Source of the DNA: an uncultured Pelagibacteraceae bacterium
Lineage (GTDB): Bacteria; Pseudomonadota; Alphaproteobacteria; Pelagibacterales; Pelagibacteraceae
DNA length: 47,500 nt
Assembly (NCBI GenBank): GCA_902558225.1
Contig: CACEDG010000006.1
Coordinates: 1-47,500 of the forward strand
Direction of reading: 5' to 3'
Numbering within the stretch: position 1 is the first letter of the stretch; each line of letters starts with the position of its first letter. The notes under the pieces were generated by a model, which searched no databases, was not told where the DNA came from, and saw only the letters and a list, made by a program, of their open reading frames with translations. The position numbers and the translations under genes were made by a program. Below, one piece after another: positions 1 through 47,500 of this stretch.

Positions 1-1233
1 TTTAATAAAGCTTAATTTGTTAAAAAGAACAGATAACATATACTCGGTTCCACCACCACTTAATGAAAAATTAAAGATAGTTATTTCTAATTTTTTATAT
101 TCTTTAATTATATTTAAAGCTCGTATATCCCAAGTAAATTTTAATAAAAAACTCTTATAAGCATTTTGAGAAATCCTACTAACTAAATCTTTATTATTAT
201 TTAGTCTCTCAATTGCACGTATCCATTCTTGGAAATTATCAGGGTCACATAAAATTGCATCGTGATTGTGTGTTAAAATTTCTTTAATAGATTTTAAATC
301 ACTTGAAATTATCGGTTTTTTTGAAGACATATATTCAAATAGTTTTAATGGCGACATCCATTTAGAAGTTTCTAGTGTTTTATTTTTCTTTGTTTCTTGA
401 AATATTGATCCGTGTACATAAACTTTTCTTTGGTAAGGTGCTATAAGATAATCAAATTTCTTTCTTAAAATATTACATTCTAATTGGTCTCTAAAACCTA
501 AAAAAAAAATATTTTTACTCTTAACTTGTCTTTTCCACGTCTCAAGATGTGCCTTATTTCCACCAACAATATAAAAATTATTGAGAGGAAGGTTTTGTGC
601 AAGTTTTATAATCAAATCTATTCCTCTACCTTGATATAAATGGCCTAAGTATCCAACAGAATTCTTTTTAATATAAAACTTTTTGATTTTTTTTTTATCA
701 ATATATAATTTGTCCGATGCGTCTGGACATACCTGTATTTTTAGGTGTTTATTTAAATTATAATTATTAATGAAGTAATCTTTTAAAGCATTATTAATAA
801 CAATAAATTTTTTAATTTTATTTTTTTTGAGCAAATCCTTAAGAAAAAAAATTGTTTTTTTTGAAGGCGGTGAGTGAATTTCTAAAATTGTTCTTATGCC
901 AAAAAATCCTAGAAACCACGAAATATGTATACTTCTACTGTATATCAAATTATAGTTTTTTTTGAGTAGACAAAAAATAATATAAAATAGTGTTTGTATT
1001 TCCCTTAAAAGCCAAAAATTAAATACGTTCAGTCTTAAAATATTGAAATTTTTTTCAACCAAATAAAAATTATAAACATTTTTTATATCTAGATTGTTTG
1101 AAAATGAATTTAAGCAAAATAAATCAACTTCTGTGTCTTTAATTTTTGACAAAGAGCAACACATTTTCATAACATGAATACTATTTGCAGACTCTGATGG
1201 TATTTCAGATTGCGAGATATATAGAATTTTCAT
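1..1233 (-). CDS. Glycosyltransferase (GT4), 3'-partial, apparently continuing into a second GT domain
   Basis: The frame runs from an ATG at 1233 to the left edge without a stop (411 codons visible). Residues 1 to about 380 look like a complete GT-B/GT4 enzyme. The C-terminal Rossmann half begins near VGYLGHLYQGRGIDL (193-207), has the donor-site stretch SPLKLFEYM (294-302), and ends with the family's usual 'FTWDIRA' tail (366-372). Without a stop the frame goes on into ITIFNFSLSGGGTEYML (384-400), which resembles the start of another GT4 (hydrophobic strand, then GGxE). The protein is therefore probably a tandem two-GT enzyme. The ATG overlaps the upstream gene's TGA (ATGA). It is last in the visible minus operon and should be a cytosolic enzyme adding sugars to a lipid-linked glycan. 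The sugar donor cannot be told. Confidence 0.85.
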   Translation of the reverse strand, partial: MKILYISQSEIPSESANSIHVMKMCCSLSKIKDTEVDLFCLNSFSNNLDIKNVYNFYLVEKNFNILRLNVFNFWLLREIQTLFYIIFCLLKKNYNLIYSRSIHISWFLGFFGIRTILEIHSPPSKKTIFFLKDLLKKNKIKKFIVINNALKDYFINNYNLNKHLKIQVCPDASDKLYIDKKKIKKFYIKKNSVGYLGHLYQGRGIDLIIKLAQNLPLNNFYIVGGNKAHLETWKRQVKSKNIFFLGFRDQLECNILRKKFDYLIAPYQRKVYVHGSIFQETKKNKTLETSKWMSPLKLFEYMSSKKPIISSDLKSIKEILTHNHDAILCDPDNFQEWIRAIERLNNNKDLVSRISQNAYKSFLLKFTWDIRALNIIKEYKKLEITIFNFSLSGGGTEYMLSVLFNKLSFIK

Positions 1234-2327
1234 TTTTTCATAATCATTTGGTTAAATTTTTTTATAAAATTTTTTTCACCAATTAAGTTGGTTATTAAAG
1301 TTTTATTATTATCAAAATTTTTATCAAATTTTTTTTTATTTTTAATAAGTTTCAACATAAACTTATCAAGAGATTTTTGATTATTATCTTGAAATATGTA
1401 TCCATTAAAACCTTGCTTAATATAATTTTTTGTACCACAAGATTTACTACATAACACCATACAACCGTGCCCCAAAGCCTCGATTATTGTTATTGGTGCT
1501 AAATCACCATATGTAGGTAAAATAAAAAAATCATTTTTTTTATAGAAATACGAAATTTTTTTGTGATTAACGTTTATAAATATCTTAACGTTTTTTTTTA
1601 ATTTATATTTTACAATTAAGCTTTTAATTCTAGAATACTCGTTTTTTTGCTCTGAATTAGAAACCTCACCAATTATAGTTGCTTTAATATTAAATTTATC
1701 ATCTAAATTTTTGATAGATTTCAAAAACATTTCATGATTTTTTTTTTCTACAAATTTTCCAATCATTAAAAAATTGTAAATCCTTGAAATTTTTTTTTTA
1801 TTTCTGAATGAAATTTTTGATACAAAAGGTATAAAAAATACTTTTTTAAAATATAATTTTTTTACGTGTTTTATAATTGGTGAATATATTTTTATTTTCA
1901 AAATATTGTTTATCAAGAAAAATTGAATGAACTTTAAAGATAAATTAAATTTATATAAATTTTTTTCGTTAGATTGATTATAAAAAACCAATCCAAACTT
2001 ATAAAATAATCTTAAATAAATTAAATAAATTGAGAATAATTTATTATATGGTCTTATAATTATTGTATCTGGTTTAAATCTATTTATTAGTTTTCTGAAA
2101 GTTTTAAAATTTGGTAAGTAATATCTATTCAATTTAATATTAAAAACAGAATTTATAAATTTAGTTATTACATTTTCTTTTAAAAACTGTGGTTTGGTGT
2201 CTTCATAATTTTCTGTGAAACCAAAATTATAAACTAACAATTTTACCTTGTTTCCTTGGTTCTTTAGAGCCTTTATTGAACCAACATAATTTGTATGAAA
2301 TCTAGGTAAAATAATTAAAATTTTCAC
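1230..2327 (-). CDS. GT4-family glycosyltransferase
   Basis: The 365-residue protein starts with MKILIILPRF, typical of the GT-B N-terminal strand. Its C-terminal donor domain contains FLMIGKFVEKKNHEMFLKS, and then FILPTYGDLAPITIIEALGHG with the familiar 'GxNGYIF' further on. At the usual first Glu of the EX7E motif there is an Asp (DLAPITIIE), a mild departure. The start is GTG at 2327 and overlaps the stop of the upstream methyltransferase-like gene as GTGA, which supports coupled translation. The fold assignment is firm. The donor sugar and linkage are unknown. Confidence 0.88.
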   Translation of the reverse strand: MKILIILPRFHTNYVGSIKALKNQGNKVKLLVYNFGFTENYEDTKPQFLKENVITKFINSVFNIKLNRYYLPNFKTFRKLINRFKPDTIIIRPYNKLFSIYLIYLRLFYKFGLVFYNQSNEKNLYKFNLSLKFIQFFLINNILKIKIYSPIIKHVKKLYFKKVFFIPFVSKISFRNKKKISRIYNFLMIGKFVEKKNHEMFLKSIKNLDDKFNIKATIIGEVSNSEQKNEYSRIKSLIVKYKLKKNVKIFINVNHKKISYFYKKNDFFILPTYGDLAPITIIEALGHGCMVLCSKSCGTKNYIKQGFNGYIFQDNNQKSLDKFMLKLIKNKKKFDKNFDNNKTLITNLIGEKNFIKKFNQMIMKK

Positions 2328-3076
2328 TTTCTTAAAATACCTAAATATTTTTTTTTATATTGAATTACAAACGGTTTTTTTTTCTTTTTTTTACTAAAAT
2401 GAAAAAAAGCTAAATTATCAGAAACATCATCTGATAGCAAAACTCCATTTTTGTTTAAACTTTCCCAAATTTGAGAATAAATCATCATTCTACCTTGATA
2501 GCTCTTATCACTATCATAATGACAAAAATCATATTTCTGATTATTAATTTTATTAATATAATTTACTTGTGGACCTATCATAAGGGTCCAATTTGGAAAT
2601 TTCTCTTTTTTAATTAAATTACCAATAGATTTTTTAGCATTATTATAATAATAAGGCATATCTATTGAAATCAAATCGCCTAACTTATTTTTCTTACATC
2701 CTAATAAAATAGATAAAGTAGACCAACCATTTGCAACACCAAATTCAATAATTTTTTTTGGTTTTAAAATCATTATTAGATTATAGATTAAAGTAATATC
2801 TGAACCACCGCCTAATTTTTGGTTTATTTTTCTAAATTGAATTTGAGGAAATTTTTTAATTTTATAATTTTTACTTTTTGAAAAAAAAAAATACACTTCT
2901 TTATTTCTAACTAAAAAATTTTTACATAAATTTTCTGCTTCTTCTGATGAAAATCTTTCATAAAATTTAATCTTACCATTTAAAGTCTTATTAAAGAAAA
3001 AAATAATTGAATAAATCAAGTGCAAAAAATATCCTTGTTTAATCATCCAAAAAACAATTTTAAATTTATTTAGCAT
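2324..3076 (-). CDS. Class I SAM-dependent methyltransferase-like protein (Methyltransf_24/CmcI-like)
   Basis: This 250-residue protein has a clear SAM-binding glycine loop, IIEFGVANGWSTLSIL, around residue 110. An acidic strand end (SIDMPYYY) follows, then HYDSDKSYQG, and later the 'NKNGVLLSDDVSD' segment. That order (E-x-G, D, D-x-D/H-x-Y, GG-like turn, DD) is typical of the Methyltransf_24/CmcI-like group, which uses a metal ion and often modifies sugars or small molecules. It lies between the WecA-like gene and a GT4 gene, so O-methylation of a glycan residue is the likely job. The start overlaps the upstream stop by 11 nt. Substrate is unknown. Confidence 0.8.
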   Translation of the reverse strand: MLNKFKIVFWMIKQGYFLHLIYSIIFFFNKTLNGKIKFYERFSSEEAENLCKNFLVRNKEVYFFFSKSKNYKIKKFPQIQFRKINQKLGGGSDITLIYNLIMILKPKKIIEFGVANGWSTLSILLGCKKNKLGDLISIDMPYYYNNAKKSIGNLIKKEKFPNWTLMIGPQVNYINKINNQKYDFCHYDSDKSYQGRMMIYSQIWESLNKNGVLLSDDVSDNLAFFHFSKKKKKKPFVIQYKKKYLGILRK

Positions 3077-4094
3077 TAGAAAATCTAAATTTACTTAATG
3101 AAAAAATAATAACTAAATAAAAAAACATTTGTATTAGAATAAATAAAAAATATTTTTTCGTAAAAATAGCAAAAATTATTGGTATCAAATAAATTAAAAA
3201 AAGTATAATTATGGTTGTATTGTAACTAAACCTTTTTAATAATAAATGATGGATATGATTTTTGTCTGACAAAAAAGGGCTTTTTCCTGAGAAAATTCTT
3301 AGAATGAACAATCTAAGTAAGTCAACTACTGGCATTAAAAGTAATAAACAAGTTTCGTCAGCATATGTAATGCTATTTTGATTATAGAACTTTATTACTG
3401 AGTATGAAATTATAAATGATAAAATTAAAGAGCCATTATCACCTAAAAATAACTTATTTTGTAGGTTTAATATTGAAAAAAATATTAAACTTATAATTAA
3501 AGTGATGCTAAAATAATCAAATGTTTTAGATAGAAAAAATAAATAACTCATTATAATTATTGATATCGCTGAAACTTGAAAATTTGACCCGTCATACATA
3601 TTAAACGCATTCATAAAAACAATAATACAAAATATAGTAAAAAATTTTGAATAATCTGAAATATCATAGATACTATCAGTAAAAGAAAATCTCAAACTTT
3701 GAATTGCTAAATCTCTATCAGCTAAAATCAAAAATAATATTATTAAAATAAATAAAGTTAATTTTATGTTTGGTTTTATTCCATATTTATCATCATATAT
3801 TCCAATACAAAAGATAGCTAAAAATGAAATAAAAAAAAAAAATAAGTTGGTCACTTCATTTTGAAAATATTGAAAAAGAAAAAGATTTTCTGAGCTATAA
3901 AAATTATAAATTAATAATAAACTCAAATTTGCGAATATATAAAAGCCACCAATACATGAAATTTTTTTTTTATGTATTTTCCTTTGAAAATCTGGATGGT
4001 CAAATAATTGGAAGTATTCAGATATGTTTTTGTTTTTAATAAAAATTAAACTATTTATCAAAATTAGAAATACAATATATTTTAAATCAATCAT
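3066..4094 (-). CDS. WecA/MraY-type undecaprenyl-phosphate sugar-1-phosphate transferase
   Basis: This integral membrane enzyme transfers a sugar-1-phosphate from a UDP-sugar to undecaprenyl phosphate, the first membrane step of glycan assembly. Family marks appear in order: DHPDFQRKIHKKKISCIGG (32-50), the metal-binding DD at 101-102, NMYDGSN (165-171), LGDNGS (217-222), and the HIHH loop (280-283) seen in WecA-type but not MraY enzymes. About ten hydrophobic helices are visible and the length (342) is normal. It sits downstream of the O-antigen ligase-like gene with an 8-nt overlap. The likely donor is UDP-GlcNAc or a related N-acetylhexosamine, judged from the family only. Confidence 0.93.
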   Translation of the reverse strand: MIDLKYIVFLILINSLIFIKNKNISEYFQLFDHPDFQRKIHKKKISCIGGFYIFANLSLLLIYNFYSSENLFLFQYFQNEVTNLFFFFISFLAIFCIGIYDDKYGIKPNIKLTLFILIILFLILADRDLAIQSLRFSFTDSIYDISDYSKFFTIFCIIVFMNAFNMYDGSNFQVSAISIIIMSYLFFLSKTFDYFSITLIISLIFFSILNLQNKLFLGDNGSLILSFIISYSVIKFYNQNSITYADETCLLLLMPVVDLLRLFILRIFSGKSPFLSDKNHIHHLLLKRFSYNTTIIILFLIYLIPIIFAIFTKKYFLFILIQMFFYLVIIFSLSKFRFSNAK

Positions 4095-5364
4095 TTAAAT
4101 ATTTTTGTCTTAGATAAATATAATTAACTAAATTTAAAATAAATACTATATTTAGCCAATTATTAAAAAAATTTCCAGATGGTATTAAAGGGAAAATATT
4201 AATTATTAATCCAGTTATTGAAATGACTAAAAATAATTTAGATTTTTCATCATTTTTTTTTTTTAAAATTTTAAAAAAATCTTTTAATAATAAAAAATGG
4301 AAATATATCAAAAAGATAAGACCTACAATACCTAGTTCCGATGAAAATTGCATAATAATGTTATGAGGATGTGTTGAACAAGATGTGCTTGATACCCTAT
4401 ATTCAGTTTTTTTACACAAGTATCTGAAACTTTTTGTTCCGCCCCCTATAATTAGGTTATTTTTAAAAATTTTATATGCAGATTCATAATGATCTTGATA
4501 ATGTCTACTAAAAATATTTATATTCAAATTATTATCATTATCAAAAATCGATAATTCACTTAATTTGAAACTTCCCGATTCCAGATTTAGCCCAAAACCG
4601 GTCATAACATTAGTATAGTATCTCTCATAATATTTACTATTAAAGTTAATCAAAGATACAAAAATAATTGAAAAAAATACAAAGCCATAAAATAAATATA
4701 ATCTAATTTTTTTTAGTGATATAAAAAAAATGCACATACTTAATAAAAGTAAGAATAATGCAGTTCTTTCTCCAGATAGAATAACTACTGAAACTAAACT
4801 TAAAAAATAAATAAATTTAATAAATATTTTTTGATTTAATTCATAAAGAAAAATTAAAAAAAAGGGTGATAATCTTGTTAAGTAACTACCCAAAATTAAT
4901 TCATCACCAAAAAAACTACTAATTCTATTTGAATTAACTATTGGCATTCCAATAATATTATAACCTAATATAAACTGAATTATTGAGTCAAATATTAAGA
5001 GAATAAAAATAAGAAAAAAATTTCTTAAAACTAAACTATGGAGGTCAAGTTTTTTTACAAAAAATAGAATAGAAATAAAATAAAAATAGAATCTAAAATA
5101 AAATATTGTTTTCCTGAAAAAAAGTTCATTTTCCAAAAAAATAGAATTTAATGATACAAATAAAAAATAAGAAACCAAAAAGTAACTCAAATAAGAATAA
5201 TTTAAAAAAACTGATTTTAATAAATTATCTTTGCGTACCTCATAAAAATAAAAAATTGTTAATAAAATTAAAAAAATTTCACTTATAAATATACTAAAGA
5301 CTAAACTAAAAGGTAATAAGATTATAAGATACTTAATTATAGTATCCTTTTTAAATAATCGCAT
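4087..5364 (-). CDS. O-antigen ligase/polymerase family membrane protein (WaaL/Wzy-like)
   Basis: The 425-residue polytopic membrane protein has roughly ten to twelve hydrophobic segments and one large periplasmic loop around residues 240-330. Near the end of the loop is THPHNIIMQFSSELGIVGLI, matching the Wzy_C/WaaL signature (H-x-H-N then E-x-G-x-x-G), whose His is functionally important in ligases. A hydrophobic helix pair closes the protein. It either ligates finished glycan from undecaprenyl diphosphate to lipid A or another acceptor, or polymerises repeat units. Because an EpsG-type protein occurs at 7773-8900, I favour the ligase role here, but sequence alone does not separate the two. 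Confidence 0.85.
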   Translation of the reverse strand: MRLFKKDTIIKYLIILLPFSLVFSIFISEIFLILLTIFYFYEVRKDNLLKSVFLNYSYLSYFLVSYFLFVSLNSIFLENELFFRKTIFYFRFYFYFISILFFVKKLDLHSLVLRNFFLIFILLIFDSIIQFILGYNIIGMPIVNSNRISSFFGDELILGSYLTRLSPFFLIFLYELNQKIFIKFIYFLSLVSVVILSGERTALFLLLLSMCIFFISLKKIRLYLFYGFVFFSIIFVSLINFNSKYYERYYTNVMTGFGLNLESGSFKLSELSIFDNDNNLNINIFSRHYQDHYESAYKIFKNNLIIGGGTKSFRYLCKKTEYRVSSTSCSTHPHNIIMQFSSELGIVGLIFLIYFHFLLLKDFFKILKKKNDEKSKLFLVISITGLIINIFPLIPSGNFFNNWLNIVFILNLVNYIYLRQKYLND

Positions 5365-5367
5365 TCT

Positions 5368-6666
5368 TTAAATCGTTAAAAATTTTTTTTGGTTAAACAC
5401 ATTTTTAACATCAAAAATTTTTCCTTTTTCTTTATCATCTAACAATGAATATAGATATTCCTTTTTAAATTTTCTTACATCTCTATGTGCAACAGTAATT
5501 AAAATAGCATCATAATGATTTTTTTTTGGTTTTTTGATTATATTCATTTTATTCTTTTTTTTGAATTCCTTAATTGATACGTTTTTATCATATACATCAA
5601 GATTATGACCTTTTTTGATAATTTCATTTGCTAAAACAATAGATCTGGAATTTCTAAAATCATTTACATTTTCTTTAAATGTAAGTCCAATTAAAAGAAA
5701 TTTATATTTTTTTTTCTTAAAATTTTTATTCAAACTTTTATATAATTTTTTTAATATAAAATTATGCATATCATCATTTAATTTTCTGCCTGCTAAAGTA
5801 AGAACAGAGTCATACCCAATTTTATTTGCTTTGTATGTTAGGTAATAGGGATCAACTCCTATGCAGTGACCTCCAACTAATCCTGGTGAGAAATCTAAAA
5901 AATTCCATTTTGTTTTTGCTGCACGAAGGACATCATAAATATTGATATTCATTTTTGAAAATATTTGTGCAAATTCATTGATTAATGCAATGTTTATATC
6001 TCTTTGAGTATTCTCAATTACTTTAGCGCTTTCAGCAATTTTAATAGATTCAGCTTGGTGAGTTCCTGCTAAACAAATTTTTTTATAGATTGAGTCAATA
6101 AATTTTGCGGAAGAATGAGTTGATCCTGATGTTACTTTGACAATGTCTTTAATTCCGTGCTTTGAATCACCTGGATTAATTCTCTCAGGTGAGTAGCCAT
6201 AATAAAACCCATCCAAATTTTTATTCTTATTTTTATTATTTATGCCAATTAGTTCAGTTTCTTTTTCAATAATCTTTATACAGACATCCTCTGTTACGCC
6301 AGGATAGAAGGTAGACTCATAAATAACATAATTATTTTTTTTTAAATACTTACATATTATCTTAGTTGCTGAAACTACAGCTGATAGGTTTGGACGTTTA
6401 TTTTTAGTTACCGGTGTGGGAACTGTGACAATAAAAAAATTACAATCTTTTAAAATGTCACTATTAAAGTCTATATTTTTATTCGATATTTTTTTTAAGT
6501 CTTTTTTTGAATATTGATTTGTATAATCAATTTTTTTTTTTAATAAATCAATTTTTTTTTTTGAGAGGTCAAATCCTTTTACGTTAAACTTTTTTGAAAA
6601 TTCTAAAAAAAGTGGTAGACCAACATATCCTAAACCGACAATTCCTATACGTAATTTATTTATCAT
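5368..6666 (-). CDS. tviB: UDP-N-acetylhexosamine 6-dehydrogenase (TviB/WbpA type)
   Basis: This cytosolic NAD-dependent enzyme oxidises C6 of a UDP-HexNAc to the uronic acid in two steps. The N-terminal Rossmann motif GIVGLGYVGLPL is at 8-19, and the active-site strand GLVGGHCIGVDPYYL carries the nucleophilic Cys268. The central helix holds the conserved Lys near 215 (AESAKVIENTQRD), and a C-terminal UDP-binding half (LIGLTFKENVNDFRNSR) follows. The 'KGFDLSKKKIDLLKKKIDYT' region, with a short N-terminal half, is closer to TviB/WbpA than to UDP-glucose dehydrogenase. The product would be UDP-GlcNAcA or UDP-GalNAcA for the operon's polysaccharide. It overlaps the upstream GT by 11 nt. Confidence 0.9.
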   Translation of the reverse strand: MINKLRIGIVGLGYVGLPLFLEFSKKFNVKGFDLSKKKIDLLKKKIDYTNQYSKKDLKKISNKNIDFNSDILKDCNFFIVTVPTPVTKNKRPNLSAVVSATKIICKYLKKNNYVIYESTFYPGVTEDVCIKIIEKETELIGINNKNKNKNLDGFYYGYSPERINPGDSKHGIKDIVKVTSGSTHSSAKFIDSIYKKICLAGTHQAESIKIAESAKVIENTQRDINIALINEFAQIFSKMNINIYDVLRAAKTKWNFLDFSPGLVGGHCIGVDPYYLTYKANKIGYDSVLTLAGRKLNDDMHNFILKKLYKSLNKNFKKKKYKFLLIGLTFKENVNDFRNSRSIVLANEIIKKGHNLDVYDKNVSIKEFKKKNKMNIIKKPKKNHYDAILITVAHRDVRKFKKEYLYSLLDDKEKGKIFDVKNVFNQKKFLTI

Positions 6667-7762
6667 CTAAAAAATTTATATACTTTTCAAGTATCTTTAA
6701 AACATCAAATTTTTTTGCAATGTAATTTGACTTTTTTGACATATATATTTTCTTATTTTTTTTAAGCAATATAAATTTCATCATATTCTTTGTAAGTTGA
6801 TTGTTTTTTGATCTATCATAAACAAAAGCATTTATATTATTTTTTGCAACTCTCAGACAGCCTGGAACATTGGTAGTAATTAATGGTCTACCCGAAGCGG
6901 CTGACTCTAAAAGAGATCTCGGTAATCCCTCATTGTAATTTGTTGGTAAAACAACACAATTAGAATTATAGATTAATTTTCTTATGTCTTGAACATTATA
7001 AAATATTTTGGTGTTTGATTTCTTTGCTTCTTTTTCTAAAATATTTTTAGGTATTTGATCTGGTATTGTGTCATCAGTGATACCAGCTATTAAAAATAAA
7101 CATTTTTTTTTATTTTTTTTTGAAATTTCCTCGGCTGATTTAAGATAATTCATTATACCCTTTGAATATAATAATCTCGAGATTAAAAGAAATTTAATTT
7201 TTTTTGAAAACTTATTTTTTTTATATTTAAAAAATTTTAGGTCAATTCCTGTTCCATCTATCAATTTAGCTTTTTTTTGATCGACATAATTTTTCTCAAT
7301 AAAAAAATTTAAGTCATCAGTATTAACAAAATAAAATAGATTTATTTTTTTTTGAGATAATTTTATTAAAAAACTTATTATTAACTTTTTAATGAAATTA
7401 ACCTCAAATGTAGCTCCCAGTCCATCCAATGTATTTAATGTCTTTATTTTTAAAATTCTAGCAACAAGACTTCCGTAAATTATTGGTTTTATAGTAAAAT
7501 TAAATAAAACATCTGGGCTAATTTTCATTATTTTTTGATAAATTTTTAATAGACAATAAATTTCATCAAAAAAATTAACACCTCTTCTATCAATTGATAT
7601 GTTGTAAAAAACACAACCAAGCTTAGTTAATTTTTTAGTTGTAGCATCTTTATTTGATAAAATATAAATCTTATAATTTTTACTAATAAGTTTTTTTATC
7701 AAATTAATTCTAAAATTATACAAGCTCCAACAAGTATTGGAAAAAAGGATTATTTTTTTCAT
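6656..7762 (-). CDS. GT4 glycosyltransferase, PglA/CapM-like
   Basis: The 368-residue GT-B protein begins KKIILFSNTCWSLYNFR. It then shows DVLFNFTIKPIIYGSLVAR followed by TLNTLDGLGATF, a pattern characteristic of the PglA/CapM/WbpX-like GT4 group that often adds the second sugar (a HexNAc or Fuc-type residue) to undecaprenyl-linked intermediates. The donor domain has FLLISRLLYSKGIMNYL and the EX7E motif EGLPRSLLE followed by SGRPLITTNVPG. It is encoded between the EpsG-like and TviB-type genes in the minus operon. The class is clear; donor and acceptor are inferred only at family level. Confidence 0.9.
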   Translation of the reverse strand: MKKIILFSNTCWSLYNFRINLIKKLISKNYKIYILSNKDATTKKLTKLGCVFYNISIDRRGVNFFDEIYCLLKIYQKIMKISPDVLFNFTIKPIIYGSLVARILKIKTLNTLDGLGATFEVNFIKKLIISFLIKLSQKKINLFYFVNTDDLNFFIEKNYVDQKKAKLIDGTGIDLKFFKYKKNKFSKKIKFLLISRLLYSKGIMNYLKSAEEISKKNKKKCLFLIAGITDDTIPDQIPKNILEKEAKKSNTKIFYNVQDIRKLIYNSNCVVLPTNYNEGLPRSLLESAASGRPLITTNVPGCLRVAKNNINAFVYDRSKNNQLTKNMMKFILLKKNKKIYMSKKSNYIAKKFDVLKILEKYINFLDDK

Positions 7763-7772
7763 TTAAATTTTT

Positions 7773-8900
7773 TTAACAACAATAAGGTCCTATAACATAT
7801 TTATAAGGATTAACTTTATCACTAGGTAAATCAAACATATCAAATGGTACATAATATTTTGCTTGGTTTGAAAAATTTGTCCATAAAAAGAGGTGTGTAA
7901 AAAGAGTAAAAACTAAAAAATATTTTATACTATTTTTGTACGAATGATTTGAAAATTCTGAGAGATTTGCAAGAACTATAAATGCAAAAGGAAGAAAATA
8001 AGTCGAAATTCTATCAGCAATTGTTGAGAAAAATAACGACAGAGGAGTTAATAATAATAAAAAATTTGCACTCAGATATAAATATCTGTAATCGGTTCTC
8101 TTTTTAAAGAAAGATTTATTTGAAAAAAAAATTATAGCACATATTAAAAAAGCAAAAATACGATAATACGCTCCTTTAGAGAACTCTGCTGTATAAACAT
8201 CAAAGTAATAACCCAAATCATTAACAGAAAAAACATAAGTGAAAATCAGACTCAACCCTAATATAAAAATTACATAAAAATAAATATTTAGATAAAACCA
8301 ATTTCCTTTTGGTCTTATAAAAATTAAAAAGCCATAAAAAATTGAGAATTTATGACTCAAAACTGCTAGAATAAAAAAAAATAAAGATAGAATAATTTTT
8401 TTATCTCTCCAAAAATTTATGAAAAATAGTATAAAAGCAATACTAAGTCCCTGTCTTATATATCCCATTCCTAAAATAAAATAATGATAAGAGAGAAAAA
8501 TTAAAATAATTAATAAATAATCTTTTTCTTTATATGCAAAAAATATAATAGATGAAATAAAGATAAAGCCGGTTATTATACTTATTAAGTTATATGGCAA
8601 TTCAGATAAAACGACAAAATTTACCAAGAATTCGTATACAAGATCGAGTGATTGGGTTCTGAATGCAAAATTTTCCTCATAATATTCTTTTACATAAATA
8701 TAATCTAAATAGTAACTTCCATAATCAGACCCTATAGTCCCTTTTAAACCAATCATCAAAAATAAAATCAAGAAAATTAAAGATGAGATTTGAAATTTAT
8801 ACCTTTTTGTCAAAGACTGTTTGTTGAAAACAATATCAGTAAAATAAATAATACTAACAAATATGAATACTAACAAAAAAATATTTAAGGGTAACATCAT
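7773..8900 (-). CDS. EpsG-family membrane protein (Wzy-like polymerase candidate)
   Basis: A polytopic membrane protein of 375 residues with about ten hydrophobic segments. The segment MIGLKGTIGSDYGSYYLDY near residues 49-67 matches the EpsG family mark (R/K-G-x-x-G-x-D-Y-x-x-Y). A further family-like stretch is GMGYIRQGLSIAFILFF, with Arg-Gln in a helix, and SHKFSIFYG follows. EpsG proteins are thought to polymerise exopolysaccharide repeat units. Together with the WaaL/Wzy-like protein at 4087 this gives the operon both a polymerase and a ligase candidate. Its ATG overlaps the upstream TGA.. in reverse order: the downstream edge of the 8897 gene forms ATGA here. Confidence 0.85.
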   Translation of the reverse strand: MMLPLNIFLLVFIFVSIIYFTDIVFNKQSLTKRYKFQISSLIFLILFLMIGLKGTIGSDYGSYYLDYIYVKEYYEENFAFRTQSLDLVYEFLVNFVVLSELPYNLISIITGFIFISSIIFFAYKEKDYLLIILIFLSYHYFILGMGYIRQGLSIAFILFFINFWRDKKIILSLFFFILAVLSHKFSIFYGFLIFIRPKGNWFYLNIYFYVIFILGLSLIFTYVFSVNDLGYYFDVYTAEFSKGAYYRIFAFLICAIIFFSNKSFFKKRTDYRYLYLSANFLLLLTPLSLFFSTIADRISTYFLPFAFIVLANLSEFSNHSYKNSIKYFLVFTLFTHLFLWTNFSNQAKYYVPFDMFDLPSDKVNPYKYVIGPYCC

Positions 8901-10030
8901 TTATTCCAAGCTTGATTATATTTCTTTACCATACTTTTAAGGGGGTAAGAATTAATTATTTTTTTTCTAGAAAAATTTTTTTTTGCAACCCAGTCCAACT
9001 TGCTCAAAATAAAATTGGTATAAACTTGATTAATTTTTTTTTTAAGATCAATCCAGTTCCTTTTTTTGTAGACCCAACCACTTTTTCCAACTATTCTTCT
9101 TGAGTCACCAACATCTGCAACAATACAGGGAATGCTCGTCAACATCTTTTCTGCTATCACATTAGGAAATCCCTCATTTCCTTTACTCGCAAAAATTCCA
9201 ATATCTATTACATTTAATATTTCATTAATAAAATTTGTCTCATCAATTAATATTAAGTAATTATATAAGCCATATTTATTAATTTCTTTAAGAAGATTTT
9301 TATTTTTTTTATTAATATTTTTCCCGATAAGTAACAATTTTAAGTTATGAGGTTTTTTAATCTTTTTTGTAAAAAAACTGAAAGCTTTAAAAAGTGTTTG
9401 AAAATCTTTTTGATCGCTCCATCTTCCTGCAAATCCGAATACAATATTTCGACTTTTAATTTTTATTTTAGATTTCCAATATTTTTCTAGGTTTAAAGAA
9501 TATTTAAATTTTACTTTATCAAAACCATTTTCAATTAATAAAATTTTTTTACTACAATATCCTATATTAGTATGAACTATTGTTGATTTATTAGAACACG
9601 AAATTATTTTATAGGGAATAATGTATGATAAATATGAGGATAATTTTGCAAGAAATATAGTTGATTTATTTGACCATTGAATATCTAAATCGGAATTTCT
9701 TAAATTCCAAAAAATTTTTTTTTTCCCTATAGCTTTTGCCGCGAGCCCCCCAAATACATCTCCATGGTACATCCAGCACTGAACAACATCGGGATTAATC
9801 TTTTTTATTAAAAAGATAAGTTTTAAAAATTGAAATATAAAATTAAAATTTTTTTTTAAATTTAAACAATTAACATAAATTTTTTTTTTTTTTAATAAAT
9901 GACCATAAAATCCCTCATTTGTAAGTGAAATTACATAATGCTCATTCTTATTATCATTTAATATTAGTCTATATAAAACACCCTCGGCTCCACCACTCTT
10001 AAGACCACTTATAATATGTAAAACTTTCAA
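8897..10030 (-). CDS. GT4 glycosyltransferase
   Basis: The 377-residue protein starts KVLHIISGLKSGGAEGVLYRL, the textbook GT4 N-terminus (hydrophobic strand, then GGAE). The donor half has FGFAGRWSDQKDFQTLFKAF and the EX7E motif EGFPNVIAE, followed by IPCIVADVGDSRRIVG. The only sensible start is TTG at 10030, because no ATG or GTG in frame precedes the conserved strand. A 14-base T run (9880-9893 on the plus strand) codes for lysines near residue 50 and is the longest homopolymer I saw in the window. Donor sugar unknown. Confidence 0.9.
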   Translation of the reverse strand: MKVLHIISGLKSGGAEGVLYRLILNDNKNEHYVISLTNEGFYGHLLKKKKIYVNCLNLKKNFNFIFQFLKLIFLIKKINPDVVQCWMYHGDVFGGLAAKAIGKKKIFWNLRNSDLDIQWSNKSTIFLAKLSSYLSYIIPYKIISCSNKSTIVHTNIGYCSKKILLIENGFDKVKFKYSLNLEKYWKSKIKIKSRNIVFGFAGRWSDQKDFQTLFKAFSFFTKKIKKPHNLKLLLIGKNINKKNKNLLKEINKYGLYNYLILIDETNFINEILNVIDIGIFASKGNEGFPNVIAEKMLTSIPCIVADVGDSRRIVGKSGWVYKKRNWIDLKKKINQVYTNFILSKLDWVAKKNFSRKKIINSYPLKSMVKKYNQAWNK

Positions 10031-10034
10031 TTGT

Positions 10035-10967
10035 CTATTTAAAAACCAGATTTTTTTCTAAAATTTTTTTAATTTCATTGTTAAAATTTTTTTTTTCTTT
10101 CCATCCCAAAAGTTTAATTTTTTTATCAGAAATATTATAAGTAAAATCATTAAATGGTCTATCTTTGACAAATTTCGAAAATTTACTTACTTTTTTATTT
10201 GAAATTTTTGATAATTTTTTTATTAGATCAATTATCTTAATTTTAAATTTACCTTTTACATTAAATATTTCTCCATTTTTTGATTTAAAAGTAATGAGAT
10301 GAACTGCAGATACAAAATCATCAATATGAAGAAAATTTCTAATACTCGCACCTTTTCCGTGGATTCTGAGTTTTTTTCCATCATTTATCGCATTAACCGT
10401 AGCTGGTATAATTTTTTCAACATATTGATAATCTCCATACAAATTATTAGCTCTTACGATGCTAATTGGCATTTTATAACATTTGAAATATGTTTGTGAG
10501 ATTATATCTGCACTAGTCTTACTTGCTGAATATGGATTTGTAGGTTCTAGAATTGATTTTTCATTTTTTATAATATTTCTTGTTTCTCCATAAACCTCGT
10601 CGGTACTAATGATTGTTATTTTAATATTTTTTTTTAATCTACATACCTCTAAAAGCGTGTGTGTTCCTAAAGAATTTGTTTTAGTAAATATCAAAGATGT
10701 TGAAAAAGAATTATCTACATGAGACTCAGCTGCAAAATGTATTACATATGATTTTGTTGGAACTGATTTATATAATTTTTTAAAATCGCAAACATCACCT
10801 TTAATAAGTGTATCTTTTCTCCTTTTGTATTTTTTAAAAAAGGTAATGTCTGAAGCATAGGTACACTTGTCATAAACAATTATTTTATCCCATCTATTTT
10901 TATAGGTCTTGTAATAATGTTTTCCAGCAAAGCCAAGCCCACCTGTTAAGAAAAGTATTTTTTGCAT
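10035..10967 (-). CDS. RmlB-like nucleotide-sugar 4,6-dehydratase (extended SDR)
   Basis: This NAD-dependent extended SDR closely follows RmlB. It has the glycine motif GGLGFAG (9-15), YDKCTYASD (32-40) as in RmlB's 'LDKLTYAG', the HFAAESHVD segment (77-85), the Thr-Asp-Glu dehydratase triad at 122-124 (STDEVYGE), and Tyr146/Lys150 in YSASK. Later segments NLYGDYQ and SIRNFLHIDDF are also typical. At 310 residues it is somewhat shorter than usual (about 340-360). It would form a 4-keto-6-deoxyhexose nucleotide, probably dTDP-linked, though no RmlA, RmlC or classical RmlD is visible. The next gene, an RmlD-like SDR overlapping by 22 nt, may reduce its product. Confidence 0.87.
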   Translation of the reverse strand: MQKILFLTGGLGFAGKHYYKTYKNRWDKIIVYDKCTYASDITFFKKYKRRKDTLIKGDVCDFKKLYKSVPTKSYVIHFAAESHVDNSFSTSLIFTKTNSLGTHTLLEVCRLKKNIKITIISTDEVYGETRNIIKNEKSILEPTNPYSASKTSADIISQTYFKCYKMPISIVRANNLYGDYQYVEKIIPATVNAINDGKKLRIHGKGASIRNFLHIDDFVSAVHLITFKSKNGEIFNVKGKFKIKIIDLIKKLSKISNKKVSKFSKFVKDRPFNDFTYNISDKKIKLLGWKEKKNFNNEIKKILEKNLVFK

Positions 10968-11719
10968 TTTTTTAATTGTAATTTTGTTTCATTATGAAAA
11001 TCGTAATTAGATAAATCTATCAGTTTTTTAATTTTTTTAATACATAATGTTTGTGACTTTATTTTTTTTTTTTCAATTATTTTTTTTGAAGAAATTAATT
11101 TTTCCCCAAAATAATATTTTATAATATCTTTAATTTTATAACCCTTTTGAGAACCAACATTAAATGTTCCGAATATCTCTTTTTTTTCAATCTTTTTTAT
11201 TATAGTAATCAAGCTTTTAATGCTTAAAAAGTCTCTTATGCTATTAGTGCTAATATCAAATTCAATTTTTTGTTTTTTAAAAAAGTTTTTATGCATCAAA
11301 CCAAGAAAAGTATTTTTATTTTGATTTTTAATTTCAAAAATATTTGAAAGCCTTAAAATCAAAATTTTTTCAATTTCTTTTTTAAATATTTTTTCAACCT
11401 CAAGTTTGTTATGAGCATAAAAGCTTTGAGGACAAGGACGAATTTTTTCATCACAATTAATAAGATTTGGATATACTTTGGATGTTGAAAAAAAAATTAG
11501 TCTTTGATTTGAAATTCTTTTTAATATTTTTTTTTCAAAAATAAAATTTTTTATTTTTTTTTTTTTATAAATTACAGGTGAGCTCAATAAAAAGATGTTT
11601 TTAAAATTATTAAAATTAATTTTATCAACTTCTTTATGTGATATGTATTTTCCACGAATTGATGGAGAAATTGATTTACAAATAAAGCTATTTTTTCCAA
11701 TAAACAAATTATTCATCAT
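10946..11719 (-). CDS. RmlD/epimerase-like SDR, degenerate nucleotide-binding motif
   Basis: A short (257 residue) extended-SDR relative. Recognisable parts are FFSTSKVYP around residue 80, Tyr101/Lys105 in YAHNKLEVEK, LRLSNIFE, and SIRDFLSIKSL with a C-terminal GTFNVGSQKGYKIKDI. The usual N-terminal GxxGxxG is reduced to 'FIGKNSFIC', so NAD(P) binding may be altered. Its gene lies directly upstream of the RmlB-like dehydratase gene and overlaps it by 22 nt, which suggests it acts on the 4-keto product as a reductase. An inactive or regulatory role is possible given the weak glycine motif. A 13-T run (11554-11566) lies inside the gene. Confidence 0.75.
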   Translation of the reverse strand: MMNNLFIGKNSFICKSISPSIRGKYISHKEVDKINFNNFKNIFLLSSPVIYKKKKIKNFIFEKKILKRISNQRLIFFSTSKVYPNLINCDEKIRPCPQSFYAHNKLEVEKIFKKEIEKILILRLSNIFEIKNQNKNTFLGLMHKNFFKKQKIEFDISTNSIRDFLSIKSLITIIKKIEKKEIFGTFNVGSQKGYKIKDIIKYYFGEKLISSKKIIEKKKIKSQTLCIKKIKKLIDLSNYDFHNETKLQLKKCKKYFS

Positions 11720-12716
11720 TTAATTTTTTTAAGAATTTTAATAATTTTTTATTTAACAAGCTATGTGTATAATTTCTTTTCCAATCTTGATAAAATCTAG
11801 ATCCTATTTCCTTAGATTTTTTTTTATTTTCAATTAGATATTTCAAACTCTCATACCAATCAATTGTATCATAGGCTAGATAACCATTAATGCCATTATT
11901 TATAAAGTTTGAAGAAGAAAATGTATAATCTGAAATTGTTGGAATTTTCAATTGAGCAAAAACCAAATGACGTCCTAGATTGGTAGTTTCTTTAAAAAAA
12001 ATTGAAAAAAAATATTTTTTTTTAAATAAATGTTCAGAGAAATAATAACTCAAGTTTTTTTTAATTTTTTTATCTTTTGAAGGAATTAACTGAGGAACAA
12101 TGCCTATATCTGTGTTCCACAAATATTTATCATAACAATTAAGATGATACTGTTTATGTGTTATTTTCAAATGAGTTTGTTTAGTCTTAAAAATGTTTAT
12201 TTTGCCCTTTCTTTTATAATCATATATTAGAATTAACTCAATTCGATGTTCGGTTGCTAATTTCTTAAAAGCATTTGTAATTCGTGGGTACATATTGGTT
12301 AAATGCTCACGATTACCATGATAAGCAATGACAGTTTTATTTTTGTTTTTTTTATTCCTTTTTAAATTTATTGATGGATAAACTGGGTAAATTAAAGTTG
12401 GTAAATTTGAAAAACTAAAAAAAATTTTTTCTTCAATACCATTTGCTATAATGAAATCGTATTTTAGAAAATCATCATAATTTCCAGCGCGTGGGTCTAC
12501 AACGCCATATAAAACACCCTTTTTTTTTATAAAATTGGAATTTTTTGTACCACTCATAAATAATATAACATCATAATCATTCTCCAAAATTTTTTGTTCA
12601 AATTTTTTAGCAGTAAATTTTATGTTTTTATTTTCTTTAACTAATTTTGTCAGTGATTCTTTATAAAACTTGAATGATGGTGAGTCTGGATTACTACAAC
12701 TTAATAATATTTTCAT
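11709..12716 (-). CDS. GT-B-like protein, probable glycosyltransferase
   Basis: I do not recognise a specific family. The 335-residue protein opens with a GT-B-like strand (MKILLSCSNPDSPS). It has DVILFMSGTKNSNF and GVVDPRAGNYDD in the N-terminal half, and 'KTVIAYHGNREHLTNMYPR' at the domain boundary. A donor-like C-terminal half contains NTDIGIVPQ, then RHLVFAQLKIPTISDYTFSS and NNGINGYLAYDT, equivalent to the 'G-x-N-G-x-L' end of GT4 proteins. No EX7E motif is present. Its ATG overlaps the stop of the upstream ABC gene (ATGA), tying it to flippase-linked glycan assembly. Function as a transferase is inferred. Confidence 0.65.
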   Translation of the reverse strand: MKILLSCSNPDSPSFKFYKESLTKLVKENKNIKFTAKKFEQKILENDYDVILFMSGTKNSNFIKKKGVLYGVVDPRAGNYDDFLKYDFIIANGIEEKIFFSFSNLPTLIYPVYPSINLKRNKKNKNKTVIAYHGNREHLTNMYPRITNAFKKLATEHRIELILIYDYKRKGKINIFKTKQTHLKITHKQYHLNCYDKYLWNTDIGIVPQLIPSKDKKIKKNLSYYFSEHLFKKKYFFSIFFKETTNLGRHLVFAQLKIPTISDYTFSSSNFINNGINGYLAYDTIDWYESLKYLIENKKKSKEIGSRFYQDWKRNYTHSLLNKKLLKFLKKLNDE

Positions 12717-14428
12717 TTTACCTTTAAATTGTTTAAATTAAGAATTGAATCACACACTCTTAAATTTTTTTTTTTGTGTGTGATCAGTATGATTGTTTTG
12801 TCTTTAATTTTAGAGATTAGGTTAATAATATTCGCCTCTGATTTAGAGTCTAGCGAGCTTGTAATTTCATCTAATATAAGTAAGTCTGTATCGTGATAAA
12901 GAGCTCTAGCTATTCCAATTCTTTGTTTTTGACCCCCTGAGATTTTAGAGCCCCTTTCGCCCATTCTTGATTTTAGTCCTTTTGGAAATTTCTTAATCAC
13001 ATCTATTAAATCAGCTTGTTTAATTACTTTACTTAAAAGTTTATAATTAATCTTATTATTTCCAGGAATGCATATATTATTTATTAATGTATCATCAAAC
13101 ATAAAAACTTCCTGTGGTACGTGAGACATTTTCAAATCATCAATATTACTTATCTTTTTTCCATTTTTATCAGTTAAAATGATTGATCCTTTTTTTGGTT
13201 TCAATAAACCTAAAAAAATATTTATCAAAGTAGTTTTACCTGATCCACTGTCTCCAATAATCCCAAATGTCTGATTTTTTTTTAATTTAATTGATAGGTT
13301 TTTAAAAATGTCTTTTTTATCATATTTAAAAAATAATTTATCAATATGAATGTTTTCAAAGTCTATTTTTTTTCTAAATTTTTGCTTTTTCTCGTTTTTT
13401 TGTAAAAATTTGTATAATTTATAAAATGATTTTAGAACTGGAAACATAAAACTCATTACATTTATTGCAACAATAATTCTGGTCATAGCTGGCATAATCC
13501 TAAATGATGCTATAGCAAACGCAGCCATAACTTTTATAATTTCATTTTTAAAATTCGTATCATCTACAGGTAATAAAAGTGAGATGATTATTATACCGAA
13601 GATTAAAAACAATTCTAATGCATTTCTTGGAATATGAGTTATAAATGAATTTTTGCTATTAGCCTCTGATGATTTTTTAATATTAAAATCAAATTTGTCA
13701 GAAAAGATTTTAGATTTATTAACAATTGCAAGTTCCTTTATTCCTGAAAATATTTGAGTTAACAAAAAGATTGAACTTTTATCATGTTTTTGTCTAATTA
13801 AACTTAACTTTGCAACATATTTTTTTAACCATTTAAAAATAAAGAATGCGGGCAATAAGATAAGAAAGAGAATAATTGTAATAAAAGGTTTATAAATTAA
13901 AAAGAATGTGATTATTCCTAATAAGACTGTTAATTCTGTTATAAAAATTAATAAACTGTTGCATCCCTGAGCTATGATATTAATTTCTTGTGTTAAATTG
14001 TGAATTATTTTTGATGAATTATTTGATATGTGAAAACTAAATGGTTGATTTATATAAAGTTGATTTATCCTAATGGCTAGATGACTTCTGACATTGAAAG
14101 CAAATGAAGAATTTCTCCAACTAAAAAATAGACTTACAATAACTTTTGTAAGATAAATGGCTCCAAAAAAAATCAGAAAGTAAATTATTAAAACTTTTAA
14201 ATCTAGGTCTCTAAATGATATATATATAAATCTAGCAAAATCAGTTTTCATAAACGGATTGGACTCTGATATATCTTCCTCAATCAAGAAACCAATAGCC
14301 GGAAAAATTAATGCCAACGAGAAAATCTCGAACAACATAACTGAAAAAGATCCAAATATATTGATATAGAAATCTTTTTTTAGTTTTTTATTAATTAAAT
14401 TAAAAAAGATCCTAAAATTACTAAACAT
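12713..14428 (-). CDS. ABC transporter, fused permease and ATPase (PglK/MsbA-like lipid-oligosaccharide flippase)
   Basis: The 571-residue half-transporter has an N-terminal membrane domain with about six helices (residues 20-330) and a C-terminal ATPase. Catalytic motifs are intact: Walker A GDSGSGKT (392-399), Q-loop VPQE (437-440), signature ISGGQKQR (496-503), Walker B LLILDE (516-521), and the switch His551 in LITHK. Length and layout fit PglK/WlaB-type enzymes that flip undecaprenyl-diphosphate oligosaccharides to the periplasm. No Wzx-type flippase is visible in the window, which supports this role. It starts with ATG directly beside the epimerase stop. A lipid or peptide exporter of the MsbA type is the alternative. 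Confidence 0.9.
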   Translation of the reverse strand: MFSNFRIFFNLINKKLKKDFYINIFGSFSVMLFEIFSLALIFPAIGFLIEEDISESNPFMKTDFARFIYISFRDLDLKVLIIYFLIFFGAIYLTKVIVSLFFSWRNSSFAFNVRSHLAIRINQLYINQPFSFHISNNSSKIIHNLTQEINIIAQGCNSLLIFITELTVLLGIITFFLIYKPFITIILFLILLPAFFIFKWLKKYVAKLSLIRQKHDKSSIFLLTQIFSGIKELAIVNKSKIFSDKFDFNIKKSSEANSKNSFITHIPRNALELFLIFGIIIISLLLPVDDTNFKNEIIKVMAAFAIASFRIMPAMTRIIVAINVMSFMFPVLKSFYKLYKFLQKNEKKQKFRKKIDFENIHIDKLFFKYDKKDIFKNLSIKLKKNQTFGIIGDSGSGKTTLINIFLGLLKPKKGSIILTDKNGKKISNIDDLKMSHVPQEVFMFDDTLINNICIPGNNKINYKLLSKVIKQADLIDVIKKFPKGLKSRMGERGSKISGGQKQRIGIARALYHDTDLLILDEITSSLDSKSEANIINLISKIKDKTIILITHKKKNLRVCDSILNLNNLKVK

Positions 14429-15460
14429 TTACTTAAATTTTTTATAATGATCTAAAAACCATTCACAAAAGCTTTTAACACCTAATTCAATACTTGTTGA
14501 TGGTTTGTATTTTATTTTTTTTATTAATTTTTTGACGTTTGCGTGTGTATTTTTAATATCTCCTTTTTGAAAACTTAAATATTTTTTTTTTGCCTTTTTC
14601 CCTAAACCTTTTTCAATCAAATTAATATAGTACATCAGCTTTGTTGGTCTATCATTACCAATATTATATACTTCAAAAGGAGCTGAGCTACTTGAGGGGT
14701 CAGAGGTTTTTATCGTTTTTTCAATTTTATATTCTCTAAATTTACTTATTTTTGTTAATCTAAATATTGAAAAAACAATGTCATCCACATAAGTAAAATC
14801 TCTAATATGATCTCCGTTATTAAAAATTTTAATAGGTTTATTTTGCATTATATTTTTTGCAAAAGTATACAAAGACATATCAGGTCGTGACCATGGTCCG
14901 TACACTGTAAAAAATCTCAATCCTATAGTATTTATACCATATAAATAACTATAAGAATGCGCCATTAATTCATTTGATCTTTTTGTTGCTGCATAGAGTT
15001 GTAAAGGATGCACAGCATTATTTCTCTCATTAAAAGGAATATCTGTAGACCCTCCATATACACTGCTTGTACTCGCATAGATTAAAGTCGTTTTTCTCTT
15101 TTTTCTCGCTAATTCCAAGATATTTAAAAAACCTAGAATGTTACTATCAATATAAGAATGAGGATTTATTAGTGAATAACGTACACCTGCTTGTGCAGCA
15201 AGATTTACAATTGTATTTAATTTTATTTTATCAAATTTTTTAAAATTTTCCTTTTTGCTTATGTCAAATTTATAGAATTTAAATAATGTTTTATTTTCCT
15301 TTGCTAATCTTTTTAAAATTTTGATTCTTTGCTTCTTTATTCTGACATCATAATAATTATTTAAATTATCTATGGCATAAACTTGAATTTTTTCTTTTAA
15401 AAACTTCTTTGCAAGATGAAAACCTATAAACCCTGCTGCCCCAGTTAACAATATTTTCAT
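14429..15460 (-). CDS. UDP-glucuronate 4-epimerase-like extended SDR
   Basis: This NAD-dependent enzyme is predicted to interconvert UDP-glucuronate and UDP-galacturonate. Evidence includes GAAGFIG (7-13), DNLNNYYDVRIKKQR (31-45), which is specific to this group, NLAAQAGVRYSL (86-97), STSSVYG, Tyr156/Lys160 in YAATK, and RFFTVYGPWSRPDMS. Further on, SSSAPFEVYNIGN and PLxGDIKNTHANV-like residues (KGDIKNTHANVKKL) match the family's 'QPGDVPATYAD' segment. Length 343 is normal. With the TviB-type dehydrogenase it points to uronic acid residues in the polymer. It could act on the TviB product instead of UDP-GlcA. Confidence 0.9.
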   Translation of the reverse strand: MKILLTGAAGFIGFHLAKKFLKEKIQVYAIDNLNNYYDVRIKKQRIKILKRLAKENKTLFKFYKFDISKKENFKKFDKIKLNTIVNLAAQAGVRYSLINPHSYIDSNILGFLNILELARKKRKTTLIYASTSSVYGGSTDIPFNERNNAVHPLQLYAATKRSNELMAHSYSYLYGINTIGLRFFTVYGPWSRPDMSLYTFAKNIMQNKPIKIFNNGDHIRDFTYVDDIVFSIFRLTKISKFREYKIEKTIKTSDPSSSSAPFEVYNIGNDRPTKLMYYINLIEKGLGKKAKKKYLSFQKGDIKNTHANVKKLIKKIKYKPSTSIELGVKSFCEWFLDHYKKFK

Positions 15461-15470
15461 TTATATATGC

Positions 15471-16199
15471 CTATTTTTTAGTTGCTAAAAACTCAATTGA
15501 AACAAATTTATTTCTTAAAAATTTAAAAAATATATTGTTTAAAAATTTTATATTAATAGGTTGATCGATAACATAAAATCCAAAATTTTGAAACTTATTA
15601 AATAACTCATTAGAGTCCAAATAAAAAGTTTTATGGATACTATACTCATAATAATAATTTACTTTATCCTTAAATCTAAAATTTAAACATTCTGACCAAT
15701 GACTAAGTTTAAACAAACTCCAAAAAAAAATTAAATATTTTCTCAAGTTATTTTTAGGAAACCAGTGTACAAAAGGCATTTTTAAATGAACCTCATTGAT
15801 TCTATATTTGGCTGGTAAAATATTATATGAAATACCACCTTTTTTTAAGATTCTATTTATTTCAAGTAAAAAACTATCTTTGTTATCTATATGTTCAATT
15901 ACTTGATTTGTTAAAATAATATCAAAATAATTTGAGTCAAAATTAGTTTTATTATCACTATTAATTAAAAAAATTTTTTTATCATTATCATTTTTTTTTT
16001 GTATATTTGATTGAAGTTTCAATTTATTAATCTCAACACCAAAACAATCAAAATTATTGTTGTTTAAATATTCGATTAATTCGCCTTTTCCACATCCCCA
16101 ATCAAGAATCTTTAAACTTTGATTATCACTGTAATTTTTTGAAAAATTAATAATAACTTTCAAGAATTTATTATAAATTTTTTTTTTATTTTTATTCAT
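15471..16199 (-). CDS. Class I SAM-dependent methyltransferase (Methyltransf_11/UbiE-like)
   Basis: From the ATG at 16199 the protein has 242 residues; an in-frame TTG at 16208 would add three. The SAM loop ILDWGCGKGELIEYL lies near residues 35-49, followed by FGVEINKLKL, NSDNKTNFDS, and FDIILTNQVIEHIDNKDSFL. The 'RILKKGGISYN' motif that ends the catalytic sheet comes next. The rest (HLKMPFVHWFPKN) may form a substrate lid. Its start overlaps the stop of the 914-residue gene by 8 nt. Methylation of a sugar or capping of a chain end is plausible, but the substrate is unknown. Confidence 0.85.
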   Translation of the reverse strand: MNKNKKKIYNKFLKVIINFSKNYSDNQSLKILDWGCGKGELIEYLNNNNFDCFGVEINKLKLQSNIQKKNDNDKKIFLINSDNKTNFDSNYFDIILTNQVIEHIDNKDSFLLEINRILKKGGISYNILPAKYRINEVHLKMPFVHWFPKNNLRKYLIFFWSLFKLSHWSECLNFRFKDKVNYYYEYSIHKTFYLDSNELFNKFQNFGFYVIDQPINIKFLNNIFFKFLRNKFVSIEFLATKK

Positions 16200-18936
16200 T
16201 ATTTTCAAGGTAGTAATCTATCAATTTAAATCTAAAGTCATATAAGGTTGTATTTCGAAACCTTGAAAGATCTTGTTTTCTACCAATTTTCATTATATTT
16301 TTCCAATAATTTAAAAAAAGTTTCTCAAAATTAAATTTCTGATCTTCAAAATTTTGAAATTTTTGGTTAATAAAGTTTAAGTTTAAATCCTCAATTTTAT
16401 CAATATAAATTATAGGCATCTCTTTATGAAATTTTAATATACTCTCCTTCAACCTTATTGGAATATTTCCTAATATAATTGACTCGTAAGTTCTATGATC
16501 ATCAATACCGTTTCCTGAAGGGCAAAATACATATTTAAATTTTGATTGTTCCCTCCAGTTTAAAAACCTATTAAGTCTTTGATTTAAAAAATGATTATCC
16601 GTTCTATTAATTTCAGAAAATAATTTTTTTCTGTTTCCGTGTTTTAAGGAAAAATGCCAATTATTAAAAATTTTTTCTTTACGTTTTTTAAAAATACTTG
16701 AATTATTTAAAGTAAGAATTAATTGTTTTTCCTGATAAGAAGGTGAACATTTAAAATTAGCCCACCCTTTTCTTCTCTCAAAAATTGTATGATAATCTAG
16801 ACCACTTGGTAAGTTTGAAGTTTTTGAATTATCAAAATTTAAATTCTGAGTATACCAATGAACTAAGTTTTTATTGTTAATTATTTTCGTGACAGACTCA
16901 TTTAATCTTGTGTCATTTCCATCCTTTATAGAAATCTCTACATCGCTGTCACCAGATAATAAAATAAATTTCCCTTTTATTTTACTTAAACCTTTTCTCG
17001 CGAATGTTATTATTTCTGAGGATTTAACAAACAAAATTTCTATATTATCATTAATATACATTTTTTTTATGTTAGGGTATTCTTTTTGATTTATAAAGTT
17101 ACCAATACTATAAATCAAAGATCTTGAGGTAAAAAATATACATTTGTTTAGCTCATGATGAAAATCATTTTTAAAAATTTCAATTCCAATATCTTTTTTT
17201 ATCTGTAATTTTTCGATTAAAAAATTAAAAATTCTTATGATCGCTTGTTTCTTAAAAATATAAAATATTATTAAAAATTTTATCTTTTTTAAAAAAGTGA
17301 TATCACTTGATATCACATTGCTACCCGAAAGCTTTGATTTAACTATTTTTTTTAAATGAAAATATGTATTATTTAAATTATCCCTCTTAATCTCTTGATT
17401 TTCATTTTCAGTGACTATATTCCAATTTTTTTGAGAACCTACTATTTCTCCAGTATTAAAATTATAAAATGGGCCTTTGCTTAAATTTTTTCTAAATGAG
17501 TGTAAAAATAAATTTCTTTCATCAATATTCAAACATTCAATTAAATTTCTTATAGAACTTTCCATAACATGAATTTGTTCAGCTTTTTCCAAAACAAGAC
17601 CTAAATTAAAAATAGACTCTGAAATATCATTTTTAATAATAAAAATATTTTTTTCTCTCAGATTTAAATCTTTTTTATTGATAACTAAGTTTCTAGATGG
17701 ATCATCATGGACAAAAATATATTTTTTATTTTGTGGATTAAGCTTTTTAAATACTCTCTCTTCCTCTTTAAGGTTTCTTTTCCATTTACCATAATCGAAT
17801 CTAAATTTATATGGTACGTCAAACTGTTTATAAAAAACCATATCTGTTGTAAATTCTTCTCTATTAAATTTTGATTTTATTGTTTTATGAAAATTATTGT
17901 GACCTATTTTTATTAATTCTAAATTTTCATTATTTTTTTTTTGATTTTCAAAAAATTTTATAGCACTTTTTTCGTCTTTAGTTTTTATCAAATTTACATT
18001 TTGAGAGTCCGCATAAAGAAATTTTATATTCTTGTAATGATTTTCTGGAACAAACAAATTAAATTCAGTAACCCCAAGTTTTTTCTTTTCTAACAAATAT
18101 TTTAATAGCCCTTTACAAGATAAAAAATCTCCTAAACCAAAATGCTGCAAAATATAAATTTTTTTTGTTTTGTTTAAGTCTTTAACCTCGTCTATTTTTT
18201 CTTTTTTTTGAATATTAATATTATTATAGGTCTGAACTAAGATATTAGGAATAAATTTTAAAATTTTTTTTTTTATATTATCTAAAGATTTTTTCCTTTT
18301 CCAATCATTTAAAAAAAGTTTTTCATTATTTAATAATAATTTTTGATCTAGATTTAATTTTTCTAAATATTTGTTTTTTACAAAAATAAGATTCCCAACA
18401 TGCGCTATAGGTGTATACCCTTTACTTTTGCCAACGTTTATTGTGGATGTAAATGAATTTTTAGTATTTTTGTCTGAATTATATCTTTCGAGTTTACCTG
18501 GTAATATGTAAGAACAAATTTCAATTATAACTATTTTAGGTTCATAATCTTTAATAGACTCCCAAACTTCTAGATCATTTGAGTCAATATCGATTGAAAG
18601 TATGTCAAAATTTTTTTTTAAAAACGTGTTTGAGACGACTTTATCAAATGAATTTTCATCCAAATTTATTGATGAGTTTATAGGTAAAATATTTTTAAAT
18701 TGTTTTGAGGTTTCAATTAAATCATTAAATCTGACTTTATCTTGCTCTATATAAACTGCTTTTGCAGAATACTTTTCTACAAGATTGAATGTATTAGAAT
18801 AGTGTTTTCCATCCCAAGCTCCAAATTCACAAACTTCAATTTCTTTTAGATTTATTCTTTTTATTAATTCCTCTAAAATTCCGTCTTCCCCATTTTGCGA
18901 ATATATATTTTTTCTATATTTAAGAAAAGTTTCCAT
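16192..18936 (-). CDS. Very large three-part protein: FkbM/methyltransferase-like, GT9-like and exostosin-like regions
   Basis: The 914-residue protein has at least three distinct parts. Residues 1-210 resemble a class I methyltransferase-like domain: YSQNGEDGILEELI, CEFGAWDGKHYSNTF (36-50), VYIEQD, and FDILSIDIDSNDLEVW (110-125). Residues about 258-540 begin ILQHFGLGDFLSCKGLLKYL, like the GT9 heptosyltransferase entry motif, and contain KYIFVHDDPSRN. Residues about 600-900 end with FVKSSEI, LLSGDSDVEI, SGLDYHTIF, and VFCPSGNGIDDHRTYESIILG with 'IPIRL', resembling exostosin/GT47-type transferases. No signal peptide is seen. It is the second gene of the minus operon. The function of each part is inferred from motif likeness only. 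Confidence 0.75.
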   Translation of the reverse strand: METFLKYRKNIYSQNGEDGILEELIKRINLKEIEVCEFGAWDGKHYSNTFNLVEKYSAKAVYIEQDKVRFNDLIETSKQFKNILPINSSINLDENSFDKVVSNTFLKKNFDILSIDIDSNDLEVWESIKDYEPKIVIIEICSYILPGKLERYNSDKNTKNSFTSTINVGKSKGYTPIAHVGNLIFVKNKYLEKLNLDQKLLLNNEKLFLNDWKRKKSLDNIKKKILKFIPNILVQTYNNINIQKKEKIDEVKDLNKTKKIYILQHFGLGDFLSCKGLLKYLLEKKKLGVTEFNLFVPENHYKNIKFLYADSQNVNLIKTKDEKSAIKFFENQKKNNENLELIKIGHNNFHKTIKSKFNREEFTTDMVFYKQFDVPYKFRFDYGKWKRNLKEEERVFKKLNPQNKKYIFVHDDPSRNLVINKKDLNLREKNIFIIKNDISESIFNLGLVLEKAEQIHVMESSIRNLIECLNIDERNLFLHSFRKNLSKGPFYNFNTGEIVGSQKNWNIVTENENQEIKRDNLNNTYFHLKKIVKSKLSGSNVISSDITFLKKIKFLIIFYIFKKQAIIRIFNFLIEKLQIKKDIGIEIFKNDFHHELNKCIFFTSRSLIYSIGNFINQKEYPNIKKMYINDNIEILFVKSSEIITFARKGLSKIKGKFILLSGDSDVEISIKDGNDTRLNESVTKIINNKNLVHWYTQNLNFDNSKTSNLPSGLDYHTIFERRKGWANFKCSPSYQEKQLILTLNNSSIFKKRKEKIFNNWHFSLKHGNRKKLFSEINRTDNHFLNQRLNRFLNWREQSKFKYVFCPSGNGIDDHRTYESIILGNIPIRLKESILKFHKEMPIIYIDKIEDLNLNFINQKFQNFEDQKFNFEKLFLNYWKNIMKIGRKQDLSRFRNTTLYDFRFKLIDYYLENNE

Positions 18937-18986
18937 ATATCAGTAAATCTTTAATAAATGCTTGCTTCTTATAAATTTTTTTAAAA

Positions 18987-19910
18987 TCACTTATTTGCCT
19001 TAATAGTACTACCTAATCCTTCATGAAATTTTGTAAAAAAATTCTGCTTTAACTTTAAATATTTTAAAATCTTTTTATTTGATCCTGAAGATTTTACAGG
19101 ATCATTTTTGGATAAATTATTATAAGTTTTTTTAGATTTACTGTTTAGAAATTTTGTAATCATTAAATAAAGGCTATTAATTGAAATACTTTTTCCAGAA
19201 CATACATTAAATACATCCTGAAAATTTTTTTCTTTAATTATTTTTTTTTTTAAAAGAATGATAATTTTAATTACATCCTCTACAAAAATAAAATCCCTTG
19301 TTTGATAACCACCATTAATCTTTATAATTTGATTTTTTTTTGCTCTATTAATAAATATGGGAATAACGCCAGAATAGGGATTATTTTCTTTTTGATTAGG
19401 TCCATAAACATTAAAAAATCTTAATCCCACTGATTTTATGCCAAAAACTTTATTGACTATTTTTGCATATGACTCAATTGTTAATTTATCTTGCGCATAA
19501 GGAGATAATATACTCGTCTTGGATAACAAACTATCACTTCCGATAGAATGACTGCCATAAACAGCACAAGATGAAGCATAAATAATTGGTATTTTATATT
19601 TTCTTGCAATTTCAAATATATATAAGCTTGAATTCAAATTTTTTTTACTACTCTCAAAAAAATTTATAACAGAAAATTTCACGACTGATTGAGCTGCTAG
19701 GTGAATTATGCAATTAATATCATTAAATTTACTTAGTGGTATATTTTCTATTGGTTTTTGAATTAATCTTAACCTTAATCTTTTCTTTAAATTTAAAATT
19801 TTTCCTTGTGACATATCATCAACAAGCATCATTTTTTTTGTATCATTTATATAGTTAGCAAATGAGGAACCAATAAAACCCGCCGCACCTGTTATTAGTA
19901 TCTTTTTCAT
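18987..19910 (-). CDS. NAD-dependent sugar epimerase/dehydratase (GalE/WbpP-like SDR)
   Basis: The 307-residue extended SDR has the glycine motif GAAGFIG (8-14), VDDMSQGK (30-37), IHLAAQSVVKFS (69-80), ASSCAVYGS (112-120) and Tyr138/Lys142 in SPYAQDK. RFFNVYGPNQ, SGVIPIFINRA and TRDFIFVEDV follow, matching UDP-hexose or UDP-HexNAc 4-epimerases of the WbpP/GalE type. It is the first gene of the left minus operon and could supply UDP-Gal/GalNAc or epimerise the TviB product. The C-terminal part is short and ends in KANK. Exact substrate is not decided by the sequence. Confidence 0.85.
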   Translation of the reverse strand: MKKILITGAAGFIGSSFANYINDTKKMMLVDDMSQGKILNLKKRLRLRLIQKPIENIPLSKFNDINCIIHLAAQSVVKFSVINFFESSKKNLNSSLYIFEIARKYKIPIIYASSCAVYGSHSIGSDSLLSKTSILSPYAQDKLTIESYAKIVNKVFGIKSVGLRFFNVYGPNQKENNPYSGVIPIFINRAKKNQIIKINGGYQTRDFIFVEDVIKIIILLKKKIIKEKNFQDVFNVCSGKSISINSLYLMITKFLNSKSKKTYNNLSKNDPVKSSGSNKKILKYLKLKQNFFTKFHEGLGSTIKANK

Positions 19911-19954
19911 TGAAAATTTATTATATAAATATTCCTATTAAATATAACATTTAA
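19911..19954. promoter_or_regulatory. Divergent intergenic spacer between the left operon and region B
   Basis: Only 44 bases separate the ATG codons of the minus epimerase gene (19910) and the plus GT-like gene (19955). The spacer is almost pure A/T and contains a perfect TATAAT on the minus strand (19920-19925) and TATAAC on the plus strand (19943-19948). Both are so close to the start codons that transcripts would be nearly leaderless. No convincing -35 element is visible for either, so promoter activity is inferred from the divergent layout. Confidence 0.3.
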
Positions 19955-21106
19955 ATGAATATTACAAAAATTACTAATTATATTTACGAAAAATACCTAA
20001 CTGTATTTAATAAAAATTTTATAGTTGATTTCAATCCATATAAAATCAAAACAAAAAAAAAAGCGATCTTATATTATAAATATTCCAGAAACTTTAAAGA
20101 TGCTAAAATAGGAACTACAGATTATCAATGCTTGTGTATTGCAAAAGCAATTAACAAAGCTGGATACCTTGTAACAATTGTAGATAGAAAAGTGAAAATC
20201 AAAGTTACACAAAATTATGAAATTTTTGTTGGTGCATTCAATACAGGTGGTTTTGTCAATTTTGTAAATATTTTAAATCAACTTAACAAAAAGACTAAAG
20301 TGGTAGGACTCTCAACTGGGGCAAATCCTAAACATATGAAAGAACAGTTTAGAAAAAGAGAAAAAATGTTTAAAAAAAGAAATAAAATCTCTTTAGCTCA
20401 TATAAGCAGATTTTCTACAATAGATTTTAATAAGATTAAAAAAAAGTTTAATTATTTAATTTACTTTGGATATAAAAAAGGTTTTGTAGATAAAAGTTAT
20501 AAAAGATTTAGAAATAAAATTGATCTCCAGCCATGCATAAGTGATAAAATTAAAACTAATAGAAATAAAAAAAAAATAAATTTAAAAAATTATATATATT
20601 ACTCTGGATCGGGTTTTCTTCACAAAGGATTAGACTTAATCATTGAATATTTTATTAAAAATCAAAACTTGAAACTTCACATATGTTCACCAAGCTATGA
20701 AAAAAAATTTTTAGATTTTTATAATATTTCAAAATACGAAAATATAATTTATTACGGAAATGTAAAAGAAGATAGTCTCAAAGCAGAGAAATTATTTTCA
20801 AAATGCGGCTATATTATTTCTATGAATTGTAGTGGTGGTGGATCTGCTTCTTTAGCAGTTGGTAGAAGGTATGGCTTAATTCCAGTTGTTTGGAAAAATG
20901 AGGATTGTAATACAAAAGCTTGTTTTATCATTTCAAAAGAAAGTTATAGTGGTATTGATAAAGTAATAAAAAAATTAATTAAGATTGACTTTAATAAGTA
21001 TTTAAAGCTCTCAAAAGAAAATGTAAAAATTTCTCAAGAAAACAGTAGCAATTACTATCAAAAGAGATTATTTAAGATTTTTAAAAAATTAAATGCTAAA
21101 AAGTAG
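19955..21106 (+). CDS. GT-B glycosyltransferase-like protein
   Basis: This 383-residue protein has a GT-B layout. The N-terminal half holds IGTTDYQCLCIAKAINKAGY, like the acceptor-domain helix after the first strand, and IFVGAFNTGGFV. The donor half begins YIYYSGSGFLHKGLDLIIEYF, equivalent to the 'G..hKG.dl.i.a' of GT4 enzymes, with NIIYYGNV and then ISMNCSGGGSASLAVGRRYGLIPVV. EX7E is absent. It leads a three-gene plus-strand unit with a radical SAM enzyme (14-nt overlap) and an aminotransferase, so it may transfer the sugar they build. Specific family unrecognised. Confidence 0.7.
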   Translation: MNITKITNYIYEKYLTVFNKNFIVDFNPYKIKTKKKAILYYKYSRNFKDAKIGTTDYQCLCIAKAINKAGYLVTIVDRKVKIKVTQNYEIFVGAFNTGGFVNFVNILNQLNKKTKVVGLSTGANPKHMKEQFRKREKMFKKRNKISLAHISRFSTIDFNKIKKKFNYLIYFGYKKGFVDKSYKRFRNKIDLQPCISDKIKTNRNKKKINLKNYIYYSGSGFLHKGLDLIIEYFIKNQNLKLHICSPSYEKKFLDFYNISKYENIIYYGNVKEDSLKAEKLFSKCGYIISMNCSGGGSASLAVGRRYGLIPVVWKNEDCNTKACFIISKESYSGIDKVIKKLIKIDFNKYLKLSKENVKISQENSSNYYQKRLFKIFKKLNAKK

Positions 21107-22172
21107 AAATCCCAAAAGATCGCTTTCTTATAAAAAAGAATACAAAGATAATCTTGACATCATTATGAATTCGAAAAATGATGATTTAAAGATCTCACAT
21201 ATTGATCTTTATCCAAATGATGTTTGTAATCTCAGGTGTGAGTTTTGTCCCACTCATTTCGGTAAAAATAATATAAGTCTTGAGGCAATTCCATTAATCG
21301 CAAAATTCAATCCAAAAGTAATGGTTATTACAGGAGGAGGCGAACCATCATTATGGAGAAAAGATAAAAAAAAAATTTATGACTTAATATTGGAAATAAG
21401 AAAATTTATGGGAAAGATTCCACTTGGAATAATGTCCAATGGAACATTTTTAATGCCTAATGATGCAGTTGAACATCTAAAATGGTTAAGAATTTCTGTA
21501 AACTCTTTTGACAAGGATCAGTATAAAGTTGTTCATAAAATGGATATGTTTGATCGTGTATTAAGCAATATTCTAGAATATGCAAAAATGAAATTACCAG
21601 AACTTGGAATAGGTTTTGTCTATACTAAAAGGACAGCGAAAGATTTAGTTAATGTAATTAAAACAATAAATCAAAGAATATTGTGTAATTTGTCCAAAGA
21701 TAATTTAAAAAAAATAAATGTGCAATTTAGACCTGAGGCTGACCCAAAAACCTATTCTAGGCATTTTTTAGATGAAAAATTAATAGAGGAATTAAAATCT
21801 CAAATAAATGATTTAAGTGAATTTGAAATTAACTTTATAAATGAAAAAACAAATATGTATGAGGTATTAAATAATTCTGTTTTTGATTTAAAAAGTTTTA
21901 ATAATTGCCATATGTCACTTTTACAACTTAAAATAGACGCAAAAGGTGATGTTTATCCATGTGCTCAAACAGCAAATAATTTTACAGACAGTTATGGAAA
22001 TTTGTTTTCTCCAGATTTTTTTTCTAAATTTAAAAAAGAAGTCACGAATTCGTTCAATAAACATCCAACTAAAATTTGTGAGAATTGCGCGCAATCTTCT
22101 ATAAATCACCTATACGAAAATAGGGATAAAAACTACAATGAAGATTATAATGAGCAAAATCCCTTTTTTTAA
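21093..22172 (+). CDS. Radical SAM protein with C-terminal cysteine-rich (SPASM-like) region
   Basis: The iron-sulfur motif CNLRCEFC places Cys45, Cys49 and Cys52 in the CX3CX2C order. It is followed by ITGGGEPSLW around residue 80 and GIMSNGTFL, both typical of the SAM-binding TIM barrel. Near the C-terminus are DAKGDVYPCAQT and KICENCAQSS, which with CHMSLLQL give extra cysteines for an auxiliary cluster, as in SPASM-type proteins. It is followed without a gap by a DegT/DnrJ aminotransferase gene. Radical SAM/aminotransferase pairs occur in unusual sugar pathways, so a nucleotide-sugar rearrangement or deamination is possible. The substrate is unknown. Confidence 0.85.
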   Translation: MLKSRNPKRSLSYKKEYKDNLDIIMNSKNDDLKISHIDLYPNDVCNLRCEFCPTHFGKNNISLEAIPLIAKFNPKVMVITGGGEPSLWRKDKKKIYDLILEIRKFMGKIPLGIMSNGTFLMPNDAVEHLKWLRISVNSFDKDQYKVVHKMDMFDRVLSNILEYAKMKLPELGIGFVYTKRTAKDLVNVIKTINQRILCNLSKDNLKKINVQFRPEADPKTYSRHFLDEKLIEELKSQINDLSEFEINFINEKTNMYEVLNNSVFDLKSFNNCHMSLLQLKIDAKGDVYPCAQTANNFTDSYGNLFSPDFFSKFKKEVTNSFNKHPTKICENCAQSSINHLYENRDKNYNEDYNEQNPFF

Positions 22173-23267
22173 ATGAAATTTGTTGACCTAAAATCACAAG
22201 ATAAGAAAATAAAAAAGAATATCCTTAACAAAATTAATAATATTCTATCTAAGAATGATTATATTAACGGCAAAATCAATAATAAAGTAGAAAACAAATT
22301 TTCTCAAAAGTATAAGCTTGGCTACTCTGCTTTAGTTTCGTCTGGGACTGATGCTTTATATTTAGCTTTAAGACTATTAAAAAAAAAGTATAAAAAAGGT
22401 GAAATAATTACAACACCATTTACTTTTTTTTCACCCTCAGAGACAATTTTAAATGCTGGTTTTAAACCAGTGTATGCAGATATTAATTTATCTGATTATA
22501 ATATTTCTGTAAAATCAATAGAGAGTAAAATCAATAAAAATACAATTTGCATATTACCAGTGCATATATTTGGCTACCCGTGTGATATGAATAAAATTAT
22601 GAAATTAGCTAAGAAACATAATTTATTTGTAATTGAAGATTGTGCTCAAGCTTTAGGTGCAAAAATTAAAAATAAATTTGTAGGAACTTTTGGTGATATC
22701 AACGCTTTTAGCTTCTATCCAACTAAAAACTTAGGAGCATATGGAGATGCTGGGTTAGTCAGTACAAAAAATAAGAAATATTTCAATTATTTAAAACTTT
22801 TAAAAAATCATGGTTCCAAGGTTCCCTATGAACATTTAATTGTGGGTGAGAATTCTAGATGTGATACTTTTCAAGCTGTTGTATTAAATGAAAAATTAAA
22901 AACAATAGATATACTTAACAAAAAAAGAAATTTATTAGCAAAAAATTATTATAAACTATTAAGAAATAACAACAATGTCGTATTACCCAAATATGATAAA
23001 AATAATAAATCTATATACCATCAATTTACAATACTAGTAAAAAATAGAGATAAGCTTTTAACTCACCTTTCTAGAAATAAGATTCCTTATATGATCTATT
23101 ATAAAAAACCATTGTATAAACAAAAGTTTTTTAAAAAAAATAAAATTAGACTTAAGAATACTGAAACTGTAGTAAGTAAATGTATTTCACTTCCAATCCA
23201 CCCTTCTCTTAAAAATTCTGATGTGCAGAGAATATGCAAAACAATCAATAAATTTTATTTCCAATAA
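22173..23267 (+). CDS. DegT/DnrJ/EryC1/StrS-family PLP aminotransferase
   Basis: The 364-residue enzyme shows family marks in order: SSGTDALYLAL (56-66) for phosphate binding, TPFTFFSPSETIL (81-93), IEDCAQALGA (154-163) with the pyridine-binding Asp156, and SFYPTKNLGAYGDAG (180-194) with the PLP-forming Lys185. RKRNLLAxxY-like and 'IYHQFTI' segments follow. It aminates a keto-sugar nucleotide (3-, 4- or 5-keto group). It begins right after the radical SAM stop and ends 3 bases before a convergent gene. The keto substrate could come from the RmlB-like dehydratase of the left operon; this is an inference. Confidence 0.93.
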   Translation: MKFVDLKSQDKKIKKNILNKINNILSKNDYINGKINNKVENKFSQKYKLGYSALVSSGTDALYLALRLLKKKYKKGEIITTPFTFFSPSETILNAGFKPVYADINLSDYNISVKSIESKINKNTICILPVHIFGYPCDMNKIMKLAKKHNLFVIEDCAQALGAKIKNKFVGTFGDINAFSFYPTKNLGAYGDAGLVSTKNKKYFNYLKLLKNHGSKVPYEHLIVGENSRCDTFQAVVLNEKLKTIDILNKKRNLLAKNYYKLLRNNNNVVLPKYDKNNKSIYHQFTILVKNRDKLLTHLSRNKIPYMIYYKKPLYKQKFFKKNKIRLKNTETVVSKCISLPIHPSLKNSDVQRICKTINKFYFQ

Positions 23268-23270
23268 TAT

Positions 23271-24500
23271 TTAGTTTATAGTCATAATACCTACATTTCT
23301 ATGCATACCACTGATATAGTCTATTAATATTTTTTTTCCATCATTTGACCACCTTGGATGAAGATCACACCTAATAACACCTCTGTATTTATAAGGACTA
23401 TAAATATATTTTTTCCAAATAATCTTTTTTTTTGTAATTGAGTATACAAATAACTTTTGAAATCCCAATAAATTTGGATACGTATCACTAACAAACAGAT
23501 CTTTATATTTTGGATTAAACATAGGATGTCCATCTTTATTTAGCTCTGAGTTTAAAGTCTTAAATTTATTTAGTTTAATATTATATAAAATATATGAGTA
23601 GCACTTATTATCTTCTTTCATTGTAAATAATATTTCTTCGTTATTTTTCCAACAGTAATGTGAGATCAGTTTTGATTTACTTAAATTAATTAAATAATTT
23701 TTTTTTTTCTTTAAACAATAATGATAAAATAGTATCTGACGTTGATTATTTTTTTTTAGAACTGTATAAAAATATGCAATTTTATCTCCATTTGGAGAAA
23801 ATGTCTGATGATTTATATAACAACCTATAACTAGTTTTTGTTTTGTCTCATTAAATTTAAACAATGTAATTTTTTTATTTTTTTTTTTATTAATCATTAT
23901 TTCAAGTTTACTTTTTCTTAAGTTGACGGATTTTTGTGATTGACCAGTTTTAAATCCATAGCCTTTTCTTAACTTTCCTATTTTTGTAAAATCCGCTATT
24001 AAAAAATACTTTCCATCAGGACTAACATTATAGATTGAAAAGTTTAGTTTCTTTATTTTCCTAGATCTTAAATCTATTTGTTTTGTTATGTAATTTCTAT
24101 TTTCCTTTTTGTTAAAAAAAATAATATTTTTTTTGGGGTGCCACTGTAAATTTGAGCCTAATTGCCAAGACCAAGCGCTAGTCTTATCTAAATTAAGAAT
24201 TTTTTTACTTTTTAAATCAATTAAATTAATTAAAACTTCTTTATTACTTTGTTTTAATAACTTTTTTGTGTTTTTGTATGAATGAACGGCTATTTTTGTG
24301 TCTTGAAAATTGAATGGTTTTTTATCGTGATATCCAAAAAAAAAGCTGTTTAATTCATTATTTGTTTTGAAAATAAAGATATCTCTATTGAAAAATTCTA
24401 AAATCCTTCCTAAAAGTCTAAATGATTGTCTGATAGTATTTTTTAACCAAAAAAATGAAACTTTATTATTTATTTCGTTTAAAGTAAGATTATTTTTCAC
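23271..24500 (-). CDS. Beta-propeller-like protein of unknown function (TolB/oligogalacturonate-lyase-like repeats)
   Basis: I do not recognise a precise family. The 409-residue protein contains repeats of the kind found in beta-propellers: WQLGSNLQWHPKKNIIFFN, IYNVSPDGKYFLIAD, HQTFSPNGDKIAYFYTV, SHYCWKNNEEILFTM, GHPMFNPKYKDLFVSD, and DLHPRWSNDGKKILIDYISG. The last is close to the C-terminal blade of TolB-like and oligogalacturonate-lyase-like propellers. No signal peptide is evident, so it is probably cytosolic. The start is GTG at 24500. It is the last gene of the phosphonate cassette strand and may bind or edit a glycan intermediate. Catalysis is unproven. Confidence 0.7.
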   Translation of the reverse strand: MKNNLTLNEINNKVSFFWLKNTIRQSFRLLGRILEFFNRDIFIFKTNNELNSFFFGYHDKKPFNFQDTKIAVHSYKNTKKLLKQSNKEVLINLIDLKSKKILNLDKTSAWSWQLGSNLQWHPKKNIIFFNKKENRNYITKQIDLRSRKIKKLNFSIYNVSPDGKYFLIADFTKIGKLRKGYGFKTGQSQKSVNLRKSKLEIMINKKKNKKITLFKFNETKQKLVIGCYINHQTFSPNGDKIAYFYTVLKKNNQRQILFYHYCLKKKKNYLINLSKSKLISHYCWKNNEEILFTMKEDNKCYSYILYNIKLNKFKTLNSELNKDGHPMFNPKYKDLFVSDTYPNLLGFQKLFVYSITKKKIIWKKYIYSPYKYRGVIRCDLHPRWSNDGKKILIDYISGMHRNVGIMTIN

Positions 24501-24528
24501 TTTTCATAAATATAATTAAGTTAGTACT

Positions 24529-24768
24529 TTATTTTTCTTGGGTATTCGTATTATCTTTATTTTTTTCATCATCTTTATCATCTTTAATTTTATTTCTAAT
24601 ACCAAGAAATTCTAAAATTTTTATCCAATATATTTTAAGAGTTACAATTATGGCAGCTAAAGCAGCTATTAATCCCTGTAAAATTATGCTTACAGTTCCT
24701 GGGTCAATATAAGCAAATGCGTTAGTGCTATAAAACATTAAAAAAATTGATAAGATAATTTTTTTCAT
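24529..24768 (-). CDS. Small secreted or membrane-anchored protein with YIDPG motif
   Basis: From the ATG at 24768 the protein has 79 residues; an ATG at 24780 would add four. I prefer the inner start because AAGGA (24773-24777) sits at good Shine-Dalgarno distance. It begins KKIILSIFLMFYSTNAFA, a clear signal peptide, with YIDPGTVSIILQG just after the predicted cleavage. A hydrophobic helix (LIAALAAIIVTLKIYWI) and a very acidic/lysine-rich tail (DDKDDEKNKDNTN) follow. Small proteins with YIDPGT after a signal peptide occur in many glycan loci, but I know no biochemical role. It sits between the transaminase and propeller genes. Confidence 0.8.
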   Translation of the reverse strand: MKKIILSIFLMFYSTNAFAYIDPGTVSIILQGLIAALAAIIVTLKIYWIKILEFLGIRNKIKDDKDDEKNKDNTNTQEK

Positions 24769-24772
24769 AAAT

Positions 24773-24777
24773 TCCTT
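24773..24777 (-). promoter_or_regulatory. Shine-Dalgarno AAGGA deciding the start of the YIDPG protein
   Basis: On the minus strand AAGGA lies four bases before the ATG at 24768 (AAGGA-ATTT-ATG). In these A/T-rich genes such a clear ribosome binding site is unusual. It supports the inner start over the ATG at 24780, which it overlaps downstream. Confidence 0.55.
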
Positions 24778-24796
24778 CATCTATAACACTTTAATT

Positions 24797-25777
24797 TTAA
24801 ATTTTAATTGAATTAATTATTTTACCCCTAGCCTTTCTTTTCAAATGTACCTCACCCAAATGACAGACAATAGAGCCAGAAATATTTGCTCTACTCTGAT
24901 ACAAAATCACATTTTTGCTCTTTTTGATTACTTTTTTGTTTACATAAGTACAAAGATTAGGTTGTTCACTAATATTATACTCTAAATATTCCTTCATCTT
25001 CTTAAGGAAAATTTTTTTATTTATAGTTACTGCGTATTTAAAATCATTATAATTTTTTAAAACATCATACAGTGAACAAATTGAATGATATGGGCCTGTC
25101 ATTTTTTTTTCTAGATGATTATAAATATTCAAATTAAATTGATTAATTTCATTATTTGGATTTGAGTTAAAAGCTACAAAAGCTGCACCAGTTAATCCAA
25201 ATAATCCCTTACATGAACTATATCCTAATACATCGGCATATTCGTGATTTTTTTCTAAACCTATAGAAGCTGTTGCGTCTAACGCTAATTTAGATTTACA
25301 CCTTTTTTTTAATTCACTGAATTTTAAAATTGGAATTTTATAACCAATGCTTGTTTCGACAGGACATCCCATAATCCAATCATAATTTTTTGAAATATTA
25401 TCTATTTCTTGATAATTTATATAATCAATCTTTTTAATTTTTTTGTAATTATTACTGCTCGCAATAGACATAGATAAAAGTCTGTCAGAATAAGTGCCTG
25501 TTTTAATTATTAAAAGTTTCCCATAAATGAAATTATTTATCATTACTTCTAAGGCAAAACTTGCTGCTCCTTGCATTCTTGCAATATTCTTATGACTTGT
25601 TAATTTTTTTAATTTCTTGAGAACGTAATTTTCTAATTTTTGATATTGTTGATCTCCTCTTCCAAAACACGGTTCAATCGAAGAAATATTTTCAATCAAT
25701 AAACTTGCAGGCCCAGGTGTGAACAGTTTTTTTTTTGAATTTTTTATATATGTAAATTTTTTTAATGTATTAAGCAT
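24797..25777 (-). CDS. phnW: 2-aminoethylphosphonate:pyruvate transaminase-like class V aminotransferase
   Basis: The product is expected to interconvert phosphonoacetaldehyde and 2-aminoethylphosphonate. In the biosynthetic setting here it would make the amine. Visible marks are FTPGPASL (19-26), as in PhnW's 'TPGP', RMQGAASFALE (67-77) for cofactor phosphate, CPVETSIG (138-145), ALDATASIG (165-173) with Asp167, and the PLP-binding Lys190 in SSCKGLFG. A conserved-looking GPYHSICSLYD follows. At 326 residues it is shorter than PhnW (about 360-370), with a trimmed C-terminal domain, so the amino donor could differ. Its ATG follows the decarboxylase gene's stop without a gap. Confidence 0.88.
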   Translation of the reverse strand: MLNTLKKFTYIKNSKKKLFTPGPASLLIENISSIEPCFGRGDQQYQKLENYVLKKLKKLTSHKNIARMQGAASFALEVMINNFIYGKLLIIKTGTYSDRLLSMSIASSNNYKKIKKIDYINYQEIDNISKNYDWIMGCPVETSIGYKIPILKFSELKKRCKSKLALDATASIGLEKNHEYADVLGYSSCKGLFGLTGAAFVAFNSNPNNEINQFNLNIYNHLEKKMTGPYHSICSLYDVLKNYNDFKYAVTINKKIFLKKMKEYLEYNISEQPNLCTYVNKKVIKKSKNVILYQSRANISGSIVCHLGEVHLKRKARGKIINSIKI

Positions 25778-26887
25778 TTAATTAATTGACTCTAAAAAAT
25801 TTTTTTTTAATGCTAACATTTTTTCTTTAGGTCTAGAAATATTTTTTCTATGTCCTTTTTTAATTATTATCTCTATAAAACTATTTTTTTTACTCTTTAG
25901 GGAATTACCTATACATTGTAAAATACTTTTTTTATTTGTACACAAGTAAGTTTTATTATATCCAATTTCTTTTGAAAGTTTAAAAAATTTTACATGTTTT
26001 GCTGCGTTATCATGACCACCAACTGACTCATGGCTAAAATTATTAAAAACAATATGAATCAAATTTTTTTGTAACACACTTGTAGTTAAAGAACCAAGAT
26101 GCATTGTAATAGAACCATCACCATCAAAACAAAAAATCTTATTTTTTTTATTAATAGCTATTCCTTGAGCGACAGATATAGCATGTCCCATTCCTCCCAC
26201 ACACATAAAATTACGAATTTTAAGATTATTTTCTTTAATCAATTCATTGAGCTCTCTTGATAAGATTCCAGTTGTAGATATAACTATTGAGTCATTAGGT
26301 ATCTTTTTAACAATCAAGTTTAACACTTGCTCTCTTAGCATAAGTTTAGAGTTATTTTGTTTTTGATAATATTTATTTTCAAAAGTATTTTTTCTTACCA
26401 AAAGTGCCACTACTTCATTATTTTTTTTTGCTTTTAAACACAATTTTTTTATTATTTTTTTAAAATTACTTTTTTCATTAATAATATTGTATCTAATATT
26501 AAGATTTTTTAAGAGATTTTCTGTTATCATTCCTTGAGTTAAATGTTGTGGCTCATCTTTTAATTTCTTTTTTATCTCACCCCTCCAACCAATGATAAGA
26601 AATATCGGAATTTTATATACTTTTTTATCCGCCAGAGATATCAGTGGGTTTATTGCATTTCCAAGACCGGAGTTTTGCATATACACAATTGGAATTTTTT
26701 TACTTGATAGGTGATATCCTATTCCAATTGCAACTGCGGAGCCCTCATTCGCAGCTATTATATTTTTTTTTTTAAAATTTCTCTCAAACCCATAACATAA
26801 ATTTTTAAATAACGAGTCTGGAACACCTGTTGAAAAATTTAAATTATTTTTTTTTAATTCATTAATAAATTTTTGAATTTTTATCAT
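25778..26887 (-). CDS. aepY: Phosphonopyruvate decarboxylase (ThDP-dependent)
   Basis: This cytosolic enzyme drives phosphonate synthesis by irreversibly decarboxylating phosphonopyruvate to phosphonoacetaldehyde. The N-terminus STGVPDSLFKNL (19-30) and EGSAVAIGIGYHL with Glu48 (the ThDP-activating residue) match the family. MQNSGLGNAINPL (70-82) and the lid-like DEPQHLTQGM (111-120) also match. The C-terminal ThDP motif runs from GDG (256-258) to NN (282-283), then SHESVGGH. Length 369 agrees with Ppd/AepY/Fom2 proteins. It lies between the PEP mutase and transaminase genes with only a few bases of spacing, which makes the assignment strong. Confidence 0.94.
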   Translation of the reverse strand: MIKIQKFINELKKNNLNFSTGVPDSLFKNLCYGFERNFKKKNIIAANEGSAVAIGIGYHLSSKKIPIVYMQNSGLGNAINPLISLADKKVYKIPIFLIIGWRGEIKKKLKDEPQHLTQGMITENLLKNLNIRYNIINEKSNFKKIIKKLCLKAKKNNEVVALLVRKNTFENKYYQKQNNSKLMLREQVLNLIVKKIPNDSIVISTTGILSRELNELIKENNLKIRNFMCVGGMGHAISVAQGIAINKKNKIFCFDGDGSITMHLGSLTTSVLQKNLIHIVFNNFSHESVGGHDNAAKHVKFFKLSKEIGYNKTYLCTNKKSILQCIGNSLKSKKNSFIEIIIKKGHRKNISRPKEKMLALKKNFLESIN

Positions 26888-26891
26888 TTAT

Positions 26892-28196
26892 TTATTTTGT
26901 TCCTGGAATCAATTTTAGGATATCTTTAATACTCATTATAGTTTTTTCAGACTCATAAGATCTACCATATTTGAGTATATCTAAAGCTGTTTTTCTCATA
27001 GCTGGATATGATGCCCTTAACATTTGATTTGCATATATGACTATATTAAATCCAGCATTTTTAAGTTGATTTTCTCTAACGGTATTATAACTCGATGGAA
27101 CCGCTACAAGCGGTATATCAGAATATTTCTTTTTAAATTTTTCTGCGAACATAAGAATTTTATTAGGAGACTTATCCTTGCTATGAATCATTATTCCATC
27201 TGAACCAGCTTCCACATATTTTTGTGCTCTTAAAATTGCATCTTTTAAAGGTTTACCTAAAATTAAACTTTCTATTCTTGCTATTATCATCAATTTATTA
27301 TTTGTTGCTTTTTTGCTTGCTAATATTTTTTTATAAAATTCTTTAACATTCTCCTGTTCTTGCTTCACTTCATTACCAAATAAAGAATTTTTTTTTAAAC
27401 CTTTTTTATCTTCCATAATCACTGCTGAAATACCAGATCTTTCTAATGTTTTAAGATTTATTTCTAAATGCTCAATTTTACCTCCAGTATCAATATCCAT
27501 TATTAAGGGTTTAGTTGTAACATCAAAAATATCGTTTATATTTGAAAGTCTTTGATTTACATCCAATATTTCAATATCTGGTTTACCTTTTAAGGTAGCG
27601 TCTGTTAATGAGCTAGACCAAAATCCATCAAATTCAAATTTTTTACCTCGTCTATCATTATAAAAAGTTTTTTCTGCTATAATTGCTGACAACGGACTAT
27701 GAGCTTCGATAAATCGACTTAGACTTTTTGCTTTAAGTAATCTTTTTAAAATCATTTGTCTATTTGATGGTGTTGTCGCCTCCTGATGTATTCTTTCCTT
27801 TAATGCAAAACTAGAAACATCTTTTGTATATGGTACTTCAATTAATTTTCCTTTGACTTTTTTTAAAGATTTTAAAGCATAATTTCTGAATTTTCTTTCA
27901 CTCCCAAATTTCCAATCATCTCCATGAACCAAGTAATCAGGTTTTAATTTCAATATATTTCTTGAGCAATCCCAATCATTTTGTTCTACTACCTTAAATA
28001 TTCCATTTATATTCTGTAATATTTTTTTTCTTTGATTATAATTTAGTAACGGAAGTCTTTTTTGGCTCGCTATTGCATTATCGGTTAATAAACCCACAAT
28101 TACATTTCCATATTTTTTAGCTTGTTGGATTAAATTAATATGTCCATGATGCAATAAATCTATTGATAAAGTTATATATACAGTTTTATTTTTCAT
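26892..28196 (-). CDS. pepM: Phosphoenolpyruvate mutase fused to an N-terminal cytidylyltransferase
   Basis: PEP mutase makes phosphonopyruvate and is the entry step of nearly all phosphonate pathways. Residues 1-140 form a TagD-type nucleotidyltransferase: TLSIDLLHHGHINLI with HHGH at 16-19, LLTDNAI, QRKKIL, and HGDDWKFGSERKF. Residues about 155-434 are the mutase: SGISAVIMEDKKGLKKNS contains the diagnostic EDK-X5-NS motif at 262-271, preceded by DGFWSSSLTDA (190-200) and MDIDTGGKIEH (233-243). The C-terminus includes the DGIMIHSKD and VAVPSSYNT segments. The start overlaps the upstream cytidylyltransferase gene's stop by 11 nt. The fusion predicts that the phosphonate is handed on as a CMP ester. 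Confidence 0.94.
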   Translation of the reverse strand: MKNKTVYITLSIDLLHHGHINLIQQAKKYGNVIVGLLTDNAIASQKRLPLLNYNQRKKILQNINGIFKVVEQNDWDCSRNILKLKPDYLVHGDDWKFGSERKFRNYALKSLKKVKGKLIEVPYTKDVSSFALKERIHQEATTPSNRQMILKRLLKAKSLSRFIEAHSPLSAIIAEKTFYNDRRGKKFEFDGFWSSSLTDATLKGKPDIEILDVNQRLSNINDIFDVTTKPLIMDIDTGGKIEHLEINLKTLERSGISAVIMEDKKGLKKNSLFGNEVKQEQENVKEFYKKILASKKATNNKLMIIARIESLILGKPLKDAILRAQKYVEAGSDGIMIHSKDKSPNKILMFAEKFKKKYSDIPLVAVPSSYNTVRENQLKNAGFNIVIYANQMLRASYPAMRKTALDILKYGRSYESEKTIMSIKDILKLIPGTK

Positions 28197-28584
28197 AATT
28201 ATTTAGAAATATTTTTGCAGCTTTTTTTCTTATCATTGTGCTACTTATAGATTTAGTTCGATTGAAATTTATTGATTTTGTTTTAAATTTCCTTTTTTTA
28301 TAATCACTACCACTTATCAGAATATCTATTTTATGTTTATCTAAAAATTTTTGTTTAATTATAAAGTCTGAAGGAATGACTTTTTTAACTCCTTTAATTT
28401 CTAATAAAATTTCTTTTCTAAATTTAAACTTTAACTCTGGTGTATAACCTTTGTATTTTTTTATGTTTTTATCTGTAGATAATGCAATGATTAAATCACC
28501 ATATTTTCTTGCTTTTTTTATTAACCTTATATGTCCGTGATGAATTAAAGTCACAGACATATCTATCATTATTTTTTTTTTCAT
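28186..28584 (-). CDS. TagD-like cytidylyltransferase
   Basis: This stand-alone 132-residue nucleotidyltransferase belongs to the glycerol-3-phosphate/ethanolamine-phosphate cytidylyltransferase superfamily. Marks are VTLIHHGHIRLI with HHGH at 15-18, ALSTDKN (34-40), KFRKEIL, and the C-terminal RTKSISSTMIR, matching the 'RTxGISTT' nucleotide-binding loop. It likely makes CDP-glycerol or a CMP ester of a phosphonate such as 2-aminoethylphosphonate. Its sequence is like the N-terminal part of the adjacent PEP mutase protein (HHGHI-x-LI-x-x-A-x-KYG in both), so the two are probably related by duplication. It overlaps the next gene by 11 nt. Confidence 0.88.
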   Translation of the reverse strand: MKKKIMIDMSVTLIHHGHIRLIKKARKYGDLIIALSTDKNIKKYKGYTPELKFKFRKEILLEIKGVKKVIPSDFIIKQKFLDKHKIDILISGSDYKKRKFKTKSINFNRTKSISSTMIRKKAAKIFLNNYEK

Positions 28585-28603
28585 CTTAAGTGGTATGTAA
28601 TCT

Positions 28604-28631
28604 GTTATACTTATTTTTAATCTTTAATCAA
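28604..28631 (-). promoter_or_regulatory. Candidate sigma-70-type promoter for the phosphonate genes
   Basis: In the 74-base gap upstream of the cytidylyltransferase gene the minus strand reads TTGATT (28631-28626), a 16-base spacer, then TATAAC (28609-28604). These match the -35 and -10 consensus at four and five of six positions. The start of transcription would be about a dozen bases before the ATG. In DNA this A/T-rich, such matches are expected by chance fairly often, so it is only a candidate. Confidence 0.35.
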
Positions 28632-28658
28632 AGTTTATTGATTTAGTAGACAAATTAC

Positions 28659-29798
28659 TTAATCCTTAACTAAAATTTGATTTTCTAAAATAGTTTCAAA
28701 TCTCTCAATTGTTTTTCCAAAGTTAAAAAAAGAATTTTGTTTAAGACTATTCAATTGTGGAATTTTTAAATTGAAATTTTGAATTGATTTTTCAACCAAC
28801 TGGTCAATATTTTTAATTTCATTTTTCGAAAAAAAAGTTCCAAATTCATTTTTAAATTTTTGCTCAATAGGAACGAATTTTTTATAATCATTATAGTCTT
28901 CATTGTGAATTTTATCTATTCCCTCCAAAAAAAGCACTGGCCTATTTAATATTAACATATATTCTAAATATATGCCTGAGTTATCAGTAATAAGGCATTT
29001 TGCCTTTTGCATTGATTTTAGACTTTCGCTATTATCATCAAATCTAAAAGTTTTAAGAGAATTAAATTTTGCTTTAATATATTTCAAAGTTTCGGAGGAC
29101 CTTTTAAAATGTTCTGGATGAGGCCTAAATGATACATTATACCCTTTTTTTAATAATTCATTAATTATTTCACTACAATTTTCATTAATAAAATTTTTAT
29201 ATTTATATGTCCATGACGGTGCAAATAGTATTTCATTAGCATCTTGTTTAAAATCAATATTTTTTAAAATATAATCAAAATATAGATATCCACTTAATAT
29301 TAATTTTTTTTTCTTAATTCTTTTTTGATTTTCTCTAAATTGAATTTCATTTTTTTGAAATTGCCCATTGCATAAGATGATATCATAATTATCAAATGCT
29401 TTTTTAGTGTAACCTTTAAAAGTACTACCAGCAGCATGAAAATAATATATATATTTTTTTACATTTTTATTTTTCTTTATATGATGGTTGTCCAAATCTG
29501 TGAGTGTTAAGAAAAAATATTCAGCTTTAACGATTAAAAAGAATATTCTCATTAATAGACCGTTTCCAATAAATAAATTACATATATTTGAAATATTAAT
29601 TTTATCATCTATATCAGAACTTACATAATAAACTTGATTAGGGTATTTTTTTATTAATATTTCAATTATTGGAAAACTGTACTTTTGATAAAATCTACTT
29701 TCTGAATAAAAAATAAATTTAATTTTTTTATCTGCTAAGATAAAAATATTTCTTAATATTGAGAAATTAGATTTAATTTTTGCAATTAGTTTAAACAT
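28659..29798 (-). CDS. CDP-glycerol glycerophosphotransferase-like (TagB/TagF family) transferase
   Basis: The 379-residue protein resembles the GT-B polyol-phosphate transferases that use CDP-activated alcohols. Evidence includes YFHAAGSTFKGYTKKAFDNY with DIILCNGQFQ near residue 145, FAPSWTYKYKNF after the linker, VSFRPHPEHFKRS in the donor half, and CLITDNSGIYLEYMLILNRP, matching the 'TDYSS...' plus Arg-Pro motif of TagF. It is the first gene of the phosphonate strand, upstream of two cytidylyltransferase domains. The natural inference is transfer of a CMP-activated phosphonate (or glycerol phosphate) onto the glycan. No membrane segment is obvious beyond a hydrophobic stretch near residue 80. 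Confidence 0.82.
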   Translation of the reverse strand: MFKLIAKIKSNFSILRNIFILADKKIKFIFYSESRFYQKYSFPIIEILIKKYPNQVYYVSSDIDDKINISNICNLFIGNGLLMRIFFLIVKAEYFFLTLTDLDNHHIKKNKNVKKYIYYFHAAGSTFKGYTKKAFDNYDIILCNGQFQKNEIQFRENQKRIKKKKLILSGYLYFDYILKNIDFKQDANEILFAPSWTYKYKNFINENCSEIINELLKKGYNVSFRPHPEHFKRSSETLKYIKAKFNSLKTFRFDDNSESLKSMQKAKCLITDNSGIYLEYMLILNRPVLFLEGIDKIHNEDYNDYKKFVPIEQKFKNEFGTFFSKNEIKNIDQLVEKSIQNFNLKIPQLNSLKQNSFFNFGKTIERFETILENQILVKD

Positions 29799-29903
29799 TA
29801 AATTCCATAAAATGATATTATTTAAATTTTAAACTTAAAGATACAATATTTAAAATATTCTGATAGAAATATCTATAAATATCATTTATCCAAAAATTAA
29901 AAA
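29799..29903. promoter_or_regulatory. Divergent intergenic region between the phosphonate genes and region D
   Basis: These 105 bases separate two divergent start codons and should hold promoters for both directions. On the plus strand TACAAT (29842-29847) is a reasonable -10 element, and on the minus strand TATCAT (29817-29812) is another. Neither has a good -35 at the right distance. The rest is A/T-rich without repeats that I could recognise. Confidence 0.35.
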
Positions 29904-31628
29904 ATGAAACTTAGGAATTTACCTCAAACAATACTAGATCTTAATATTTGTGCATTATTCGGTATGACAAGTATGTTTGCTTTAAAAAATATACTTCCTA
30001 AAGGGTATACAACAGAATTTTTTGATAGAGGATATATATTGATAGGACTAACATTAATTGGCTTATTTGTATTATTTTTATCTTTAAGAAAAAAAATTGA
30101 AATAAAAAAGAAATTTCAACTCCCAGACTCAAAAGATATCATTCTACTTTCCTTACCAATGTCACCCGTAATCACTTTTATACTACTCAACATTGAGTAT
30201 CTTAATCTAATAGGTTTTATTTACGTTTTTTTTATACCTTTTATTTTTTGTGTTTTTTTTACTTTAATTCTACCTTCTCTATTTAGTTATTTTGGATCAT
30301 ATAAAATGCTGATGATTTCTGGGTTGGCAATTTCTTATACAACTCTAAATATGGCTCAAATAACAAATAACCCAACAACACATATATTCGATAGTCAGTT
30401 TATTACTCAAGGATTTTACTTAATTGGATCATTTGTGATCACCTATATTTTATATTCATTTAATAAAAAGGTAACTTACGTACTATTTATTACATTTATG
30501 ATAAGTGGAGTTTTTTTAAATTTTTTTAATAATTCTTCTCACAAGGATTTAGATAAAATAAGATCTTCTGATAGATTAAAATTATTTTTAGATAAAGATA
30601 TAAATACTATAATTCATAAAAAAGATATTTATATATTAATATTTGAGTCTTATTCAAATTTAGAAACTCTTCAAAATTATGGCTATGAAAATAAAAAACA
30701 GTTGAACTTTTTAGAAGATAATAATTTTACAGTTTACCAAGGAATTTATTCAAAAGGATCAACATCGTTAGCCTCTACCTCAAGAATTTTAGAGTTAAAA
30801 AATAATTTTTCGAGAGATGAGCGTCATTATTTGAATGGAAATGCATTTATATTAGATGCCCTAAAAGCTAACGGATATAAAACTATAGGCTTGTTTAAAT
30901 CTCCCTACGCCTTTGGTTCATCGCCTATTAGATGGGATGAGTATTATCCAAAAGACGATGTAACTAAAATAGGGGGTAAGACTATATTGAAAGCTATCTA
31001 TGAGGGTTATTTTAGATTTGACATTTTCAGTGACGATTATGACTCAGATACGTATTTAAAATTAAGAAGTAAATATTTAAGTACTCAAAACAAGCAGTCA
31101 ACACTATTTTATACCCACGGCGAATATCCTGGACATTCACAAAATTCTGGAAAATGTCTTAAGAAAGAAAAAGAAAAACATTTTCAAGGAATGAAAAAAG
31201 CTAATAATCAAATGAGAGAGGACGTAAAAATTTTAAAAAAAAATAATCCAAACGCTATAATAGTAATAGTTGGAGATCATGGTCCGTATTTAACAAAAAA
31301 TTGTACAGCATTAAAAAAATATAAAAAAAAAGAAATTAATAGACTCGATATTCAAGATAGGTATGGAGCTTTTTTGGCAATTCACTGGCCAAAAAATTTA
31401 CAAACAAATTCATACAATATTCAAATAATACAAGATATTTTTCCTGCGATCTTAGGTAATATAACTAGTAATAAAAAACTTTTCGATGAGTTAAAACTAG
31501 ATAGAGAGTCTTTGTATGATTACAAAGAGAGAATAGCAGGTGTTAACGTATCAAACGGTATAATTGTTGGGGGAGAAGATGATAAAAAACCACTTTTTAA
31601 TAATAGATCTTATATATTAAATGAATAA
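29904..31628 (+). CDS. Membrane sulfatase/LTA-synthase-fold enzyme (phosphoglycerol or phosphoethanolamine transferase-like)
   Basis: The 574-residue protein has about five to six N-terminal membrane helices (residues 15-205) and an extracytoplasmic alkaline-phosphatase-fold domain. In that domain DIYILIFESYSN (241-252) provides the metal-ligand Glu248, YSKGSTSLASTSRIL (282-296) is the nucleophile region, THGEYPGH (404-411) gives His residues, and VIVGDHGPYL (454-463) gives Asp458/His459. This order matches LtaS/OpgB/EptA-like transferases, which move phosphoglycerol or phosphoethanolamine from a phospholipid to a glycan. Being divergent to the phosphonate cassette, it might handle a phosphono head group, but that is an inference. 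Confidence 0.85.
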   Translation: MKLRNLPQTILDLNICALFGMTSMFALKNILPKGYTTEFFDRGYILIGLTLIGLFVLFLSLRKKIEIKKKFQLPDSKDIILLSLPMSPVITFILLNIEYLNLIGFIYVFFIPFIFCVFFTLILPSLFSYFGSYKMLMISGLAISYTTLNMAQITNNPTTHIFDSQFITQGFYLIGSFVITYILYSFNKKVTYVLFITFMISGVFLNFFNNSSHKDLDKIRSSDRLKLFLDKDINTIIHKKDIYILIFESYSNLETLQNYGYENKKQLNFLEDNNFTVYQGIYSKGSTSLASTSRILELKNNFSRDERHYLNGNAFILDALKANGYKTIGLFKSPYAFGSSPIRWDEYYPKDDVTKIGGKTILKAIYEGYFRFDIFSDDYDSDTYLKLRSKYLSTQNKQSTLFYTHGEYPGHSQNSGKCLKKEKEKHFQGMKKANNQMREDVKILKKNNPNAIIVIVGDHGPYLTKNCTALKKYKKKEINRLDIQDRYGAFLAIHWPKNLQTNSYNIQIIQDIFPAILGNITSNKKLFDELKLDRESLYDYKERIAGVNVSNGIIVGGEDDKKPLFNNRSYILNE

Positions 31629-31672
31629 TTTTGTTTTTAATTTAGGAATTATTTTTATAAATATTAATTTTT

Positions 31673-33172
31673 ATGGAAAAGAACATATATAGATTAATTG
31701 AAAAATCCAGTAATTTACACCCTAATAAAATTTTTTTAAAAGATATAAATAAAAAACTTAATCTAACATACGAAAAAACTTTGGAATTTATACATAAATT
31801 AAATTATTTTTTTTTTGAAAATAAAATTAAAAAAAAAGAAAAAATAATTGTAATTTTTGATAATTCTTTACTTTTAAGTTTGTTTTTTCTAGGAATTACG
31901 TCTTCTAATAGAGTATTTGTTCCCGTAAATCCAGATATTGGGAGATTTGAATTTTTAAATATTCTAAAAACATCTGAAGCAAAAACTTTAATTATTGATA
32001 AAATTTACAAAAAAAAATTTTCTAAACTTTTTAAAAAAAAAACTATCTACGTAAATGACCATCAAAAATTTTTAAATGAAATATTTGGTGAAAAAAAAAG
32101 AAATTTTGATAAAAATTTCTCTGGTTTATGTGAAATTCTTTATACTTCTGGATCTACTGGAAATCCTAAAGGAGTTATGCTTACTCATCAATCAATTTTA
32201 ACAAATATAAAGGGCTTAGAAAAAAGTTTAAATTTAAAAAAATTTAAAAATTTTATGGCGATTACACCTTTATTTCACAATAACGGTCAGTTTATTCCTA
32301 CACTACTATCAATAAAAACCTATGGAACTAGTCTTCCTGTAAATTCAAAAACGAGTGTGAAAATTTTTTGGAATTTAGTTAAAGATTTTAAAATTAATTA
32401 TTCTTCAGTAATGGCAACCCATATCAATTATTTAACAAAAAATTCTAAAAGTTACAAAAATCATAATCTATTGGGTTTATTTTGTGGTGGTGCAAAACTT
32501 GATGAGATTATTCAGAAAAAATTTGAAAAAAAATTTTCTGTTAAAATTGCTTGTAATTATGGTTTAACTGAAACATCTTCTATTGTTGCAACAGAAAATC
32601 TTCATAAATCTAAAATTTATGGATCAGTTGGAAAATCTCTTTTTAATAATAAAATAAAAATTATTAACAAAAATGAAATTATGAAAGGTTATGGTGAAAT
32701 AATTATAAAAGGTAAAAATTTATTTAACGGGTATATAAAAAACAAAACTAAAACGGAAAAGGTTTTAAAAAATGGATGGTTTAATACTGGTGATTTAGGA
32801 AAATTCGATAGTCGAAAAAAACTATATATTCACGAAAGAAAAGATAATATGATCATAGTGTCAGGCGAAAATATATTTCCTACTGAAATTGAAAAATTTA
32901 CTAACAATTATAAAAAAATAAAATTATCTGTAGTTGTTCCCATTAAAGATGAAATAACTCAAAATAAACTAGTTTTGATTTATGAAACAGATAAAAAAAT
33001 TTCAGAGGAAGAAATATTCAAATTTTTATATAAAAAAATTTCAATTTATAAAATTCCTAAACTAGCTATCAATTGTAAAAAATTAGGTTTAAATGAAATA
33101 CCTAAAGCTAGTAATGGTAAAATTTTAAGAGATAAAATTATAAAATATGCAAATCAAATTTTAAAAAAATAG
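31673..33172 (+). CDS. AMP-forming acyl/aryl-acid ligase (adenylation enzyme)
   Basis: The 499-residue member of the ANL superfamily activates a carboxylic acid as acyl-AMP and loads it onto a thiol. Core motifs are present: YTSGSTGNPKGVMLTH (the A3 P-loop, around residue 160), NYGLTETSSIV (A5), NGWFNTGDLG (A7), RKDNMIIVSGENIFPTEIE (A8 hinge) and PKASNGKILRD (A10, catalytic Lys). It is followed 12 bases later by a separate carrier-protein gene, so the carrier is the probable acceptor, as in DltA-DltC or stand-alone NRPS-like loading. Its substrate, fatty acid, hydroxy acid or amino acid, cannot be read with confidence. Confidence 0.92.
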   Translation: MEKNIYRLIEKSSNLHPNKIFLKDINKKLNLTYEKTLEFIHKLNYFFFENKIKKKEKIIVIFDNSLLLSLFFLGITSSNRVFVPVNPDIGRFEFLNILKTSEAKTLIIDKIYKKKFSKLFKKKTIYVNDHQKFLNEIFGEKKRNFDKNFSGLCEILYTSGSTGNPKGVMLTHQSILTNIKGLEKSLNLKKFKNFMAITPLFHNNGQFIPTLLSIKTYGTSLPVNSKTSVKIFWNLVKDFKINYSSVMATHINYLTKNSKSYKNHNLLGLFCGGAKLDEIIQKKFEKKFSVKIACNYGLTETSSIVATENLHKSKIYGSVGKSLFNNKIKIINKNEIMKGYGEIIIKGKNLFNGYIKNKTKTEKVLKNGWFNTGDLGKFDSRKKLYIHERKDNMIIVSGENIFPTEIEKFTNNYKKIKLSVVVPIKDEITQNKLVLIYETDKKISEEEIFKFLYKKISIYKIPKLAINCKKLGLNEIPKASNGKILRDKIIKYANQILKK

Positions 33173-33184
33173 AATTTCGATAAA

Positions 33185-33403
33185 ATGAATAATTCAACTA
33201 AAAAAATATTTAAAAAAGTTTTTGGAAATAAAATTAATATTAATATTAATTCAGATATAAATAATGTTTATAAATGGGATTCATTAAATCATATAAAACT
33301 AATTTCTGAGATAGAAAAAGTAACTAAAAAAAAACTCAAAATCAGCGAGGTTATTCAGTTAACATCTGTAAGAAAAATTGATAGTTTATTAAAAAAAAAA
33401 TGA
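33185..33403 (+). CDS. Acyl/peptidyl carrier protein
   Basis: This 72-residue protein has the four-helix carrier layout with YKWDSLNHIKLI at 29-40. Ser33 in DSL is the expected 4'-phosphopantetheine attachment site. EIEKVTKKKLKISEV and a short last helix follow. Unlike housekeeping ACPs it is basic (Lys-rich) and 'DSLNH' replaces 'DSLD', as in carriers dedicated to one ligase. It lies between the adenylating ligase and the GNAT gene, with which it overlaps as ATGA. No phosphopantetheinyl transferase is visible, so the host enzyme would have to modify it. Confidence 0.9.
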   Translation: MNNSTKKIFKKVFGNKINININSDINNVYKWDSLNHIKLISEIEKVTKKKLKISEVIQLTSVRKIDSLLKKK

Positions 33404-33948
33404 AAAAAAATTTTAAAACATTTATTCAAGGCAAATTCATAAGATTTGTAATTATTGATGAAAGTTTTGTAAAAAATACGAACTGGTTCGACTGGATAAA
33501 TCATTCAATTAATACTGAATTTATGTCCGAAGGTAATTATCCTAATACACGAAGTCATCAAATGAAATATTTTAGAGAAGAGATACTTTCTAATAAAAGA
33601 ATTCAGTTTGGAGTAGTGTCAAATACAAATGATGAATTAATTGGTATTATGGGATTGCATAGAATAAATTTGACAAATAGAGACGCTTTCATAACTACTT
33701 TTTTTAATAAAAAAAAAAAAATATTAAATTCTTTAAATGTTTTTATTGAAACTCATCAGATATTGATTGACCATGGCTTCAAAAAGCTAAATTTAAGAAG
33801 GATTATATCTACAACAATATCAAAAGAAATGGACGAACTAATTTGTAAAGTTTTAAAGTTTAAAAGGGAAGGTGTTATGAAAAAAAAATTTTTTAAAAAT
33901 AATAAATATCATGACTTATATATTTCAAGTGTATTTAAAAAAAAATGA
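33400..33948 (+). CDS. GNAT-family N-acyltransferase
   Basis: The 182-residue protein has a GNAT fold of the RimJ/RimL or sugar N-acetyltransferase type. LIGIMGLHRINLTNRDAFITTFF covers the central strands, and LIDHGFKKLNLRRIISTTISKEMDELICKVL matches the 'f..lglnRi...v...N..a...~ekl' helix-strand part. FKREGVMKKKFFKNNKYHDLYI closes the protein as in PseH/FdtC-like enzymes. It overlaps the carrier gene (ATGA). It may take the acyl group from that carrier and place it on an amino sugar or aminophosphonate. A run of 13 A (33709-33721) inside the gene codes for lysines. Confidence 0.85.
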   Translation: MKKNFKTFIQGKFIRFVIIDESFVKNTNWFDWINHSINTEFMSEGNYPNTRSHQMKYFREEILSNKRIQFGVVSNTNDELIGIMGLHRINLTNRDAFITTFFNKKKKILNSLNVFIETHQILIDHGFKKLNLRRIISTTISKEMDELICKVLKFKREGVMKKKFFKNNKYHDLYISSVFKKK

Positions 33949-33995
33949 ATCCCTATTTAAAATTGACAGTCCAACAATAAAAATTTATTAAAATT

Positions 33996-34886
33996 ATGAA
34001 CTTTTATGAAAAAATCATATTAATCTTAAAGCAGCCTGGTGTTTTAATAAGGTATAGGTCTTTGCAAATAAGAAAAATTTACTTCTATTTATCAAAATAT
34101 CTTCATTTAAAAACTTTTTTTACAAGAAAAAGAAAAATTGATTACAAAAGTAATTTACACTTATATGGTTTTGAAAAGATTGAAATAGAAACACTTATTA
34201 AAAATGATTTGAATATTGGATCTATGATATCTGAACTCGAAGAAAAAATAAAAAATTTTAATTATTTAAATAAAAATAGTCATATTGAAACATTCGACAT
34301 TCCAGATATATTTGATACAGATTCAAAAGTTTTCAATTTTTTGACAAGTAAATATTTAATTGACTTAGTTTCAAAATATTTAGGATGTATTCCTTTATTA
34401 ACTTATTCGAGTATTTGGTATTCAAATAATCAAAAAATTTTTGAAAATAGTTCACAAGAATATCATTTAGATCATGAGGATTATATGCAAGTAAAAGGGT
34501 TTTTATACCTTGAAGATATTGATGAGAAAAACGGGGCTATGAATTTATTCTCAAAAGAGTACAGCAAAAGAGTTGTTAGAGAAATTAATTACAAAACTTC
34601 TCCAGAAAGAAAAAGGGTGGAAGATGGACTTTTCTCTAAATATGAAAATGAAAAAATTGTGTGCAAAGGAAAAAAAGGCACTTTATATCTAGTTGATACA
34701 AGTAAATGCTTTCATTGTGGAGCAAGAAAATCTCTAGATTCTAGATTATTGTTAACTTTTCAATTTATTACACCTTGGGCAAATTATTTAGAATGGAATT
34801 GGAAAAATAGTGAAATAATAAAAAAAAACAATTGGAAAATTAAAGAATTAAATAATATTCAAAAAAAAGTCATTGGCATAAAATGA
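33996..34886 (+). CDS. Phytanoyl-CoA dioxygenase (PhyH)-family Fe(II)/2-oxoglutarate oxygenase
   Basis: The 296-residue protein shows the double-stranded beta-helix pattern. The metal-binding HxD is His157/Asp159 in YHLDHEDY, VKGFLYLEDIDEKNGAMNLF follows, GKKGTLYLVDTSKCFH gives the distal His240, and Arg250 in DSRLLLTFQF would bind 2-oxoglutarate. All four expected ligands are therefore present. It is the last gene of region D, 47 bases after the GNAT gene. The simplest idea is hydroxylation of the carrier-bound acid or of the finished decoration. A phosphonate substrate is possible because PhyH-like enzymes such as PhnY act on phosphonates, but that is speculative. Confidence 0.85.
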   Translation: MNFYEKIILILKQPGVLIRYRSLQIRKIYFYLSKYLHLKTFFTRKRKIDYKSNLHLYGFEKIEIETLIKNDLNIGSMISELEEKIKNFNYLNKNSHIETFDIPDIFDTDSKVFNFLTSKYLIDLVSKYLGCIPLLTYSSIWYSNNQKIFENSSQEYHLDHEDYMQVKGFLYLEDIDEKNGAMNLFSKEYSKRVVREINYKTSPERKRVEDGLFSKYENEKIVCKGKKGTLYLVDTSKCFHCGARKSLDSRLLLTFQFITPWANYLEWNWKNSEIIKKNNWKIKELNNIQKKVIGIK

Positions 34887-34892
34887 CTTTTT
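34864..34892. terminator. Bidirectional Rho-independent terminator between convergent genes
   Basis: A perfect 10-bp inverted repeat AAAAAGTCAT (34864-34873) / ATGACTTTTT (34883-34892) encloses a 9-base loop. It has a T run after the right arm on the plus strand and a longer T run on the minus strand. It includes the stop codon of the plus oxygenase gene and lies 24 bases beyond the stop of the convergent minus gene at 34916. This is the clearest hairpin of the window. Confidence 0.75.
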
Positions 34893-34915
34893 AAAAATTA
34901 ATTTACTAAACAAAT

Positions 34916-36349
34916 TTAAATTAATTTTTTAACAATTGATAAGATTTTTTTTGAATATAAAACTTTAGGTATATTATAAAAAAAATTTATTTCTTTATCT
35001 AGGTTTCTATCTATCTCAAGATATTTTTTTTTAGAATACATATTTCTAAATTCCTTAATAACAGAATTAATACTTTTTGATTTTATCAATGCAGAAACTT
35101 TATCAATTTTTTCAAAATGTAAATTCACATCAAATAAAGTTTTTGGATCCGTTATGCTATCTTTTTCTTCATAACATAAAAAAATTTGCCTTTTCTTAAA
35201 TATCAATGACTCAATCGTAACAGTAGTTAAACCACCAATATTAAAAAGGGAATTTGATAAAAGCTTTTCAAAATAATTATTATTATTATCTAAATATTTA
35301 TTGTTTTTAGTTTTAACGTAATTTTTCATGTTAGGATCTAAAATTATTTTATCAAACAAATCAATTTTTTTTACGTGTGAAAATATATTTGGTCTTGATG
35401 GATGAGGCCTATAAACGATTTTTAAATCTTTATATAATTCTGGTTTGTTATTAATTTCATCATTAAGTAATTTAAGAACTTTGATGTCATCAAATAATTC
35501 CACTAATCCAAAAAATAGGACATATTTATGTTTAAAGATACTTTTTAATTTCTTTTTTCTTAATAAAAAGTAATTATCAAATTTTGGATTACCAGTATAA
35601 AAAATTTTCTTTTTATCTAAATTTTGTATTTTAATTGCATGATTTTTAGATTGTTTTCCCCAAATCCCTAGAAAATCTGGCTTATTAAAGAATACCGTCT
35701 TACATGAAATATTATCCCAATTGTCAACTAAGAAAAAAGTTTTTGCTCCAAAATTTGAAGCTATTTTAGGTATCATAAACGTTTCAGGCTCATAACAATG
35801 TGTTGTATAAATTATTAGATCTGGTCTTATTTTTTTTACCACTCTTTGAATATCTGTGTTGAGTTCTAAATTGGACAATATCATTTTTTTATATAAGCTA
35901 AATATTATTTTATTCGTCAAAATAAGAATGGCTAATCTTCTAAAGAAAGGTTTGCAAAAATATTTCAATATTGTTCTCAATAAAAAGAAATTTGAATAAT
36001 TACCAAACCTATCTCTCTCAATTGTTTTTTCAATTTTAATAAAATCCATTAAATTTGGATACCATCTTCTAAAATTATATATAAAAGTTTTAGATAACTT
36101 TTTATTAATAATTAAAAAAAGATGTAATGTTTTTATAAAGAAAGCATGATCTTTATCGTCTAAAGAATAGAAGTATTTGTTTTTTATTCCTCGTGTCGAA
36201 ATTTTTTTTTTTGTTATTAATTTATTTTGCCATTTATTCTTATTCAATAAAAATGAAACTTGATAATTTTTTTGCAAATCTTTGAATGCATTATTCTCAA
36301 TGTATTTATTATAATATTTTGAAGGTAAACAAATAAGTATTTTTTTCAT
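34916..36349 (-). CDS. GT-B-like surface carbohydrate protein with RPHPS motif
   Basis: The 477-residue protein has no family I can name. It has a long basic N-terminal region with DLIIYTTHCYEPETFMIPK and FFLVDNWDNISCKTVF near residues 180-220. A GT-B-type C-terminal half starts at FYTGNPKFDNYFLL and contains YVLFFGLVELFDD, LKIVYRPHPSRPNIF and SLFNIGGLTTVTIESLIF. The His-Pro and Ser/Thr-Glu pair is the arrangement seen in CDP-polyol and CMP-ulosonate transferases. It is the last gene of the 34916-38938 minus unit that contains a NeuB-like synthase, so it may transfer that sugar. The role is inferred. Confidence 0.65.
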   Translation of the reverse strand: MKKILICLPSKYYNKYIENNAFKDLQKNYQVSFLLNKNKWQNKLITKKKISTRGIKNKYFYSLDDKDHAFFIKTLHLFLIINKKLSKTFIYNFRRWYPNLMDFIKIEKTIERDRFGNYSNFFLLRTILKYFCKPFFRRLAILILTNKIIFSLYKKMILSNLELNTDIQRVVKKIRPDLIIYTTHCYEPETFMIPKIASNFGAKTFFLVDNWDNISCKTVFFNKPDFLGIWGKQSKNHAIKIQNLDKKKIFYTGNPKFDNYFLLRKKKLKSIFKHKYVLFFGLVELFDDIKVLKLLNDEINNKPELYKDLKIVYRPHPSRPNIFSHVKKIDLFDKIILDPNMKNYVKTKNNKYLDNNNNYFEKLLSNSLFNIGGLTTVTIESLIFKKRQIFLCYEEKDSITDPKTLFDVNLHFEKIDKVSALIKSKSINSVIKEFRNMYSKKKYLEIDRNLDKEINFFYNIPKVLYSKKILSIVKKLI

Positions 36350-36385
36350 TAAAAATAATCCTGTAACAGTTTATAAATTTATTAT

Positions 36386-37525
36386 TTATAATTTTAAGGC
36401 AAATGATTTTGATACTCTAGCTAGTCTTTTTGAGTGGGTTTGATTTTTACAAACATTACAAATTGTTTTTTTGCTGATTTCTCTCTTATCTCCAAATTCA
36501 GATCTTGCAGATATATAATCAGGATTGTTCCATATTTCTATTATTTTATCTTTATTGGTATTACCAAAATCTGATTTTGGATCATCAATTATACAACAAG
36601 GATTTACACCACCATCTGGGTTAATTACCAGACCGCTCCAAGGCCAGTTACATTGTTTAATTTCATTATCAAACCCAGAAGTAGAGCTGGCTTCTCCCCC
36701 CTCGTAAGTTTTATAAATAAGATTTGTGTCTTTCGGTAACCATTTTTCATCCATATTTGGATTATGTTGAATTTTATGCAACTTAACCACGTCAACTGAA
36801 AGTTTCTCTCCAAATTTAAAAAAATCTTGATGTTGATGTTCGTTCTGCCTCATTGCAAGCATTGCTATTTCGATTACTGGTTCATTTAAATTGTGAGTTT
36901 TTTTTATTTCAATAATTTTTTTTAAATTATTAATAACTACGCTTAAATTTCCCTTCTTTCTATATTTAGCATAAACTTCTTGGTCTAAACCATCAACATC
37001 GATATGCAGTAAACTTAGTCCAGATTTTACGAGATCTTCTAGATAACCATCTTTAAATTCTAAAGAAAGATTTGATGAAATTCTTGACCATATCCCTTTC
37101 GATTTAGCATATTTAATCATTTCAATTAAATATTTATTTAGTGTTGGTTCCCCCCAATTATATAAATGTATCTCAATACAATTATCCGCAACCTGATCGA
37201 CAATCTTCTTATAATCCTCAAATTTCAAAATTTTTTTAGTTCTTTCTGAAGCACCCAAGCCAGTTGGGCATAATGGACAACCTAAATTACAAGCATTAGT
37301 TGGGTCTACAACTACTCTATAAGGTTTAGAAATTAACTTTGTTTTTTTTTCTTTTTTTTCTATTTTAGCAATTATCAAGTTTTTGATTTTTGTTAAATTC
37401 AAAGTCGGCAAAGCGTAATTGTTTATATCATCGAAAAAATTTTTCTCTTTTGCTAATTTAAACAAATAATCAAAATCATTCTCTGATTTAATATTTTCAA
37501 TATTAAGTTCAATATTATTTTTCAT
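36386..37525 (-). CDS. Radical SAM/SPASM-domain protein
   Basis: The 379-residue protein carries CNLGCPLC with Cys79, Cys83 and Cys86 (CX3CX2C), then IEIHLYNWGEPTLNKYL and ISSNLSLE. LLHIDVDGLDQEVYAKYRKKG follows in the barrel. The C-terminal part has QCNWPWSGLVINPDGGVNPCC and later TICNVCKNQ, a seven-cysteine-like SPASM region for auxiliary clusters. The WGEP and 'DG-x-NPCC' patterns match SPASM proteins common in glycan loci. Its start overlaps the GmhA-like gene's stop by 11 nt. The chemistry, sugar epimerisation, dehydrogenation or other, is unknown. Confidence 0.88.
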   Translation of the reverse strand: MKNNIELNIENIKSENDFDYLFKLAKEKNFFDDINNYALPTLNLTKIKNLIIAKIEKKEKKTKLISKPYRVVVDPTNACNLGCPLCPTGLGASERTKKILKFEDYKKIVDQVADNCIEIHLYNWGEPTLNKYLIEMIKYAKSKGIWSRISSNLSLEFKDGYLEDLVKSGLSLLHIDVDGLDQEVYAKYRKKGNLSVVINNLKKIIEIKKTHNLNEPVIEIAMLAMRQNEHQHQDFFKFGEKLSVDVVKLHKIQHNPNMDEKWLPKDTNLIYKTYEGGEASSTSGFDNEIKQCNWPWSGLVINPDGGVNPCCIIDDPKSDFGNTNKDKIIEIWNNPDYISARSEFGDKREISKKTICNVCKNQTHSKRLARVSKSFALKL

Positions 37526-38096
37526 TTTTTAAAATTAAGTTTTCTACCTGTTCAAAAATAAAATGTCCAAGGAAAATATGGGACTCCTGTATTCTTGCTG
37601 TATTTGGAGAAGGAACAATTATGTTTAAATTTGATAATTTTTTAGCATTTCCCCCTTTATTTCCTAAAAGAGAGATAGAAAAAATTTTATTCTTTTTTGC
37701 ATATCTCAAAACCTTCAAAATATTTTTAGATTTGCCTGAAGTGGATATTACAATTAATAAATCTTTTTTAGAGCCTAGAGCACTTAGGTTTCTTTCAAAT
37801 AATTTATTAAAACCTAAATCATTACCACATGCGGTTATGGTTGATGTATCTAAAGCTAGACTAATAACTGGCAATGGCTTTCGATTAATTTTTGGTCTTA
37901 ATCTAACAAGAAATTCAGCTGACAGATGCTGCGCATCAGCTGCCGAACCTCCGTTGCCACATAAAAAAACTTTACCTCCTTTTTTTAAAGTAGAGTAAAT
38001 CTTTTTAATCGAATCCGATACTTCATTTGATAAACTCAATAACATATTATCAAGCATTACTTTTTCATTAATAATTTTACTAAATTCTTTTTCCAT
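37515..38096 (-). CDS. gmhA: GmhA-like SIS-domain phosphosugar isomerase
   Basis: The 193-residue protein matches sedoheptulose-7-phosphate isomerase. It has a helical N-terminus, then VFLCGNGGSAADAQHLSAEFLVRLR (43-67) with the metal-binding His57/Glu61 region and phosphate loop, ISTSGKSKNILKVLRYAK, and SHIFLGHFIFEQVENLIL near the end. GmhA makes D-glycero-heptose-7-phosphate, normally for LPS core or S-layer glycans. No GmhB or HldE is seen here. Its stop and the next gene's start are close to the NeuB-like gene (1-nt overlap), so it may provide the phosphosugar that the NeuB-like enzyme condenses with PEP. Confidence 0.9.
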   Translation of the reverse strand: MEKEFSKIINEKVMLDNMLLSLSNEVSDSIKKIYSTLKKGGKVFLCGNGGSAADAQHLSAEFLVRLRPKINRKPLPVISLALDTSTITACGNDLGFNKLFERNLSALGSKKDLLIVISTSGKSKNILKVLRYAKKNKIFSISLLGNKGGNAKKLSNLNIIVPSPNTARIQESHIFLGHFIFEQVENLILKNEK

Positions 38097-38938
38097 TATT
38101 TATTGATATGAAGTCTTAATTTTTTTGCAACATCTTTTTCAATGTCTAAAATCTCTTTTATTTTATGGCCTTTAATTGCTTTTTGAACTTTTCTGATAGC
38201 TTTAACCAAATTTTTGAAACCATCGGGAGTTAATGAGGCAGCCTGATCACTTCCATAAATTGTTCTATCTACTGTCACATGTCGCTCAATTGAGGTTGCT
38301 CCAAGAGCAACTGCAGCAACCGATATTGCAAGTCCACTTTTTTCATGCCCACTATAACCAACTTTGCAGTTATATTTTTCCCTCATATCTTTAATCAAAT
38401 TTAGATTAGCTTGTTCATCATCAAATGGGTAAGCTGAAACACATTGCATAAGTTCAAATTCACAATTATTATCTCTAAAAATTTTAACCGCTCTATCAAT
38501 ATACTTGTAAGATGACATTCCAGTACTAATAAAAGTATATTTTTTTTGTTTAGCAACCGCCTCTAATAAGCTTTCATCGACAATCATTGCTGATGCAATT
38601 TTATTATACTGAAAATTATATTTTGATAAAAATGATAGACTTTTTAGGTCCCATGCAGAGGCAAACCATTTTATTTTTTTTATTTTGCAATAGTTATGTA
38701 TGATATCATATTCTTTCTCTGTAAATTCTAATCCAAACTTCTGTTCTCTTTGTGTGGTGCCCCATGGACTTTCCCTTGGACTGTCTAAAATTTCTTTTGA
38801 ATATACTGTCTCAACGTCCCTCTTTTGAAATTTTACAGCATCAGCACCAGCCTCAACTGAATTATCAATCATCTCTTTTGCAAGATTAATATCACCGTTA
38901 TGATTTATTCCTATTTCTGCAATTATAAATACGCTCAT
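38096..38938 (-). CDS. NeuB-family 3-deoxy-ulosonate synthase without SAF domain
   Basis: NeuB-type TIM-barrel enzymes condense PEP with a sugar to make a 3-deoxy-2-ulosonic acid. Here FIIAEIGINHNGDINLAKEM is at the start, with AGADAVKFQKRDVE, FASAWDLKSL, NKIASAMIVDE, ISTGMSS, KVGYSGHEKSGLA and TSIERHVTVDRT following. I place the start at ATG 38938 (280 residues). An ATG at 39007 would add 23 residues that overlap the SDR gene and match nothing in the family. The C-terminal antifreeze-like SAF domain of classical NeuB is missing, and the enzyme is about 65 residues shorter. It lies between the GmhA-like and SDR genes. Confidence 0.88.
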   Translation of the reverse strand: MSVFIIAEIGINHNGDINLAKEMIDNSVEAGADAVKFQKRDVETVYSKEILDSPRESPWGTTQREQKFGLEFTEKEYDIIHNYCKIKKIKWFASAWDLKSLSFLSKYNFQYNKIASAMIVDESLLEAVAKQKKYTFISTGMSSYKYIDRAVKIFRDNNCEFELMQCVSAYPFDDEQANLNLIKDMREKYNCKVGYSGHEKSGLAISVAAVALGATSIERHVTVDRTIYGSDQAASLTPDGFKNLVKAIRKVQKAIKGHKIKEILDIEKDVAKKLRLHINK

Positions 38939-38963
38939 CTTTAATTTATTTAAGTAAATATTT

Positions 38964-39719
38964 TTACAAAATTGTACGTCCTCCATCAACAACAATGGTT
39001 GTGCCATTTATATAGGATGAAGCATTTGATGATAAAAAAAGTAATACATTGTTGTACTCATTTTTTTTTCCCATTCTTCCCATAGGTATCAATTTTTGAA
39101 TTTTTTTTATAAAATTTTTATCTTGGTTATTTTTCATACCTCCAAAAGCTATGGCATTACATCTAACTTTTTTTGGCCAGTAGGTTGCGGTATATTTTGT
39201 TAATCCAATAATGCCATGTTTAATAACAGAATATGTGACTGGTTTAACAAAATTTTTTTTATAAATTCTATTGTCTGGAGAAATAATACCTAAATCAGAG
39301 GAAATATTTATTATATTCCCCCCTAGTTTTTGTTTGCTCATTTCTGAACCAAAGATTTTAGTACACAACATAGCACCTTTAAGTCCGACTTTTAAATCAT
39401 CATCCCAAATCTTATCACTAAAATTCTCTAATCTTAATTCAGTTAATTTTGAGCCTGCTCCATAATTATTCGCAGCATTATTTATTAATACATCTATAGA
39501 TTTATATTTTTTTTTTATTCGTCGATAAACAGATTTTAAGTCACTTTCTTTTGTAATATCGCAATAAAAGAAGTTTTTTTTATTTGATTTTTTTTTATCT
39601 AAAATTATCACTTTACAAAAATTGTGCTCAAGTGCTTTAATAAATTGAGAAGCTAAAAAACCAAGCCCACCTGTGATGAGTATTGTTTTAGCTTTCAAAT
39701 CAGGATATAAAATATTCAT
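38964..39719 (-). CDS. Short-chain dehydrogenase/reductase
   Basis: The classical SDR of 251 residues has the NAD(P) motif TGGLGFLASQF (16-26 region), DVLINNAANNYG, NISSDLG with the catalytic Ser, and Tyr/Lys in TYSVIKHG. WPKKVRCNAIAFGGM and NGTTIVVDGG follow. It would reduce or oxidise a keto group on the sugar used by the neighbouring NeuB-like synthase. The pairing of a PtmA-like SDR with NeuB-, NeuA- and Gfo/Idh-type genes is repeated at 43037-47500. It is divergent from the NeuA-like gene at 39819. Substrate unknown. Confidence 0.9.
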   Translation of the reverse strand: MNILYPDLKAKTILITGGLGFLASQFIKALEHNFCKVIILDKKKSNKKNFFYCDITKESDLKSVYRRIKKKYKSIDVLINNAANNYGAGSKLTELRLENFSDKIWDDDLKVGLKGAMLCTKIFGSEMSKQKLGGNIINISSDLGIISPDNRIYKKNFVKPVTYSVIKHGIIGLTKYTATYWPKKVRCNAIAFGGMKNNQDKNFIKKIQKLIPMGRMGKKNEYNNVLLFLSSNASSYINGTTIVVDGGRTIL

Positions 39720-39729
39720 TGCTAAATAA

Positions 39730-39757
39730 TTGACTATGTTTAATTGAGCAATAATAT
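39730..39757 (+). promoter_or_regulatory. Candidate promoter for the NeuA-like gene
   Basis: In the 99-base divergent gap TTGACT (39730-39735) is followed by a 16-base spacer and TATAAT-like TAATAT (39752-39757). That is five of six and four of six consensus bases. Transcription would begin near 39764, leaving a leader of about 55 bases. It is the best -35/-10 pair that I found. Confidence 0.45.
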
Positions 39758-39818
39758 CTTTTGGTGTAAAAGTAAACCTTAGAATAATAATACATAATTC
39801 TTAAATAATTATATAACT

Positions 39819-40493
39819 ATGAAAATCGTGGCAATTATACCAGCTAGAAAAGGATCAAAAGGAATTAGAAATAAGAATATTATTTTGTATAAAAATAGGC
39901 CTTTACTTTATCATTCAATTAAGAGTGCATTAAAATTAAAAAAAATTGATAAAGTTCTTGTATCAACAGACTCCAAAAAATTTAAAACTATTGCAGAAAA
40001 ATATGGAGCAACAGTAATTTTAAGACCAAAAAAAATTAGCAAAGACAATTCTCTTGAAAAAGAATTTCTTGTCCATGCTTATAATTATTTAAAAAAAAAA
40101 GAAAAATTTGTTGTAGATTTATTTATTTTATTGAGACCAACTTGTCCTGATAGAGATATTAAAGATTTAAAAAAAGCTCTTAACATTGCAATAAAAAATT
40201 TTGAAAAATTTTCTTCACTCAGATCAGTGCATAAATTACACAATCCTGCTCAGAAAGTTTTTAAAATTCAGGGCAGTTATTTAAGTGGATTTTTTAATAA
40301 ATCTCTTAAAGGAGAATATCACTCATTTCCTAGACAACTATATCCAACAACTTATTCTCCAAACAGTTTTTTCGATGCATTAAAACCAAAATTTTTTATG
40401 AAATTTAAAAGTAAAAAAATTGTTTGGGGGAATAAGATCTTACCATTTATAACAAAATTTTATAGAGATATTGACTCTAGAGAGGACTTATAA
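39819..40493 (+). CDS. NeuA/KdsB-like CMP-ulosonate cytidylyltransferase
   Basis: The 224-residue enzyme activates a 3-deoxy-ulosonic acid with CTP. The nucleotide-binding IPARKGSKGIRNKNI (6-20) and VLVSTDSKKF are typical, as is LRPTCPDRDIKDL. The C-terminal DIDSREDL matches the family's 'DIDtpeDl', which carries metal-binding aspartates. It is the only plus-strand gene in region E, and its gene is divergent from the SDR gene. It likely serves the SAF-less NeuB-like synthase at 38096. The alternative substrate would be a Kdo-like acid. Confidence 0.9.
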   Translation: MKIVAIIPARKGSKGIRNKNIILYKNRPLLYHSIKSALKLKKIDKVLVSTDSKKFKTIAEKYGATVILRPKKISKDNSLEKEFLVHAYNYLKKKEKFVVDLFILLRPTCPDRDIKDLKKALNIAIKNFEKFSSLRSVHKLHNPAQKVFKIQGSYLSGFFNKSLKGEYHSFPRQLYPTTYSPNSFFDALKPKFFMKFKSKKIVWGNKILPFITKFYRDIDSREDL

Positions 40494-40507
40494 TTAGAGT
40501 TTTTTTA
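40474..40507. terminator. Possible terminator at a convergent gene junction
   Basis: ACTCTA (40474-40479) pairs with TAGAGT (40495-40500) across a 15-base loop and is followed by seven T (40501-40507). It lies over the last codons of the plus NeuA-like gene, one base from the convergent minus Gfo/Idh stop. The short stem and long loop make it weaker than the hairpin at 34864. Confidence 0.35.
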
Positions 40508-41540
40508 TTTTTAAAGTTAACTCAAGAGCTTTTATACTTTTAGCAAGTCCATATATATTATTAATTCGCTTATTTTTTTTGACGCTATTTAAAAAATAAT
40601 ACACTTCTTTCTTAAAAAGATCATTTCTTTTAAAGTTGTAATTAATTTTTTTCTTTGAAATTTTATTTTTATTCAACAATCCTTTTTCAAAAATTTTGTA
40701 TCTGTAAATTTCTAATGTATTATTTGATAAATCTGCAATGATTTTTCCCATAGTGCCGACTATTTTTAATTTACGGTATTTGGGTCTTTCGTATGAATTT
40801 AAAAGAATTGTAATTAAAAATTCCTCATTTTTATTTTTGGCTAAAAAGTTTGAAGATGCAGTATCTTCTGTATCTATTTTAAGTTTTGAGATTTTACTAT
40901 AATACGAATTTTTAAGATTAAGTTTATATTTGTCAAACAAAAATAAAAGATAGTCAATTTCATGTATTTGATTTAGCAAAACTCCTCCGCCCTTATTTTT
41001 TTTTGAGTGATAAACTTCCCAATATTTTTGATATTTTCTATAATCTGCAATATGTTCGCCATTTTCAGATAGAACATTCAAAATATTGCCAATTTTTTTC
41101 TTTTGTAGGATTTTTTTTAAATTGATAATTAAAGGATTGAATCTTAGATGATAGCCAAACATTATTTTAAGTTTTTTTCTTATATTTTTTTTTTGAATAT
41201 TTTTAAGAGACCTAAGATCCTGCTTATTAATCCCACCTGGTTTTTCAACAAAAATATGAATATTTTTTTGAAATAATTTTTTTAAAAATTTTAAATGAAG
41301 ATGATTTGGCAAACAAATGAATGCTGCATCAATTTTTACTTTCTTATTTATGTCACTAAAATTTATTAATCTTAAATTATATTTCTTATTTACATCACCG
41401 TCCAATGGCCTATTTGCACTATAAAGTTGTTTAGAATGTTTTCCATTTAGTGTGTAAAAATTTACTTTCTTAAATCTCAATTTTATATTTCGAATGTGTC
41501 TTTGACCAACAACTCCAATTCCAAGAAATAAAATATTCAC
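40494..41540 (-). CDS. Gfo/Idh/MocA-family NAD(P)-dependent oxidoreductase
   Basis: The 348-residue sugar oxidoreductase has ILFLGIGVVGQRHIRNI at the start (GxGxxGxxH), AAFICLPNHLHLKFLKKL, and the signature HIFVEKPGGI, in which EKP carries the catalytic Lys. The C-terminal domain includes GGGVLLNQIHEIDYLLFLF, the usual Asp/His active-site strand. The start is GTG at 41540. It is in the same neighbourhood as the SAF-less NeuB-like set. PtmF-like enzymes of this superfamily occur in Campylobacter legionaminic-acid loci, so a role in making the sugar precursor is likely. Confidence 0.9.
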   Translation of the reverse strand: MNILFLGIGVVGQRHIRNIKLRFKKVNFYTLNGKHSKQLYSANRPLDGDVNKKYNLRLINFSDINKKVKIDAAFICLPNHLHLKFLKKLFQKNIHIFVEKPGGINKQDLRSLKNIQKKNIRKKLKIMFGYHLRFNPLIINLKKILQKKKIGNILNVLSENGEHIADYRKYQKYWEVYHSKKNKGGGVLLNQIHEIDYLLFLFDKYKLNLKNSYYSKISKLKIDTEDTASSNFLAKNKNEEFLITILLNSYERPKYRKLKIVGTMGKIIADLSNNTLEIYRYKIFEKGLLNKNKISKKKINYNFKRNDLFKKEVYYFLNSVKKNKRINNIYGLAKSIKALELTLKIKKL

Positions 41541-41629
41541 AATAATTTTTAAATAAATTTGAGAAATTTTGAAATATTTTAATATATTATTTAAGAAATT
41601 AATAGAATATTAATGTATATTTATTTTTA

Positions 41630-42961
41630 TTATATTGTAATTTCAAAAATATTTTTTTGAAATTTTGAAATTTTAATTTCTTTTTTAATATTTTTCAATT
41701 TTTTGAATTTAAGAAGATCTTTTTTTAATTGAGAATGTGTAATCTCTGGGGTTTTATAATCAGTATAACTACCAAAACGTTTAAAGAGAAATTTTATACC
41801 TAAGATTTTCATTTGACTGAAATTTATTCTAGACTCAAAATTACTCATAGAGCTCTTTGTATTATTTAATAATTTTTTTATTTCATTTATTACTTTTAAG
41901 TAAGTATATTTAGAATAAAAATTATATATATATTTTTCAATAACTTTATTTTTTTTTATTTTAGTTTTTTTTTTTAATATTTTATCAATTGATTTTTTTA
42001 CATCACTTAGTTTGACTGCTTTATGTGAAAAAATATAAGGAATTCTGTGAAGGTATTTTTGATTATATTTTGGGTTAAATGTAAAATTTTCAATACCTAT
42101 AGCACTTGCCTCTAAAGAAGTTGTGCAATAATAATGGATATTTAATTTCGCCCACTTCAAACATTCTGCAATAGAAAATTCTTTTGATACGTAAACATTT
42201 GAGTACTTTTTTTTTAAATCATTATAGCTCTCAATTTTTTCTGATGGATGTGGTCTAACAATAAAATTTATATTTTTGTATTCAGCAGCAAGAAATTTAA
42301 TTAGCTTTTTATTTTCGATAAATTTACTTTTATTATATTCATAATAATATTTATAATTTATTAAACTTTCTTTATCGATCAAATATTTATTATTTTTAAG
42401 AAAACTAATTTTTTCATATTTTTTATCAAAATGATTTACATTTCCAAATGAACAAGAAACTAATATGTAGGATTTATATTTTTTTTTTATAATATCTGAA
42501 TTTTTTTTGTTTAAGAAATTGAATTTTTTTTTTATGATATCGAACCTTAAATTACCTGCGATTATAAGTTTACTTTTATATGAGGACCTTTTTTTTAATA
42601 AAAATTTGTAACTTTTTTCACCCCAACAAAAAAAAATATCACAAATTTCAGCAATTCTTTTTGGAAACTTGGTTTTTAAATAAGTATTTTTAGAGAGAGT
42701 TACTAAACCTTCTTCATCAAATAAAATCAAATTGTTATTGTTTGATTTTATTTTTTCATAAAAATTTATGTAAGTATTAGTTGAATGAAGGCCAATATAT
42801 ATTGAATTTGAAAAGCACCTTGCAAAATACTCTACCTCGGCCTTTCTTCCAAAAATAACTCTGAATCCTGCCTGGGCTAAAAAAAAAGACAGAAGTAATC
42901 TTGGTTTATAATCTCTAGATTTAACTTCACAGGGTATTAAAACTATTTTTTTGTTATACAT
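41630..42961 (-). CDS. Surface carbohydrate GT-B protein with RPHPS motif (putative CMP-ulosonate transferase)
   Basis: The 443-residue protein starts IVLIPCEVKSRDYKPRLLLSFFLAQAG, which I associate with proteins called 'surface carbohydrate biosynthesis protein'. LILFDEEGLVTLSKNTY and DIFFCWGEKSYKFLL follow in the N-terminal half. The donor half has YILVSCSFGNVNHFD, NINFIVRPHPSEKIESY, and YYCTTSLEASAIG, a His-Pro plus Ser/Thr-Glu combination found in CMP-sialate and CMP-Kdo transferases of the GT-B type. It lies directly downstream of neuC, neuB and neuA, which supports transfer of that ulosonic acid. Not shown by family-specific residues. Confidence 0.75.
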   Translation of the reverse strand: MYNKKIVLIPCEVKSRDYKPRLLLSFFLAQAGFRVIFGRKAEVEYFARCFSNSIYIGLHSTNTYINFYEKIKSNNNNLILFDEEGLVTLSKNTYLKTKFPKRIAEICDIFFCWGEKSYKFLLKKRSSYKSKLIIAGNLRFDIIKKKFNFLNKKNSDIIKKKYKSYILVSCSFGNVNHFDKKYEKISFLKNNKYLIDKESLINYKYYYEYNKSKFIENKKLIKFLAAEYKNINFIVRPHPSEKIESYNDLKKKYSNVYVSKEFSIAECLKWAKLNIHYYCTTSLEASAIGIENFTFNPKYNQKYLHRIPYIFSHKAVKLSDVKKSIDKILKKKTKIKKNKVIEKYIYNFYSKYTYLKVINEIKKLLNNTKSSMSNFESRINFSQMKILGIKFLFKRFGSYTDYKTPEITHSQLKKDLLKFKKLKNIKKEIKISKFQKNIFEITI

Positions 42962-43036
42962 TTTATGTAAATTACAAGATGATTTTTTAATATCAATATA
43001 CTAGTGTAAAATTTAAATTATGAAGTATTTTATAAT

Positions 43037-44164
43037 CTATCTTAGATTGCTGTAGATTTTTTGAATAGCTAATTCCTTAAACTTTTTAGACCTTAATATT
43101 TGTATTATTTTTTTTGATGAATTTCCCTTACCAAAAATTGAATTAATCTTAATTCTTTTTTTATGAACGCGCTTTAAAGCATTCAAAATACTTTTTTGTT
43201 TAAAAGGAACATTTATTATTTCATTGGGTCTGTGTCTGTTCATCTGACGATTACCGACATTTATAGCCGGGACACCAAAATATGGGGCTTCCATGATTGC
43301 CGAACTAGAATTTCCAATTATAAACTTACAATTTTCAAGTAAAGTGAGATAATATTCAAATCTCATTGATTGAAGTATTCGCACATTATTTTTTTTTTTA
43401 AATGCATTATTTAAACATTTTAATATAACTAAAGAATGATCATCATTATTTGGAGCAAATTGTACTATTCCTAAATTTTTAAGTTTTAATAATGTTTGAA
43501 AATATATTTTAGCATTTTTGTTATTTTCATTTTTAGTATCTGTGGTAACTGGATGTAAAAAAGATATTATATAATCTTTAAAATCAAGTGCATATTTTTT
43601 TTTAACTTCATTTAAATCAGGTCTAAAAGATTTATTTAATAAATCAATATCAGGTGAGCCAGTTACAAAAACGTTTTCTTTACTTTCACCGGAATTAATT
43701 AAAACTTTTTTTGCAGCTGTATTGCTCACAAAATGAATATGGGATAATTTTGAAACTGAATGTCTAATCATTTCATCAACTGTACCTGATAATTCACCTC
43801 CTTCAATATGTGCTATTTTTATTTTTGAAAATGTTAAAACACTTGCCGCAGCCAACGTTTCTACCCTGTCACCATGAATAAAAAAACAGTCAAACTTTTT
43901 ATTTCTTAAAATTTTTGTTAGATTATCAACTGTGTTTGTAAATATTTTCTGCTGACTATCTCCAAATTTTTGGTTTCGAAATGAAATGATTTTTTTTAAT
44001 TTAAAATCTTTTTTTATTTGGTTGATCGTTTTTCCATACTCATCTAATAGATGAGAACCGGTGACAAAAATTATATAATTAATTTTGTTTTTGCTAGCCT
44101 CCAGAATTACAGGTTTTATTTTGCCATAATCTGCTCTTGAGGCGGTTAAAAAAGCTACATTCAT
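43037..44164 (-). CDS. neuC: NeuC/LegG-like hydrolysing UDP-HexNAc 2-epimerase
   Basis: The 375-residue GT-B-fold enzyme releases UDP and epimerises C2 to give ManNAc or a 6-deoxy/diNAc analogue. Marks are VAFLTASRADYGKIKPVI, FVTGSHLLDEYG, CFFIHGDRVETLAAA, IAHIEGGELSGTVDEMIRHS with catalytic acidic residues, and GNSSSAIMEAPYFGVPAINVG with QMNRHRPNEII. The ADYG/GDR/EGGE series is diagnostic. In legionaminic acid loci LegG acts on UDP-2,4-diNAc-6-deoxy-glucose; which of the two is made here depends on genes outside the window. It is 3 bases from neuB. Confidence 0.94.
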   Translation of the reverse strand: MNVAFLTASRADYGKIKPVILEASKNKINYIIFVTGSHLLDEYGKTINQIKKDFKLKKIISFRNQKFGDSQQKIFTNTVDNLTKILRNKKFDCFFIHGDRVETLAAASVLTFSKIKIAHIEGGELSGTVDEMIRHSVSKLSHIHFVSNTAAKKVLINSGESKENVFVTGSPDIDLLNKSFRPDLNEVKKKYALDFKDYIISFLHPVTTDTKNENNKNAKIYFQTLLKLKNLGIVQFAPNNDDHSLVILKCLNNAFKKKNNVRILQSMRFEYYLTLLENCKFIIGNSSSAIMEAPYFGVPAINVGNRQMNRHRPNEIINVPFKQKSILNALKRVHKKRIKINSIFGKGNSSKKIIQILRSKKFKELAIQKIYSNLR

Positions 44165-44167
44165 AAC

Positions 44168-45205
44168 TTAAATTAAGTCCTTTTTTTTTAAATATTTATT
44201 TTTTTGAATTTTTCTTGTAACTTTTTTTCCTAATAATTTATTAAAATCTTTAGCTAGATAATCCCCCAATCCAGGTCTTTTTACCCAAATATTTTTTTTG
44301 TTTAATTTTTCTCCTTTTTTAATATCTTTTATAGTTACAACAGAAGAGTAGGCAAAGTTAATTGTTTTTTTTTCAAAGGATCTCATTTTTTTTTCAGGTA
44401 CATTTTTTAAAGTTAAAAAAATATCTTCAGAAAATTTTTTGAGCAATTTTAAGTCACTTTTGTCAATAGAAATTGGTATATCTGGTCCCCTCCATTTTTT
44501 TGATGAGGTAAAATGTTTTTCGATAATATTTGCACCTAAGGAAACTGCTGCCAAACTTGCATGTATACCAAGCGTATGATCACTTAAACCAATAGGAATA
44601 TTTGGGTAGATTTTTTTTAATTTTATCATTCTATTTAAGTTAAGCTTATCATATGGAGTTGGATACAAAGAGACACAATGTAAAATAGAAAATTGACATT
44701 TATTTTTTTTTATAATTTTCACGCTCTTTTTAATTTTGTTAATATCATTCATACCAGTGCTTAAGATAATGGGTTTTTTGTATTTTGATATAAAGTCTAT
44801 AAGAGGAAAATTATTACACTCTCCAGAACCTATCTTAAATCCACTCACTCCCATTTTAAATAAGTTCTCTGCTGCCTTTTTTGAAAAGGGAGTGCTCAAA
44901 TAGATCAAATTTTTTTTCTTTACATATTCAAATAATTCCAGCTCCTCTTTTTCACTTAAAGCACATCTTTCGATTATATTCCATATTGATTCATTTGCAT
45001 TCCCCGGTATCGTGTTATTCTTTATCATCTCCTCTTCTGGAATATGATATTGAAATTTAACACATTCACATCCAGCCGAATAAGCATCATCTACCATTTT
45101 TTTTGCTTTCCAAAGCTGACCTTCATGATTAATACCTATTTCTGCAATAATTAATGGTTTATGTGAGTTACTCACAAATCTCTTATCAAGTTTAAAATTA
45201 ATCAT
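44168..45205 (-). CDS. neuB: NeuB/LegI-like sialic or legionaminic acid synthase with SAF domain
   Basis: The 345-residue enzyme has the PEP-condensing barrel: IIAEIGINHEGQLWKAKKM (19-37), CECVKFQYH, YLSTPFSKKAA, FKIGSGECNNFP, ILSTGMND, IGLSDHTLGIHA and IIEKHFTSSKKWRGPDIPIS. Residues 285-345 form the SAF domain (SVVTIKDIKKGEKLNKKNIW... GLGDYLAKDF), complete here but absent from the paralogue at 38096. It makes a nonulosonic acid from ManNAc or a 6-deoxy-diamino analogue. It starts right after the neuA gene's stop (45206) and precedes neuC. Confidence 0.94.
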   Translation of the reverse strand: MINFKLDKRFVSNSHKPLIIAEIGINHEGQLWKAKKMVDDAYSAGCECVKFQYHIPEEEMIKNNTIPGNANESIWNIIERCALSEKEELELFEYVKKKNLIYLSTPFSKKAAENLFKMGVSGFKIGSGECNNFPLIDFISKYKKPIILSTGMNDINKIKKSVKIIKKNKCQFSILHCVSLYPTPYDKLNLNRMIKLKKIYPNIPIGLSDHTLGIHASLAAVSLGANIIEKHFTSSKKWRGPDIPISIDKSDLKLLKKFSEDIFLTLKNVPEKKMRSFEKKTINFAYSSVVTIKDIKKGEKLNKKNIWVKRPGLGDYLAKDFNKLLGKKVTRKIQKNKYLKKKDLI

Positions 45206-45916
45206 TTATTTTTTTACAATCTTTTTTACTAATTCAAGATCCTCTTTGTTATCTATATCAATTGATTTTAAAAGAGGAAGCTTATAGATAGCAAGTTTGC
45301 CATTCAAAAATTGTTTAGTTTTCCTGATATAAGAAGTTTTGAAGATATAAAGTGCTGCTATATGATCATATGTTTTTGGAGCTTGTTGTCTTGCTGTAAT
45401 ATTTTTTTTCAAAGTATTTGCTACATAAAATTTTTTATTTTTTTTTATTAAAATATTAAAAAATGGACTCTTCCAAGAGTCTCTAGCACAAAACATACCA
45501 TCATGATTGTTTTTAACTTTTTCAAATTTATTTAAGAAACTATTAAGATCTTTTGCAGTTGTTAAAGGGTTTGTAACTTCAACATCTAATAAAAATTTAA
45601 ATTTTTTTTTATAGTAAATTTCAGCTTTCTCTAGTGCATGCTTCCACACTTCCAGTTTAGAAACATTAGATAATGCTAACTCTTTTGGCCTTATAAAAAA
45701 GCTTTTGAAACCATATCTTTCTGAAGTCTTGATAATTTTTTTATCATCTGATGAAATGCAAGTATATTTTAGTTCATTCTTAAATATTTTTTCGATAGCA
45801 AAATAAATAAGTGGTTTTTTTTTTAAAGTAATTAAATTTTTACCTTTAAGGCCTTTGCTTCCTCCTCTAGCACAGATCAAAGCTAAAGTGTTATTTTTAA
45901 ACTTTTTATTTTTCAT
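45206..45916 (-). CDS. neuA: NeuA/LegF-like CMP-nonulosonate synthetase
   Basis: The enzyme couples CTP to the nonulosonic acid made by NeuB. The motif LALICARGGSKGLKGKNL is followed by KYTCISSDDKKI and RPKELALSNVSKLEVW. LLDVEVTNPLTTAKDLNSF and ITARQQAPKTYDHIAALYIF follow, and SIDIDNKEDLELV closes with the family's metal-binding 'DID'. I choose ATG 45916 (236 residues), which overlaps the Gfo/Idh stop by 11 nt, over ATG 45937, which adds seven residues. It is encoded in the order Gfo/Idh, neuA, neuB, neuC. Confidence 0.92.
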   Translation of the reverse strand: MKNKKFKNNTLALICARGGSKGLKGKNLITLKKKPLIYFAIEKIFKNELKYTCISSDDKKIIKTSERYGFKSFFIRPKELALSNVSKLEVWKHALEKAEIYYKKKFKFLLDVEVTNPLTTAKDLNSFLNKFEKVKNNHDGMFCARDSWKSPFFNILIKKNKKFYVANTLKKNITARQQAPKTYDHIAALYIFKTSYIRKTKQFLNGKLAIYKLPLLKSIDIDNKEDLELVKKIVKK

Positions 45917-46826
45917 TATGCATTTTGAAGCAAACATCGAGATCTATGAGCAATTCATCGTAATCACTCAAAGAATAATCGCTTGTTATAATTCTTTTTT
46001 TAAACATCATTATATTTTTTTTAATTAAATTAATTTGCTTATTCGTATCTTTGAAAAATATAACTTTTTCATTTTCTATAATTTTGTTTTTTACAAAATC
46101 GACTACAAAAAATTTTTTGTTTGTAACAATTCTTATATTTCTAAAGAAAATATTACTAAACATATCCTGATACAAGCTACCAACTATATTTTTTTTGGTT
46201 TTAATTATAGAAACTGCTAAATCTTCACAATTAAATTTTTTTGAATTTGATTTAAAGGTTCTAATCTTTTTTATTTTGCCAAATAGTAAATTTATTAGAT
46301 TAACCTCGTGGATTAATTCAAAAATAACACCTCCACCCATATTTGTTTTTGAGAAATAACTATTTTTTAAAACACCATTTTTTCTCCATTTTGTAAAATC
46401 ATGTCCAACAGATACTTGAAAAGACTTAATAATCATTTTTTTTAATCTTTTTTTTATATATTTTATTTTGGAATCATTTTTTAGTTGATAGCCATTATGA
46501 AATACTATTTTATTTTTTTTTATTTTATCTCTTAAATTTTTAAAATTGAATTTTTTATGAAATATTGGTTTTTCACAATAAGTATGGACTTTCTCATCTA
46601 CTAAAATTTTCAAGATTTTAAGATGATCTAGTGTTTTATTAGCTATGATTGCAAATTCAAAACTACTTAAATTTTTTAAATGTATTAATCTGGTAATTTT
46701 GAAATTATTTTTAAAAAAATTTAAATTGTTTTTTGAGTAAACATAAACATTATAGTTTAAAGAAATTAAAATATCTATATGCTTTTGGGCAATTGAACCT
46801 GTCCCAATTATTAGAGCTTTTTTCAT
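45906..46826 (-). CDS. Gfo/Idh/MocA-family oxidoreductase (PtmF-like)
   Basis: The 306-residue protein has the start KKALIIGTGSIAQKHIDIL (GxGxxxxxH), FAIIANKTLDHLKIL, and VHTYCEKPIFH, where EKP holds the catalytic Lys. MGGGVIFELIHEVNLINLLFG is the C-terminal active-site strand with His/Glu/Asn. It is shorter than the second copy at 40494 (348) and clearly a different sequence. Its position beside neuA, neuB and neuC and an SDR gene matches the ptmF place in Campylobacter ptm loci, suggesting a role in supplying the glucosamine-type precursor. Confidence 0.88.
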   Translation of the reverse strand: MKKALIIGTGSIAQKHIDILISLNYNVYVYSKNNLNFFKNNFKITRLIHLKNLSSFEFAIIANKTLDHLKILKILVDEKVHTYCEKPIFHKKFNFKNLRDKIKKNKIVFHNGYQLKNDSKIKYIKKRLKKMIIKSFQVSVGHDFTKWRKNGVLKNSYFSKTNMGGGVIFELIHEVNLINLLFGKIKKIRTFKSNSKKFNCEDLAVSIIKTKKNIVGSLYQDMFSNIFFRNIRIVTNKKFFVVDFVKNKIIENEKVIFFKDTNKQINLIKKNIMMFKKRIITSDYSLSDYDELLIDLDVCFKMHNEK

Positions 46827-46842
46827 AAATGAACTTTAAAAT

Positions 46843-47500
46843 CTACCAAGCTGAAAAACCGCCATCAACAAAAATATTTTGTCCAATGACGTAATCTGCA
46901 TTTTTTGAAATTAAGAACTCAATGGCTGAATAAATTTGCTTTTCACTAGCCATTTTTTTTTTAGGTATCATATTTGTATAGTCACTAATGAATTTTTTGT
47001 TGTGATTGTTGAAAACACCAGCAGGTGATATTAGATTAAAAGAAGTTTTTTCTTTGGCATATTTAGTAGCTAGCCACCTTGTCATACCAACTAATCCTGC
47101 TTTACTTGATGAGTATGATATAGATGAAAAAAAATTTTGACTATCATAAATCTTATGGTGTGGTGAGTATAACCCATAAATAGTACCAACATTTATTACT
47201 CTTTGATCAATTTTCTTATTATGATGATACTTGATAAAATATTTACATGCCAAAAATGGTCCTTTTAAATTTGTGTTAATTGTTTGATCCCAGATTTTTG
47301 TCGAGAAGTAATCTTTTTTTTTTGATTTAGCCTTTTTTAAGGCCATCTCTGTTGTAAAAGCTGCATTATTGATTAAAATATCAAATGTCCCATATTTTTT
47401 TTTTAAGCTCCTAAAGAATTCAGTGATTTTTTCCTCTTTGCGAATATCCAAGAAATAATTATATCTGTTATTTCCTGATCTTCCTTTTTTTAAACCTATA
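46843..47500 (-). CDS. Short-chain dehydrogenase/reductase, 5'-partial (PtmA-like)
   Basis: The frame is open across the right edge; residues IGLKKGRSGNNRYNYFLDIR precede the visible DIR-x-EEKITEFF, so the true start and the NAD(P) glycine motif lie outside. Visible parts are TFDILINNAAF, VINVGTIYGLYSP, the active-site Tyr/Lys in ISYSSSKAG, FNLISPAGVFNN, and VIGQNIFVDGGFSAW at the end. This is the classical SDR order. A stretch of two or three bases after the ORF-internal TTG at 47451 could mimic a start but is not one. It lies upstream of the Gfo/Idh, neuA, neuB and neuC genes. Confidence 0.85.
   Translation of the reverse strand, partial: IGLKKGRSGNNRYNYFLDIRKEEKITEFFRSLKKKYGTFDILINNAAFTTEMALKKAKSKKKDYFSTKIWDQTINTNLKGPFLACKYFIKYHHNKKIDQRVINVGTIYGLYSPHHKIYDSQNFFSSISYSSSKAGLVGMTRWLATKYAKEKTSFNLISPAGVFNNHNKKFISDYTNMIPKKKMASEKQIYSAIEFLISKNADYVIGQNIFVDGGFSAW

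Follow-up and report, generated by a model that had tools for sequence, protein, structure and literature searches.

A transaminase–cytidylyltransferase gene pair in a phosphonate cassette of an uncultured Pelagibacteraceae bacterium and in many other bacteria

A divergent class V aminotransferase (AEPT, proposed to be a 2-aminoethylphosphonate, or AEP, transaminase) and a lone PF01467 cytidylyltransferase (CyT2) travel together in many unrelated bacteria, some of which are easily grown. Their occurrence as a pair is the new finding of this study. Both genes lie in a run on the minus strand of the window, which is the whole 47,500-nucleotide stretch analysed (contig CACEDG010000006.1 of assembly GCA_902558225.1). 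The run is probably a phosphonyl-tailoring cassette within a surface-glycan island, in which AEP would be made, charged by CyT2 to CMP-AEP, and placed on a glycan by a TagF-like enzyme. The five genes that a first-pass annotation had described at nt 24797–29798 were found at those positions and on that strand, and the run continues into two further genes that it had not included:

28659..29798, minus strand: TagF-fold (GT-B) transferase, proposed phosphonate transferase (predicted fold; invariant H121 and H227)
28186..28584, minus strand: CyT2, lone PF01467 cytidylyltransferase, proposed CTP:AEP cytidylyltransferase (PF01467, motifs, pairing and fusion with AEPT)
26892..28196, minus strand: fusion of a Fom1-type cytidylyltransferase domain (about residues 1–138; nt 27777–28196) with PEP mutase (about 150–433) (TIGR02320, 5x3d match, EDKKGLKKNS)
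25778..26887, minus strand: phosphonopyruvate decarboxylase (TIGR03297)
24797..25777, minus strand: AEPT, divergent 326-aa class V aminotransferase, proposed AEP transaminase (model, Foldseek, K190 and D167)
24529..24780, minus strand: 83-aa protein reading as a small membrane protein, with a YIDPG motif, 16 bases after AEPT
23271..24500, minus strand: PD40 protein (PF07676, 24.9 bits, cut-off 20.9), final gene of the run, after a gap of 28 bases
29904..31628, plus strand: divergent neighbour reading as LtaS/sulfatase-like (PF00884, 21.6 bits, below the cut-off of 25), its link to the cassette uncertain

Across 50 aa, the 83-aa protein is 38% identical to the N-terminal part of a 556-aa protein from one comparison locus (L046). 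Promoter-like sites (50, shuffle mean 54.4) and terminator-like sites (1, shuffle mean 1.3) are no commoner in the sequence than in shuffles, and operon ends were therefore not called from them.

The family assignments of the first two enzymes of the proposed pathway were confirmed. The PEP mutase matches TIGR02320 at 376.9 bits (cut-off 319.55) and contains EDKKGLKKNS, which fits the motif EDK(X)5NS, while the decarboxylase, whose gene lies 4 bases away, matches TIGR03297 at 370.2 bits (cut-off 312.5). By family, these would form phosphonopyruvate and convert it to phosphonoacetaldehyde. Amination of the latter to AEP would fall to AEPT, as its predicted fold, motif and neighbours suggest. 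The earlier description of this protein as PhnW-like held for the predicted fold and failed at the level of sequence, where it is far from PhnW. It matches no Pfam family at E 0.001 and falls well under the NCBIfam cut-offs (TIGR03301, 50.3 vs 360.8 bits; TIGR02326, 44.8 vs 400.8; NF010006, 50.9 vs 296). The model (pLDDT 96.3) has the AEP transaminase 7e7g as its first Foldseek match; the structural alignment gives Z 31.2 and rmsd 2.5 over 302 residues, with other class V enzymes tying. K190, the PLP lysine, and D167 are invariant in 26 rows. The absence of visible C-P lyase and phosphonatase genes was borne out in the source assembly, which is 74% complete: PhnJ had no match there and the best phosphonatase match scored 36.9 bits (cut-off 220). 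In a study of SAR11 and Prochlorococcus clusters, producers mostly lack catabolic genes (PMC8931226).

Co-occurrence of AEPT and CyT2

A search with AEPT as bait recovered 72 loci from many phyla, and CyT2 is present at 64 of them, as a separate ORF in 55 and as a CyT2-AEPT fusion in nine. Five of the eight loci that lack it belong to Rhodobacterales. The ORF caller was crude, leaving AEPT uncalled in three loci found by tblastn (L073, L077, L104), and six of the 72 loci are on the same contigs as L032–L037, so that the two data sets overlap. Occurrence of CyT2 outside AEPT loci was counted in Pelagibacterales only, where 297 genomes carry 26 pepM loci; CyT2 accompanies all seven of the AEPT type and none of the 16 of the Fe-ADH (alcohol dehydrogenase) type. 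Genome-wide, CyT2 scores at least 177 bits in eight of the 297 genomes, seven of which are those with a strong AEPT. One CyT2 (that of G285) is solitary, surrounded by other genes. Genome G093, with a weak AEPT match (41 bits, 30% identity), was not counted as AEPT-bearing. As all these counts come from related genomes, Fisher values overstate the association.

CyT2 matches PF01467 (49.7 bits) as its sole Pfam family at E 0.001, and carries the motifs HHGH and RTKSISST, both of which 63 of 64 rows preserve (L077, where the match lies within a 351-aa ORF, was excluded). The tree excludes L077 and L098 (cut by a contig end) and samples 28 of the 55 fused domains that were scored for motifs. In it, all 63 CyT2 rows form a single clade (SH-aLRT 100) separate from the domains fused to PEP mutase. 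The nine CyT2-AEPT fusions cluster together there (88), and may thus derive from a single event that spread between lineages.

The TagF-like protein and the proposed transfer step

The product of the gene at nt 28659–29798 had been described as a CDP-glycerol-type transferase. The predicted fold agrees with this, while the sequence families do not: there is no Pfam match at E 0.001, hence no PF04464, and no NCBIfam match, and a profile of the family gave only weak matches among the sequences of solved structures (best E 0.16), TagF not among them. A structure comparison with TagF had been proposed, and by Foldseek TagF occupies ranks 1–9 for the model (pLDDT 90.3; E 1.6e-12 to 5.5e-11), the match covering the whole protein, a GT-B fold, with TM-scores by query of 0.57–0.60. 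H121 and H227 are invariant in 12 relatives (12 of 14 rows, L047 and L048 being left out) and stand 106 residues apart; H444 and H548 of TagF, taken from TagF mutant titles, stand 104 apart, and the two pairs are likened by spacing only. The TagF residues are the catalytic histidines of that enzyme.

That a TagF-type enzyme transfers AEP onto a glycan, as fold and gene linkage suggest, is less supported than the charging step. CMP-AEP might instead be used by another enzyme, of LicD type, LtaS-like or otherwise concerned with glycans, with the TagF-like protein serving, for example, in glycan synthesis or epimerisation; this is possible, though not the probable course. By VIA-align, TagF (Z 19.2, rmsd 5.1, 331 residues aligned) is equalled or exceeded by UDP-GlcNAc 2-epimerases (Z up to 20.5), against its first place by Foldseek. 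The TagF-like profile matches at 10 of the 72 AEPT loci, most being unmatched, and LicD-family genes occur at four (that of L037 matches Pfam LicD at 65.5 bits); a reading of the window short of a full LicD scan showed no such ORF there. The LtaS-like product of nt 29904–31628 is 49% identical to that of a gene adjoining the TagF-like gene in L038, so that such a gene flanks it in both places. Also against the transfer role, more distant TagF-like kin are present in 11 genomes, and PEP mutase in none of these. On the other side, PEP mutase is present in six of the eight genomes with close TagF-like kin (the source genome included), and in Methylophilaceae a true PF04464 protein is encoded two genes after CyT2 (29.6 bits in Methylophilus, cut-off 22.1).

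Transfer by the TagF-like enzyme is retained as the preferred reading. It would move AEP from a CMP-phosphonate to a glycan hydroxyl with release of CMP, much as TagF uses CDP-glycerol. The idea of an AEP-specific TagF-like gene was abandoned, since each of the five remaining pepM genomes that carry close kin is of the Fe-ADH type. A second protein reading as TagF-like, at nt 34916–36349, matches no Pfam family at E 0.01.

Probable substrates of the two cytidylyltransferases

Two cytidylyltransferase domains had been reported, and both are indeed PF01467, one standing alone and one N-terminal to PEP mutase. Their specificities had been left open; the comparison parts them, with CyT2 tracking AEPT in occurrence, lineage and gene fusion. 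The predicted charging of AEP with CTP by CyT2, which would give CMP-AEP, is well supported by these three lines. The fused domain is Fom1-like (5x3d, E 4.7e-37, residues 2–134), occurs also in alcohol-dehydrogenase-type loci, and loses its motifs more often than CyT2 does: both are kept in 39 of 55 AEPT-type rows, that of the window included, and loss in comparison loci is 3 of 19. Relaxed constraint on this domain in AEPT loci is not supported by the rates: cytidylyltransferase divergence relative to that of PEP mutase is 1.25 there and 1.20 in comparison loci, and motif loss alone differs.

The usual partner of a Fom1-type domain, a dehydrogenase forming hydroxyethylphosphonate, was not found among the cassette ORFs. 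The best Fe-ADH of the source genome lies outside the cassette (131.4 bits vs 423.7), and scores 64 bits with a cassette-derived profile, against at least 256 for cassette members. The fused domain may be dispensable, play a structural part or serve as a further enzyme acting on AEP. In Bacteroides-type AEP producers a fused domain alone suffices, which counts against the proposed role of CyT2. A related proposal, that the fused domain charges AEP and CyT2 takes a phosphonate modified further along, for example by hydroxylation or methylation of AEP, would suit the intact motifs of the window's fused domain and the methyltransferase (23 of 91 loci) and PhnY-like oxygenase genes (16 of 91) that recur near cassettes. 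It is nevertheless unlikely: CyT2 is retained where the fused domain has lost both motifs (L097, L099) and, together with AEPT, where PEP mutase has no cytidylyltransferase domain (L110, L123), and its fusion partner is AEPT itself, not a later enzyme. Among the 62 CyT-PepM loci, L110, L112, L113 and L123 score just 47–56 bits and several are contig-edge fragments.

Very unlikely is a role for CyT2 as a glycerol-3-phosphate cytidylyltransferase that cooperates with the TagF-like enzyme in the synthesis of a glycerol-phosphate glycan, the phosphonate genes being merely adjacent. In NCBIfam, CyT2 matches that cytidylyltransferase best (TIGR01518, 56.4 bits) and the nearest solved structure is 1coz (E 1.3e-12), with a TagF fold encoded next door; but the score is far below the cut-off of 165.4, the ethanolamine-phosphate enzyme 3elb and Fom1 5x3d follow 1coz closely, CyT2 is fused to AEPT at nine of 72 loci, and seven of the eight Pelagibacterales genomes with CyT2 have AEPT. 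Equally little weight is given to AEP being destined for a phosphonolipid or secreted small molecule, as CMP activation in the antibiotic pathways of Fom1, FrbH and PhpF (PMC6697681) might suggest, against which stand the TagF-fold protein of the run and neighbouring genes that read as glycosyltransferase-, NeuA/B/C- and Wzy-like.

Relation to known systems and significance

The first-pass interpretation is in part upheld, and making AEP, activating it with CMP and attaching it to a glycan is still the best reading, with the CMP-phosphonate donor of the TagF-like enzyme an inferred element. The cassette is best read as working like the Pnt phosphonyl-tailoring pathway, by analogy, with a cytidylyltransferase from a different family. 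That pathway includes PntC and the PntC-AEPT fusion of Treponema denticola (PDB 6pd1, 6pd2; Rice 2019, PMC6697681), and the same paper describes clusters that hold a fused nucleotidyltransferase and a separate one as well. Shared with it are PEP mutase, decarboxylase, AEP transaminase and cytidylyltransferase, a cytidylyltransferase-transaminase fusion (in relatives), and nucleotidyltransferases of which one is fused to PEP mutase and one adjoins it. However, PntC belongs to PF12804 (LicC-like), which CyT2 does not match, the window transaminase is much shorter and of a divergent family, and a TagF-fold protein stands in the place of LicD, for which the cassette has no match. Fom1 of fosfomycin biosynthesis (PDB 5x3d) shares the fusion layout of PF01467 domain and PEP mutase but charges hydroxyethylphosphonate, whereas the window's cassette has a transaminase instead of the dehydrogenase and a second, dissimilar cytidylyltransferase. 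With the TagF/TarL wall teichoic acid polymerases the window family shares the whole-protein GT-B fold and two similarly spaced invariant histidines; it differs in lacking a PF04464 match and in its proposed CMP-phosphonate donor.

To our knowledge, most steps beyond AEP in bacterial surface phosphonates have no assigned enzyme. SAR11 is regarded as one of the leading marine sources of phosphonates, and SAR11 pepM has been described next to glycan-assembly genes in a study that also covered Prochlorococcus clusters (Acker 2022, PMC8931226), the main text of which makes no mention of cytidylyl- or nucleotidyltransferases. Both pepM clusters in SAR11 and cytidylyltransferases that adjoin PEP mutase or are joined to it have been published before, and neither SAR11 phosphonate production nor surface glycans as its target is a new idea (PMC8931226).

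A broader reading, tentative and rather doubtful as a whole, joins several proposals. AEPT-CyT2 would be a separately evolved AEP-charging module spread over phyla, predicting AEP and not hydroxyethylphosphonate as the surface phosphonate, with TagF-type enzymes as its phosphonate transferases; methylotroph flagellin would be decorated, giving phosphonylated flagella; and an APS-kinase-like protein of some SAR11 would convert CMP-phosphonate to a 3'-phosphorylated, PAPS-like donor. Such a kinase step was dropped for the window itself, where a reading short of a full scan showed no APS-kinase-like ORF. The cassette of Methylophilus methylotrophus ATCC 53528 (locus L076) includes pepM, cyt2, a methyltransferase gene and the PF04464 gene. 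In cultured Methylophilus the cassette lies between flagellin and a GT41 protein, and phosphonylated flagellin is therefore directly testable; this cassette allows chemistry, transferase and acceptor to be tested without growing SAR11. A gene pair that separates AEP from hydroxyethylphosphonate producers would make the type of phosphonate readable from genomes and metagenomes.

The phosphonate cassette and its transaminase

Translations and family scans confirmed the five genes named in the first-pass annotation, which all lie on the minus strand and are given here in reading order:

28659..29798, minus strand, protein without family match, TagF-like, 379 aa
28186..28584, minus strand, cytidylyltransferase CyT2, 132 aa
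26892..28196, minus strand, cytidylyltransferase-PEP mutase fusion (CyT-PepM), 434 aa
25778..26887, minus strand, phosphonopyruvate decarboxylase
24797..25777, minus strand, transaminase-like protein (AEPT), 326 aa

The intergenic gaps along this run are 74, -11, 4 and 0 bases, and two further same-strand genes follow AEPT at gaps of 16 and 28 bases. Glycosyltransferase-, epimerase- and NeuA/B/C-like genes are, by sequence, plentiful around the cassette. The annotated absence of C-P lyase and phosphonatase was upheld in the surrounding assembly (871 kb, 74% complete), where PhnJ had no match and phosphonatase only one far below cut-off, as in 14/14 control genomes.

A 556-aa membrane protein in another locus (L046) is similar at its N-terminus to the window's 83-aa YIDPG protein (24529-24780), which resembles a detached piece of it. 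Divergent to the TagF-like gene is an LtaS/sulfatase-like gene (29904-31628), a 49% identical counterpart of which adjoins the TagF-like gene in L038. The product of 33996-34886 appears by eye to be a PhyH-type oxygenase (HxD and H motifs), with no Pfam match at E 0.001.

AEPT (TRANSAMINASE) scores far below the curated PhnW cut-offs, and its nearest kin in the genome collection, at best 76% identical, come from single-cell genomes and MAGs of Pelagibacteraceae. The best solved-structure match of its profile is the 2-aminoethylphosphonate (AEP) transaminase 7e7g (E 4.1e-18), and 7e7g is also the top Foldseek match of the predicted structure (pLDDT 96.3), followed by the known PntC-AEPT fusion, in which PntC is an AEP cytidylyltransferase. 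By VIA-align Z, 7e7g (31.2) is level with other class V aminotransferases (top-ranked entry 31.9). K190 and D167, invariant in an alignment of 26 diverse rows, align as what we take to be the PLP lysine and PLP aspartate. The substrate does not follow from the fold alone; given its neighbours, AEPT is likely to be an AEP transaminase.

The cassette as such is already known, as are two cytidylyltransferases within one cluster. Rice 2019 (PMC6697681) describes clusters that hold a fused nucleotidyltransferase together with a separate one. Acker 2022 (PMC8931226) places pepM in 18% of SAR11 cells and, in SAR11 isolates, near glycan-assembly genes; according to the survey PMC9381506, 87% of alphaproteobacterial producers in the marine set it examined belong to Pelagibacterales.

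CyT2 as a candidate AEP cytidylyltransferase

Among 297 Pelagibacterales genomes, 26 carry the fusion PEP mutase (E 1e-40 or better), and the surroundings of all 26 loci, including the window, were read as far as contigs reach. AEPT is present in seven, all of which have CyT2 (7/7), whereas in 16/26 it is replaced by an iron-type alcohol dehydrogenase (Fe-ADH) and CyT2 is found in none (0/16; Fisher 4.1e-6, a value overstated by kinship among the genomes). Two of the sixteen Fe-ADH proteins were scanned against the phosphonate-linked TIGR03405, and scored 108 and 91 bits, below the 423.7 cut-off. Neither enzyme was seen in the remaining three loci, L155 (where the decarboxylase was also not seen), L160 and L166 (contig end). 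Across the 297 genomes, CyT2 scores at least 177 bits in eight, namely the seven AEPT genomes and G285, with the next score at 97.6 bits; the association with AEPT gives a Fisher value of 7.9e-12 with the window's own genome excluded, again overstated because the genomes are related. A further genome, G093, matches AEPT only weakly (41 bits) and contains no CyT2 reaching 177 bits. The CyT2 of G285 (L167 9500-9901) stands alone among other genes, with no AEPT or PEP mutase nearby.

Scanning the AEPT alignment against 84,980 species (one genome each) gave 72 loci, a minimum, since only relatives holding one of two short peptide patterns are detected. Among their sources, many of them MAGs and with taxa as binned, are Pelagibacteraceae, SAR116, SAR86, Rhodobacterales, Thiotrichaceae, Methylophilus, Methylotenera, Methyloglobulus, Vulcanococcus, Obscuribacter, Omnitrophota, Kiritimatiellae, Balneolaceae, Flavobacteriaceae and Dehalococcoidia. 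CyT-PepM is matched in 62/72, the decarboxylase in 58/72 and a CyT2 ORF in 55/72. In nine more, CyT2 and AEPT are a single protein with CyT2 at the N-terminus (L103, L110-L114, L116, L119 and L123; seven by sequences read, all nine in the alignment), so that CyT2, free or fused, occurs in 64/72. The eight without it are L071, L101 (which starts at a contig edge), L104-L108 (Rhodobacterales) and L122.

A cytidylyltransferase tree (119 rows, 148 columns) leaves many forks unresolved and places TagD at the end of a very long branch. In it, a branch with SH-aLRT 100 separates all 63 CyT2 rows, free or fused, from the PEP-mutase-fused domains, the small cytidylyltransferases beside Fe-ADH, Fom1 and TagD. 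By sequence, CyT2 and the fused domain are thus of different lineages. The nine AEPT fusions cluster (support 88), and may therefore derive from a single fusion. HxGH and TxxISS are retained in 63/64 CyT2 rows, the exception being a row truncated at a contig end. In the fused domain both motifs persist in 39/55 rows of the AEPT set and in 16/19 of the comparison loci. In L110 and L123, where CyT2 is fused to AEPT, the PEP mutase lacks a cytidylyltransferase domain. In L053, L055 and L068 the two branches coexist: besides AEPT and CyT2, these loci carry Fe-ADH and a small cytidylyltransferase that is nearer the PEP-mutase-fused kind. Together, the tree split, motif retention, L110/L123 and the double-branch loci point to each branch having its own charging enzyme, with CyT2 probably serving AEP. 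The pattern of the Fe-ADH branch fits Fom1, which charges hydroxyethylphosphonate (PMC6697681).

In the PEP-mutase-family proteins of L110 (8359-9591) and L123 (8326-9612), EDK(X)5NS is replaced by ESK(X)5NS; both loci also hold the decarboxylase and the CyT2-AEPT fusion. Surveys demanding the EDK motif would overlook these proteins.

The putative transferase and recurrent neighbours

The first-pass annotation proposed comparing the 28659 product with TagF. Its model (pLDDT 90.3) has TagF structures at Foldseek ranks 1 to 9. VIA-align gives Z 19.2 for TagF (rmsd 5.1, 331 aligned) and 19.7 for TarL with CDP-ribitol (rmsd 5.5, 327 aligned), whereas UDP-GlcNAc 2-epimerases reach 20.5. The predicted GT-B fold is secure; the proposed likeness to TagF rests on Foldseek and two histidines, H121 and H227, invariant in 12 relatives and spaced like H444 and H548 of TagF mutant titles.

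The closest kin (E 2e-39 or better) occur in 8/297 genomes, six of which, the window's own included, have PEP mutase; in the other two the TagF-like gene sits at a contig start. The five other PEP mutase genomes are all of the Fe-ADH type, and none of eleven genomes with weaker matches has a PEP mutase of this kind. This pattern ties the enzyme to phosphonate loci, not to AEP alone. A Methylophilus PF04464 protein, above cut-off, lies two genes after CyT2; comparison of its profile with that of the TagF-like family gives an alignment of 166 columns at probability 95.4.

LicD-family genes, a candidate alternative transferase, lie near CyT2 in 4/72 loci (e.g. L036 6598, L037 11396-12100). APS-kinase-like genes occur within five genes of SAR11 cassettes of both AEP and Fe-ADH types (18/91 loci; e.g. 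L033 6429-6941, PF01583, 67.2 bits, and L035 8148-8681). The product is possibly a 3'-kinase for CMP-phosphonates; in Campylobacter, an APS-kinase-like enzyme acts on CDP-phosphoramidate. PhnY-like 2-oxoglutarate oxygenases near cassettes (16/91 loci; L032 8803-9555, NF052437 183.2 bits, cut-off 500) suggest hydroxylated AEP in some strains.

The earlier interpretation is broadly sound. Charging of AEP, which lineage, co-occurrence and fusion would assign to CyT2, is the strongest new claim; next comes the reasonable proposal that the TagF-like enzyme is the phosphonate transferase. The cassette would work like the phosphonyl-tailoring pathway, as a variant in which CyT2 lies outside the PntC family. 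The reading as a whole, in which AEP is made, charged by CyT2 and moved onto a glycan by the TagF-like enzyme, appears moderately probable.

Flagellin-linked cassettes in Methylophilus

In Methylophilus the cassette lies directly between flagellin and a TPR/GT41 protein (L076 6197-13481; also L084, L085, L087, L088, L095, L100 and L121). The order in L076 and L095 is flagellin, CyT-PepM, decarboxylase, AEPT, CyT2, methyltransferase, PF04464 transferase and a TPR protein of more than 2400 aa, which extends past the fetched stretch. Pfam confirmed the methyltransferase and PF04464 in L076, flagellin in L087, and in L088 FliD, FliS and, within the large protein, GT41 and methyltransferase domains. 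Ten loci have flagellin no more than five genes from the cassette: 8/9 Methylophilus, the exception (L118) being a short contig, and 2/3 Methylotenera (L067 and L069, read directly).

Neither flagellin-linked phosphonate genes like these nor a PF01467 AEP cytidylyltransferase paired or fused with a divergent AEPT was found in the literature searched, which took in few subscription journals and no supplements, and earlier descriptions are possible. SAR11 cells are not known to be flagellated, so the window's cassette must serve an acceptor other than flagellin. In Methylophilus, the gene order suggests that phosphonate may be placed on flagellin, and this genus offers a cultured test case.
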